Shown here: piece by piece, positions 1 to 34,524 of the stretch | How the letters are laid out: every line of letters starts with the position of its first letter | How positions within the stretch are numbered: position 1 is the stretch's first letter | NCBI GenBank assembly: GCA_027484315.1 | Contig: JAIXTE010000068.1 | Coordinates: forward strand, 1 to 34,524 | Origin: Burkholderiales bacterium | GTDB lineage: Bacteria; Pseudomonadota; Gammaproteobacteria; Burkholderiales; Burkholderiaceae_B | Direction of reading: 5' to 3' | DNA: 34,524 nt | Notes under the pieces: model-generated | Database searches by the model: none | What the model saw: the letters and a program-made list of their open reading frames with translations, nothing else | What the model was told of the DNA's origin: nothing | Program-made: the position numbers and the translations under genes

Positions 1-32
1 ACCGTCACCAAGTAATCGACTGCCCTGGTATG

Positions 33-60
33 AAAAAAGCCCACTTCGGTGGGCTTTTTT
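33..60. terminator. Bidirectional intrinsic terminator
   Basis: A perfect hairpin (AGCCCAC, loop TTCG, GTGGGCT) is flanked by an A-run on the left and a T-run on the right, so it works in both directions. It lies 21 nt past the stop of the leftward metallopeptidase gene and probably ends that transcript. It may also end a rightward gene outside the window: ACC GTC ACC AAG TAA at positions 1-15 could be that gene's last codons, but this cannot be verified. Confidence 0.9.
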
Positions 61-80
61 CATTATCCATTCTGGGTGCA

Positions 81-1850
81 TCACAAACCAGGGACTTTTA
101 TTGTAGGGCGACTGTTGTTTGAAGAAGTGATGTCCTTTTGCTCCTCAAACGCCCACGCGGAATCCCTGATTTGTTTACGATCTTCGCGGTGTTGATTTGT
201 TGCATAAATATCAGTTGCAGATATACCTAATGCAGTCAACTCGCTTTCGTCCTTGATATTTCCATGCGTGTGCGAAAGAATATTTTTCAGAGTTCTCATT
301 TCATTTTCTGAATACTGACCGATGTTCTGCATCATCTTAATAGCATACACATCGGCTGTTCCCTCCATATTTGTCAGGACTTCCGCGTCGGTTGTTATCA
401 GCGGCGTGTGATCTTTGTCTGCCAGGGCGTGGTGCCGGAACTGGAGAACATGGGCAAATTCATGGTGAAATACAAATCTCGCATACAGCTTGTCGTTCTC
501 TTCTGATCGGAGGTTGTCTGGAACATTGTTTAGAAGATTGATCGATATGTGCACCGGTGAAGTTCCATTGTGGTTCATACGATCAAAATGCTTCTCTACG
601 GATTCGGATAGAGCTCCCTTTGATAAGTTGGGCTGCAAAGCACTATCAATCGCAAAAGCTCCACCATACTGAGGGAGGTCACTTCGAGTAAGCACGACGG
701 GCGTGCCTTTGTGTATGCCCACGACCACCCCATTGTGAATAGCGCTAACCTGATCGGTGACAGCAACAAGATCAGAAGACGGGGTGAGGCCGGATTCGAC
801 CATGCAAGCCCTGGTTCTAGAGGTAATGTCGGAGTTAAAAGACGGGGCGTCCTGCGGGCCTGCGCACCGGTAATCAAGAAGGGGCTCAATGTGCTTGTAC
901 AGGGGAGACTGAAGAACAAGACGCAGCGTGTCTTCATAGTTAACCCTGTCAATCTCCTTGTATTTGTTTTTATGCATTAACCATTGGTCGGCTTTGGCTG
1001 CTTGAACAGCGGCAGCGATGTCCTCCCCCTTTAGGGGCTCTGTTAGCTTAGGGAATGCACCAAGCTCCTGGGCAAGCATCAATTTAGACTCAACTTGCGA
1101 ATCCTGACTGATCCAACGGCCTGCGATAGGGTCAGTTTTTAGAACCCGGTCGACGAACTCCGATTTGCTTGTCAGGCCCTGTTTGGAGGCATTGGTCAAC
1201 ACAAAAGTGGAGATCTCCAGAGCGTCGCTCTGGCTGTAATCACGCTGCAGTTTCTGAACAAAGCCTTTTGGAACGTGTACGCCTTGATACTGGTAGCCTG
1301 GCGCTGTCCCTGTGAGATTAAAGGCGAGACGATCGGTAAGCGACATCGACTTTTGTTCGACAACGATTTTCGAGTTGCTGGAGTCCCTGTCTGTTGTCAG
1401 CGAGACAAGCCCGACCACTTTGTTGTCCGAGGACACCCCAATTACGCTACACCCCAGGTATGATCTGTTTTGGGCCCTGGCGTCTTTTTCGAGCTTGATA
1501 TCCTGCTCACAGAAATCGCCATAGGTAGGTAGGAAGGACTGTTGAATGAATTTCGCGTGCTCGTCAAGCTTTCTGCTTTGATCAACAAATAGGCCCTGTT
1601 TGACTTGTGTTGCCTCAAGCCCGTGGCCATGGGAAGAGCTGTATATTTCGATCGACTGATCAAACGAGAGATCCTTCAGAAGCTCCGGGCTACCGGCCAT
1701 GGCGTAACCGGAAAATGCTCCTGACAGCAGTGCCGCCGCGGTGATGGCAATTATTTTGCCTGGTGAAGCGGCCTGCAGCGGTCCATTCTCCCCATCTTGG
1801 GTTGGCAGCTCGCTTCTTTTCGGACCACTAACTGACAGCATGCTCTTCAT
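81..1850 (-). CDS. Exported HExxH zinc metallopeptidase, putative
   Basis: About 589 residues. A hydrophobic segment at residues 32-52 (IIAITAAALLSGAFSGYAMA) after a polar N-terminus looks like a signal peptide or membrane anchor, so the protein probably acts outside the cytoplasm. Near residue 463 is HEFAH, a zincin HExxH motif whose two His and Glu would bind zinc and activate water. About 30 residues later EGTAD supplies a plausible gluzincin-type third ligand. The roughly 400 residues in between match nothing I recognise. ATG at 1850 is preferred over TTG at 1853 because GAGGAA lies upstream at a suitable distance. It is monocistronic, followed by the terminator at 33-60. Protease class is well supported; substrate is unknown. 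A role in envelope passage or cell-wall remodelling is possible but only inferred. Confidence 0.8.
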   Translation of the reverse strand: MKSMLSVSGPKRSELPTQDGENGPLQAASPGKIIAITAAALLSGAFSGYAMAGSPELLKDLSFDQSIEIYSSSHGHGLEATQVKQGLFVDQSRKLDEHAKFIQQSFLPTYGDFCEQDIKLEKDARAQNRSYLGCSVIGVSSDNKVVGLVSLTTDRDSSNSKIVVEQKSMSLTDRLAFNLTGTAPGYQYQGVHVPKGFVQKLQRDYSQSDALEISTFVLTNASKQGLTSKSEFVDRVLKTDPIAGRWISQDSQVESKLMLAQELGAFPKLTEPLKGEDIAAAVQAAKADQWLMHKNKYKEIDRVNYEDTLRLVLQSPLYKHIEPLLDYRCAGPQDAPSFNSDITSRTRACMVESGLTPSSDLVAVTDQVSAIHNGVVVGIHKGTPVVLTRSDLPQYGGAFAIDSALQPNLSKGALSESVEKHFDRMNHNGTSPVHISINLLNNVPDNLRSEENDKLYARFVFHHEFAHVLQFRHHALADKDHTPLITTDAEVLTNMEGTADVYAIKMMQNIGQYSENEMRTLKNILSHTHGNIKDESELTALGISATDIYATNQHREDRKQIRDSAWAFEEQKDITSSNNSRPTIKVPGL

Positions 1851-1965
1851 CAATACGTTCCTCTAAAGATGTATTGATTGTCTCGCGCTTCATCAAGGAA
1901 ACGCAAAAAAAGGAGCCTTCTGTAATCAGATTGATTCCGAAAAGAGAGAACCTGGGAAAAACCGT

Positions 1966-1980
1966 TAGCACCTGGTGCTA
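1966..1980 (-). terminator. Palindrome, possible terminator of the 94-aa gene
   Basis: TAGCACC-T-GGTGCTA is a perfect 7-1-7 inverted repeat directly after the stop of the leftward gene at 1985. Read on the minus strand it is followed a few bases later by five T residues, so a weak intrinsic terminator is plausible. The one-base centre means the real RNA hairpin would have a shorter stem and larger loop; an operator is the alternative. Confidence 0.45.
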
Positions 1981-1984
1981 CTGC

Positions 1985-2269
1985 TTACTCGAAAACCGTC
2001 ACCTTGGTTTCCAATAAAGTACGGTTCACATCATCTTTGATATTGACGAAGCAATTGTTCTCGTTAATCAGATTCAGTTGCTCGTCCGAAATATTTCGGA
2101 TGATACAAATTTTACCTTGTGCTTCGAAAACTAACTCCCTTCGCTTTTTGTGAAGCTCAGGGTCTATAGCCCTTCCGCTAAAGGGAACCAAGAAATACAC
2201 CCGCTTACTCTGCTTCGCGTGCAGGAGATCATAGGGGACCTCAATCTTGCTCTGTTCTTTGTCAGCCAT
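1985..2269 (-). CDS. Hypothetical protein, 94 aa
   Basis: Small soluble protein with no signal peptide or membrane segment. It has a charged central part (ELHKKRRELVFEAQGK) and hydrophobic strand-like stretches near both ends (RVYFLVPF, TLLETKVTVF). I do not recognise a family. The ATG at 2269 has only a weak purine-rich site upstream. The gene lies between the metallopeptidase and the C5 methyltransferase on the same strand, with about 67 nt to the methyltransferase stop, so cotranscription from the methyltransferase promoter is possible. Function unknown. Confidence 0.6.
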   Translation of the reverse strand: MADKEQSKIEVPYDLLHAKQSKRVYFLVPFSGRAIDPELHKKRRELVFEAQGKICIIRNISDEQLNLINENNCFVNIKDDVNRTLLETKVTVFE

Positions 2270-2336
2270 CTTTGTCTTTTGAAGGAAGAGGAAATTGTGC
2301 TTTATTATGAGGGACTTTAGCCCTTCTTTAAAAAAT

Positions 2337-3737
2337 TCAGGCGGCGAATTTTAAATTCAGTTGCCCGGAGGAAGAATAGAGCTCGCCACCCCACGCCAGG
2401 AGCGAATCCCCGATGTGTTTAAACAGTGCTCTAAATGGACCAGTAGTGATGCTCTGGCCAAGGAGCTCATGCGCCATGGTCTCTGGAATACTCTCAATCA
2501 GATCAACTAAAATACCCTTGTATCTGGCATGTTCTCGCGCCGTGGGCACACGAAGCAATTCAGGGTTAAGCGGATGCTGAATCTTGGGGTCCGTTGATCG
2601 GTTTTTCGCGATACCCTTGGTCAAGGTGTTTATATGGGATTCGCTGCCGGAATAAACCTGCATTCTGAACCCTTTGCCGGCCGTAGCGTCACGGGCCTCT
2701 TTGGCCTTTAATCCGGGCATCGGGGACCAGCGGTCCTCAACAAGGTGTGGGGGGTCGAATAGTTCTCCGATTTGGTGGATCGCCTGAGGCCTGGTGGGAA
2801 TTGAGTCGATATTGAAGTCGATACCACTCGTCATAGCTACAAGGCACCAACGATTACGCTTTTCAAGCGAACCAAAATCTGGCCCGTAAAGCAACCTTTC
2901 ATGGATCGAGTACCCCATGTCTTTGAGCTGCTGACGAATTAGGATTGCTGATGCTGTCTTTTGGTAAGCGGGAACGTTTTCAAATACGCAGCAGACGGGG
3001 TTTAGCTTGGAAACCAATGCCAGTGCGCCTACTACCAAATGACCTACGTTTGGGTGTTCCTCTGCCATTGATAGGCCGAGCTTACTAGCTCCGCTGCGCG
3101 AGGCTCCAGAGCAAGGCAGGCCAAGCTCCAAAATGTCCACGGAACCTATTTCTTCAAGCACTGCATCATCGAAAGCCAATTCCTGAATGGGCATATTCAA
3201 AATGACGGTCTCTGAATCGAGGGCGCCATTGTTATTCATGGCCACATCGCACAGGTCAGCCCTGATTTCGTTATGGAACTTCACCTTTACAGAAATCCCG
3301 GCTTCCTCAAACCCCTCATGGGCGGTGTGAGTCAGGACGCCAGCCCCTGCGGCAATACCTCCAACATCCAATGGCTGACTGTTCGCCAATTTTTGACGAA
3401 GACGTTTGAGTCTTTGAATGGTTCGCTCCTGGCTGGCCACTCGTGAAATCACAATTTCGCGCTCGCGGTAAACGACCTTAACGACCTCTGCGCCGCGCAT
3501 TTCGCTGAGCACCTTATCCCCATGGAGGTCGATAATAGGGATTACTCGCCCCTTTTTGTTTTTCTGACAGACAACTCTACCCGAGTCGCTTAACCTCAAA
3601 ACAACGCCGTTTCGATTTTTGGAGATTGTGTATGTCGCGCTTGGTAGAAAGCCAGCCCGTCCAGCTCGACGGCCTTCAATCCAAACACGGGGGGTTCCTC
3701 GATGAATGGCTACTTTCAAAAATGAGGCTTCTTGCAT
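2337..3737 (-). CDS. DNA (cytosine-5-)-methyltransferase
   Basis: 466 residues. The catalytic core begins after a ~120-residue N-terminal extension of unknown fold. Motif I is GGIAAGAG (about 125-132), motif IV is PCSGAS (208-213) with the nucleophilic Cys209, and motif VI is FENV (252-255). A glycine-rich target-recognition region follows, then conserved C-terminal helices (TAREHARYKG, HELLGQSI). PCSG replaces the commoner PCQG but keeps the catalytic Cys. The protein would transfer methyl from SAM to C5 of cytosine; the target site cannot be read from sequence. The last residues hold QLNLKF (459-464), a match to the hexapeptide sliding-clamp-binding consensus. ATG at 3737 follows GGAGAG. 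No restriction endonuclease gene is adjacent, so it looks like an orphan or anti-restriction enzyme. Confidence 0.92.
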   Translation of the reverse strand: MQEASFLKVAIHRGTPRVWIEGRRAGRAGFLPSATYTISKNRNGVVLRLSDSGRVVCQKNKKGRVIPIIDLHGDKVLSEMRGAEVVKVVYREREIVISRVASQERTIQRLKRLRQKLANSQPLDVGGIAAGAGVLTHTAHEGFEEAGISVKVKFHNEIRADLCDVAMNNNGALDSETVILNMPIQELAFDDAVLEEIGSVDILELGLPCSGASRSGASKLGLSMAEEHPNVGHLVVGALALVSKLNPVCCVFENVPAYQKTASAILIRQQLKDMGYSIHERLLYGPDFGSLEKRNRWCLVAMTSGIDFNIDSIPTRPQAIHQIGELFDPPHLVEDRWSPMPGLKAKEARDATAGKGFRMQVYSGSESHINTLTKGIAKNRSTDPKIQHPLNPELLRVPTAREHARYKGILVDLIESIPETMAHELLGQSITTGPFRALFKHIGDSLLAWGGELYSSSGQLNLKFAA

Positions 3738-3767
3738 CGAATCTCTCCGAGTAAACTGATGTGTAAA

Positions 3768-3797
3768 AATAGTATCATACTATTAACATTTATTCAA
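3768..3797 (-). promoter_or_regulatory. Promoter of C5 methyltransferase with operator palindrome
   Basis: On the minus strand TTGAAT (3797-3792), a 17-base spacer and TACTAT (3774-3769) form a sigma70-like promoter pointing at the methyltransferase. A perfect palindrome, AATAGTAT-C-ATACTATT (3768-3784), covers the -10 box, the usual place for a repressor site. A related palindrome covers the -10 box upstream of the gene at 26062. Confidence 0.7.
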
Positions 3798-3823
3798 TAT
3801 ATTCAGATCTCCGAGCAATGCGA

Positions 3824-4561
3824 CTACCGATCGAACCGAGGATCATCTTTGTTATAGGATCCCGTATTAGAGCTGGCCGATTTGATACGGCCAGGTTCCC
3901 AAAGAAGATATGAGTCGCCACCACCCTCAAAACAGTTTTCATAAACAATCGCGTGGTAGCCAAGAGTGTCCGTCAGAAAACTCATTAGGCCCGAGGTTTT
4001 CTCATATTGATCCGCATCTACCCAGGTAACCCCGTTGTCCAAGATCAGCTCATCATTATAAAAATCATCAAGCATCCGCATCGGTACCTCGATGGTATTC
4101 TGCTCCCCCAGTTCCATAATCTGCATCATGATATCGTCCACCCCCCACCTACCGGTGCGGGGCTCGCTTAGACGAAGAATGCGTGCTGCAGAGATGAAAA
4201 CGGGAATTACAAAGGATCCAGACTTCGAGGCAGAGACACCGTTGAACTCATCCTCTTTTTTCTTGACCTCAACTCGACGCTCCGCGGCCTCAATACTTCC
4301 AAAATGCGCTCCAAATTTACAATAAGAGTCCTCGCCATGATCAACACGGAATCGATCAAAGTAAGCTGAGGTTGAATGATACAAAACCAGTGGCAACCCC
4401 TTGTCGTCAACGATCTTTGACCCTGAGAACCAATCGTGGAACTTTGCGTTAGAGATGATCTTAAGAACCGATTCCTCCCCGATCTGAAAACTCGACTTTC
4501 CCGATTCAAGGTCAGTCAAGAAAGTTGACTTATACGGGCTATGTGACACCTTGATTTGCAT
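3824..4561 (-). CDS. ADP-ribosyltransferase-fold protein (polyvalent-protein ART type), diverged
   Basis: 245 residues. From residue 41 it follows the ART domain found in phage and plasmid polyvalent proteins: FHDWFSGSKIVDDKGLPLVLYHST, then FDRF, then a C-terminal SYLLWEPGRIKS and closing DDPRF. In the H-Y-E ART scheme the NAD-binding His is H62 (YHST) and the candidate Glu is E222. The usual Tyr position (GIYF in the neighbouring paralogue) is H86 here (GAHF), so activity may be altered or lost. It lies 11 nt after the paralogue on the same strand, behind a strong AGGAGGGGG site at ATG 4561. In known families such domains are thought to modify host proteins on entry; here they are free-standing. 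Substrate unknown. Confidence 0.75.
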   Translation of the reverse strand: MQIKVSHSPYKSTFLTDLESGKSSFQIGEESVLKIISNAKFHDWFSGSKIVDDKGLPLVLYHSTSAYFDRFRVDHGEDSYCKFGAHFGSIEAAERRVEVKKKEDEFNGVSASKSGSFVIPVFISAARILRLSEPRTGRWGVDDIMMQIMELGEQNTIEVPMRMLDDFYNDELILDNGVTWVDADQYEKTSGLMSFLTDTLGYHAIVYENCFEGGGDSYLLWEPGRIKSASSNTGSYNKDDPRFDR

Positions 4562-4572
4562 GGCGCCCCCTC

Positions 4573-5214
4573 CTAGCGATTAAATCTTGGGTCTAGCGGA
4601 TCGAAACCACCGGTATTTTTGATTGACTTAACCTGGCGTGGATCGAAAGCGATAATCTCCATCGATCCGTCAGGGTAGGTGCTCATGATCCCATCATGAC
4701 CTAGCTCCTTCAAAACGCCCGTGAACCGCGCATCGAGGAAGTTAAATTCACGTAAGGCCGCGTCATTCTTTGCCATTTCAAGGAGCGTCCTTCCATTGGG
4801 AAGAGCGAGAATAGCCTCGATTATTGGACAATCAAGATCCTCCTCAAATGCGCCCTGACTTTCGAAATCGGCTTTGACTACCCAGGGTTTCTGAATCGAG
4901 AGAAAAACGGCATGAATTAGCGCACTCTTGTCTTCGTGCACATAGCACTGCGCGCTATCAAGCGTGTCACAAAAATAGATGCCACTGCCATACGTTCCCT
5001 TTGGAGATACTTCGAAGGCATCGAAACGTTTGTTGGTTCCGTGATAAACGACCCTTGGGTCACCTGATTCATCAACAACGGCGGATTGCTTGAACCATGA
5101 GCGAAAGCTTTCCAGTTGCATGTAGTCTGCCCCAGATCGAAGACTTCTCGTGCCAATCGGCAGACCTTGTACCTCGAATGGAGTACCTAGCTTGGGTAAT
5201 GAAGTCGGGCTCAT
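4573..5214 (-). CDS. ADP-ribosyltransferase-fold protein (polyvalent-protein ART type)
   Basis: 213 residues from the chosen ATG. Domain order matches the paralogue downstream: FRSWFKQSAVVDESGDPRVV, YHGT (H58), FDAF, GSGIYF (Y80), then DGIMSTYPDGSMEIIAF (candidate Glu E186) and a closing GGFDPLDPRF. All three H-Y-E positions are present, so it may be the active member of the pair, transferring ADP-ribose from NAD+ to an unknown target. The start is uncertain: a TTG at 5247 extends it by 11 residues and an ATG at 5121 shortens it, and none has a strong ribosome site. It is probably cotranscribed with the gene at 3824. Confidence 0.75.
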   Translation of the reverse strand: MSPTSLPKLGTPFEVQGLPIGTRSLRSGADYMQLESFRSWFKQSAVVDESGDPRVVYHGTNKRFDAFEVSPKGTYGSGIYFCDTLDSAQCYVHEDKSALIHAVFLSIQKPWVVKADFESQGAFEEDLDCPIIEAILALPNGRTLLEMAKNDAALREFNFLDARFTGVLKELGHDGIMSTYPDGSMEIIAFDPRQVKSIKNTGGFDPLDPRFNR

Positions 5215-5327
5215 TGGTAAAGAATCGGGGAAAATTAGGAACCCCAAGATTACCGATCAGAAAAAAACGATGCCAGAAAACGGCCTCCCTGAACTTCAGA
5301 AAGGGCAACGCTAAAAATTAGACTGGC

Positions 5328-5861
5328 TTATGCCGGGTCAAAAAGCGGCGCATTGATACCCGATGCGGAAAGCCAGACATATTGGGATCCTGCATTAACG
5401 CTATGGGTTGAATTGAATACATAAAATGGAATTTCTGGCGTTTTGAAAACAAAGGATCCATCAACTCCCAGGCTACGAGAATAGATTACAAAACCACTTC
5501 CCGTGACATAGCACTGTGCTGGCTCCATCTCGACAGGCGTGACTTCAGGCAAAGATCGAATCGACTCCAGAGAATCAAAAAAATCGGCGACCCCCGTGCG
5601 GGAAAGATTCAGCTTCAAATCAGCAACGAGATCATCGTTTGCAAAGAAATCCTGATGTCCAAGCTTGAAATCAACGCCACTTAGTCCGTATCGAGCACAA
5701 ACAGCCGAAAGCTCAAGAATCCTCTTTTTCTGGTCAGGAGAAATCGTCAGCATTACGTGAGCAGGCTCGTTTTCCAAATAAATGGGACCGGTTACCTCAC
5801 AAAAAAGGCGGTTTACTTGACCCACCGAACCAAAATCACTGATTGATGACTTACCTGACAT
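5328..5861 (-). CDS. Hypothetical protein, 177 aa
   Basis: Soluble protein without signal peptide or membrane segment. It contains CEVTGPIYLENEPAHVML near the start and an acidic, Asp/Phe-rich middle (GHQDFFANDDLVADLK). I recognise no family. ATG 5861 follows AAGGA at 9 nt, and a strong promoter of its own lies just upstream (5890-5918), after the stop of the SPPY methyltransferase. It is the first gene of a likely leftward unit that continues into the two ART genes, so a link with their function is possible but unproven. Confidence 0.65.
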   Translation of the reverse strand: MSGKSSISDFGSVGQVNRLFCEVTGPIYLENEPAHVMLTISPDQKKRILELSAVCARYGLSGVDFKLGHQDFFANDDLVADLKLNLSRTGVADFFDSLESIRSLPEVTPVEMEPAQCYVTGSGFVIYSRSLGVDGSFVFKTPEIPFYVFNSTHSVNAGSQYVWLSASGINAPLFDPA

Positions 5862-5889
5862 GAGAAAATTTCCTTAAGGAGACACTTAA

Positions 5890-5918
5890 ATCATACTTTT
5901 TTCTTGTGATAATGTCAA
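5890..5918 (-). promoter_or_regulatory. Sigma70-type promoter, leftward
   Basis: On the minus strand consensus TTGACA (5918-5913), a 17-base spacer and TATGAT (5895-5890) precede the 177-aa gene and probably the ART pair. The perfect -35 and near-perfect -10 suggest strong expression. Confidence 0.8.
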
Positions 5919-5935
5919 TTTATTTCACCGATAAG

Positions 5936-7156
5936 TCAGTGAAATCTTAAACTCGCCCCTTGAAGATACTCCAACGTTATATCGGCCCCAACCCAGTATC
6001 TATTTAGAGCCTCAGCACTTGCGCCAGTTACGCCAGAGCCAAAGCAAGGATCTGCGACCAAGTCACCCTCTTCGGTGCAAAGACGGATCCAGAAATCAAC
6101 CAACTCCTTGGGACACATAGCCGGGTGTCTTGGCAGCCCGGCTGCCTTTACTTTTTTGGAATAATCGCTGTACGCCGATTCATGGGTGATCTCGAAATAA
6201 TTCGGGGGGATCGATCCACCCAGGTCTTCTGCATAAGTGGACGCTGCCTTTGACTGACCACTGGGGGTTCTTGTATCAAACACCGCCTGACCCGAGGACT
6301 TGCGTTTTTGCTTTCTCTCGATTTCTGATTTATAGACCGATGAATATGGAACAAGAACTCTGCTCGTACGCACCTTCTGGTTGGTCTTCTCTACGTCCAA
6401 ACTAAACCACAAAACGTCTTCAACCTGGTTCTTTAGCCGACACTTGGGCGCACCCTTCACCCCGGTAGTAAAAGCACCCGTGGGGGGCCTCGCCGGGTTA
6501 CGCCAAACGCTGCGCTGAACCAGCCGCAAGCCTAAGTCCTGTCGAAGTCTCAACATGATCATTTCGGTGCTCATGGATTGTTCACCATGCGACCCGGCAA
6601 TTGTGTGGGCACCCAGATTCAGAACAAGCGAACCACCAGGAGCAAGAAGACCTACCCAGTGCGATACCATTCTCACAATTTGATCTACATACTCTTGCTC
6701 AGCAGCAGCAATTGTCCCGCCACCGTGGCCGTATGGTCTTGCTGTGAAATACGGGGGCGAGCAAAACACCAACGAACACTCCTCGGGGAATAGATCGGCA
6801 AGTCCCTCACCGGGGCCGAAGAAGGCCATACCCTTTTTCGTCACAAAGCCTACCTTCATCTCGCCGCCGGCGTGCTGCGAGAGACTCTTGTCCGACCTTC
6901 CCTTTTGAGTTACCACCCACTCCCCGGTCCTGTTCCCACGCTCAATCAGCCCCCTGCTTCGCAAACGGCTTTGAATGGAGCGTACGCGGTGCTCCCACTT
7001 AGAGCGCAAGCCCCACTTGCCCAGGTCAACCTTTTCGGCGCGGAACTCTGACTCGCCCAGGCCCATCAACGCCGCCACGTCGCTGTAGGCTGCCCTGGTT
7101 GAGCCGTTACGCTCAATCGAATTAAGGACTACAGACTCAAATAAGCTTAGCTGCAT
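5936..7156 (-). CDS. Site-specific DNA methyltransferase (SPPY type, N4-cytosine or N6-adenine)
   Basis: 406 residues, beta-class arrangement with the catalytic motif before the SAM motif. CSPPYF (132-137) is motif IV; SPPY is common in N4-cytosine enzymes but also occurs in N6-adenine enzymes. GGSLVLNLG follows, and DPCFGSGVTG (369-378) is the SAM-binding motif I. Residues 15-90 look like a winged-helix region, with helices rich in Arg and RSRGLIERGNRTGEWVV. The protein begins MQLSLF: residues 2-6 are an exact copy of the canonical clamp-binding pentapeptide QLSLF. ATG 7156 follows AGGTG and lies 8 nt after the stop of the gene at 7165, so the two are cotranscribed. No cognate nuclease is adjacent. 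Confidence 0.9.
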   Translation of the reverse strand: MQLSLFESVVLNSIERNGSTRAAYSDVAALMGLGESEFRAEKVDLGKWGLRSKWEHRVRSIQSRLRSRGLIERGNRTGEWVVTQKGRSDKSLSQHAGGEMKVGFVTKKGMAFFGPGEGLADLFPEECSLVFCSPPYFTARPYGHGGGTIAAAEQEYVDQIVRMVSHWVGLLAPGGSLVLNLGAHTIAGSHGEQSMSTEMIMLRLRQDLGLRLVQRSVWRNPARPPTGAFTTGVKGAPKCRLKNQVEDVLWFSLDVEKTNQKVRTSRVLVPYSSVYKSEIERKQKRKSSGQAVFDTRTPSGQSKAASTYAEDLGGSIPPNYFEITHESAYSDYSKKVKAAGLPRHPAMCPKELVDFWIRLCTEEGDLVADPCFGSGVTGASAEALNRYWVGADITLEYLQGASLRFH

Positions 7157-7164
7157 AACCGCAC

Positions 7165-7707
7165 CTATACGAAATCAACCGAAATGGGCTTGCCTCTGTA
7201 GTAAGCCGGCGCCGAGGATAACTCCTTATCAATCAGGGACAATAGCCTGGGGCTCACCCCATTTAATCTCAATACCCAGCGTACACCCAGCATCCTTTCA
7301 CGGTGAGTGCCCAATAAATCGGGAAGAACATCAGAGTCATCCATGAACTCCAGAACGGCGGCCGCCCCATTCTCCTTGAAAGCAGGAATATTCACCAGGA
7401 CACTTCTTAACCGCACAAGAGCATCTTTACAGAAGGAAAGAGGCGCATGCTTCATGACAACACACACAGCGACGGATGAATTATCGCCATCAAATTCATC
7501 CCAGAAACAAAAGGACACATACTGAAACGATGGGAAGTCGAATGCCTCGACATTTCGCTTATCAATTTCCTCCATGCGCCTCAGGAATGCGTTTTTCCTC
7601 ATTTTTTTTAACGGAGAAACCAACCTGGATCGCCCAAGAACCCTTGATTTTCTTAAAAAATAACCGCCAAAAAAATATCGCTTGAGAAGTTCGAAAAAGT
7701 ACTGCAT
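7165..7707 (-). CDS. Hypothetical protein, 180 aa
   Basis: N-terminal region is strongly basic (KSRVLGRSRLVSPLKKMRKN) after an aromatic start (MQYFFELLKRYFFGGYF), followed by a mixed alpha/beta-looking domain. The N-terminal aromatic stretch could be an amphipathic helix rather than a signal peptide, as no cleavage-like site follows. No family recognised. ATG 7707 follows GGGGAAAAC. It is the first gene of an operon with the SPPY methyltransferase 8 nt downstream, so it may assist that enzyme. Candidate promoters of the form TTGTGA-17-TATTAA lie upstream near 7735-7765. Confidence 0.6.
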   Translation of the reverse strand: MQYFFELLKRYFFGGYFLRKSRVLGRSRLVSPLKKMRKNAFLRRMEEIDKRNVEAFDFPSFQYVSFCFWDEFDGDNSSVAVCVVMKHAPLSFCKDALVRLRSVLVNIPAFKENGAAAVLEFMDDSDVLPDLLGTHRERMLGVRWVLRLNGVSPRLLSLIDKELSSAPAYYRGKPISVDFV

Positions 7708-7791
7708 GTTTTCCCCATACCTGATGTTTTAATAATCCTAGCATATTTTTTTCACAACATCAATTCATCTGCGGCTCTAAGCCCGAAACAA

Positions 7792-7820
7792 TTGGCATAT
7801 AAGATCAACTAAAATACAAT
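7792..7820 (+). promoter_or_regulatory. Sigma70-type promoter, rightward
   Basis: TTGGCA (7792-7797), a 17-base spacer and TACAAT (7815-7820) lie 21 nt upstream of the ATG at 7842, with AAGGAG between. It is divergent from the operon at 7707. Confidence 0.75.
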
Positions 7821-7841
7821 ACATAAACTCAAGGAGACACC

Positions 7842-8600
7842 ATGCCCGAAAGAAAGACAGTTGGACCGTTTTGCGAAGTTACACTCGACGAGGAAAAAAC
7901 CTACCCGAACGGCAAGACACTTAAGTTTGTGGCTTATGGCGCGTATAACGCATTTGGTCTAATCGGATCGGAAAACAACGGAATCGCAATTTTAGACGTA
8001 GATGACCGCCTCGTTGTGGTCGACAAAATCGGCGTTAGGCATGGAATAAACAACAGACACCCAGCCCAATTCAACGGCATGACCGACCGTCAAATCATGG
8101 ATGCGCTAAAAAGCTGGAGTTGGCCCAAGCTCGCAGAGTTTGTGAACACCAACCCCAATGCTCGACATGAGCTACCAACCATGCCACGGGCCCCGTATGT
8201 TCCAACAGCTCTCAATGAAATCCCCGATGTTTTCTTCGCTGACGACCTTACGCAAGACAAGCCCGAGTTTGCAAAGCGCTCCATCGAGTTTCTAAACAAC
8301 CTCGCTACACAATTGAAGATGCCGGAAGGCAGCTTCGACGTAAGATACAACGAGGCTGGACCGGCAAGCTCAGGAGAGGCCGCCTTACACGCCGACCAGG
8401 TCTACGTTCAAGTGCAGGAGTCATTTTCAGGAAATGGCGCTCAGATACTCTTTAGAAGGTGCCGGGGACGTGACGACTACACGGGGTTTCAAAACAATTT
8501 CATTACAAACGAGAAATTGAGGGGAGCCAAAACAGAGGACGTATCCAGAAGAATCAATACCGCACTCCAGCTAAACATTGGGGAACCTGGCAAGGGTTAA
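7842..8600 (+). CDS. Hypothetical protein, 252 aa
   Basis: Soluble, no signal peptide. The N-terminal ~90 residues look beta-rich (VTLDEEKTYPNGKTLKFVAY, GIAILDVDDRLVVVDKIGVR). A Pro-rich linker (HELPTMPRAPYVPTALNEIP) precedes a helical second half. No family recognised. ATG 7842 has a good AAGGAG site and a clear promoter (7792-7820). The stop overlaps the start region of the next reading frame, but the more likely start of the next gene is at 8654, giving a 53-nt gap. Probably the first gene of an operon with the genes at 8654 and 8993. Confidence 0.65.
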   Translation: MPERKTVGPFCEVTLDEEKTYPNGKTLKFVAYGAYNAFGLIGSENNGIAILDVDDRLVVVDKIGVRHGINNRHPAQFNGMTDRQIMDALKSWSWPKLAEFVNTNPNARHELPTMPRAPYVPTALNEIPDVFFADDLTQDKPEFAKRSIEFLNNLATQLKMPEGSFDVRYNEAGPASSGEAALHADQVYVQVQESFSGNGAQILFRRCRGRDDYTGFQNNFITNEKLRGAKTEDVSRRINTALQLNIGEPGKG

Positions 8601-8653
8601 TGCATATTGTCTTTTTTATAATATTGTGCTATTCTTCTTTAAAAGGAGGGCAC

Positions 8654-8983
8654 ATGGAACAACAAAAGAAGAATAGATTTTTCCCCTTGCTGGCAGTGAT
8701 GGTGATCGTTCTGGCTACCGCTGATTACGCCGGCGCATCCAGCAAAAAGAGAAAAACTTACAAACCCTACGAGTGGAATGAGATCCACAATCCCGCTGTC
8801 TATAACCCTTCACTTGCTTTCAAGCACTTGGGACCTAACTCATTTCTGGGTAACACCGCATCCCAATACCTCGGTTATTCAAGTTGCGTTCAGGGTGAAT
8901 TGATCAGGGAATATCATCAATCAGGCGAAGTTTCGCCCAGTGGCGCAAGGTCTGGCGCGGACCGCTGCAGACCAAACAAGTAA
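8654..8983 (+). CDS. Small exported protein, 109 aa, hypothetical
   Basis: The ATG at 8654 is chosen because AAAGGAGGG lies 5 nt upstream; a longer frame from 8600 lacks such a site. Residues 1-7 are polar and basic, 9-21 are hydrophobic (FFPLLAVMVIVLA), and YAGAS resembles a signal peptidase I site, so export to the periplasm or beyond is likely. The mature part (~80 residues) is basic with Tyr/Asn-rich segments and two Cys that could form a disulfide. Function unknown. It sits 9 nt before the DUF4262 gene. Confidence 0.65.
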   Translation: MEQQKKNRFFPLLAVMVIVLATADYAGASSKKRKTYKPYEWNEIHNPAVYNPSLAFKHLGPNSFLGNTASQYLGYSSCVQGELIREYHQSGEVSPSGARSGADRCRPNK

Positions 8984-8992
8984 GGAGCGGGG

Positions 8993-9547
8993 ATGCCAAC
9001 AACAGCAAATAGTTTCCATGAAATGCTTGATGAACAAGTTGACCGTCAAGGCTTCATGCTTTTGCAGATGCCCACAACATTTGGGAAAAATATCGTTTCC
9101 GTAGTGTATACGATTGGACTTTCAAGACATGGCTTCCCCGAGTTGGTCATGGCTGGGGCTCAGGAGGAAAAGGCTTTGCCCATATTGGTTGAAATAGGCC
9201 TACGTATTATGGACGCCAGGGTTGACCTGGCTGGGGTGTCCGCTGACCCAAGGATGTCCATAGAAATAGACGATGTAGCAAATGTGCCCTTTAAGCTGGT
9301 AGACGTCACAGAATCGCTGGAGGCTGTGGGAGCAGAGCCGGGAGAACCTGATGACGACGACATTGGTCCTTTTTACCCCTACCAGGCTAAATACTATCTA
9401 GAGAGGCACAATCTGAATGCCGAGGGGCTACGAATCTTAAACGTCAGCTTCCCTGATCCAAGTGGGGTCTTCCCGTGGCAGGAAGGCTGCTCAATCTCGG
9501 AGTTAGACATATTTAATTTGAAATCGAAGGCATCGCCTCTCCACTAA
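8993..9547 (+). CDS. DUF4262-family protein
   Basis: 184 residues. The N-terminal half has the DUF4262 pattern: VVYTIGLSRHGFPELVMAG at about 36-54, then a helix and a conserved ILNVSFPD-like strand near the C-terminus. DUF4262 proteins are small, cytosolic and of unknown biochemical function. A Glu/Asp-rich stretch (EPGEPDDDDIGPF, about 115-127) interrupts the domain and could be a metal-binding or linker loop. ATG 8993 follows AAGGAGCGGGG. It is the last gene of the rightward group and converges on the gene at 9578. Family assignment is from the visible motif only. Confidence 0.7.
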   Translation: MPTTANSFHEMLDEQVDRQGFMLLQMPTTFGKNIVSVVYTIGLSRHGFPELVMAGAQEEKALPILVEIGLRIMDARVDLAGVSADPRMSIEIDDVANVPFKLVDVTESLEAVGAEPGEPDDDDIGPFYPYQAKYYLERHNLNAEGLRILNVSFPDPSGVFPWQEGCSISELDIFNLKSKASPLH

Positions 9548-9577
9548 GGATAGCTCCTACGAAATTAGGGAGCCAAA

Positions 9578-10135
9578 TCACATCGTGACTCTTGATGGCC
9601 CTGTAGCGGATGTGGCTTTCAACCTAAAACCTGACGAAAAATCGACAATTCGGAAGTTCAGGAAAACTTCCAGGGCTTCCTTAACCGCAGAGATTGCGTC
9701 AACTCTCACCTGGGCAAGAGAACTGTTTCCCACAGACATAGCCCAGGCGTCATCTCCTTCCCAAACAACGCATACCTCCCCAGCGGGAGGTCCGAGCATG
9801 TCTGCTCGCAACATAGCCTCCGAAACGGATGACACACCAAATGCATCCAGGCAATAGGTGTTGCCGGCATACTCCATCGTGCATGTTGCAGACATAGGCG
9901 TAAGGTTTTCCTCTGTTACCCCGCAGATCGCAGCTAGCTTGACACACTCAGAGGGAATACCTGATTCGAGCATGAGAGATTTCAATGCCATAGCGGCGAT
10001 CATGGAGTTAGACCAATATAGGTCATCGGGCACGCCGGGGAAGCTCCTGACTTCTGGCCGCTCGAAGGCCTTCTGAAGAGACCCACCAAGGGTCGTGTTG
10101 TTCAGGACTTCTCCACGATGAATTTTCTGGAGCAC
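9578..10135 (-). CDS. Hypothetical protein, 185 aa
   Basis: Soluble protein with a GTG start at 10135 preceded by an AGAGA element. An N-terminal helical region (SNSMIAAMALKSLMLESGIP) is followed by a beta-rich part including CTMEYAGNTYCLDAFGVSS and VCVVWEGDDAWAMSVG. No family recognised. It is monocistronic and converges with the DUF4262 gene, 30 nt apart; no obvious terminator separates them. Confidence 0.6.
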   Translation of the reverse strand: MLQKIHRGEVLNNTTLGGSLQKAFERPEVRSFPGVPDDLYWSNSMIAAMALKSLMLESGIPSECVKLAAICGVTEENLTPMSATCTMEYAGNTYCLDAFGVSSVSEAMLRADMLGPPAGEVCVVWEGDDAWAMSVGNSSLAQVRVDAISAVKEALEVFLNFRIVDFSSGFRLKATSATGPSRVTM

Positions 10136-10487
10136 AATTGATCTCTTTAGTCAGGCAATGATTCCCTAAGTTTACTCATTCTCCGGTAGTTTCAACAATT
10201 GCAGGGAAGTGCGCTACGCAGAAAATCCCCCCTTCCCGCTCGAAGGCGTTGATGTTGGGGCAAGCGCAAAACAATTTCCAAATTATTCTTTTCATCACCA
10301 TCCAATTCAAGAAGCAATATTCCACGTAATTGACTATTTAATCACACTGGTATATCATCTAATAAAATCTGGGGGTAGGTGAACATAACCACAACAAGAA
10401 CATCTGCTAACATCCGAATGGCTTGTCAGCTTTTAAACCCTCTCCCGACGACAAACATCGTAAGGACCATTCAGCGCACATCGCTCG
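10136..10487. other. Intergenic region of 352 nt between divergent genes
   Basis: It holds the rightward promoter at 10330-10358 and a ~130-nt leader before the cupin-like gene. A 46-codon GTG-initiated frame starts near 10380 behind GGGGGTAG and ends inside the next gene. Its composition is not convincingly coding and I do not call it a gene. Nothing else is evident. Confidence 0.4.
10330..10358 (+). promoter_or_regulatory. Sigma70-type promoter for the cupin/DUF192 pair
   Basis: TTGACT (10330-10335), a 17-base spacer and TATCAT (10353-10358). It would give a 5' leader of roughly 120 nt before the ATG at 10488. Confidence 0.65.
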
Positions 10488-11159
10488 ATGGCTTTTGTGT
10501 ATCCCGAAGCCAACAAAAACACTAAGAGGACTCACGTGGCGACATTTTGTTTCAATGAAGTATCCAAACATCTGGACATAGATATCTATGAGGTTCTAAT
10601 GGACAGATTCACCGTACACTGCGAGCATCGTATTGGCGATACTCAAAGGATGTCCATCATTGAACACGTGAGCCTCTGTACGAAGACGCCATACCTCACA
10701 ATTTCCTCACAGGAGAATGGGGTTTATATGCATCGCGACTGGCTCATTGAAAAGTCGACCGACAAGCCCGCAGCTAGGCTCCACCGGATTATGCGATCCG
10801 ACAGCGAGCGGGACTGCCTGCATAATCACCCCTGGGTGAACTGCTCTGTTATTTTGGAGGGAGAATACTTTGAGGTTATCCCAAGCGATAACGGTGAGAG
10901 CGACCTGTCTGAAATACCGGCCCACCTTTGCGATGTGATTGAGTACAACGAGCCAGTGAAAGCCATACGCCGAAAAGTCGGTGATGTGGTTATTCGCTCA
11001 AACAACGAGCGTCATCGCATCATTGTGGACCCTGCAAACAAGCCACTTAGCTTGTTCATGGTAGGCCCAAAACTGGATGAATGGGGCTTCTTTAAGGATG
11101 GTGAGTTCATTCATCATGTTGATTTCCTTAAATCTGAAGACTCAAGCGCGCCACAATGA
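10488..11159 (+). CDS. Cupin-like protein
   Basis: 223 residues. The core runs from about residue 100: LHRIMRSDSERDCLHNHPW, a strand VILEGEYFEV, a GDVVIRSNNERHRIIV motif, and PLSLFMVGPKLDEWGFF. His residues in HNHPW and ERHRI and the Glu of LEGEY are placed as cupin metal ligands would be. Similar small cupin-like proteins occur in phages and plasmids, but their reaction is unknown. The start at 10488 has no Shine-Dalgarno site; an ATG at 10599 with GAGG upstream (protein starting MDRFTVHCEH) is a realistic alternative. Its stop overlaps the start of the DUF192 gene by 4 nt, indicating translational coupling. Confidence 0.7.
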   Translation: MAFVYPEANKNTKRTHVATFCFNEVSKHLDIDIYEVLMDRFTVHCEHRIGDTQRMSIIEHVSLCTKTPYLTISSQENGVYMHRDWLIEKSTDKPAARLHRIMRSDSERDCLHNHPWVNCSVILEGEYFEVIPSDNGESDLSEIPAHLCDVIEYNEPVKAIRRKVGDVVIRSNNERHRIIVDPANKPLSLFMVGPKLDEWGFFKDGEFIHHVDFLKSEDSSAPQ

Positions 11160-11704
11160 AAACATCGGTCAAACTAGAAATAACCCATGGATTATTAACA
11201 GGCGTGGCTGTCCTTGCTATTGCCTTTCTGATATCGGGGGCCGGGATTATCATTTTGGGCACAGTGAAGCAGCAACCAACCAATGATGACGGGGGAAACC
11301 CCCTTCTTTTCGATCGCGCAACGATCTCAATTGAAGAGTTCAAGATTGACGCTGAGGTCGCGGATTCTTTCGAAGAAGTCCAAATGGGTCTGATGCACCG
11401 CACCCACCTCCCTGACAACCAAGGTATGTTTTTTGTGTTCCCGGACCCGAGGCAATCCTGCATGTGGATGAAGAACACCTTGATTGACCTGGATGTCGCA
11501 TTCATCGACGTTGATTTCAAGATCACTCACATCGCATCCATGAGCCAAGGGTCAACGAGGATCCATTGCCCTCCAAAGCCGACGCCGTACGCGCTTGAAA
11601 TGAATGCCGGATGGTTTCACTCATCAGGCATCGCAGCCGGATCAGTGGTAGCGATATCCACAGACAACCCAAACAAAATCGAACGTGACGTCCGGGCCCC
11701 ATAG
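11156..11704 (+). CDS. DUF192-family protein with N-terminal membrane anchor
   Basis: 182 residues. One hydrophobic segment (about 12-35, LLTGVAVLAIAFLISGAGII) anchors it to the inner membrane. The rest is a DUF192 domain: EVADSFEEVQMGLMHRTHLP, GMFFVFPDP and the hallmark MWMKNT (about 103-108), ending with an AGSVV strand. DUF192 proteins are small beta-barrel proteins of unclear function, usually periplasmic or extracytoplasmic in bacteria. The ATG overlaps the cupin stop (ATGA). It is the last gene before the plus-strand tRNA array. Confidence 0.85.
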   Translation: MKTSVKLEITHGLLTGVAVLAIAFLISGAGIIILGTVKQQPTNDDGGNPLLFDRATISIEEFKIDAEVADSFEEVQMGLMHRTHLPDNQGMFFVFPDPRQSCMWMKNTLIDLDVAFIDVDFKITHIASMSQGSTRIHCPPKPTPYALEMNAGWFHSSGIAAGSVVAISTDNPNKIERDVRAP

Positions 11705-11731
11705 ATATTTTTCGAATTACCAAAAAATTTG

Positions 11732-11760
11732 TTGATTATTTATTTAAAAAAGAGTATATT
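11732..11760 (+). promoter_or_regulatory. Promoter of the plus-strand tRNA array
   Basis: TTGATT (11732-11737), a 17-base AT-rich spacer and TATATT (11755-11760) with no gene between it and the first tRNA at 11967. The ~200-nt leader has no convincing reading frame. It would drive tRNA-Gly and possibly the whole array. Confidence 0.7.
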
Positions 11761-11966
11761 TAATCATCAATTTAGTTTTTAGCAAAAAAATGAACAAACC
11801 CCAAAATACTCTTGGATTAAAAAGAGATCTGCTTATAGGCAGAGGGGTTAACTCGTTATCAAGATCAAGGCTAATACCTTAATCTCTGGCCTAGGCTGCC
11901 AGAGGCGGCCCAGGCTCAAGAACCTCAAAAATTCCCAACGCCAAGCCGCCAAAAGCCGAAAGAAAT

Positions 11967-12040
11967 GCGGGTGTAGCTCAATGGTAGAGCTGAAGCCTTC
12001 CAAGCTTAAGACGAGGGTTCGATTCCCTTCACCCGCTCCA
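11967..12040 (+). tRNA. tRNA-Gly(TCC)
   Basis: GCGGGTG pairs fully with CACCCGC; the D-arm is GCTC/GAGC, the anticodon loop is CTTCCAA, and T plus encoded CCA follow. One anticodon-stem mismatch (27-43). It reads GGA/GGG. First tRNA of the array. Confidence 0.93.
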
Positions 12041-12056
12041 GTTATGTAGTTGAATT

Positions 12057-12078
12057 GCCGACCTGGCGAAATTGGTAG
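12057..12078 (+). other. Outer tRNA-Leu 5' half (acceptor strand plus half D-arm)
   Basis: GCCGACC-TG-GCG-AAATTGGTAG reads like the first 22 nt of a tRNA-Leu and then stops resembling one. Its 7-nt acceptor strand is the exact complement of GGTCGGC at the 3' end of the tRNA-Leu(TAG) body 220 nt downstream. The 5' half actually adjoining that body (GCGGTCG at 12219) pairs at only 4 of 7 positions. The D-stem behaves oppositely: outer GCG fits the downstream CAT poorly while inner ATG fits perfectly. Could be a relic, a distal exon, or one arm of a recombination site. Confidence 0.75.
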
Positions 12079-12218
12079 CAGTATAAACTTGTAGGCCGTG
12101 TACACCACCGCAGACCCTTCAATCATAAGGTTTTTGGGATTTGCAGCACTGTACATATGTACATGTAAGTTTTGATGTAAATTGAGTGTACGTGAACACC
12201 ATAAAATGTTCACGCAAA
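12079..12218 (+). promoter_or_regulatory. Segment between duplicated tRNA-Leu 5' halves, rich in GTAC palindromes
   Basis: 140 nt with no reading frame. It holds GTGTACAC (12098-12105), the 14-nt palindrome TGTACATATGTACA (12150-12163), and a perfect 8-bp inverted repeat CGTGAACA/TGTTCACG with an 8-nt centre (12191-12214). That last repeat encloses a TAAAAT -10-like box 11 nt before the inner tRNA start. The arrangement suggests a regulated promoter for the inner tRNA, or an excisable element. Confidence 0.5.
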
Positions 12219-12302
12219 GCGGTCGTGATGGAATTGGTAGACATGCTAGATTTAGGTTCTAGTGCCTTGTGCGTGAGAGTTCGAGTCTCTCGGTCGGCAC
12301 CA
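12219..12302 (+). tRNA. tRNA-Leu(TAG), acceptor mismatched
   Basis: Inner body: D-stem ATG/CAT, anticodon stem CTAGA/TCTAG with loop TTTAGGT, a long class II variable arm, T-stem GAGAG/CTCTC, discriminator A and encoded CCA. The 5' acceptor GCGGTCG against 3' GGTCGGC leaves three non-pairs (3-70, 5-68, 7-66). The full complement, GCCGACC, sits 162 nt upstream at 12057. Reads CTA/CTG if functional. Whether the mature RNA uses the inner or outer 5' end is unresolved. Confidence 0.8.
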
Positions 12303-12707
12303 AGAAAAAACGCGTGAAGCTTTCGGTGGATGAGCGCGAAACTTAGGCTGAATCCTAAAACGATTTGGCCCGGAGCAAATAGAGCGAGCAGATGTCGTCG
12401 GGCAAGATAAAGGTTGCAAGTTTCCCTTGTTGATGGCATCGAAACCGTTTGAAAATAGCTTGATCGTTGCCGCGGTCTGATTGGATAGGCCGCAAGCTCG
12501 GTATGAATCACCGGGGGCAGGCAATGGCGGATTATCGTAACCGCCTGTTTTGCTCGCCGCCCTGAACTGTCGCAGAAGACAGCAGGGCGGACTGATGCAA
12601 ATTGACTTAAAGATAAGAGATTTGATTGCCAGATTTAAGTGCTTTGGGAAGTCGTGAGACGTCCTGCTAGAGAATTTAAATGTGGTGATTTAAAGCCGAA
12701 AATTTTA
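12303..12707 (+). ncRNA. Possible structured non-coding segment within the tRNA array
   Basis: 405 nt without a credible gene. Several strong hairpins lie in its second half: GCGGTC/GGCCGC near 12463-12490, GGCGG/CCGCC with inner TTA/TAA (12525-12544), and CCGCCCTG/CAGGGCGG (12557-12590) with a second CTGTC/GACAG stem inside. No T-run follows, so these are not terminators. It does not match tmRNA, RNase P or SRP RNA signatures that I know. Could be a stable RNA or processing structures. Confidence 0.35.
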
Positions 12708-12797
12708 GGAAGCTTGGGTGAGTGGTTTAAACCAGCGGTCTTGAAAACCGCCGAGGATGTGAGTTCTCCGAGAGTTCGAATCTCTCAGCTTCCGCCA
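12708..12797 (+). tRNA. tRNA-Ser(TGA)
   Basis: GGAAGCT/AGCTTCC acceptor, anticodon stem GCGGT/ACCGC with loop CTTGAAA, long variable arm, discriminator G and encoded CCA. All stems fit. Reads TCA. Confidence 0.93.
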
Positions 12798-12807
12798 GAT
12801 TTTACGT

Positions 12808-12882
12808 GCCGCCGTAGTTCAATGGATAGAACACGATCCTCCTAAGATTGAGATGTGGGTTCGATTCCCGCCGGAGGCACCA
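12808..12882 (+). tRNA. tRNA-Arg(CCT)
   Basis: GTTC/GAAC D-stem, anticodon loop CTCCTAA, T-stem GTGGG/CCCGC, A plus CCA. The acceptor GCCGCCG/CGGAGGC has one G-A mismatch (4-69). Reads AGG, a rare codon in GC-rich proteobacteria. Confidence 0.88.
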
Positions 12883-12907
12883 GGATTACGCAAGAAGAAA
12901 AATAACC

Positions 12908-12984
12908 GGATCGATAGCTCAGCCGGTCAGAGCAGGCGACTCATAATCGCTTGGTCGGGGGTTCAAGTCCCTCTCGATCCACCA
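12908..12984 (+). tRNA. tRNA-Ile(CAT), lysidine-type
   Basis: GGATCGA/TCGATCC acceptor is perfect. The anticodon arm GGCGA-CTCATAA-TCGCT and following TGGTCG closely match the E. coli minor tRNA-Ile, whose C34 is converted to lysidine by TilS, rather than elongator tRNA-Met. It would therefore read ATA. CCA is encoded. Confidence 0.85.
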
Positions 12985-13004
12985 GTTTGTTGTTGTAAGG
13001 AACT

Positions 13005-13081
13005 CTGCCCATAGCTCAGTTGGATAGAGCAACGGCCTTCTAAGCCGTAGGTCCCCTGTTCGAGCCAGGGTGGGCAGGCCA
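13005..13081 (+). tRNA. tRNA-Arg(TCT)
   Basis: CTGCCCA/TGGGCAG acceptor, D-stem GCTC/GAGC, anticodon stem ACGGC/GCCGT with loop CTTCTAA, T-stem CCCTG/CAGGG, discriminator G and encoded CCA. All stems perfect. Reads AGA. Confidence 0.95.
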
Positions 13082-13120
13082 GATTACTTAATACCGCTCC
13101 CCGGGTGGTGAAATTGGTAG

Positions 13121-13244
13121 TAATCCAAAGTACATTATATGTACATGGTTCAAAAACCGCTTCTACTAAGGGATTGCAAGAGAAACGAGTTGTACACGGA
13201 AGCGTTAAACTTTCATGTACAAAAAAGAAGTATAATGCACATAT
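13121..13244 (+). promoter_or_regulatory. Segment between duplicated tRNA-Leu(TAA) 5' halves
   Basis: 124 nt without a gene. It contains GTACAT-tat-ATGTAC (13130-13144), TTGTACA (13190-13196) mirrored by TGTACAA (13216-13222), and TATAAT (13231-13236) placed so transcription would start at about the inner 5' half (13245). The -35 match is poor, which could mean activator dependence. Its organisation resembles the segment at 12079-12218. Confidence 0.5.
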
Positions 13245-13264
13245 GCGACTGTGGTGAAATCGGT

Positions 13265-13482
13265 AAACATATCTGCCCTTCCACGTAGCAATACGTGGTT
13301 AGAAGAGCGTAAATTGCGGGGAACCCTAAGTTCTTATCGAATATGGCAATCCGCAGCCAAGCCTTTGTAGAAATACTAAGGAAGGTTCAGAGACTATAAT
13401 CGCTCCATCCCTAGTGGATGATGGGATAGTCCAGCGCACAACGAGCGTAAATGCTTGGCCAGGGAAACTTGGAGTGTGAAAG
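13265..13482 (+). ncRNA. Group I self-splicing intron in tRNA-Leu(TAA) D-loop
   Basis: All core elements are readable. P1 pairs GGTA (13262-13265) with TGCC (13274-13277), giving a U-G at the splice site. P2 is CCACGTA-GCAA-TACGTGG (13281-13298), P3 is GAGCG/CGCTC, and P4 is TGCGG/CCGCA with P/Q elements TTGCGGGGAA and AATCCGCAGCC. R is GTTCAGAGACTAT and S is ATAGTCC, pairing as P7. P8 is CATCC/GGATG and P9 is CCAGG-GAAA-CTTGG. The last base is G, then exon AGACAC. P10 TCT/AGA supports this junction: TCTGCC is complementary to ligated GGT-AGA. At 218 nt it is close to the compact tRNA introns of bacteria (Anabaena/Azoarcus type). No homing endonuclease is present. Confidence 0.92.
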
Positions 13483-13586
13483 AGACACAAGAGACTTAAA
13501 ATCTCTCGCTCATTGCGAGCGTACCGGTTCGATCCCGGTTCCGGGGACCAGTTTTTGAATGCAGAAGAATCACTTAGCTAGAGATT

Positions 13587-13672
13587 GCCGATGTGGTGGA
13601 ATTGGTAGACACGCCATCTTGAGGGGGTGGTGGCCACAGGCTGTGCGAGTTCGAGTCTCGCCATCGGCACCA
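13587..13672 (+). tRNA. tRNA-Leu(GAG)
   Basis: GCCGATG/CATCGGC acceptor, D-stem GTG/CAC, anticodon stem CCATC/GGTGG with loop TTGAGGG, long variable arm, T-stem GCGAG/CTCGC, A plus CCA. Uninterrupted, unlike the other two tRNA-Leu genes. Reads CTC/CTT. Confidence 0.93.
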
Positions 13673-13705
13673 ATCCTGATTCTTACGAAAAACAGAGCGA
13701 GTGAA

Positions 13706-14017
13706 ATGGCCAAGACTTATTCCTACGAAGAACCAACAGAATACAAGGTTGGTGTCCCAGAACAAAGACCTTTGGCGCCCTCAAACAGCGGGGAATTTGT
13801 CTTTGTAGGAGGCGTCCCATTTGCAGAACACCAAAAACGACAAGCAATGCCCACTCGCTCTCTTCGGCAGGAAGATGTTCCAAACGAAATTTGGAATGCC
13901 GGCTACGATCAATATTCTCTGCGCGATGACGGCGCAATTATTTCCAACAACGGAAACGAATTGGGTTGGGTGGATACAGACAAGGGGTTGATTCTCTGGT
14001 GCAAAGCTGGGTTCTAA
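13706..14017 (+). CDS. Hypothetical protein, 103 aa
   Basis: A longer frame begins upstream but runs through tRNA-Leu(GAG), so the ATG at 13706 after GAGCGAGTG is chosen. The N-terminal half is Pro/Glu-rich and probably flexible (YEEPTEYKVGVPEQRPLAPS); the C-terminal half is compact and aromatic (NEIWNAGYDQYSLRDDGAII). No signal peptide, membrane segment or recognised family. It directly follows the tRNA array and may be read from the same transcript. Confidence 0.55.
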   Translation: MAKTYSYEEPTEYKVGVPEQRPLAPSNSGEFVFVGGVPFAEHQKRQAMPTRSLRQEDVPNEIWNAGYDQYSLRDDGAIISNNGNELGWVDTDKGLILWCKAGF

Positions 14018-14050
14018 ATAGCCAAGGGATGCTCTGAATCTCGACTACTC

Positions 14051-14770
14051 ATGACAAAATGTCTTGTCGACGGATATGATATAAAGGCAGCCATGAAAAA
14101 ATTAAAAAAAGATCCCCTTCTTCTACAGGCGGAAGAACTCCTGGATACCGGGGCGAAAATCCTTCGAAAGCAAGACCAATTCTTCGACCTGGATCAATTC
14201 AGATCCGCCACCAGGTCTCCCCACCCCACCCGCTCAGCCCTTGCACAGAATATGATGCTTACTCCTTTGGTGCTGGGGTCCCCCATAGAGGATGTTTTTG
14301 CTTACCTAAAGATGACATCTGAAACAGATGACTTCTATGACTGGTGGCTTAGAACCGCAAATGACTATTCCTTCAGCCATGCTGTAAAGCAGACAAACCT
14401 CAAGAGTGACCGCGCATCATCTGGGACCTTCATGGGTAACTCCATGTCCTACATGCTCAGCGTGAGGGCCTGTACCAGAAAGATACCGGTTTTTGAAATA
14501 GACGACCGACTCGCGACTCTCTTGGACGAAAGCGATATTGGCCAGGATCTCACCGTGGGCGAGATTGAGAATGTTCCTTTCAATTTGATGTACGTCGAAC
14601 TGGGAGAGAAGCACCCCCTCGATCTGTACGTGCCAAACATCCAAACCGGTGACCATCGACTGGAGGGCTTTTATGTCATCAAGTCGGAGACCCCGCCAAA
14701 CCCTCACACCAAAGACACCATAACAATTCCCTTTGAGTTCAAAGGGAATATTCTCAGAACCGAGTTATAG
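14051..14770 (+). CDS. Hypothetical protein, 239 aa
   Basis: Soluble. A basic N-terminus (MTKCLVDGYDIKAAMKKLKK) precedes a mainly helical region and a beta-rich C-terminal ~90 residues (VFEIDDRLATLL, IENVPFNLMYVELG, GFYVIKSETPP, ITIPFEFKGN). No family recognised. It starts 33 nt after the gene at 13706 with a weak ribosome site and ends 18 nt before the minus-strand tRNA-Phe gene. Function unknown. Confidence 0.6.
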   Translation: MTKCLVDGYDIKAAMKKLKKDPLLLQAEELLDTGAKILRKQDQFFDLDQFRSATRSPHPTRSALAQNMMLTPLVLGSPIEDVFAYLKMTSETDDFYDWWLRTANDYSFSHAVKQTNLKSDRASSGTFMGNSMSYMLSVRACTRKIPVFEIDDRLATLLDESDIGQDLTVGEIENVPFNLMYVELGEKHPLDLYVPNIQTGDHRLEGFYVIKSETPPNPHTKDTITIPFEFKGNILRTEL

Positions 14771-14788
14771 ACCAGTTTGAAAAAATAT

Positions 14789-14864
14789 TGGTGCACCCGG
14801 CTGGAATCGAACCAGCGACGCCAAGCTCTTCAGGCTTGCGCTCTACCAACTGAGCTACGGGGGC
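14789..14864 (-). tRNA. tRNA-Phe(GAA)
   Basis: D-stem GCTC/GAGC, anticodon stem CAAGC/GCTTG with loop CTGAAGA, T-stem GCTGG/CCAGC, A plus CCA. The acceptor GCCCCCG/CGGGTGC has one C-T mismatch (3-70). Most downstream tRNA of the minus-strand array. Confidence 0.9.
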
Positions 14865-14909
14865 GAATGAAAAAGATGTGGTCTCGTTAGACGTTCGACA
14901 TGGGGCGTG

Positions 14910-15956
14910 TCAAATCTGCTCAAGACGAATGACGTGTCGAAAATTTCCATAATCCGACGAAAAACCATTCATAGATATTTGTTCTCGCCAAGCAACCGAA
15001 CCGCCCTCCGGCGCAACTGCGACACTTCCAATGTCCACATTCCCTGGGAAACGAAGAGCCCAGTCTTTCCCAGTGCTCAGGTATATACCCGGCTTGTACC
15101 GGTGCTTTTTGTAGTAGGGCTGTCCCGCTGCAAAGATCAACCCCTTGTTTGAAACATAGATCCTATAAGAGCTCTCTAAACTCCAATCATACCAAGGGAC
15201 AAAGGAGCTCGTGACATCAAATTGTTCGCTGATATGCGTAACCTGAATACCCTTGGTGACCTTTTGCAGGGCAAGTCGTCTCTCTAAAATAAGCGACGGA
15301 TACGCTATCCAGCCCCCGTTAATCTCGTCAGGCTTTATGACAGGGTTGTCTCGGGCCAAAGGCCAGTCGATGGTCTTTAGCTGAACTTTGGTTTTTCCAT
15401 CTGAATAAATCAACTCGGTTGAGTCGGTCGGAGTGGACCTACATGCCAAGATAGGATACTCGTTCGAAACGGTTCTTTTTGCTCCCGCTTTTCTGCCCAT
15501 CGGCCCAAGTCCCATAATTCCGTGGAGGCCGCTTTTTTCTAGTTGTTCCCTCGTCTTCGTCAAAGAGTATTTGCAATCACTAATGGGGCGCCAATCACCC
15601 CCAATCGGCCTTAATTTCAATTGCACATCACTGAGATCGAGTCCAACTGTGCTTTTTAGGCTGCCACCAAGCAGGAGTTGGTCCCCACTTGTTTTGCATG
15701 ATTGTTGACCCTCAACAAAAGAAACAATTGATGGCGAAACCCCAAAAGACTGCTTGATCAACGCAGTCTTTTTTCTGAAACCACCGATCCAGAGCATAGA
15801 GTGTCCTGCCCAATAAATTGCCCCCGTGGGTTCATATGCGGAAGCCGGGGGCTGTAAATCTTTGTCCGAAGCAAGAATAGTTTCTGGACGTGATGCAAGC
15901 AGGCCCGCCATACCGAAAACAATTTGTCTGCGTATTTTATTGATAATTTCACCCAT
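14910..15956 (-). CDS. Exported protein of unknown function, 348 aa
   Basis: The N-terminus has NKIRRQIVFGMAGLLAS, a twin-Arg followed by a hydrophobic stretch, so a Tat-type signal is possible though the motif is not canonical. The mature part is rich in repeated strand-turn segments with aromatic residues (IYWAGHSMLWIGG, YRIYVSNKGLIFAAGQPYY, VDIGSVAVAPEGGSVAWREQ), suggesting a beta-propeller-like repeat fold; this is inference. Two Cys could pair in the periplasm. It lies between tRNA-Phe and tRNA-Trp-like on the same strand and may be part of that long transcript. Function unknown. Confidence 0.65.
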   Translation of the reverse strand: MGEIINKIRRQIVFGMAGLLASRPETILASDKDLQPPASAYEPTGAIYWAGHSMLWIGGFRKKTALIKQSFGVSPSIVSFVEGQQSCKTSGDQLLLGGSLKSTVGLDLSDVQLKLRPIGGDWRPISDCKYSLTKTREQLEKSGLHGIMGLGPMGRKAGAKRTVSNEYPILACRSTPTDSTELIYSDGKTKVQLKTIDWPLARDNPVIKPDEINGGWIAYPSLILERRLALQKVTKGIQVTHISEQFDVTSSFVPWYDWSLESSYRIYVSNKGLIFAAGQPYYKKHRYKPGIYLSTGKDWALRFPGNVDIGSVAVAPEGGSVAWREQISMNGFSSDYGNFRHVIRLEQI

Positions 15957-16031
15957 GAAAAATATTAAGCCCGGAGACTCAAGACGATCATGTCAACTTT
16001 ACCAAATGGTTTACCTGCGAAAATTTTAAAG

Positions 16032-16107
16032 TGGCGTCAGAGCAGGGAATCGAACCCATGACTGCGCAGATTTGGAGGCTGGCCGACCGCCATCGTCTTC
16101 CTCTGAC
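16032..16107 (-). tRNA. tRNA-Trp(CCA)-like, degenerate
   Basis: The acceptor GTCAGAG/CTCTGAC is perfect, with G discriminator and encoded CCA as in bacterial tRNA-Trp, and the anticodon loop CTCCAAA is right for Trp. The inner arms are poor: the D-arm has only GAC/GTC, the anticodon stem pairs at 3 of 5, and the T-stem at 3 of 5. Could be functional with weak arms or a decaying gene. Confidence 0.6.
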
Positions 16108-16119
16108 GCTGATGAAAAT

Positions 16120-16194
16120 TGGCTCCACGACTTGGGCTTGAACCAAGCTCACGAGGATTAACAGTCCTGCCGCACACCCGGTGCGTTTCGTGGA
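16120..16194 (-). tRNA. tRNA-Asn(GTT)
   Basis: TCCACGA/TCGTGGA acceptor, D-stem CGCA/TGCG, anticodon arm CAGGA-CTGTTAA-TCCTC, T-stem CTTGG/CCAAG, G plus CCA. Position 8 is A rather than the usual T. Confidence 0.88.
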
Positions 16195-16219
16195 AAGGGT
16201 TTGTGTAAACGAAGAGAAA

Positions 16220-16296
<77 letters not shown>

Positions 16297-16306
16297 AGAA
16301 AAAAAA

Positions 16307-16393
16307 TGGTGGGCAAGGTAGGACTCGAACCTACAATGTTTCTTAAGTGACAGATTTACAGTCTGCGTGCTTCAGCCTTTTGCATACTTACCC
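16307..16393 (-). tRNA. tRNA-Tyr(GTA)
   Basis: GGGTAAG/CTTGCCC acceptor with one T-G, D-stem TGC/GCA, anticodon arm GCAGA-CTGTAAA-TCTGT, long bacterial-type variable arm, T-stem GTAGG/CCTAC, A plus CCA. Confidence 0.93.
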
Positions 16394-16403
16394 GGGTGAA
16401 AAA

Positions 16404-16481
16404 TGGTTGCGGATGGTCGGATTTGAACCGACGACAAAAGGGATATGAGCCCTCTGCTCTACCAGGCTGAGCTACACCGCA
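16404..16481 (-). tRNA. tRNA-Met(CAT), bulged acceptor
   Basis: D-stem GCTC/GAGC, anticodon arm GAGGG-CTCATAT-CCCTT, T-stem GTCGG/CCGAC, encoded CCA. The 3' acceptor strand CATCCGCA has one extra T relative to the complement of TGCGGTG, so the stem carries a bulge. The anticodon arm does not match the lysidine tRNA-Ile pattern at 12908, so elongator Met is more likely. Confidence 0.75.
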
Positions 16482-16490
16482 TCTGAACTT

Positions 16491-16557
16491 CTAGAGCTGC
16501 CTTGGGTGCGCTGGCTTCTGCGCCAGTTCGCTCCCCAAGGGTTTTTGCTTGCTCTAG
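16491..16557. other. Three-level nested inverted repeat
   Basis: CTAGAGC (16491-16497) pairs with GCTCTAG (16551-16557); inside, CCTTGGG (16500-16506) pairs with CCCAAGG (16534-16540); inside that, CTGGC pairs with GCCAG (16511-16526). T5 follows the middle stem on the plus strand, but the surrounding genes run on the minus strand. It sits between a small gene and tRNA-Met and could be an RNA-processing structure or terminator. Confidence 0.55.
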
Positions 16558-16871
16558 GCCGCAATCGGCCTTAACGGTTTACCAGAGCCGATCCTCAAAG
16601 TGTGGTCAGCAGGTTTAGAACCTTGCGTTGCAGCTCTGGTATATGACGAAAAATTGCCCAGAAGGTGCTCTGTCCTGAGCATGGTTCTTGTGGCCAAAGC
16701 CAGATCGCTTTGCGAGAAAACCCGCTGCGCCTGGTTTACCTTGCCGTTGACTTTTATCTCAACGAGCCAGCTTTTCAGATCTTTCTTACTGGACACTTCA
16801 TGTTTGACTTCCCCCAACATCGATATGGTGGGGCGGGTCACAATTTCGATCCCTTTGGTATTCTTGTGCAT
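16554..16871 (-). CDS. Small basic protein, 105 aa, hypothetical
   Basis: The start is set at ATG 16871, 8 nt after GGGGGG; an in-frame ATG at 16889 has no such site. The protein is basic, with a beta-strand-like region (SKKDLKSWLVEIKVNGK) followed by a helix and a basic tail; no signal peptide. It lies between tRNA-Glu and tRNA-Met on the same strand, so it is probably read from the tRNA transcript. The strong ribosome site and clean frame favour a real gene. Function unknown. Confidence 0.6.
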   Translation of the reverse strand: MHKNTKGIEIVTRPTISMLGEVKHEVSSKKDLKSWLVEIKVNGKVNQAQRVFSQSDLALATRTMLRTEHLLGNFSSYTRAATQGSKPADHTLRIGSGKPLRPIAA

Positions 16872-16911
16872 GGTCTTCCCCCCCTTCATAAGTTGGTGAA
16901 ATTAGATGTGG

Positions 16912-16987
16912 TGGCACTCCCAACCGGATTCGAACCGGTGTTTTCGCCGTGAAAGGGCGACGTCCTGGGCCTCTAGACGATGGGAGC
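16912..16987 (-). tRNA. tRNA-Glu(TTC)
   Basis: GCTCCCA/TGGGAGT acceptor (one G-T), D-region GTCTAGAGGCCCAGGAC as in other bacterial tRNA-Glu, anticodon stem CGCC/GGCG with loop CTTTCAC, G plus CCA. Confidence 0.93.
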
Positions 16988-17022
16988 ATTTTTACTTTAG
17001 CCGGGTGGCTTTTCGAAAGACA

Positions 17023-17184
17023 TCAAGATGCCCTTTGAAAAACTTCCTGGCCCTTGTTCAATGCGATGCGTGTTTCGCGCCGCTTTGATTTATGTGACTT
17101 CTGGTGTTGACCGCCGCCACTTCGAAACTTCACCGAGGTGTCCTTTCTTGGGGAGGGCAGCTTCCCCACAAGTTTTGATTTCAT
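17023..17184 (-). CDS. Very basic small protein, 53 aa
   Basis: ATG at 17184 lies 7 nt after AGGAG, a good ribosome site. The product (MKSKLVGKLPSPRKDTSVKF...) has many Lys, Arg and His with a Gly-rich centre (RSGGGQHQKSHKSKRRETR), suggesting nucleic-acid binding. No known family. It lies between two tRNA elements on the same strand, like the gene at 16554. Too short to be certain, but the start signal is better than chance. Confidence 0.55.
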   Translation of the reverse strand: MKSKLVGKLPSPRKDTSVKFRSGGGQHQKSHKSKRRETRIALNKGQEVFQRAS

Positions 17185-17268
17185 GGCTTTCTCCTGGTAA
17201 ATCTGTGGCAGCAATATTAACGATCTTCCCTTTTAACTCCGGCTACGGTCATGCGGGCAGCCTAAAAC

Positions 17269-17343
17269 TGGGGCGACACATAGATTCGAATCGGTGGCCT
17301 CCGACTTGGAATGACGGCGATTTACCAACTGATCTATGCACGA
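17269..17343 (-). pseudogene. Degenerate tRNA-Gly(TCC)-like element
   Basis: A D-loop-like TA-GATC-AGTTGGTA, an anticodon-arm-like CCGTC-ATTCCAA-GTCGG and a T-loop-like GATTCGAATC appear in the right order and spacing. However, the T-stem and 7-bp acceptor do not pair and the CCA is out of register. Instead CATAGAT near the 5' end is complementary to ATCTATG near the 3' end, giving a different long stem. Probably a decayed tRNA or a tRNA mimic. Confidence 0.4.
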
Positions 17344-17524
17344 TTTGAACCTTTTGATTTGGAAAGCACCCTGGTGAAAGCGGGGCGGGTTTTAAGCTTA
17401 TTCAATGGGCGGTGGGTCTGTAGCGACACGTACGAAGTCAAGAAGTTGACTCTTTCCGATTTCCCATTCGCTTCGGTTCCCCGCTTAAAGCAAAGCGCTT
17501 ACCAAATCAAAACAATCCAATTAA
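17344..17524. other. 181 nt between tRNA-like element and tRNA-Thr
   Basis: No gene is supported. A stretch near 17470-17510 looks weakly like tRNA D- and anticodon-arm sequence on the minus strand (TTGGTAAGCGC, then CTTTG/CGGGG around CTTTAAG), but it lacks a T-arm and acceptor. Confidence 0.3.
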
Positions 17525-17601
17525 TGGCGCCGGTTGTCCGCCTCGAACGGACGACCTCTCGCTTACAAGGCGAGTGCTACTACCAACTGAGCTAAACCGG
17601 C
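17525..17601 (-). tRNA. tRNA-Thr(TGT)
   Basis: GCCGGTT/AACCGGC acceptor, anticodon stem CTCGC/GCGAG with loop CTTGTAA, T-stem GTCCG/CGGAC, G plus CCA. The D-loop is slightly long (AGTTGGTAGTA). Reads ACA. First tRNA of the minus-strand array. Confidence 0.93.
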
Positions 17602-17692
17602 TAATAATCATTCAGATTATTTGAACAACATTGACGCATCTTTCCTGTCTCGCCAAAAAAACAATTTGTCGCCAGGAATAAATGAATCACTA

Positions 17693-17745
17693 GGTTGAGT
17701 AAGCACAACGGTCGATTTACAAGTGACCGTCGCACTTACTCAACC
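17693..17745. other. Long two-part hairpin
   Basis: GGTTGAGTAAG (17693-17703) pairs perfectly with CTTACTCAACC (17735-17745). After a symmetric 4-nt internal loop, ACGGTC pairs with GACCGT around an 11-nt loop. No T-run follows in either direction. It lies between tRNA-Thr and a small gene, upstream of tRNA-Thr in the transcription sense, so it may be a processing or stability element. Confidence 0.6.
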
Positions 17746-17918
17746 CAACCTACAAAATACAAATTCGAATTGTTAAAGAACATACGTCGATCCAGCAGTC
17801 TGAATGACGGGGTTCTTTTGAAGGGAGCTTTGGAGGCTTAAGAGGATTTTGGGATTGTGTCCCACTCTATTGGCTTTTGGACTCCCTTCCCAGGGAACCC
17901 AGTAAACCTCTGGTTTAC
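17746..17918. other. 173 nt leader between small gene and hairpin
   Basis: No gene. It contains a short hairpin AGTAAACC-TCT-GGTTTACT near 17901-17919, at the end of the 66-aa frame. Nothing else is supported. Confidence 0.35.
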
Positions 17919-18119
17919 TTAGCCTGGAAAGTGCAACTTACGGATGTACTGCGGGTTTTGACGCTCATATCGCTTAAAACTGTCAAAGCTATACATGCAA
18001 TCCGCAAAAAATGTGAAACACCAATTAATTGAATTTTTAAATTCCCGCACACCATTGCGCACAGCGGCAGCCAGTGCTGCTTGCACTTGGTAATCCTTCT
18101 GTGTTTGGTTTGCGTTCAT
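17919..18119 (-). CDS. Small protein, 66 aa, hypothetical
   Basis: ATG 18119 follows AAGAGA and a near-consensus promoter (18154-18182), which favours expression of this frame. The product is basic and aromatic (ALAAAVRNGVREFKNS, WCFTFFADCMYSFDSFKRY) with two Cys; no signal peptide. Nothing recognised. It would be the first gene of the transcript that continues into the minus-strand tRNA array, so it may instead be a leader with little protein role. Confidence 0.5.
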   Translation of the reverse strand: MNANQTQKDYQVQAALAAAVRNGVREFKNSINWCFTFFADCMYSFDSFKRYERQNPQYIRKLHFPG

Positions 18120-18153
18120 AAAATTCTCTTGTTTGGTTTAACGATCTGGAGTG

Positions 18154-18182
18154 ATCTTAATTATTTAATGTCAACTTGTCAA
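18154..18182 (-). promoter_or_regulatory. Strong leftward promoter of the minus-strand tRNA array
   Basis: On the minus strand consensus TTGACA (18182-18177), a 17-base spacer and TAAGAT (18159-18154). It is the only strong promoter found upstream of the nine minus-strand tRNA elements. It is divergent from the dnaN promoter. Confidence 0.8.
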
Positions 18183-18298
18183 GTATTTTTGAACAAGAAG
18201 CTTAAAAAATACAATATTTTTTTCGTCCGGGCAAATTAGTAAAGATAGAGCGAGCAATATTTCGGCGCAAATAACACCATCGGATCGATCGCAAGTTA

Positions 18299-18327
18299 TT
18301 GATATCTTGGCAATTTTGTGTTATATT
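18299..18327 (+). promoter_or_regulatory. dnaN promoter
   Basis: TTGATA (18299-18304), a 17-base spacer and TATATT (18322-18327), 21 nt upstream of the start codon with AGGAG between. Confidence 0.8.
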
Positions 18328-18348
18328 TAATTTAAACAGGAGACCACA

Positions 18349-19446
18349 ATGCTAACAGTAAACCGAGAAGCACTTTTAACAAAGCTATCGATCGTAAGCA
18401 ATGCAGTTGCTCGGCGGTCAACACTTCCGATTCTCTCGAACGTCTACTTGGGCATCTCGGACGGAAGAATGAAGCTAATCGGCCACAACATGGAGACCCA
18501 GATCGAAAGTACACTGGAAGGCCTGAAGAGTGAGGAGGACACGGAGTTTACTGTTAGCTGCAAGAAATTCATCGATGTCTTGAAGGCCATTGATTCGGAC
18601 GAAGCAAAGCTAGACTTTGACGGAAAAAAACTTGTGGTTAAGGCGGGCAAGAGTAAATTCACCTTACAGACGCTGCCCGGCGTAGACTTCCCGAAGATCA
18701 AAACACCAGACGAGTTTTCAAGCACTCTGAAGTTGTCTCAACGTGAACTCAAGCGAATTCTATCCAACGTAAACTTTTGCGCACCCGCTTCGGATACTCG
18801 ATACTATTTGAACGGCGTCCTCCTGGTCGTAGAAAAGGGGTTCTTACGTGCCGTTGGAACAGACGGCCACCGCCTGGCCTATTGCCACACCGCTCAGACC
18901 CAGATTGAAAAGGGGATGGAGGTTATCCTTCCAAAGGACGCCGTGGGAGAGATCATTAGACTTCTCGCAGATTCAGAAGATGAAGTAGCAATCAGTTTCG
19001 CCCAGGCTCAATGCCGTTTCGAGTTAAATGACGTGGTAATGATCTCAAAGCTGGTCGAAGGGAAATTCCCAGACTACAAACGAGTCATCCCAGCCACTCA
19101 CTCCAACGTGATGCTTGTACACAAAGCCGAGATTCTCCCTGCCCTTCAGCGTGCGGCATTGCTCACAAACGACAAATACCGTGGAGTTAGGCTTGAGCTT
19201 TCCACAGGAAACCTTGCTCTAAGGACTGACAACATGGAACAGGAGAATTCATCCGAAGACCTAGAAGTCGAATATTCAGGTGATGTACTGTCCTCAGGAT
19301 TCAACATTGTCTACCTCCTGGACGTGGTACAGACCCTCAAATGTGAGCGAATTCAGTTCGCCTTCAGTGATGGCCAATCAAGTGTATTGGTGACGGCCGA
19401 GGGTGCGTCCGACTTCAAGTACGTGACAATGCCAATGAGAATTTAG
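18349..19446 (+). CDS. dnaN: DNA polymerase III sliding clamp (beta subunit)
   Basis: 365 residues, the usual clamp length (366 in E. coli). The start MLTVNREALLTKLSIVSNAVARR, the internal VGTDGHRLAYC (three-domain clamp signature) and the C-terminal YVTMPMRI, a variant of the MPMR ending that shapes the peptide-binding pocket, are all present. The protein would form the dimeric ring that tethers DNA polymerase and other partners to DNA. No dnaA, recF or gyrB lies nearby, so this is an accessory copy carried by the replicon. Three small genes follow in close order and may share its transcript. It could recruit the window's methyltransferases, which carry clamp-binding-like peptides. Confidence 0.97.
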   Translation: MLTVNREALLTKLSIVSNAVARRSTLPILSNVYLGISDGRMKLIGHNMETQIESTLEGLKSEEDTEFTVSCKKFIDVLKAIDSDEAKLDFDGKKLVVKAGKSKFTLQTLPGVDFPKIKTPDEFSSTLKLSQRELKRILSNVNFCAPASDTRYYLNGVLLVVEKGFLRAVGTDGHRLAYCHTAQTQIEKGMEVILPKDAVGEIIRLLADSEDEVAISFAQAQCRFELNDVVMISKLVEGKFPDYKRVIPATHSNVMLVHKAEILPALQRAALLTNDKYRGVRLELSTGNLALRTDNMEQENSSEDLEVEYSGDVLSSGFNIVYLLDVVQTLKCERIQFAFSDGQSSVLVTAEGASDFKYVTMPMRI

Positions 19447-19447
19447 G

Positions 19448-19708
19448 ATGCCAAAGATGACTTTTGATCAGGCTTGCGAAACATGGCTCTATAGTGCCGC
19501 AGGCAAGGATATAGCCGAACATTTCTTCCTATGCGGATCTCAAAGTGGGGAGCCTACGCTCTCCCTTGAGGATTTAGACCCTCGCGCGCTGGCCGCCTTT
19601 AAGGAGGCCTATCAAAAGTGGGCTGAGACACCATCCGAACTTCGTGTAGATCGGGCGAAATTGTTCTTCAATCTGGGTTCGAGCTACCACAGTGGAAACA
19701 AGCTATGA
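19448..19708 (+). CDS. Hypothetical protein, 86 aa
   Basis: Starts 1 nt after the dnaN stop codon and overlaps the next gene by 4 nt (ATGA), so it is translationally coupled within a dnaN operon. Mainly helical: DQACETWLYSAAGKDIAEHF, then LDPRALAAFKEAYQKWAETP. Soluble, acidic, no signal peptide. No family recognised. Its tight placement suggests a role with the clamp or replication, which is inference from position only. Confidence 0.65.
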   Translation: MPKMTFDQACETWLYSAAGKDIAEHFFLCGSQSGEPTLSLEDLDPRALAAFKEAYQKWAETPSELRVDRAKLFFNLGSSYHSGNKL

Positions 19709-20151
19709 AACAGAAACAACTGGAGATTTTGTGGGCCAAATACATTGATAAAGCCTCTCCTATTCTTGGGAGCGTAGAGCCTCAGGACACCGTGATCCTT
19801 CTCTACCATCGCGATGACCTGGAAATATCAAGAGATTTTAGAGCTGTCCGTGTCCCCGGGACAACAAACTGGTTGAAGCTGAGCAATTTCAGCTCAAGCG
19901 CGATATTTTCCAAAAAATCTTTTGACTGGATCATGGTGCATTACCCCAGGAGCAATGACAACGAGAATGCATTGGAGATCTGCGTGCAGGTGGGACTAGG
20001 AGACCCATTTACCCAAGAGGTTCTTAGCGAGCTTCCCCTTAAAAAGGGCCTTCCCTTTATCATTCTCGCGCAAATGCTTGATATGGCCTCGCGCATGGAC
20101 CCCAGCATACGATCTAATCCGTCGATACCGCTGACATTCAACGCAGCTTAA
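19705..20151 (+). CDS. Hypothetical protein, 148 aa
   Basis: Overlaps the upstream gene by 4 nt. The N-terminus MKQKQLEILW contains QLEILW, a loose match to the clamp-binding hexapeptide, worth noting beside dnaN but not convincing alone. The remainder looks alpha/beta (DTVILLYHRDDLEISRDF, WIMVHYPRSNDNENALEICV, LPFIILAQMLDMASRM). No membrane segment or known family. Third gene of the presumed dnaN operon. Confidence 0.65.
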   Translation: MKQKQLEILWAKYIDKASPILGSVEPQDTVILLYHRDDLEISRDFRAVRVPGTTNWLKLSNFSSSAIFSKKSFDWIMVHYPRSNDNENALEICVQVGLGDPFTQEVLSELPLKKGLPFIILAQMLDMASRMDPSIRSNPSIPLTFNAA

Positions 20152-20194
20152 TTTGGCGCCAAGCTCTATTCTGCGATTCACCCTGCCTATTTAG

Positions 20195-21148
20195 GTGGCT
20201 TCTCTCTCGAAACTTGCTATTTTTGCATCAAGTAGAGCAAAAAGAAGACGCCAAATGAAAGTGATTGGGAAGTGGAAGAACACAACTGAAAGACTCCTTA
20301 TGAGCAACCCAGGCCTACTTCGGATGCCCGAGGACGCCCTGGGTCGCAGGCTAAGCATATCTGACGACATAGACCTTCCTCGAATGGCTCGTATGTTTGC
20401 CAACAAGGCTCACCCGCCCCAGTCGATGGCTGAAAGGGCTGCGAAGCTGTACCAGGGGCTTTTTGATGACACAATCATTGAGCGCTTCATTTGCCCGATC
20501 ACCGAGATCTCAAGATTCAGGTCACCAGGGATCAGCGAGTCTTACATGTCCTGCCTAGACCGCTACGCAAGAATCGAATGCGCAGACCTGGTTTCAATAC
20601 CAAGCACATACGGGTTAACCCAACTATTGAACTCTCCAGACCTGCGGGATTCCGTTGCTTCTGGGAAGATGTCTCTCGTTAGAAAAAAATGGGACTACAG
20701 ACTATGCCTAGACAACGAGGCTAACTTAGATACGTTCATAGCCACTCGATACATGGCAAAACATTTGGGTGTGGAAATTACCCTTCCCTTCGCTCTCAAG
20801 GAAATCTCCTTGTCACCTTCGGCTAGTGAACAATTCAACGAACAGTTCCAAGCAATATTGATCAACTCAAAAAACCCCGTGGACTTCAATGAGATGACCT
20901 CGTTCTTGTCACTCAAAGGATGTCATTTTTTATACCAGGGACTCCCGGAGTCATCACTTTGCTTAATCCTACTCGATAGGCAACATACCGCATCAAACGA
21001 AATAGGAACCGAATTAAAAAATAGGGGCGCGTTTGATTTCAATGATCTGCTCGACGAAATGCTTGCCGACCAAATGGTGAACATCAGGCAGAACAGGGTC
21101 ATCGATCCATCCAGCGAGAAAACAAGCAGCCCTCTTATGGCTGCGTAG
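20195..21148 (+). CDS. Hypothetical protein, 297-317 aa
   Basis: The frame opens with GTG at 20195 without a ribosome site; an ATG at 20255 (protein starting MKVIGKWKNTTERL) is equally possible. It is mainly helical with repeated Ser/Leu/Arg-rich segments (RMARMFANKAHPPQSMAERAA, IERFICPITEISRF, MAKHLGVEITLPFALKEISL) and no signal peptide. Two CxxxRYAR-like stretches occur but no catalytic motif is evident. Probably the last gene of the dnaN unit, 43 nt after its neighbour. Function unknown. Confidence 0.6.
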   Translation: MASLSKLAIFASSRAKRRRQMKVIGKWKNTTERLLMSNPGLLRMPEDALGRRLSISDDIDLPRMARMFANKAHPPQSMAERAAKLYQGLFDDTIIERFICPITEISRFRSPGISESYMSCLDRYARIECADLVSIPSTYGLTQLLNSPDLRDSVASGKMSLVRKKWDYRLCLDNEANLDTFIATRYMAKHLGVEITLPFALKEISLSPSASEQFNEQFQAILINSKNPVDFNEMTSFLSLKGCHFLYQGLPESSLCLILLDRQHTASNEIGTELKNRGAFDFNDLLDEMLADQMVNIRQNRVIDPSSEKTSSPLMAA

Positions 21149-21270
21149 TCATGCTGCCTGTTTCTGACCCAACGATTTACCTCTTCGAAGAAAGTTGCTT
21201 GATTTTGACTTTGTTCGAAGCTTATATGGATGACGTACGGAAATCTTTTGACCTGTTTTCATAAAACACC

Positions 21271-21717
21271 TCAGTTTGAAACAACACGAACAGAAGAAGG
21301 CATCCGAATGATCCTCACCCTCTGGCCCACATAAAAATCATCAACCTTAGGCTGAACAACTGCGATATGGGAACCTGAGTCAGACATCACCGAAACCTCA
21401 GTACCTTGACTCCGCTGGTATATCGACTCGGCCCCTCGCCCCAACATTGCACCGGCAGCACCGCTCAGCAACCCCACCGCATACCTCGCGTCACCACCGC
21501 CCAAACGGGACCCCGCAAGAGCGCCAAGAACCCCACCAACCGACGCACCAACCCCCGAAGTTTCACCTTGAATTGAAACTTCTCTTGAATTCGTAACAAC
21601 CCCGTACTCTACTTCACCAGCCCTTCGTGTCTCAGCGTTCCCATAGTCATAGGCGTACACAAAAGCCGATTGAAAAGCCAGGGCCAATCCAAAAACAAAA
21701 GCATATCGAACTCGCAT
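21271..21717 (-). CDS. Glycine-zipper (SlyB/17-kDa-type) envelope protein
   Basis: 148 residues. An N-terminal signal peptide (VRYAFVFGLALAFQSAFVYA) lacks the lipobox Cys of true SlyB lipoproteins. At about 55-95 are two Gly-zipper helices (GVGASVGGVLGALAGSRLGG, YAVGLLSGAAGAMLG), followed by a beta-rich end (HIAVVQPKVDDFYVGQRVRI) typical of the family. Family members insert in or associate with the outer membrane and are linked to envelope stress. ATG 21717 follows GGAGG. It is divergent from the H-NS-like gene. Confidence 0.85.
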   Translation of the reverse strand: MRVRYAFVFGLALAFQSAFVYAYDYGNAETRRAGEVEYGVVTNSREVSIQGETSGVGASVGGVLGALAGSRLGGGDARYAVGLLSGAAGAMLGRGAESIYQRSQGTEVSVMSDSGSHIAVVQPKVDDFYVGQRVRIIRMPSSVRVVSN

Positions 21718-21842
21718 TCTTACCTCCAGTTTTAAAAATCATATCATAATTTACAGATAAAGTCTATCTCGTTTTAGTTTATTATTTACCACAACAAGAA
21801 ATTAATCATTTATTATTTAGTTTTATGCACTGGAAATGTTTA

Positions 21843-22172
21843 ATGAAAAAAGTAAAAATTGACTTGATGTCCACTAGAGAACTTGAAAACCTTGTTGCTG
21901 AGATTGAAACGGAGCTGAATACCCGTAAACTCAAGTTGGAGGCAATTGAGGAGCTAAAGATATTCGCGGAAAGCAAAGGAATAGATCTTGTTGATCTCAT
22001 GATGGAAATCGGAAATCACCGGGGCTCAATTCTGAAAACCCCAAGCAAAGTCGCAGTTAAATACCGAGATCCGTCGGATCCGTCGAAAACTTGGACAGGA
22101 CGCGGGAGAACACCCCTCTGGATTTCAAATGAGGTGAGCAAGGGTAAAAATATTGAGGACTTCGCTGTCTGA
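21843..22172 (+). CDS. H-NS-family nucleoid-associated protein
   Basis: 109 residues from ATG 21843 (preceded by GGAAA); an ATG at 21825 adds six residues. The N-terminal ~60 residues form an oligomerising coiled coil (LENLVAEIETELNTRKLKLE). The C-terminal domain has KYRDPSDPSKTWTGRGRTPL, with the GRGR loop that inserts into the AT-rich minor groove in H-NS proteins. Plasmid-borne H-NS members silence AT-rich acquired genes and reduce host fitness cost. Here it likely coats this AT-richer replicon. A hairpin follows at 22173-22195. Confidence 0.93.
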   Translation: MKKVKIDLMSTRELENLVAEIETELNTRKLKLEAIEELKIFAESKGIDLVDLMMEIGNHRGSILKTPSKVAVKYRDPSDPSKTWTGRGRTPLWISNEVSKGKNIEDFAV

Positions 22173-22195
22173 AAAAAAGGGGTCTATGACCCCTT
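22173..22195. terminator. Hairpin terminator after the H-NS gene
   Basis: GGGGTC-TAT-GACCCC with seven A on the left. It fits best as a terminator for leftward transcripts, where it reads stem then seven T; rightwards it has only TTC after the stem and would be weak. Confidence 0.6.
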
Positions 22196-22275
22196 CTGCC
22201 AAAAGGAAAGGCGAAAAGTAGCTAGATAAAATATGCCCCAATATCATAATAAAAATACATAGGGTTACGATACAA

Positions 22276-22701
22276 ATGAGATTTCTTAGCTACTTGCGCG
22301 AGTTCCTTCTCCCCACAATCGACACCTCAATCGGTGACGAAAGATGGCCAAAAATTTTCCCTGTTGTAATCGAAGCGCCACGTTCGGGTGCTCCCGATCT
22401 AAATTGCAATGTCGGACTAGTAACTCTTTCCAGGGAAAGCTTCCTTGAAATCTGCAAACAACGACTTGAGTTTTCCAGAAACCAAAATTCGGAACCAGTG
22501 AGCAGCACGAGAAAAGAAAGGCTTCTGATGAACGACGGCACAGTCCACCTGGTAACCCCAGAAATCACATCCGAGGTCGGTTTCACGATCGAGATTAAGG
22601 GAAGCCGTTACGCAGGGAACATTCTTATGGAGAGGCCTGTGCCTCAGGCGCCCTTGGCCAAACCGGATGCAACGCCAAGGACTAGCGAGCTAAGCGCCTA
22701 A
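22276..22701 (+). CDS. Hypothetical protein, 141 aa
   Basis: Starts MRFLSYLREFLLPTIDTS; the N-terminal ~14 residues are amphipathic rather than a clear signal peptide. A beta-rich middle follows (DLNCNVGLVTLSRESF, TVHLVTPEITSEVGFTIEIK), then a Pro/Ala-rich tail (ERPVPQAPLAKPDATPRTSE) that is probably disordered. No known family. The ribosome site (AGGG) is 11 nt from the ATG and weak. Converges on the membrane-protein gene at 22728. Confidence 0.55.
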   Translation: MRFLSYLREFLLPTIDTSIGDERWPKIFPVVIEAPRSGAPDLNCNVGLVTLSRESFLEICKQRLEFSRNQNSEPVSSTRKERLLMNDGTVHLVTPEITSEVGFTIEIKGSRYAGNILMERPVPQAPLAKPDATPRTSELSA

Positions 22702-22726
22702 AAAAGCAGGGAAGCCTGAGCCCTGC
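22700..22726 (-). terminator. Intrinsic terminator, leftward
   Basis: On the minus strand GCAGGG, a 9-nt loop, CCCTGC and six T. It lies immediately after the stop of the membrane-protein gene at 22728. Confidence 0.85.
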
Positions 22727-22727
22727 C

Positions 22728-23192
22728 CTATTCGGCAGCACTCTCTTTCTTCATGTACATATCGGCTAAAGTATAGGCATCATAGGGTGTCTCGTGTTTG
22801 CATCCTGACATTGTCATCCTCGACGCTTCTTCAGCGGTCATCCATTGAAGATCCCTGGATAGGAGTTGACCAAAGGGGTTGAGTACTACCCACTTGTTTA
22901 GACCCAAACTGGATTTATCAATTGTCAGCTTCAACCCACCTGGCAGGTCATATTCACAGACGACTGCCAGAGGCATTAACTTCTCATCTCGAATGTCATT
23001 TACAACAACAGAATTTGACCTTATTACCTTGAGCATTAGATAGGGGCCAAACAACATCTCTCGGTAACGGAACCTCTCGCCTGATATAACTTGGAGACAC
23101 ACAGACCCCATTGCTCCCACTACACCGAGAAATAGCCATGCAGCTACCAAGGTCATAAGGTTTAACTCGATTGACTGAAAAAAGCCGTCCAT
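22728..23192 (-). CDS. Single-pass membrane protein, 154 aa, hypothetical
   Basis: Residues 12-38 (LMTLVAAWLFLGVVGAMGSV) form one membrane helix. The rest is a soluble domain with beta strands (LMPLAVVCEYDLPGGLKLTI, NKWVVLNPFGQLL) and a Met/Tyr-rich acidic tail. No family recognised. Monocistronic with its own terminator; transcribed divergently from the HNH-like gene. Confidence 0.6.
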   Translation of the reverse strand: MDGFFQSIELNLMTLVAAWLFLGVVGAMGSVCLQVISGERFRYREMLFGPYLMLKVIRSNSVVVNDIRDEKLMPLAVVCEYDLPGGLKLTIDKSSLGLNKWVVLNPFGQLLSRDLQWMTAEEASRMTMSGCKHETPYDAYTLADMYMKKESAAE

Positions 23193-23360
23193 TCAAATGA
23201 TCTCCTATTCTTCTAGGTTTATTTTAATACCAGCCATAGCGCCCGCTGGATTTATTTACCAATGCGAGCTACTTCTGATTTGCCGTCGACGAAATCCTGT
23301 ACGAATTGATGAAGGCACTCTATATTTTAATGAACTGAAAACAATGCAAGAGGGTTCAGG

Positions 23361-24518
23361 ATGGACGAAGCGGAGAAGCCAAATAAGATAAATTTCTTGG
23401 AAGAGCGGGACGCCTCCCTTCTGAGGATGACGTTGAACGCCTACAAGAATCTCCACACTGCTTACGTGCGAATGAAGCAAACCCAACCTAACCTGAGCAA
23501 CGAGGTTGAGTACTTTTCAAGAACTGTAAGCCCCATCGAAAAACAACGACGACGAGCAGAGAGGATTTCTTTTGCATCAAATCTGGGGTATCAATTTGGC
23601 GCATCTCGACGGGATCCAGAAGGCAGGTTTGACCACCTGGATGACGAACTGAAACGTGAGATTTTCTCAGGACTTGAAAAGGGTGAATCAGATCCAAGGG
23701 AATTTCTTAACCCGTACTCCAGTAAGCTACTATTCCTCCGTGCGAACGCCTTCGCGAAGGGCCGCTTCTGCGACCTAGACATGAGCCCAGACGACCTCAA
23801 AAGAATCACCCCTGACTACTGTCCTATATTGGGGACTCGTTTATCCATACATACTGGAAACGAAATCCACCAAGACGAACGACATCAATGGTCAGTTGAG
23901 CGGATGTGTAACAGCCTTGGGTACGCAAAGGACAATATTGCAGTTATCTCTACCGCGGCCAACGCGGCGCGGAGTAACCTGAACGCCGAACAGATCCTGG
24001 AACGTGCGGCCGGCGTGGTCATCGATAATCAGCTCACCCAGATTCAGTGGTGCCGGCTACTTAACCACCACTATTCGAGCTTGAGGCTTGAAAACCCCTA
24101 CCTTCGACAACTTGACCCTCCTGTTACCTGGACAGCTCCTCGATACAGCAAGGTTGATATGAGGTTTATTGCACATTCGATATCCAATCCACACGCAGGA
24201 TCACGGTATCGGATAGATGCCACCGCCGACATGCTATCGGAGTATTTCAAGCTGGCCGGGAAATCCAGCGATGATTCAGTTCGCGCAGCAAAGGCTTTCA
24301 AGAAGGAATGCTCCGTGCTCTCACGGGTGACAGAGGTAGAAACAGAGGTGAACCTGATTTACATCACAGCCCAGACTTCGAATAAACAAATGATCAACCA
24401 ACTAGCGAAGGACGTATATGGGAGTGATTACCTTGAAAAAAGGGACCTGGGAGAGGCCGACAGGAGACTAATTTCCAAAGCTTCATCCGCTGGGTGTAGC
24501 ACCCGGTGGGGCATCTGA
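23361..24518 (+). CDS. HNH-endonuclease-like protein, putative
   Basis: 385 residues. At about 155-220 it has TPDYCPILGTRLSI, then WSVERMCNSLGYAKDNIAVI and AANAARSNLNAEQILERA. This matches the layout of phage and plasmid HNH-fold proteins in which CPxxG is followed by an S(L/V)(D/E)R-GY-x-NI-x-VIS-x-AN-x-x-(K/R)S motif. The usual Asp-Arg (DRI) is ER here and no clear catalytic His precedes it, so activity is doubtful. The C-terminal ~150 residues are mostly helical. ATG 23361 follows GAGGG. It could cut DNA or only bind it; nothing nearby settles this. Confidence 0.6.
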   Translation: MDEAEKPNKINFLEERDASLLRMTLNAYKNLHTAYVRMKQTQPNLSNEVEYFSRTVSPIEKQRRRAERISFASNLGYQFGASRRDPEGRFDHLDDELKREIFSGLEKGESDPREFLNPYSSKLLFLRANAFAKGRFCDLDMSPDDLKRITPDYCPILGTRLSIHTGNEIHQDERHQWSVERMCNSLGYAKDNIAVISTAANAARSNLNAEQILERAAGVVIDNQLTQIQWCRLLNHHYSSLRLENPYLRQLDPPVTWTAPRYSKVDMRFIAHSISNPHAGSRYRIDATADMLSEYFKLAGKSSDDSVRAAKAFKKECSVLSRVTEVETEVNLIYITAQTSNKQMINQLAKDVYGSDYLEKRDLGEADRRLISKASSAGCSTRWGI

Positions 24519-24528
24519 TACAACACAA

Positions 24529-24557
24529 TTGATTTACTTGGACAAAGATGATATGAT
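24529..24557 (+). promoter_or_regulatory. Sigma70-type promoter, rightward
   Basis: TTGATT (24529-24534), a 17-base spacer and TATGAT (24552-24557), 22 nt upstream of the ATG at 24580. Confidence 0.75.
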
Positions 24558-24579
24558 TGCCAAAAACAGGGGGAAATAG

Positions 24580-24843
24580 ATGAAAAAACACCTATCCGGC
24601 AGTCAAATCATCAAAGAATTCATGGAATCAATGTCAAAGCTGCCATTGACAGAAGCCCAGCGGGCTGCTCTTCAGGAGCTTTCTCATAACGCGGCCAGGT
24701 ATGCAGTCGTTCGGTCGGGCGCACTTGAGGACAGAATTGTCCGCGTTTCGGAGGATGGCTCGGCTTATATGCTCACTGGGGTAGATCTCGATCAACAAAT
24801 TGACGCGTCAGGCCTTGTTTGCGGCACGGACGCGCCTGGTTAA
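24580..24843 (+). CDS. Hypothetical protein, 87 aa
   Basis: Good ribosome site (AGGGGGAAA) and its own promoter (24529-24557). The N-terminal ~45 residues are helical (GSQIIKEFMESMSKLPLTEA); the C-terminal part is beta-like (DRIVRVSEDGSAYMLTGVDL). Cytosolic; no known family. Its 3' end overlaps the convergent gene at 24840 by 4 nt. Confidence 0.65.
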   Translation: MKKHLSGSQIIKEFMESMSKLPLTEAQRAALQELSHNAARYAVVRSGALEDRIVRVSEDGSAYMLTGVDLDQQIDASGLVCGTDAPG

Positions 24844-25730
24844 TCCAGGTTACCCCTTATATGCGAAACCGCCCTAAACGTTCTTTCGTATAGCTTCCTT
24901 GCGCGCTGTTCATAGTCGGCCCACGCAATAGCTGTTTTTTTCCCTACATCGAGCGGTTGGCCTGACAGCACAAGACACGCCGCTACCTTCCCTCGGTTGA
25001 CCACCTCTCTTTTTGCTGATGAATCCCGCGAACAGCATTTACCAACGAGATAAAAAAGGAAATCATCGTCGCGATTAACGGCATACCTAGTGAGAGGCAT
25101 TTTATTTCCACAGTATTGCTGATATTGGTTCAGCAGCTCCTCTGGAGTTAATGACTGCAACTCTGGATAACATTCTTGCGCGTTCTGGTACTCCTCTTCC
25201 ATGTCCTCTTCGTACCCGGTCATGTTTAACTGCCCAAACTCAAAAACGAGCTCCAATTGCCAGGGGATTCCATAGTTCAAGAAAAAGGCATCAACAATTG
25301 ACATCTCACAGAAAAGATCGTGCTCAACGAGGGCTCTGATTTGTTTTTGCTCGTCAAGCTCAATGTAATCACTGTCTGCGAAAAATCCGTCTGCCCACCC
25401 AGGGTTGTCATTCCTCTTTATCGAGAGGAGAGAGCCAGACATTCTTGACAGATTTTTCAAATCTAGCATGGGTGACAGCAGCACACGATCCCCAAGCTGA
25501 GACGTACGTATGGGCGCAAAGGTCTTATAGGCCTGGCCACCCACCACAAAGCTTGGATCCATCGTCGGAACGATAGCCTGCCCAGTCAAGAGCTGTTCAA
25601 CATCACGATTAAGCTCTTCCTTGCCGCGATCACTGTCTTCATAAGACTTTGCGATAAAAGCGCCCAGGTGCAGGTGCCCAATATAGAGGGACCCATCCCC
25701 CCTCCAGACGGTCAAATCAGTCCTTAACAT
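24840..25730 (-). CDS. Hypothetical protein, 296 aa
   Basis: Soluble and acidic, with Asp/Glu-rich segments (TGYEEDMEEEYQNAQECYPE). It begins with a strand-rich region (TDLTVWRGDGSLYIGHLHLG) and has four Cys in the C-terminal third. No signal peptide or known motif. ATG 25730 lies inside the end of the upstream membrane-protein gene (7-nt overlap), so the two are translationally coupled. Function unknown. Confidence 0.65.
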   Translation of the reverse strand: MLRTDLTVWRGDGSLYIGHLHLGAFIAKSYEDSDRGKEELNRDVEQLLTGQAIVPTMDPSFVVGGQAYKTFAPIRTSQLGDRVLLSPMLDLKNLSRMSGSLLSIKRNDNPGWADGFFADSDYIELDEQKQIRALVEHDLFCEMSIVDAFFLNYGIPWQLELVFEFGQLNMTGYEEDMEEEYQNAQECYPELQSLTPEELLNQYQQYCGNKMPLTRYAVNRDDDFLFYLVGKCCSRDSSAKREVVNRGKVAACLVLSGQPLDVGKKTAIAWADYEQRARKLYERTFRAVSHIRGNLD

Positions 25731-25981
25731 TTGAATAACACCCTCCTAACCGGATGAAACCGCTTCCTGATATCACCGCGCACGCGCCCTTGTTCCGACT
25801 GGTTCGGTGAAACCATGCTTATAAATGAAGAACCTATATTCCACAGCAAGAGAACATGAAACAGAATGAACACAACCCCCCTGAATGACGGAAGTTCATC
25901 CCAGGAATAATGGACACCGTAGGCCAAGCCACAGGAGACCAGAAAAAACGATAGAAGCTCGAATAATAATCTTTTTCTCAT
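25724..25981 (-). CDS. Small membrane protein, 85 aa
   Basis: Two hydrophobic segments (about 4-24, RLLFELLSFFLVSCGLAYGV, and 34-58, GVVFILFHVLLLWNIGSSFI) with a basic C-terminal tail (RVRGDIRKRFHPVRRVLFK) predicted to face the cytoplasm. No family recognised. The ribosome site is weak. Overlaps the next gene by 7 nt and is divergent from the gene at 26062. Confidence 0.6.
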   Translation of the reverse strand: MRKRLLFELLSFFLVSCGLAYGVHYSWDELPSFRGVVFILFHVLLLWNIGSSFISMVSPNQSEQGRVRGDIRKRFHPVRRVLFKC

Positions 25982-26003
25982 CTAAAAGTAACGACAGATT
26001 TCA

Positions 26004-26035
26004 TTGCATTATTGGGTAAAATAGTGTACTATTTT
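26004..26035 (+). promoter_or_regulatory. Promoter with operator-like palindrome
   Basis: TTGCAT (26004-26009), a 17-base spacer and TACTAT (26027-26032). The perfect palindrome AAAATAGT-GT-ACTATTTT (26018-26035) covers the -10 box. The AATAGT/ACTATT half-sites match those over the C5 methyltransferase promoter (3768-3784), with a 2-nt rather than 5-nt centre. Confidence 0.65.
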
Positions 26036-26061
26036 TTATACACGATAAAAAAGGAATCCTC

Positions 26062-26667
26062 ATGAAAAAAGAAATTTCCTCGATGAAAATTGGCGATTCA
26101 ATTTCTTTAGTTGGCAACGGACCAACCATCAAGATCTCAAAAAAATGGGGAAACTTTCAGAATTGCTCCGTAGAGGAAATCGTTGGGATCACCACCTTTG
26201 ATAACAGGTCGCTTTATCAAGGTTATCCAATTTTGGCGTCCACCGACCAGGAAAGTATGTTTTATGTAGAAAGTCTTGATGCGGCGCGCGCTGCCCTTGG
26301 TTCGGGGTACAGAGAGATGCCAGTTGAGGTCATTGCTTTGCCGATTGGAAGCGTTCTGGTCTTCCGCGGTCAGATGATCACTGGGATCCCCCCGGAGGCC
26401 ATGTCGAAATCCTCCGCAATCATTTTCATACATGGCGATCACATTGATCAAACGCCATTACTCCCATTCTTCAATGGTATTTTTAAAAGATTCAAAGAGT
26501 GGGCCTTCGCCGAAGGGTTTAATTTCGAAATCGCAATTCAAGGTCACGCTAAACCCGCCTATACCTCCAGAGACTTCCTCTCTGGCTCCGAGTCTGAGGC
26601 GATCTCTACTCAACTGTTGCCACGAGTGGAGCTATTGACCTCGGGTCACCAGTACAAGTTACAGTAA
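26062..26667 (+). CDS. Hypothetical protein, 201 aa
   Basis: Soluble alpha/beta-looking protein. KIGDSISLVGNGPTIKISKK opens a beta-rich N-terminal region; later segments include EVIALPIGSVLVFRGQMITG and AIIFIHGDHIDQTPLLPFF. No recognised motif. ATG follows AAAAAGGA. Its promoter carries an operator-like palindrome related to that of the C5 methyltransferase, suggesting shared control. Possibly cotranscribed with the gene at 26702. Confidence 0.6.
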   Translation: MKKEISSMKIGDSISLVGNGPTIKISKKWGNFQNCSVEEIVGITTFDNRSLYQGYPILASTDQESMFYVESLDAARAALGSGYREMPVEVIALPIGSVLVFRGQMITGIPPEAMSKSSAIIFIHGDHIDQTPLLPFFNGIFKRFKEWAFAEGFNFEIAIQGHAKPAYTSRDFLSGSESEAISTQLLPRVELLTSGHQYKLQ

Positions 26668-26701
26668 CGCTTTTCGTTAATTAAGACATCCGGGGTAAAT
26701 C

Positions 26702-26935
26702 ATGGAAAAAGATGTTTCACAACAAGTGGATCTCAAGGACAGCACTCAGATCTGCCCCGGAACGGCATCCAGGTTGAGCGAGCTTGAAGCGCAGTTAGAA
26801 GCCCTTTCTACAGAGCTCTCAAAATGGAAGTCCGCATTCGGACAACCGCTTAAGTTTCCTGTCATGCTGCGTAAGATGCACTCGGGCGGCGACGTCCAAA
26901 AGTGGATCGATGAAAACTGGCCACTCATTCGCTAG
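26702..26935 (+). CDS. Small coiled-coil protein, 77 aa
   Basis: Residues 24-45 (RLSELEAQLEALSTELSKW) form a clear heptad pattern, so it probably oligomerises. A short basic region and an acidic Trp-containing end (DVQKWIDENWPLIR) follow. ATG 26702 is preceded by GGGG. It lies 34 nt after the gene at 26062 on the same strand. Unknown function; an accessory subunit is possible. Confidence 0.6.
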   Translation: MEKDVSQQVDLKDSTQICPGTASRLSELEAQLEALSTELSKWKSAFGQPLKFPVMLRKMHSGGDVQKWIDENWPLIR

Positions 26936-27054
26936 GGCAAAGTTGAACGTGATCAAGCCAACCTTGATTCTGCTGGTGAGACCCCCACATTCCTGTTCGT
27001 TTTCTAGTTGCCCGCCTAGACTCTAGTCATCCGATATCAGACCAAGAGTTCAAA

Positions 27055-28248
27055 ATGATCAACCTTTCATCAGAAGCTCACGAGATCCTTAAAAAAACCA
27101 CACTTGAAGACGGAATCGTCTTCCTGCCGCCCGTACAGCTAGAGAGGGATCTATACACAAACCTTGCGTCAGCGCTAAAAGGCATTGGGGGAAAATGGGA
27201 GCGATCGATAGGGGGGTTCCGTTTCGATCGAGACTTCGAAAGGAATTATGAGTCTCTCAAAGCAAATGGATTTTTCGATAAAAAGACCGCGCTGGATTTT
27301 TATGCCACTAGCAAAGAGATGGCCCGGGAAGTCGTCAGCGAGATGCGTCTATTCTCAAATGATTGGGGAATTCAAGCATATAAAATCAGAAATCAACCCG
27401 AGAGCACTTTCAGAGTACTGGAGCCATCTGCAGGGCACGGCGCGCTGATTGACGAATTCGTAAGGCAATTTCACGAGAAATTCCCTGAGGCCCCAGAGGG
27501 ACTACTTCAGGTGGAATGTGTTGAGATTGACCCAGTCAATGCCGGGATACTAAGGAGCAAGGGTTACGTCGTTCACGAAATGGACTTCCTTGAATTCCAA
27601 AATCACGAATTATTTGATGCAATCATCATGAACCCACCTTTTAGCTTAAGAGGTAAGCCTGATTGCTACATAGATCACGTGAATCACGCCCTGGAGATGC
27701 TGGCGAAAGATGGTGAGCTCAAATCAATTGTGCCTGCCAGCTTTGCCGAACCTAATTCACCCAAGAAGGAGAGCCTTATTTCTAGGGCACTTCAATCCTA
27801 TGGAGAGATTGTTAGGGGCGGATTCTATGACGATCCCACCGCTTTCAGTAAATCGGGTGCCAATATAACTACGCTTGGGTTATCCCTTAACAATCAAGCC
27901 AGGCTGTCGAACAAACTGGAGGTAAACTGGGGTGAGGTATACCTTAACGTCACCAGTGGAGGGACATCCGACCTCTATCGCAAAATGGATTGGGCGGTGA
28001 GAAGCCTAATCGACGAAAAAGGTTCAATTGATCGAGAAACCTTTGAAAGGATGCTCAAGCCTATAGAGACATCAGCACTTAAAATGGGGGTCTTCATTCC
28101 CAAAGACAGGCTTACGGAGTTTCGGGCAGGAATGGCCGAACAGATGGACATAGTAGGCTTGTATGAGCAACTCGAAGTACCCAACAACAATGCGTCAGAA
28201 TCGCGAAAAATGGGCCGAGCAGGACAGCAAGTGACATTTAATTTCTAA
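27055..28248 (+). CDS. N6-adenine-type DNA methyltransferase
   Basis: 397 residues. SAM motif I is EPSAGHGAL (123-131), the acidic residue of motif II is in VECVEIDP, and the catalytic motif IV is NPPF (193-196), in the order expected for N6-adenine enzymes. Residues 1-110 are an N-terminal domain, possibly for target recognition (LKGIGGKWERSIGGFRFDRD). It would methylate adenine in DNA; the site is unknown. The last six residues, QVTFNF, resemble the clamp-binding hexapeptide. No restriction nuclease is adjacent. The ribosome site is weak. The gene at 28281 follows by 32 nt. Confidence 0.88.
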   Translation: MINLSSEAHEILKKTTLEDGIVFLPPVQLERDLYTNLASALKGIGGKWERSIGGFRFDRDFERNYESLKANGFFDKKTALDFYATSKEMAREVVSEMRLFSNDWGIQAYKIRNQPESTFRVLEPSAGHGALIDEFVRQFHEKFPEAPEGLLQVECVEIDPVNAGILRSKGYVVHEMDFLEFQNHELFDAIIMNPPFSLRGKPDCYIDHVNHALEMLAKDGELKSIVPASFAEPNSPKKESLISRALQSYGEIVRGGFYDDPTAFSKSGANITTLGLSLNNQARLSNKLEVNWGEVYLNVTSGGTSDLYRKMDWAVRSLIDEKGSIDRETFERMLKPIETSALKMGVFIPKDRLTEFRAGMAEQMDIVGLYEQLEVPNNNASESRKMGRAGQQVTFNF

Positions 28249-28280
28249 CGATGCTTTGTTCAAAAGATAAGGGATAACAC

Positions 28281-28910
28281 ATGAAAATAATTGGCGACCA
28301 GCAAAGTTTGGATTTTTCAAATGTTTGGGTAATGCCGGGAGCAGAAGCGGTGCCCACTCCTCGGCTTCACAAGCTCGCACTCCCTGCAGTTAGAGACGGC
28401 ATCTCGCGGATGGATGCCCGAACAGGCCTCGACTCGCTGTTAGAGCATGACCTGGCGATGAACGAAAAGGTTTGCATGTTTATTCAGATCGATTCATCGC
28501 TCAAAACGGTGTTCCAAGATCACGCTTTTACACGAGGGGCAAATCAGGATGCAAAGCCCATGCTCGATTACGTTAAAACGATCCTTAGTGACTTCGTGAA
28601 GACAAATCTGGAGGGACTTCCAGCATCTTCATCGGAAAACGAGATAAGAAAATCGCTACCGAACGCCATTGAGAAAACAAAATTTTTCATGCATTCGGTT
28701 CACGGTATTTCCCTTGGATTTTCTCCGCTGGAAAAACTGGAAACACAGGGAAAGCTGGTGAATCAATTGAAGCAAGAAAGGTCAATTCACCCTTCGTTGT
28801 TGGGATTACTCGAAAAGATAGAAAAGCAAACCCAGCAAGATATTGAGAACCTTTTAGGCCCAAAGCCTATTGATCCAACGATGCGAGGGACCCCATTCCC
28901 AAACCCCTGA
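28281..28910 (+). CDS. Hypothetical protein, 209 aa
   Basis: Residues 7-12 are QQSLDF, a fit to the QxxLxF clamp-binding pattern in a probably flexible N-terminus. The rest is largely helical and soluble (ISRMDARTGLDSLLEHDLAM, DYVKTILSDFVKTNLEGLP, EKIEKQTQQDIENLL). It is 32 nt downstream of the adenine methyltransferase and likely cotranscribed, so a shared clamp-linked role is possible. No known family. The ribosome site AAGGG is 9 nt from the ATG. Confidence 0.65.
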   Translation: MKIIGDQQSLDFSNVWVMPGAEAVPTPRLHKLALPAVRDGISRMDARTGLDSLLEHDLAMNEKVCMFIQIDSSLKTVFQDHAFTRGANQDAKPMLDYVKTILSDFVKTNLEGLPASSSENEIRKSLPNAIEKTKFFMHSVHGISLGFSPLEKLETQGKLVNQLKQERSIHPSLLGLLEKIEKQTQQDIENLLGPKPIDPTMRGTPFPNP

Positions 28911-28949
28911 GATATTGAAGATCTACCTGAGCCTTACCTTCTAGGAGAT

Positions 28950-30584
28950 CTACATCCCCAGTACCATCTTGTCACCGTGTACCTGACTGATTGCAGGCGG
29001 TGCGTATAGAGGATTGGATGTAACGATCTCTGTTTGTGATTTCGGCTTTGCAGTGAGTAGGTTTTCTATCTGCATCTGCTCAGTCATGCTCTTCGGATTC
29101 ATGTCAACAATGAACCTGTCATAGACTGAATCTGTCTTCGTGAACTTTCCCTCATCTGAAACCTTGAGAGTCGTAACAAGAGCGTCACCGTTTTCCAGCT
29201 TTCTCATCTTCATGTACGAAGACCCAGGACTTGGTTCAAATTTGGAATCAGCATCATAAAGCGATTCGCTTCCAACTCTGGGCATGTAACCCGCGGCCAA
29301 CATTTGAGCCGGCTCACTTTTTAGAACATTGGCTGCGATCAGATTCATACCCTCCATGACTGCCTTTTCTGACTGAAAAGGACCTGACTGCCCCTCAAAA
29401 AGAACATCTCCGCTTTTGGACGACATTACAGTCAAGCCTGTGTATGTTGACACTCCTGATTCATTTTTTGACTCATAAACAAAGTCGCGAAGGTGAAATG
29501 CACTGTAATCCTTGATCTCACTCGGTTTTGCTTCTATCCCATCGGCGAGCCGCTGCATCTCGGAGCTTTTCCATGACCGTTGGTAAACAGCATTGGCACC
29601 TGGAAAGTCAAAAGAACCAACCTCAATAAAAGAAGGGGTCTTTCGGGTGAATAAATCTGATGTATCGCCCTCGACAATCGACTCAAATCCCCCATTACCT
29701 ATATGCACATTTGGATCATTTATAGCTTTTGGGCGAAACCCAAGCTTGTCTGCGGCAAGCCCAGGTAATTCCTTAATCGCTAGATCCACAATCCCTGCCA
29801 TAGCACCGGACTCAGAGGTCACAGCCTCGCCAACTGAAGCTATTACTGCCCCAGCTTTGAACAATGTCACTGCCTGCCTTGCCTCTGGACCGGAAAAACC
29901 AGAGGCAACCAATATCTCATCGGCACTCACTTCCGTGTCGGCCTTTATCGCACCAGAGGTTGAATTGACAAGAGATATTACCGTCGCGGCGGCGACGCCC
30001 TGGCCAGCCACTGCATCAAGCAGTATTTCGGTTTTGCTGTCATCGGTTGCTATGAATCTGTAGGCGGATACAGCCAATAACCCCACGGGATTCTGAACCG
30101 CTAAAACAGTTGCGGCCCTCTTGCCGAGACTGATTATTCCATCTGAATCCAGTAGGCAACTCTCCAGATGCGGAAGCCTGATAAAACATAAAGGCTCCTC
30201 GCTTTTTTCTGGAGAAACGTCAGACACGGCCCCCTGGGCCTGAGTAATTTCGAGCCCATCCCCCGCCATATTGGCTTCCGCTTCGATTTCCGATATGTCC
30301 TGGGTTTCTGCTAATTCGTGATTCGTACTATCAACCGCGGCCTCCAATGACAGTTGACTTGGCACCCCGCCTGGAGGAGCGACTTGTATAGTGTTCTTCG
30401 ACGGATACTCGTCAAAGCCCGCCCCTGATTCGATATCAGCGAGCAAGTTGGGCGCATCAACGTTATAACCACGCAGACCGGAATCCATTGAAAGATTCGG
30501 AGCAACGGTTGCTTCTGCTTGGCCTACAAATCCGGCCATTGCTAGGGTTGCAGCAGCCTTGGAGAGGCTTATGTTTAGGTTCAT
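28950..30584 (-). CDS. Large exported protein, 544 aa, unknown function
   Basis: The start is placed at ATG 30584, after AGGA, giving a signal peptide MNLNISLSKAAATLAMAGFV with GQAEA as the likely cleavage region; an upstream frame extension lacks these features. A Ser/Glu-rich low-complexity region follows (residues ~35-110). Residues 145-270 are Ala/Val/Gly-rich (VAGQGVAAATVISLVNSTSG) and may include a hydrophobic hairpin. The C-terminal half is mixed alpha/beta. No recognised domain. Divergent from the helicase gene. Periplasmic or surface location is likely; role unknown. Confidence 0.6.
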   Translation of the reverse strand: MNLNISLSKAAATLAMAGFVGQAEATVAPNLSMDSGLRGYNVDAPNLLADIESGAGFDEYPSKNTIQVAPPGGVPSQLSLEAAVDSTNHELAETQDISEIEAEANMAGDGLEITQAQGAVSDVSPEKSEEPLCFIRLPHLESCLLDSDGIISLGKRAATVLAVQNPVGLLAVSAYRFIATDDSKTEILLDAVAGQGVAAATVISLVNSTSGAIKADTEVSADEILVASGFSGPEARQAVTLFKAGAVIASVGEAVTSESGAMAGIVDLAIKELPGLAADKLGFRPKAINDPNVHIGNGGFESIVEGDTSDLFTRKTPSFIEVGSFDFPGANAVYQRSWKSSEMQRLADGIEAKPSEIKDYSAFHLRDFVYESKNESGVSTYTGLTVMSSKSGDVLFEGQSGPFQSEKAVMEGMNLIAANVLKSEPAQMLAAGYMPRVGSESLYDADSKFEPSPGSSYMKMRKLENGDALVTTLKVSDEGKFTKTDSVYDRFIVDMNPKSMTEQMQIENLLTAKPKSQTEIVTSNPLYAPPAISQVHGDKMVLGM

Positions 30585-30687
30585 GTGGAATCCTGAGAGT
30601 ACGTCTTTATTATATTGATTAAATACATTTCCAAGAAGAATCCCGACATTCGGTACACACATTCAACATGTATACCAAGGAGTAATA

Positions 30688-30716
30688 TTGACATTGATGT
30701 ACAAAAATTGTACGAT
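30688..30716 (+). promoter_or_regulatory. Helicase promoter with GTAC palindrome
   Basis: TTGACA (30688-30693), a 17-base spacer and TACGAT (30711-30716). The perfect palindrome GTACAA-aaa-TTGTAC (30698-30712) fills the spacer and touches the -10 box. Its 6-3-6 form matches the palindrome in the tRNA-Leu(TAA) insert (13130-13144). Confidence 0.75.
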
Positions 30717-30733
30717 TTACAAAGGAGTTGCGA

Positions 30734-32527
30734 ATGAAGCCAACAGAAGAACAGCTATTTTGCGTAGAGAGAGCTCTAGCCGGCGACGACATTAAAGTTG
30801 AAGCACGAGCAGGTTGCGCGAAGACGACCACCTGCGCCATGATTGCGAAGCAAATGAAAGGCAAAGGCCTTTACACTGCCTTCAATTCGGCTATCGTGGA
30901 CGACTCCGCAAGAAAACTCCCCTCTTCTGTCACCGCGAAAACATTTCACGCTCTAGCCTTCGCCTCTCACGGTCGGCCATTTGGTGAGAGACTGAAGCTA
31001 CGAATCAGTGGCGCCATTGTTGCCAACGCTCTGGGAATACAATCCGTGTTCGTCAAAAACATGGTTGGAGTTACGATCGCAGTATCTGCTGCTAAAATTG
31101 GCTCGCTCGTATTGCAAACGGTGAACAACTTTTGCTCAACGCTCGACCCAGTAGTACTTCGGAAGCATGCCTATATTGATGAATCCCAGATTCGGGGCTT
31201 GAGCCCGGACGATGTCTATCAACTACAGATAGCTGTTTTTAGGTATGCAGAAAAACTTTGGCCAATGATGTCTGACGTCAACGGCAGTTTTCCGTCCAAT
31301 CACAGCGTGTATGCAAAGCTGTATGCAGAATCCCGTCCTACTATCGAGGCTGATTACATCCTGTTCGATGAGAATCAGGACGCAGATGGTCTAATGCTTG
31401 CAGTTGTGGGCGAACAGAGAGCCCAAAAAATATGGGTTGGTGACTCTTACCAGCAGATCTACGCCTGGCGTGGCGCCATCAATGCCATGAAGCAGATTAA
31501 ATCTGGAACGAAGTGCTGGCTTACAAAAAGCTTTCGTTTCGGGGCGCCCATAGCCGATGTTGCGTCAAGAATTCTTGAGTATTCTTTTGGTGATAAAAAA
31601 GGCCTGGTGGGTTTCGAAGAGATGCAGTCCAGGGTTGGCCCGGTGAACAGACCGAACGCCATTATCTGCCGAACAAACGCCCAGGTTACACAAGAAATAT
31701 TTGCTATTGACCCCAGAATCAGGATCGCCTGCACAGGCCTTCGCGAAGCCAAGAATTTCTATTCACAAATCGGCACATACAGGGCGGGCGGTCATGGGCA
31801 AGGGGAATTCGCCCTTCTTAAGACGGAAGACGAACTTCGTGAATATGCAGCCAGTATGCAAGGCAATGATCTCATACCGTACTTCAACATCCTTGACGAA
31901 ATGGGACTGGGTGCAATTCTGTCTCGTTTTGACACGATCGTAGATGCGAAGCAAGCAAGGCGCTCCGATGTTGATGTGACGATCACCACAGCACACAGAT
32001 CGAAGGGCCTGGAGTATGACGTGGTAAGGCTTGCGCCGGATTTCAGAACACCATCGGATGACAAGGCGAAAGACAAAGACAACCCGAATCCACCGACCGA
32101 CGAACAGATGCGTCTGTTTTATGTCGCAGCGACCCGGGCGCGTATGGCTCTCGACATCACAAGATTAGACTGCAGTTTCCTTAACGAGATCGAAGGTAAG
32201 GCCCCTCTAGGTAACGATTTTCGTGTTTCAAAGCATGCCCCTTTGTCTCAGTTTGTCACCCTTAACCCGGGTTCAAAACCATCAAAGGATGACGGAAATG
32301 AAATCAGGGCCCAGATCCTCAAAAAAATCGAGCAATCAAATGCGACGGCGTCCGCCCAAAAAACCGACGTAGACTTTTCAGAAACACGAAAGTCCGCCAT
32401 ATGGGCTCTTCGCAATGGATCCACAATCGATGAAGTGATGAATAACTTTGCGGATCATCTACCGATAGATATGAGACTCAATCTTCTCGAAAATCTGAGG
32501 GTTATTAAGTCGAGTCTCTCGGCTTGA
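30734..32527 (+). CDS. UvrD/Rep-like superfamily 1A DNA helicase
   Basis: 597 residues. SF1 motifs in order: Q-motif Gln7; Walker A ARAGCAKTT (24-32) with Lys30; Walker B ILFDENQD; motif III QIYAWRG; motif IV KSFRFG; motif V TTAHRSKGLEYD; motif VI MRLFYVAATRAR with the Arg finger. It would unwind or strip DNA with 3'-5' polarity using ATP, as in UvrD/PcrA/FBH1 relatives. It is shorter than UvrD (~720). The Walker A has GCAKT in place of GxGKT, an unusual but Lys-retaining form. ATG 30734 is chosen over TTG 30728 because AAAGGAG lies 6 nt before it. Likely roles are replication or recombination of this replicon. Confidence 0.92.
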   Translation: MKPTEEQLFCVERALAGDDIKVEARAGCAKTTTCAMIAKQMKGKGLYTAFNSAIVDDSARKLPSSVTAKTFHALAFASHGRPFGERLKLRISGAIVANALGIQSVFVKNMVGVTIAVSAAKIGSLVLQTVNNFCSTLDPVVLRKHAYIDESQIRGLSPDDVYQLQIAVFRYAEKLWPMMSDVNGSFPSNHSVYAKLYAESRPTIEADYILFDENQDADGLMLAVVGEQRAQKIWVGDSYQQIYAWRGAINAMKQIKSGTKCWLTKSFRFGAPIADVASRILEYSFGDKKGLVGFEEMQSRVGPVNRPNAIICRTNAQVTQEIFAIDPRIRIACTGLREAKNFYSQIGTYRAGGHGQGEFALLKTEDELREYAASMQGNDLIPYFNILDEMGLGAILSRFDTIVDAKQARRSDVDVTITTAHRSKGLEYDVVRLAPDFRTPSDDKAKDKDNPNPPTDEQMRLFYVAATRARMALDITRLDCSFLNEIEGKAPLGNDFRVSKHAPLSQFVTLNPGSKPSKDDGNEIRAQILKKIEQSNATASAQKTDVDFSETRKSAIWALRNGSTIDEVMNNFADHLPIDMRLNLLENLRVIKSSLSA

Positions 32528-32565
32528 GCCACAACATGCTTCGGATTCTTCCCTCAATATTTTTC

Positions 32566-32586
32566 GGACTTTAGTCCCTTTTTTAA
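32566..32586 (+). terminator. Weak terminator after the helicase
   Basis: GGAC-TTTA-GTCC followed by CTTTTTT. The stem is only 4-5 bp, so the call is tentative. Confidence 0.4.
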
Positions 32587-32698
32587 AACAGAGGGGAGTC
32601 TGAAACTATGGAAATCCTTTCTAATTTGAAGAAACAATTTGCATTACTGAAAATAAAAATGTATTTTGGGCTTACTTAATTTTTTAAAGGTACGCGCA

Positions 32699-33211
32699 AT
32701 GATCAACGATCAAACAACATCCAGCGAAGTGGTTTCGAATGTTGAGGCTGCTGCAGTCAAAAAACCTGCAGCAAAAAAACCAGTCGGCAAAGTATCAAAA
32801 CCCAAGAAAGTTGTAGCGGCAAAACCTGCTGCTGCGAAAAAACAGACTACAGAGAAAGCTGTAGCCGCCAAGCCAGCGACAGCAAAGTCCATTGCAGCAA
32901 AGAAGCCAGAGGCCAAACCAACCAAGGCCAAGCCAGCCGTCAAGCAAGTAGCTAAGCCAGCCGCCAAGCCAGCAGCTAAGCCAGCAGCGAAATCGGCAGC
33001 AAAGTCATCAGCCAAACCGGTAGCAAAGAAAGCTGCAGAGGTTGTTGCCAAACCGGCAAAATCGAAAGCGGCTCCGGCAACTAAAGCAAAAGGCCCCGTG
33101 AAAATGGACCCTGCTTTGAAAAATGCGCTGAAGGAAATCACTTCTTTAAAGCGCCTCTTGTCCAAAAAAGACAAGCAGTTGAATCGCATCATCTCGATTG
33201 CTAAATCTTAA
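32699..33211 (+). CDS. Lys/Ala/Pro-rich histone H1-like protein
   Basis: 170 residues from ATG 32699 (AAAGG upstream). Residues ~18-145 are a low-complexity Lys-Ala-Pro repeat built from AKPA/AAKP units, as in bacterial H1-like proteins such as Pseudomonas AlgP. The last ~35 residues are a regular helix (DPALKNALKEITSLKRLLSK) that may be a coiled coil. Such tails bind DNA or RNA through charge and compact it. With the H-NS-type protein it gives this replicon two nucleoid-type proteins. Ends at a strong bidirectional terminator. Confidence 0.85.
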   Translation: MINDQTTSSEVVSNVEAAAVKKPAAKKPVGKVSKPKKVVAAKPAAAKKQTTEKAVAAKPATAKSIAAKKPEAKPTKAKPAVKQVAKPAAKPAAKPAAKSAAKSSAKPVAKKAAEVVAKPAKSKAAPATKAKGPVKMDPALKNALKEITSLKRLLSKKDKQLNRIISIAKS

Positions 33212-33227
33212 TCCTTCTTGTGCCCAA

Positions 33228-33256
33228 GAAAAAAGGAGCCTCCGGCTCCTTTTTTT
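33228..33256. terminator. Bidirectional intrinsic terminator
   Basis: GGAGCC-TCC-GGCTCC with seven A on the left and seven T on the right, between convergent genes ending at 33211 and 33266. Confidence 0.93.
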
Positions 33257-33265
33257 ATGCCACTC

Positions 33266-34524
33266 TCACTCAGTTTTCAGGCTCGCCTTTAGCATTCCTG
33301 CAATAGAGGCGGCCCTCTCGGTGACCGCCGGGCTGTCACGATAGGAAAGCTTGAACGTGACCACCTCTCCGTTCTTACTCATAATTTGGAATTTTCTTTC
33401 CAGAGGAAACTCCTTCTCTCCGACCGGGAATTTGGCTTTCACCCCCAAAAGAAAAACATTGCCACCCAGGTGAACCGGATCATCGATCACGCACGAAGAT
33501 GCAGCCTGAAAATCAGGGCACAACAATTTGGTCATATAGGCCTTATCTTCGTAATTCAGTTTTATTTCACCCTTTGCGATCTTTTCACTTGCAGGGGACC
33601 TTGCCAAGGTGACCATAAAAACCATGTCTTGTGTTGGCTTGTCGGCCGCATTAGTTGCAACGTAGAATAATTTCTCACCTTCCCAAATCCCCTTGTCGAC
33701 GGGGTGTTCCTGGTACCGCCCTTGAAAGAAAGACTCGATTTGACCAATTTGCTCAGGTAGCATTTTCAATTCAACCGGCGCATTGAAAATCACGTCAGAG
33801 ACATTCATTTGACGTCCTGGACGAACCAAAAACCTTGTTTCATTTGATGACGAAAGACCTGGTGCAATTGAAGCCACAGTAATCTCTTCCGGTTGCATTT
33901 TTGGAGATTCTAGAACATCCGCCGTGCTTGATTTTGTGAAAGCAGTCGAATCAGTAGGCGGTGGCGTTGTGATAACCGTCCCATCAATATTGCTGGATAT
34001 CTCTATTGTCAGAGCCTCAACGGCAGACACATCGCCCACCTGAGAAGAGGACTTATTCGTGGTCGAGAGATCGCCTCCTGTTTGGGTCGTTGACTGTATG
34101 TCTGACTGCTTTGTCATCCCATCGGAATACCCGGGGGTCTCGACAGTTGAAGCCGCAGGTGTAGATTGTTCTCCTGCCGGCGACTCTTTTGTAACTATCG
34201 GGGTTGCGTCATCACCGCTTGGTGACCCGAGTTCATCTCCGGATGCACTGGGTGCTATCTTTTCAGGGCTACTTTCCCCTGAGGGGGGCATGACACTTGT
34301 ATCGTCCACTATGACAGTAACAACACCGAAACCCGATTGGTTTAAATAGACAGCCTCATCCGGGTCCTTGCTTGGAACATAATTCGCAGGCTCTTTTTTC
34401 TTTTCAAATGAAAACGGTGTTTCCTTCGGATAGTTACGGATTTCTAGCTGATTGGTTCGCTCGTTTCCGCCAAAAATAGAGTCTTTATCAATCAGGGGCC
34501 CGGCGGCCAGGGTGCACGCAACAG
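33266..34524 (-). CDS. Probable lipoprotein, partial (5' end outside window)
   Basis: A GTG at 34309 could serve as a start, but the frame stays open to the right edge with coding-like sequence (LIDKDSIFGGNERTNQLEIR, then FEKKKEPANYVPSKDPDEAV). The first visible residues, VACTLAAG, resemble a lipobox around a Cys. The gene therefore begins beyond the window. About 419 codons are visible: a Ser/Thr/Pro-rich, probably disordered middle (~200 residues), then a beta-rich C-terminal domain with two Cys (LLCPDFQAASSCVIDDP). An outer-membrane-anchored structural role is possible. Not recognised as a specific secretion or conjugation subunit. Confidence 0.7.
   Translation of the reverse strand, partial: VACTLAAGPLIDKDSIFGGNERTNQLEIRNYPKETPFSFEKKKEPANYVPSKDPDEAVYLNQSGFGVVTVIVDDTSVMPPSGESSPEKIAPSASGDELGSPSGDDATPIVTKESPAGEQSTPAASTVETPGYSDGMTKQSDIQSTTQTGGDLSTTNKSSSQVGDVSAVEALTIEISSNIDGTVITTPPPTDSTAFTKSSTADVLESPKMQPEEITVASIAPGLSSSNETRFLVRPGRQMNVSDVIFNAPVELKMLPEQIGQIESFFQGRYQEHPVDKGIWEGEKLFYVATNAADKPTQDMVFMVTLARSPASEKIAKGEIKLNYEDKAYMTKLLCPDFQAASSCVIDDPVHLGGNVFLLGVKAKFPVGEKEFPLERKFQIMSKNGEVVTFKLSYRDSPAVTERAASIAGMLKASLKTE

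Follow-up and report, generated by a model that had tools for sequence, protein, structure and literature searches.

The question raised by this stretch of DNA (34,524 nt, referred to here as the window) is why two of its tRNA-Leu genes, with anticodons UAA and UAG, each carry two 5′ halves, an outer and an inner one. The initial annotation read this arrangement as a working split-tRNA system. The parts of the two loci are as follows.

13099–13118, + strand: outer 5′ half of the UAA locus, CCCCGGGTGGTGAAATTGGT, a resident-type 5′ end of tRNA-Leu(UAA)
13120, + strand: left junction of the UAA locus, in the D-loop, directly after GGTAG
13121–13244, + strand: UAA leader joining the outer to the inner half, with three TGTACA words
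13245–13264, + strand: inner 5′ half of the UAA locus, GCGACTGTGGTGAAATCGGT, the 5′ exon of a phage-type tRNA-Leu(UAA), 48/48 when taken with 13483–13510
13483–13550, + strand: UAA 3′ exon with anticodon UAA, ending TCCGGGGACCA
12057–12076, + strand: outer 5′ half of the UAG locus, GCCGACCTGGCGAAATTGGT, starting GCCGACC, which pairs 7/7 with the 3′ strand GGTCGGC
12077–12218, + strand: UAG leader, with three TGTACA words
12219–12238, + strand: inner 5′ half of the UAG locus, GCGGTCGTGATGGAATTGGT, starting GCGGTCG, with 4/7 acceptor pairing
12239–12302, + strand: remainder of the UAG tRNA with anticodon TAG, ending GGTCGGCACCA

Recomputation of the acceptor pairing at the UAA locus, with G-U pairs allowed, bore out the earlier claim that the outer half, beginning CCCCGGG, pairs fully with the 3′ strand TCCGGGG (7/7) and the inner half, beginning GCGACTG, does not (2/7). 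Heptamers able to pair 7/7 with the 3′ strands of the two loci are rare, occurring at 67 and 84 of the 34,518 window positions. The outer and inner halves start 146 nt apart at the UAA locus (13099 and 13245) and 162 nt apart at the UAG locus (12057 and 12219), in agreement with the offsets first reported. ARAGORN called the UAA outer half joined to the 3′ half as a complete tRNA-Leu(taa) and did not accept the inner half joined to the same 3′ half. The outer halves begin 16 and 17 nt past the end of the preceding tRNA, similar to the gaps of 10, 25 and 20 nt in the tRNA array running from tRNA-Ser at 12708 to tRNA-Arg at 13005, and no decay was seen in the outer acceptor strand of either locus. 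The third tRNA-Leu (GAG) was correctly described as normal, since the tRNA scan calls an ordinary tRNA at 13587–13672. Elsewhere in the window, the roughly 400 nt between tRNA-Leu(UAG) and tRNA-Ser (12303–12707) yielded neither a tRNA call nor an Rfam family above threshold, and an Rfam tRNA match of 55.5 bits on the − strand at 16408–16480 was not called by ARAGORN.

Analysis of the UAA locus indicated, as judged from its sequence, that the inner and 3′ halves are separated by a group I intron, predicted to be self-splicing, that was absent from the initial annotation.

13265–13482, + strand: group I intron of 218 nt in the D-loop at GGT^AGA (best placement)
13272–13277, + strand: internal guide UCUGCC, in which GCC pairs with GGU of the 5′ exon and UCU with AGA of the 3′ exon

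The Rfam model RF00028 matched 13222–13445 (model positions 1–253) with 57.2 bits against a gathering threshold of 50, the core being aligned with high confidence from about 13315 and the 5′ end of the match more weakly; this was the only RF00028 match in the 4.0-Mb assembly. The placement has a U at the 5′ splice site and a G at the intron 3′ end (GGT/AAAC...AAAG/AGAC), and the guide forms 6/6 pairs with GGU^AGA, one of them U-G, covering both exons (P1 and P10), with a short P1 of GGU, or GGUA if the first intron base is counted. The alignment with a homologous intron, that of the Shigella phage Moonfish RNAP2 gene, begins at window position 13264 (95/134), which places the first intron base directly after the GGT of the inner half. 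The 3′ boundary was marked in a search of 60 genomes with the UAA locus, which gave matches in 47; of the 49 rows from outside the window, 44 started at query position 385, equivalent to 13483, the start of the 3′ exon; all five of these loci that were inspected (L006–L009 and L014) were tRNA-Leu(taa). No ORF of at least 90 aa is listed within the 218 nt.

The exons themselves support the same splice sites. The inner-half pattern retrieved 74 viral contigs, ten of which (L143, L146, L159, L162, L165, L170, L171, L179, L189 and L200) carry a tRNA-Leu(UAA) identical at 48/48 positions to the inner half plus the first 28 nt of the 3′ exon, and this identity to a phage-type tRNA-Leu(UAA) places the splice sites at the D-loop GGT^AGA. 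In the 26 of the 74 contigs with a GCGACTG acceptor strand, the 3′ partner was CAGTCGC in 23 and CAGTCGT in one, and two had no tRNA; the search of a phages collection for near relatives gave one match, a tRNA-Leu of EBPR podovirus 3 (97.6 percent over 41/48 nt). The 3′ exon is identical to the phage type at its start and resident-like from the variable arm onward. The tRNA-Leu(UAA) on contig C49 of the same assembly, presumably a chromosomal contig, starts GCCCGGGTGGTGAAATTGGTAG and runs GCCCGGGTGGTGAAATTGGTAGACACAA ... GCGTACCGGTTCGATTCCGGTCCCGGGCACCA, close to the UAA outer half and to the 3′ end in the window, GCGTACCGGTTCGATCCCGGTTCCGGGGACCA. These sequence comparisons make the UAA locus a hybrid: its two ends are of the resident kind, and what lies between them is phage-type.

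A different product would result if the UAA ribozyme used the outer GGU (13118), excising a 364-nt intron to yield a perfect resident-type tRNA-Leu(UAA); the leader and inner half would then form a 146-nt extension of the intron, with the inner site a decoy or a switch. The ARAGORN calls and the 7/7 outer acceptor fit such distal splicing, and the guide region binds the outer GGU no less well than the inner one (−6.3 versus −4.3 kcal/mol, bases on both sides counted). Against this, the guide lies 7 nt from the inner site and 153 nt from the outer, the homologous intron starts at the inner site, the 48/48 exon identity marks the inner half as a natural exon, and the UAG locus, which shares the layout yet lacks a group I match, would need another route. 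We consider distal splicing unlikely, and still more doubtful is its extension to a two-promoter tRNA switch, in which read-through from upstream would lead to distal splicing and functional tRNA and an inner promoter would give an acceptor-less anticodon RNA. If such a switch were true, the inner RNA could act, for example, as a decoy for tRNA-cutting nucleases, and the UAG locus would be a second, intron-free version of the module.

At the UAG locus no group I intron was matched, and its leader gave no Rfam match at E ≤ 1. ARAGORN calls a tRNA there at 12218–12302 (Rfam tRNA, 34.7 bits), accepting the inner form with a one-base shift and the outer forms too, so the case for a dead UAG gene rests on the 4/7 acceptor. 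The 3′ strand of its D-stem, CAT, pairs with the inner ATG and not with the outer GCG, which argues against a simple outer-plus-3′ product at this locus. An ATG/CAT D-stem is present in viral tRNA-Leu(UAG) genes (e.g. L153), and the nearest body among the loci compared is that of L063, from a bin of the same genus, whose tRNA-Leu(UAG) agrees at 64/73 positions. At this locus too, the donor tract probably extends from the leader into the body of the tRNA, and the acceptor end belongs with the outer half.

The combination of a 7/7 outer acceptor with an inner ATG/CAT D-stem raises a further alternative that suits the UAG locus, a bulged tRNA in which the outer acceptor joins the inner D-arm and the leader is looped out between positions 7 and 8, with later trimming to a tRNA that is either in two pieces or joined. 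In the minimum-energy fold the outer acceptor is base-paired to the 3′ end, and ARAGORN accepts the outer acceptor plus inner D-arm as tRNA-Leu(tag). However, this fold is only weakly better than those of shuffled sequences (z −1.65; 11 of 200 shuffles did as well), a donor tract that entered the tRNA body would produce the same D-stem match, and we know of no bacterial enzyme that removes such an insert and joins the ends. We regard a bulged tRNA as very improbable.

Comparison of the two loci confirmed much of the common architecture that the initial annotation had proposed: both left junctions follow GGTAG, the outer half matches the 3′ acceptor strand at each, and a TATAAT or TAAAAT box precedes each inner half by 8–11 nt. 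The inner halves agree at 19/26 positions, one fewer than the 20 of 26 originally counted, and the likeness did not extend to a significant longer alignment of the leaders. The boxes were located as follows.

13216–13236, + strand: promoter-like box TGTAC-N10-TATAAT of the UAA locus, 8 nt before the inner half
12187–12207, + strand: promoter-like box TGTAC-N10-TAAAAT of the UAG locus, 11 nt before the inner half

The pattern TGTAC-N7..12-TAWWAT, picked after inspection of both sequences, has two matches in the window where 0.10 would be expected, both with N = 10 and both at these loci; the whole assembly holds nine matches, including these two, against three for the reversed control pattern. 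Among 260 tRNA-Leu 5′ halves compared (duplicates included), the box lies ahead of only the window's two. A sigma-70 scan of 11800–13800 found no promoter on the + strand, so the box is promoter-like solely by its −10 element and its position. The three TGTACA words were reached in 0 of 2000 dinucleotide shuffles of the UAA leader (13119–13244) and in 1 of 2000 of the UAG leader. A TGTACA also occurs within a promoter-like TTGACA...TACGAT site at 30688–30716, between divergent ORFs.

Such short motifs are the sole standout likeness between the leaders, and three broader interpretations of them were not supported. Homology of the leaders as a single sequence was not demonstrated: their local alignment was matched by 594 and 549 of 1000 shuffles, and the global one, though weak, by 105 and 59. 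They did not appear to be strongly structured RNAs, their folds being only mildly stable (z −1.76 and −2.00). Nor did they resemble the natural upstream region of phage-type tRNA-Leu genes: TGTACA occurred within 200 nt upstream in 6 of 72 such halves (two more with less than 30 nt upstream were dropped), and on raw scores none of these 72 upstream regions stood out as a relative of either leader.

To place the intron, we searched 399 genomes of the same order with RF00028; 40 matched, and 29 loci besides that of the window were inspected. The intron lay in the anticodon-loop region of a tRNA at 28 of these 29 (27 by ARAGORN, which seeks introns only in the anticodon loop, and L389 by eye), and the remaining locus (L361) had no tRNA. 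By blastn (E ≤ 1e-3), the window intron matched none of these 29 introns, but it did match all four introns taken from the phages collection, as well as 17 of 38 viral contigs and three further viral loci, suggesting that it is closer to phage-gene introns, although the viral sequences had been retrieved by words of the window intron or of group I cores and are a biased set. Junction-pattern scans for a second D-loop group I intron gave 51, 49 and 14 contigs, none of them confirmed; an artificial join yields a tRNA at L300, L310, L321, L322 and L341, the last of which on inspection held tRNA fragments and no group I match above threshold. Anticodon-loop group I introns in tRNA genes are described in PMC5733544 and PMC8450103, and the literature covered, mostly titles and the openings of abstracts with few subscription journals, mentioned no bacterial tRNA with such an intron in its D-loop. 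Separately, a phage-type GCGACTG tRNA-Leu(UAA) at L207 (reverse complement from 8346) appears by eye to carry a group I intron in its anticodon loop.

We also scanned for the outer/inner pattern in one genome from each of 84,980 species and in viral contigs. The species scan gave 33 matches. In 17 of them an intact tRNA-Leu is preceded by a tRNA-Leu 5′ half that is incomplete; of the other 16, five had a complete first tRNA, ten had no inner tRNA and one was not tRNA-like. Among the 32 viral matches, 14 had a complete first tRNA, 12 had no inner tRNA, and in six the outer half ahead of a tRNA-Leu was incomplete or unlike, that of L104 being barely tRNA-like. Orphan tRNA-Leu 5′ halves are thus not rare; a search of the kind first proposed for duplicated halves elsewhere did find them, in 17 species and six viral cases, but neither scan returned the module seen in the window. 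In 17/17 species cases and 6/6 viral cases the inner half is fully paired (7/7) with the 3′ strand of its own tRNA, and none of these 23 showed a 3′ strand fitting the outer half only.

These orphan halves, which in several bacteria sit 128–158 nt upstream of an intact tRNA-Leu (D-loop to D-loop), raise the possibility of site-specific integration, by which an element carrying a phage-type tRNA-Leu 5′ half entered both D-loops and was mostly lost later, leaving leader-sized remnants bounded by attL/attR-like ends. A displaced tRNA fragment is present at the loci, and the repeated TGTACA words could be recombinase arm sites. In addition, the viral loci L141 and L147 carry a tRNA-Leu 5′ half up to the anticodon loop followed by other sequence, and these halves may be attachment sites. 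Yet in 13 of the 17 species cases the orphan half keeps its tRNA likeness as far as the anticodon loop, with the other four (L221, L223, L235 and L238) departing just after the D-loop, and no integrase match was found among the 20 of 57 listed ORFs scanned. The rebuilt gene, moreover, lacks acceptor pairing, whereas integration generally, if not always, restores a matching tRNA (PMC10865867). Integration thus seems to us improbable, to much the same degree as distal splicing.

Several of the loci retrieved had features of their own. The tRNA-Leu(CAA) regions L223, L235, L238, L230 and L221 have a 5′ half, altered in L221 and L230, before an intact tRNA-Leu(CAA), and, just after the D-loop of that half, several hairpin-like stretches with AGGA in the hairpin loop (GCAGGATGC, GGACAGGACGTCC), which we take to resemble CsrA-binding sponge RNA; Rfam found only tRNA in the four examined (L223, L235, L238 and L230). 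In L219 (Galbibacter, reverse complement), three tandem tRNA-Leu 5′ halves with D-loops at 6425, 6502 and 6579 are separated by an identical short spacer, and one 3′ half ends the series. The viral loci L103, L106 and L088 hold tRNA-Leu-like genes with odd, enlarged anticodon regions and no ARAGORN tRNA.

The sequence comes from a draft bin (155 contigs, 5.38 percent contamination) in which tRNA-Leu repeats might have produced false joins. However, the D-loop stretch common to the halves is about 15 nt long, with mismatches, and usual assembly words are longer than that; the same layout and box also occur at two loci 1 kb apart. An assembly artefact is therefore highly improbable.

The contig itself is phage- or plasmid-like, with ORFs that include a DnaN clamp, a UvrD-like helicase and DNA methylases; searches of viral contigs by way of DnaN or the helicase found no relatives of the replicon, and the tRNA matches suggest that the host of the replicon is betaproteobacterial. 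The Pseudomonas megaplasmids pMPPla107 and pBASL58 were rejected as relatives, their sole link being the DUF6685 protein (24.8 and 29.6 percent identity), encoded in the window at 20195–21148 and with a relative in 14 plasmid records, all from Pseudomonas. These megaplasmids have 54 and 45 tRNA matches and no group I intron, and nine tRNA-Leu genes in the stretches inspected look ordinary. The window also has an endonuclease-like ORF at 23361–24518 (PHROG endonuclease match, 7.2e-15), possibly a free-standing nuclease, and, on the − strand at 3824–5247, two adjacent ORFs with ART-PolyVal ADP-ribosyltransferase domains.

The reading we favor, with a probability of roughly 0.57, is that recombination turned the two loci into hybrid tRNA-Leu genes, scars that are most likely non-functional or nearly so. 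The UAA inner half is a phage-type 5′ exon, parted from its 3′ exon by the intron, and similar recombination into two resident tRNA genes would explain the layout in place of the split-tRNA system first suggested. A break or recombination event may have occurred in the D-loop of resident tRNA-Leu genes, the break falling at GGT^AGA, the site of the intron, and its repair drawing on a phage-type tRNA-Leu copy. The right end would have been copied by homology and the left end joined, after GGTAG, to leader sequence 125–140 nt upstream of the donor tRNA. The leader and donor 5′ half are indeed present as insertions at both loci, with the intron in addition at UAA, and this process could have put them there. 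The intron is predicted to splice at the inner GGU^AGA, giving an inner-plus-3′ RNA without a proper acceptor stem and leaving the resident acceptor half stranded upstream.

It is because the inner products lack a proper acceptor stem that we read both loci as recombination scars, and the contrast between outer pairing of 7/7 at both and inner pairing of 2/7 (UAA) and 4/7 (UAG) favors this. Loss of both genes would be tolerated because the chromosome supplies leucine tRNAs. The orphan 5′ halves that precede an intact tRNA-Leu in 17 of the 33 species matches indicate that 5′-half scars do arise, but the parallel is incomplete, since the inner half pairs 7/7 in every comparison case, unlike in the window. 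The intact outer acceptor strands count against a scar, as a dead scar need not keep them, and no donor combining leader, tRNA and D-loop intron was found in the scans made.

The two loci show partial likeness to several known systems. Bacterial tRNA group I introns, found in the anticodon loop of tRNA-Leu(UAA), tRNA-fMet and tRNA-Ile2, share with that of the window a core over the Rfam threshold, the U before the intron and G at its end, and the host gene tRNA-Leu(UAA), but the window's lies in the D-loop after GGT. Introns of phage genes (Moonfish RNAP2, Pseudomonas phage ZC08, Vibrio phages 1.193.O and R16F) are 71–77 percent identical to it over the aligned parts, yet they adjoin or interrupt protein genes rather than a tRNA gene, and Moonfish has an HNH endonuclease ORF between its two RNAP parts, whereas no ORF of 90 aa or more is listed in the window intron. 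Islander-type islands and tRNA-dependent lysogeny likewise strand a tRNA 5′ fragment beside a rebuilt tRNA gene, and PMC10865867 describes phages whose integration disrupts a tRNA of the host and which provide one of their own; the window differs in its D-loop junction, the mismatched acceptor of the rebuilt gene and the 120–140 nt between. Archaeal split and permuted tRNAs also have parts that are not contiguous in the DNA, but here the parts lie on the same strand at the same locus, with one extra 5′ half, in a bacterium.

In sum, the range of landing sites known for group I introns would grow with one that sits in a tRNA D-loop. The GGU^AGA sequence recurs in tRNA-Leu D-loops and is present in many other tRNAs, so a D-loop intron could spread among tRNA genes. 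The locus illustrates recombination within a gene between phage-type and resident tRNA genes, hybrids that tRNA finders allowing introns only in the anticodon loop miss. Distal splicing, if real, would mean a ribozyme that chooses between two tRNA 5′ halves.
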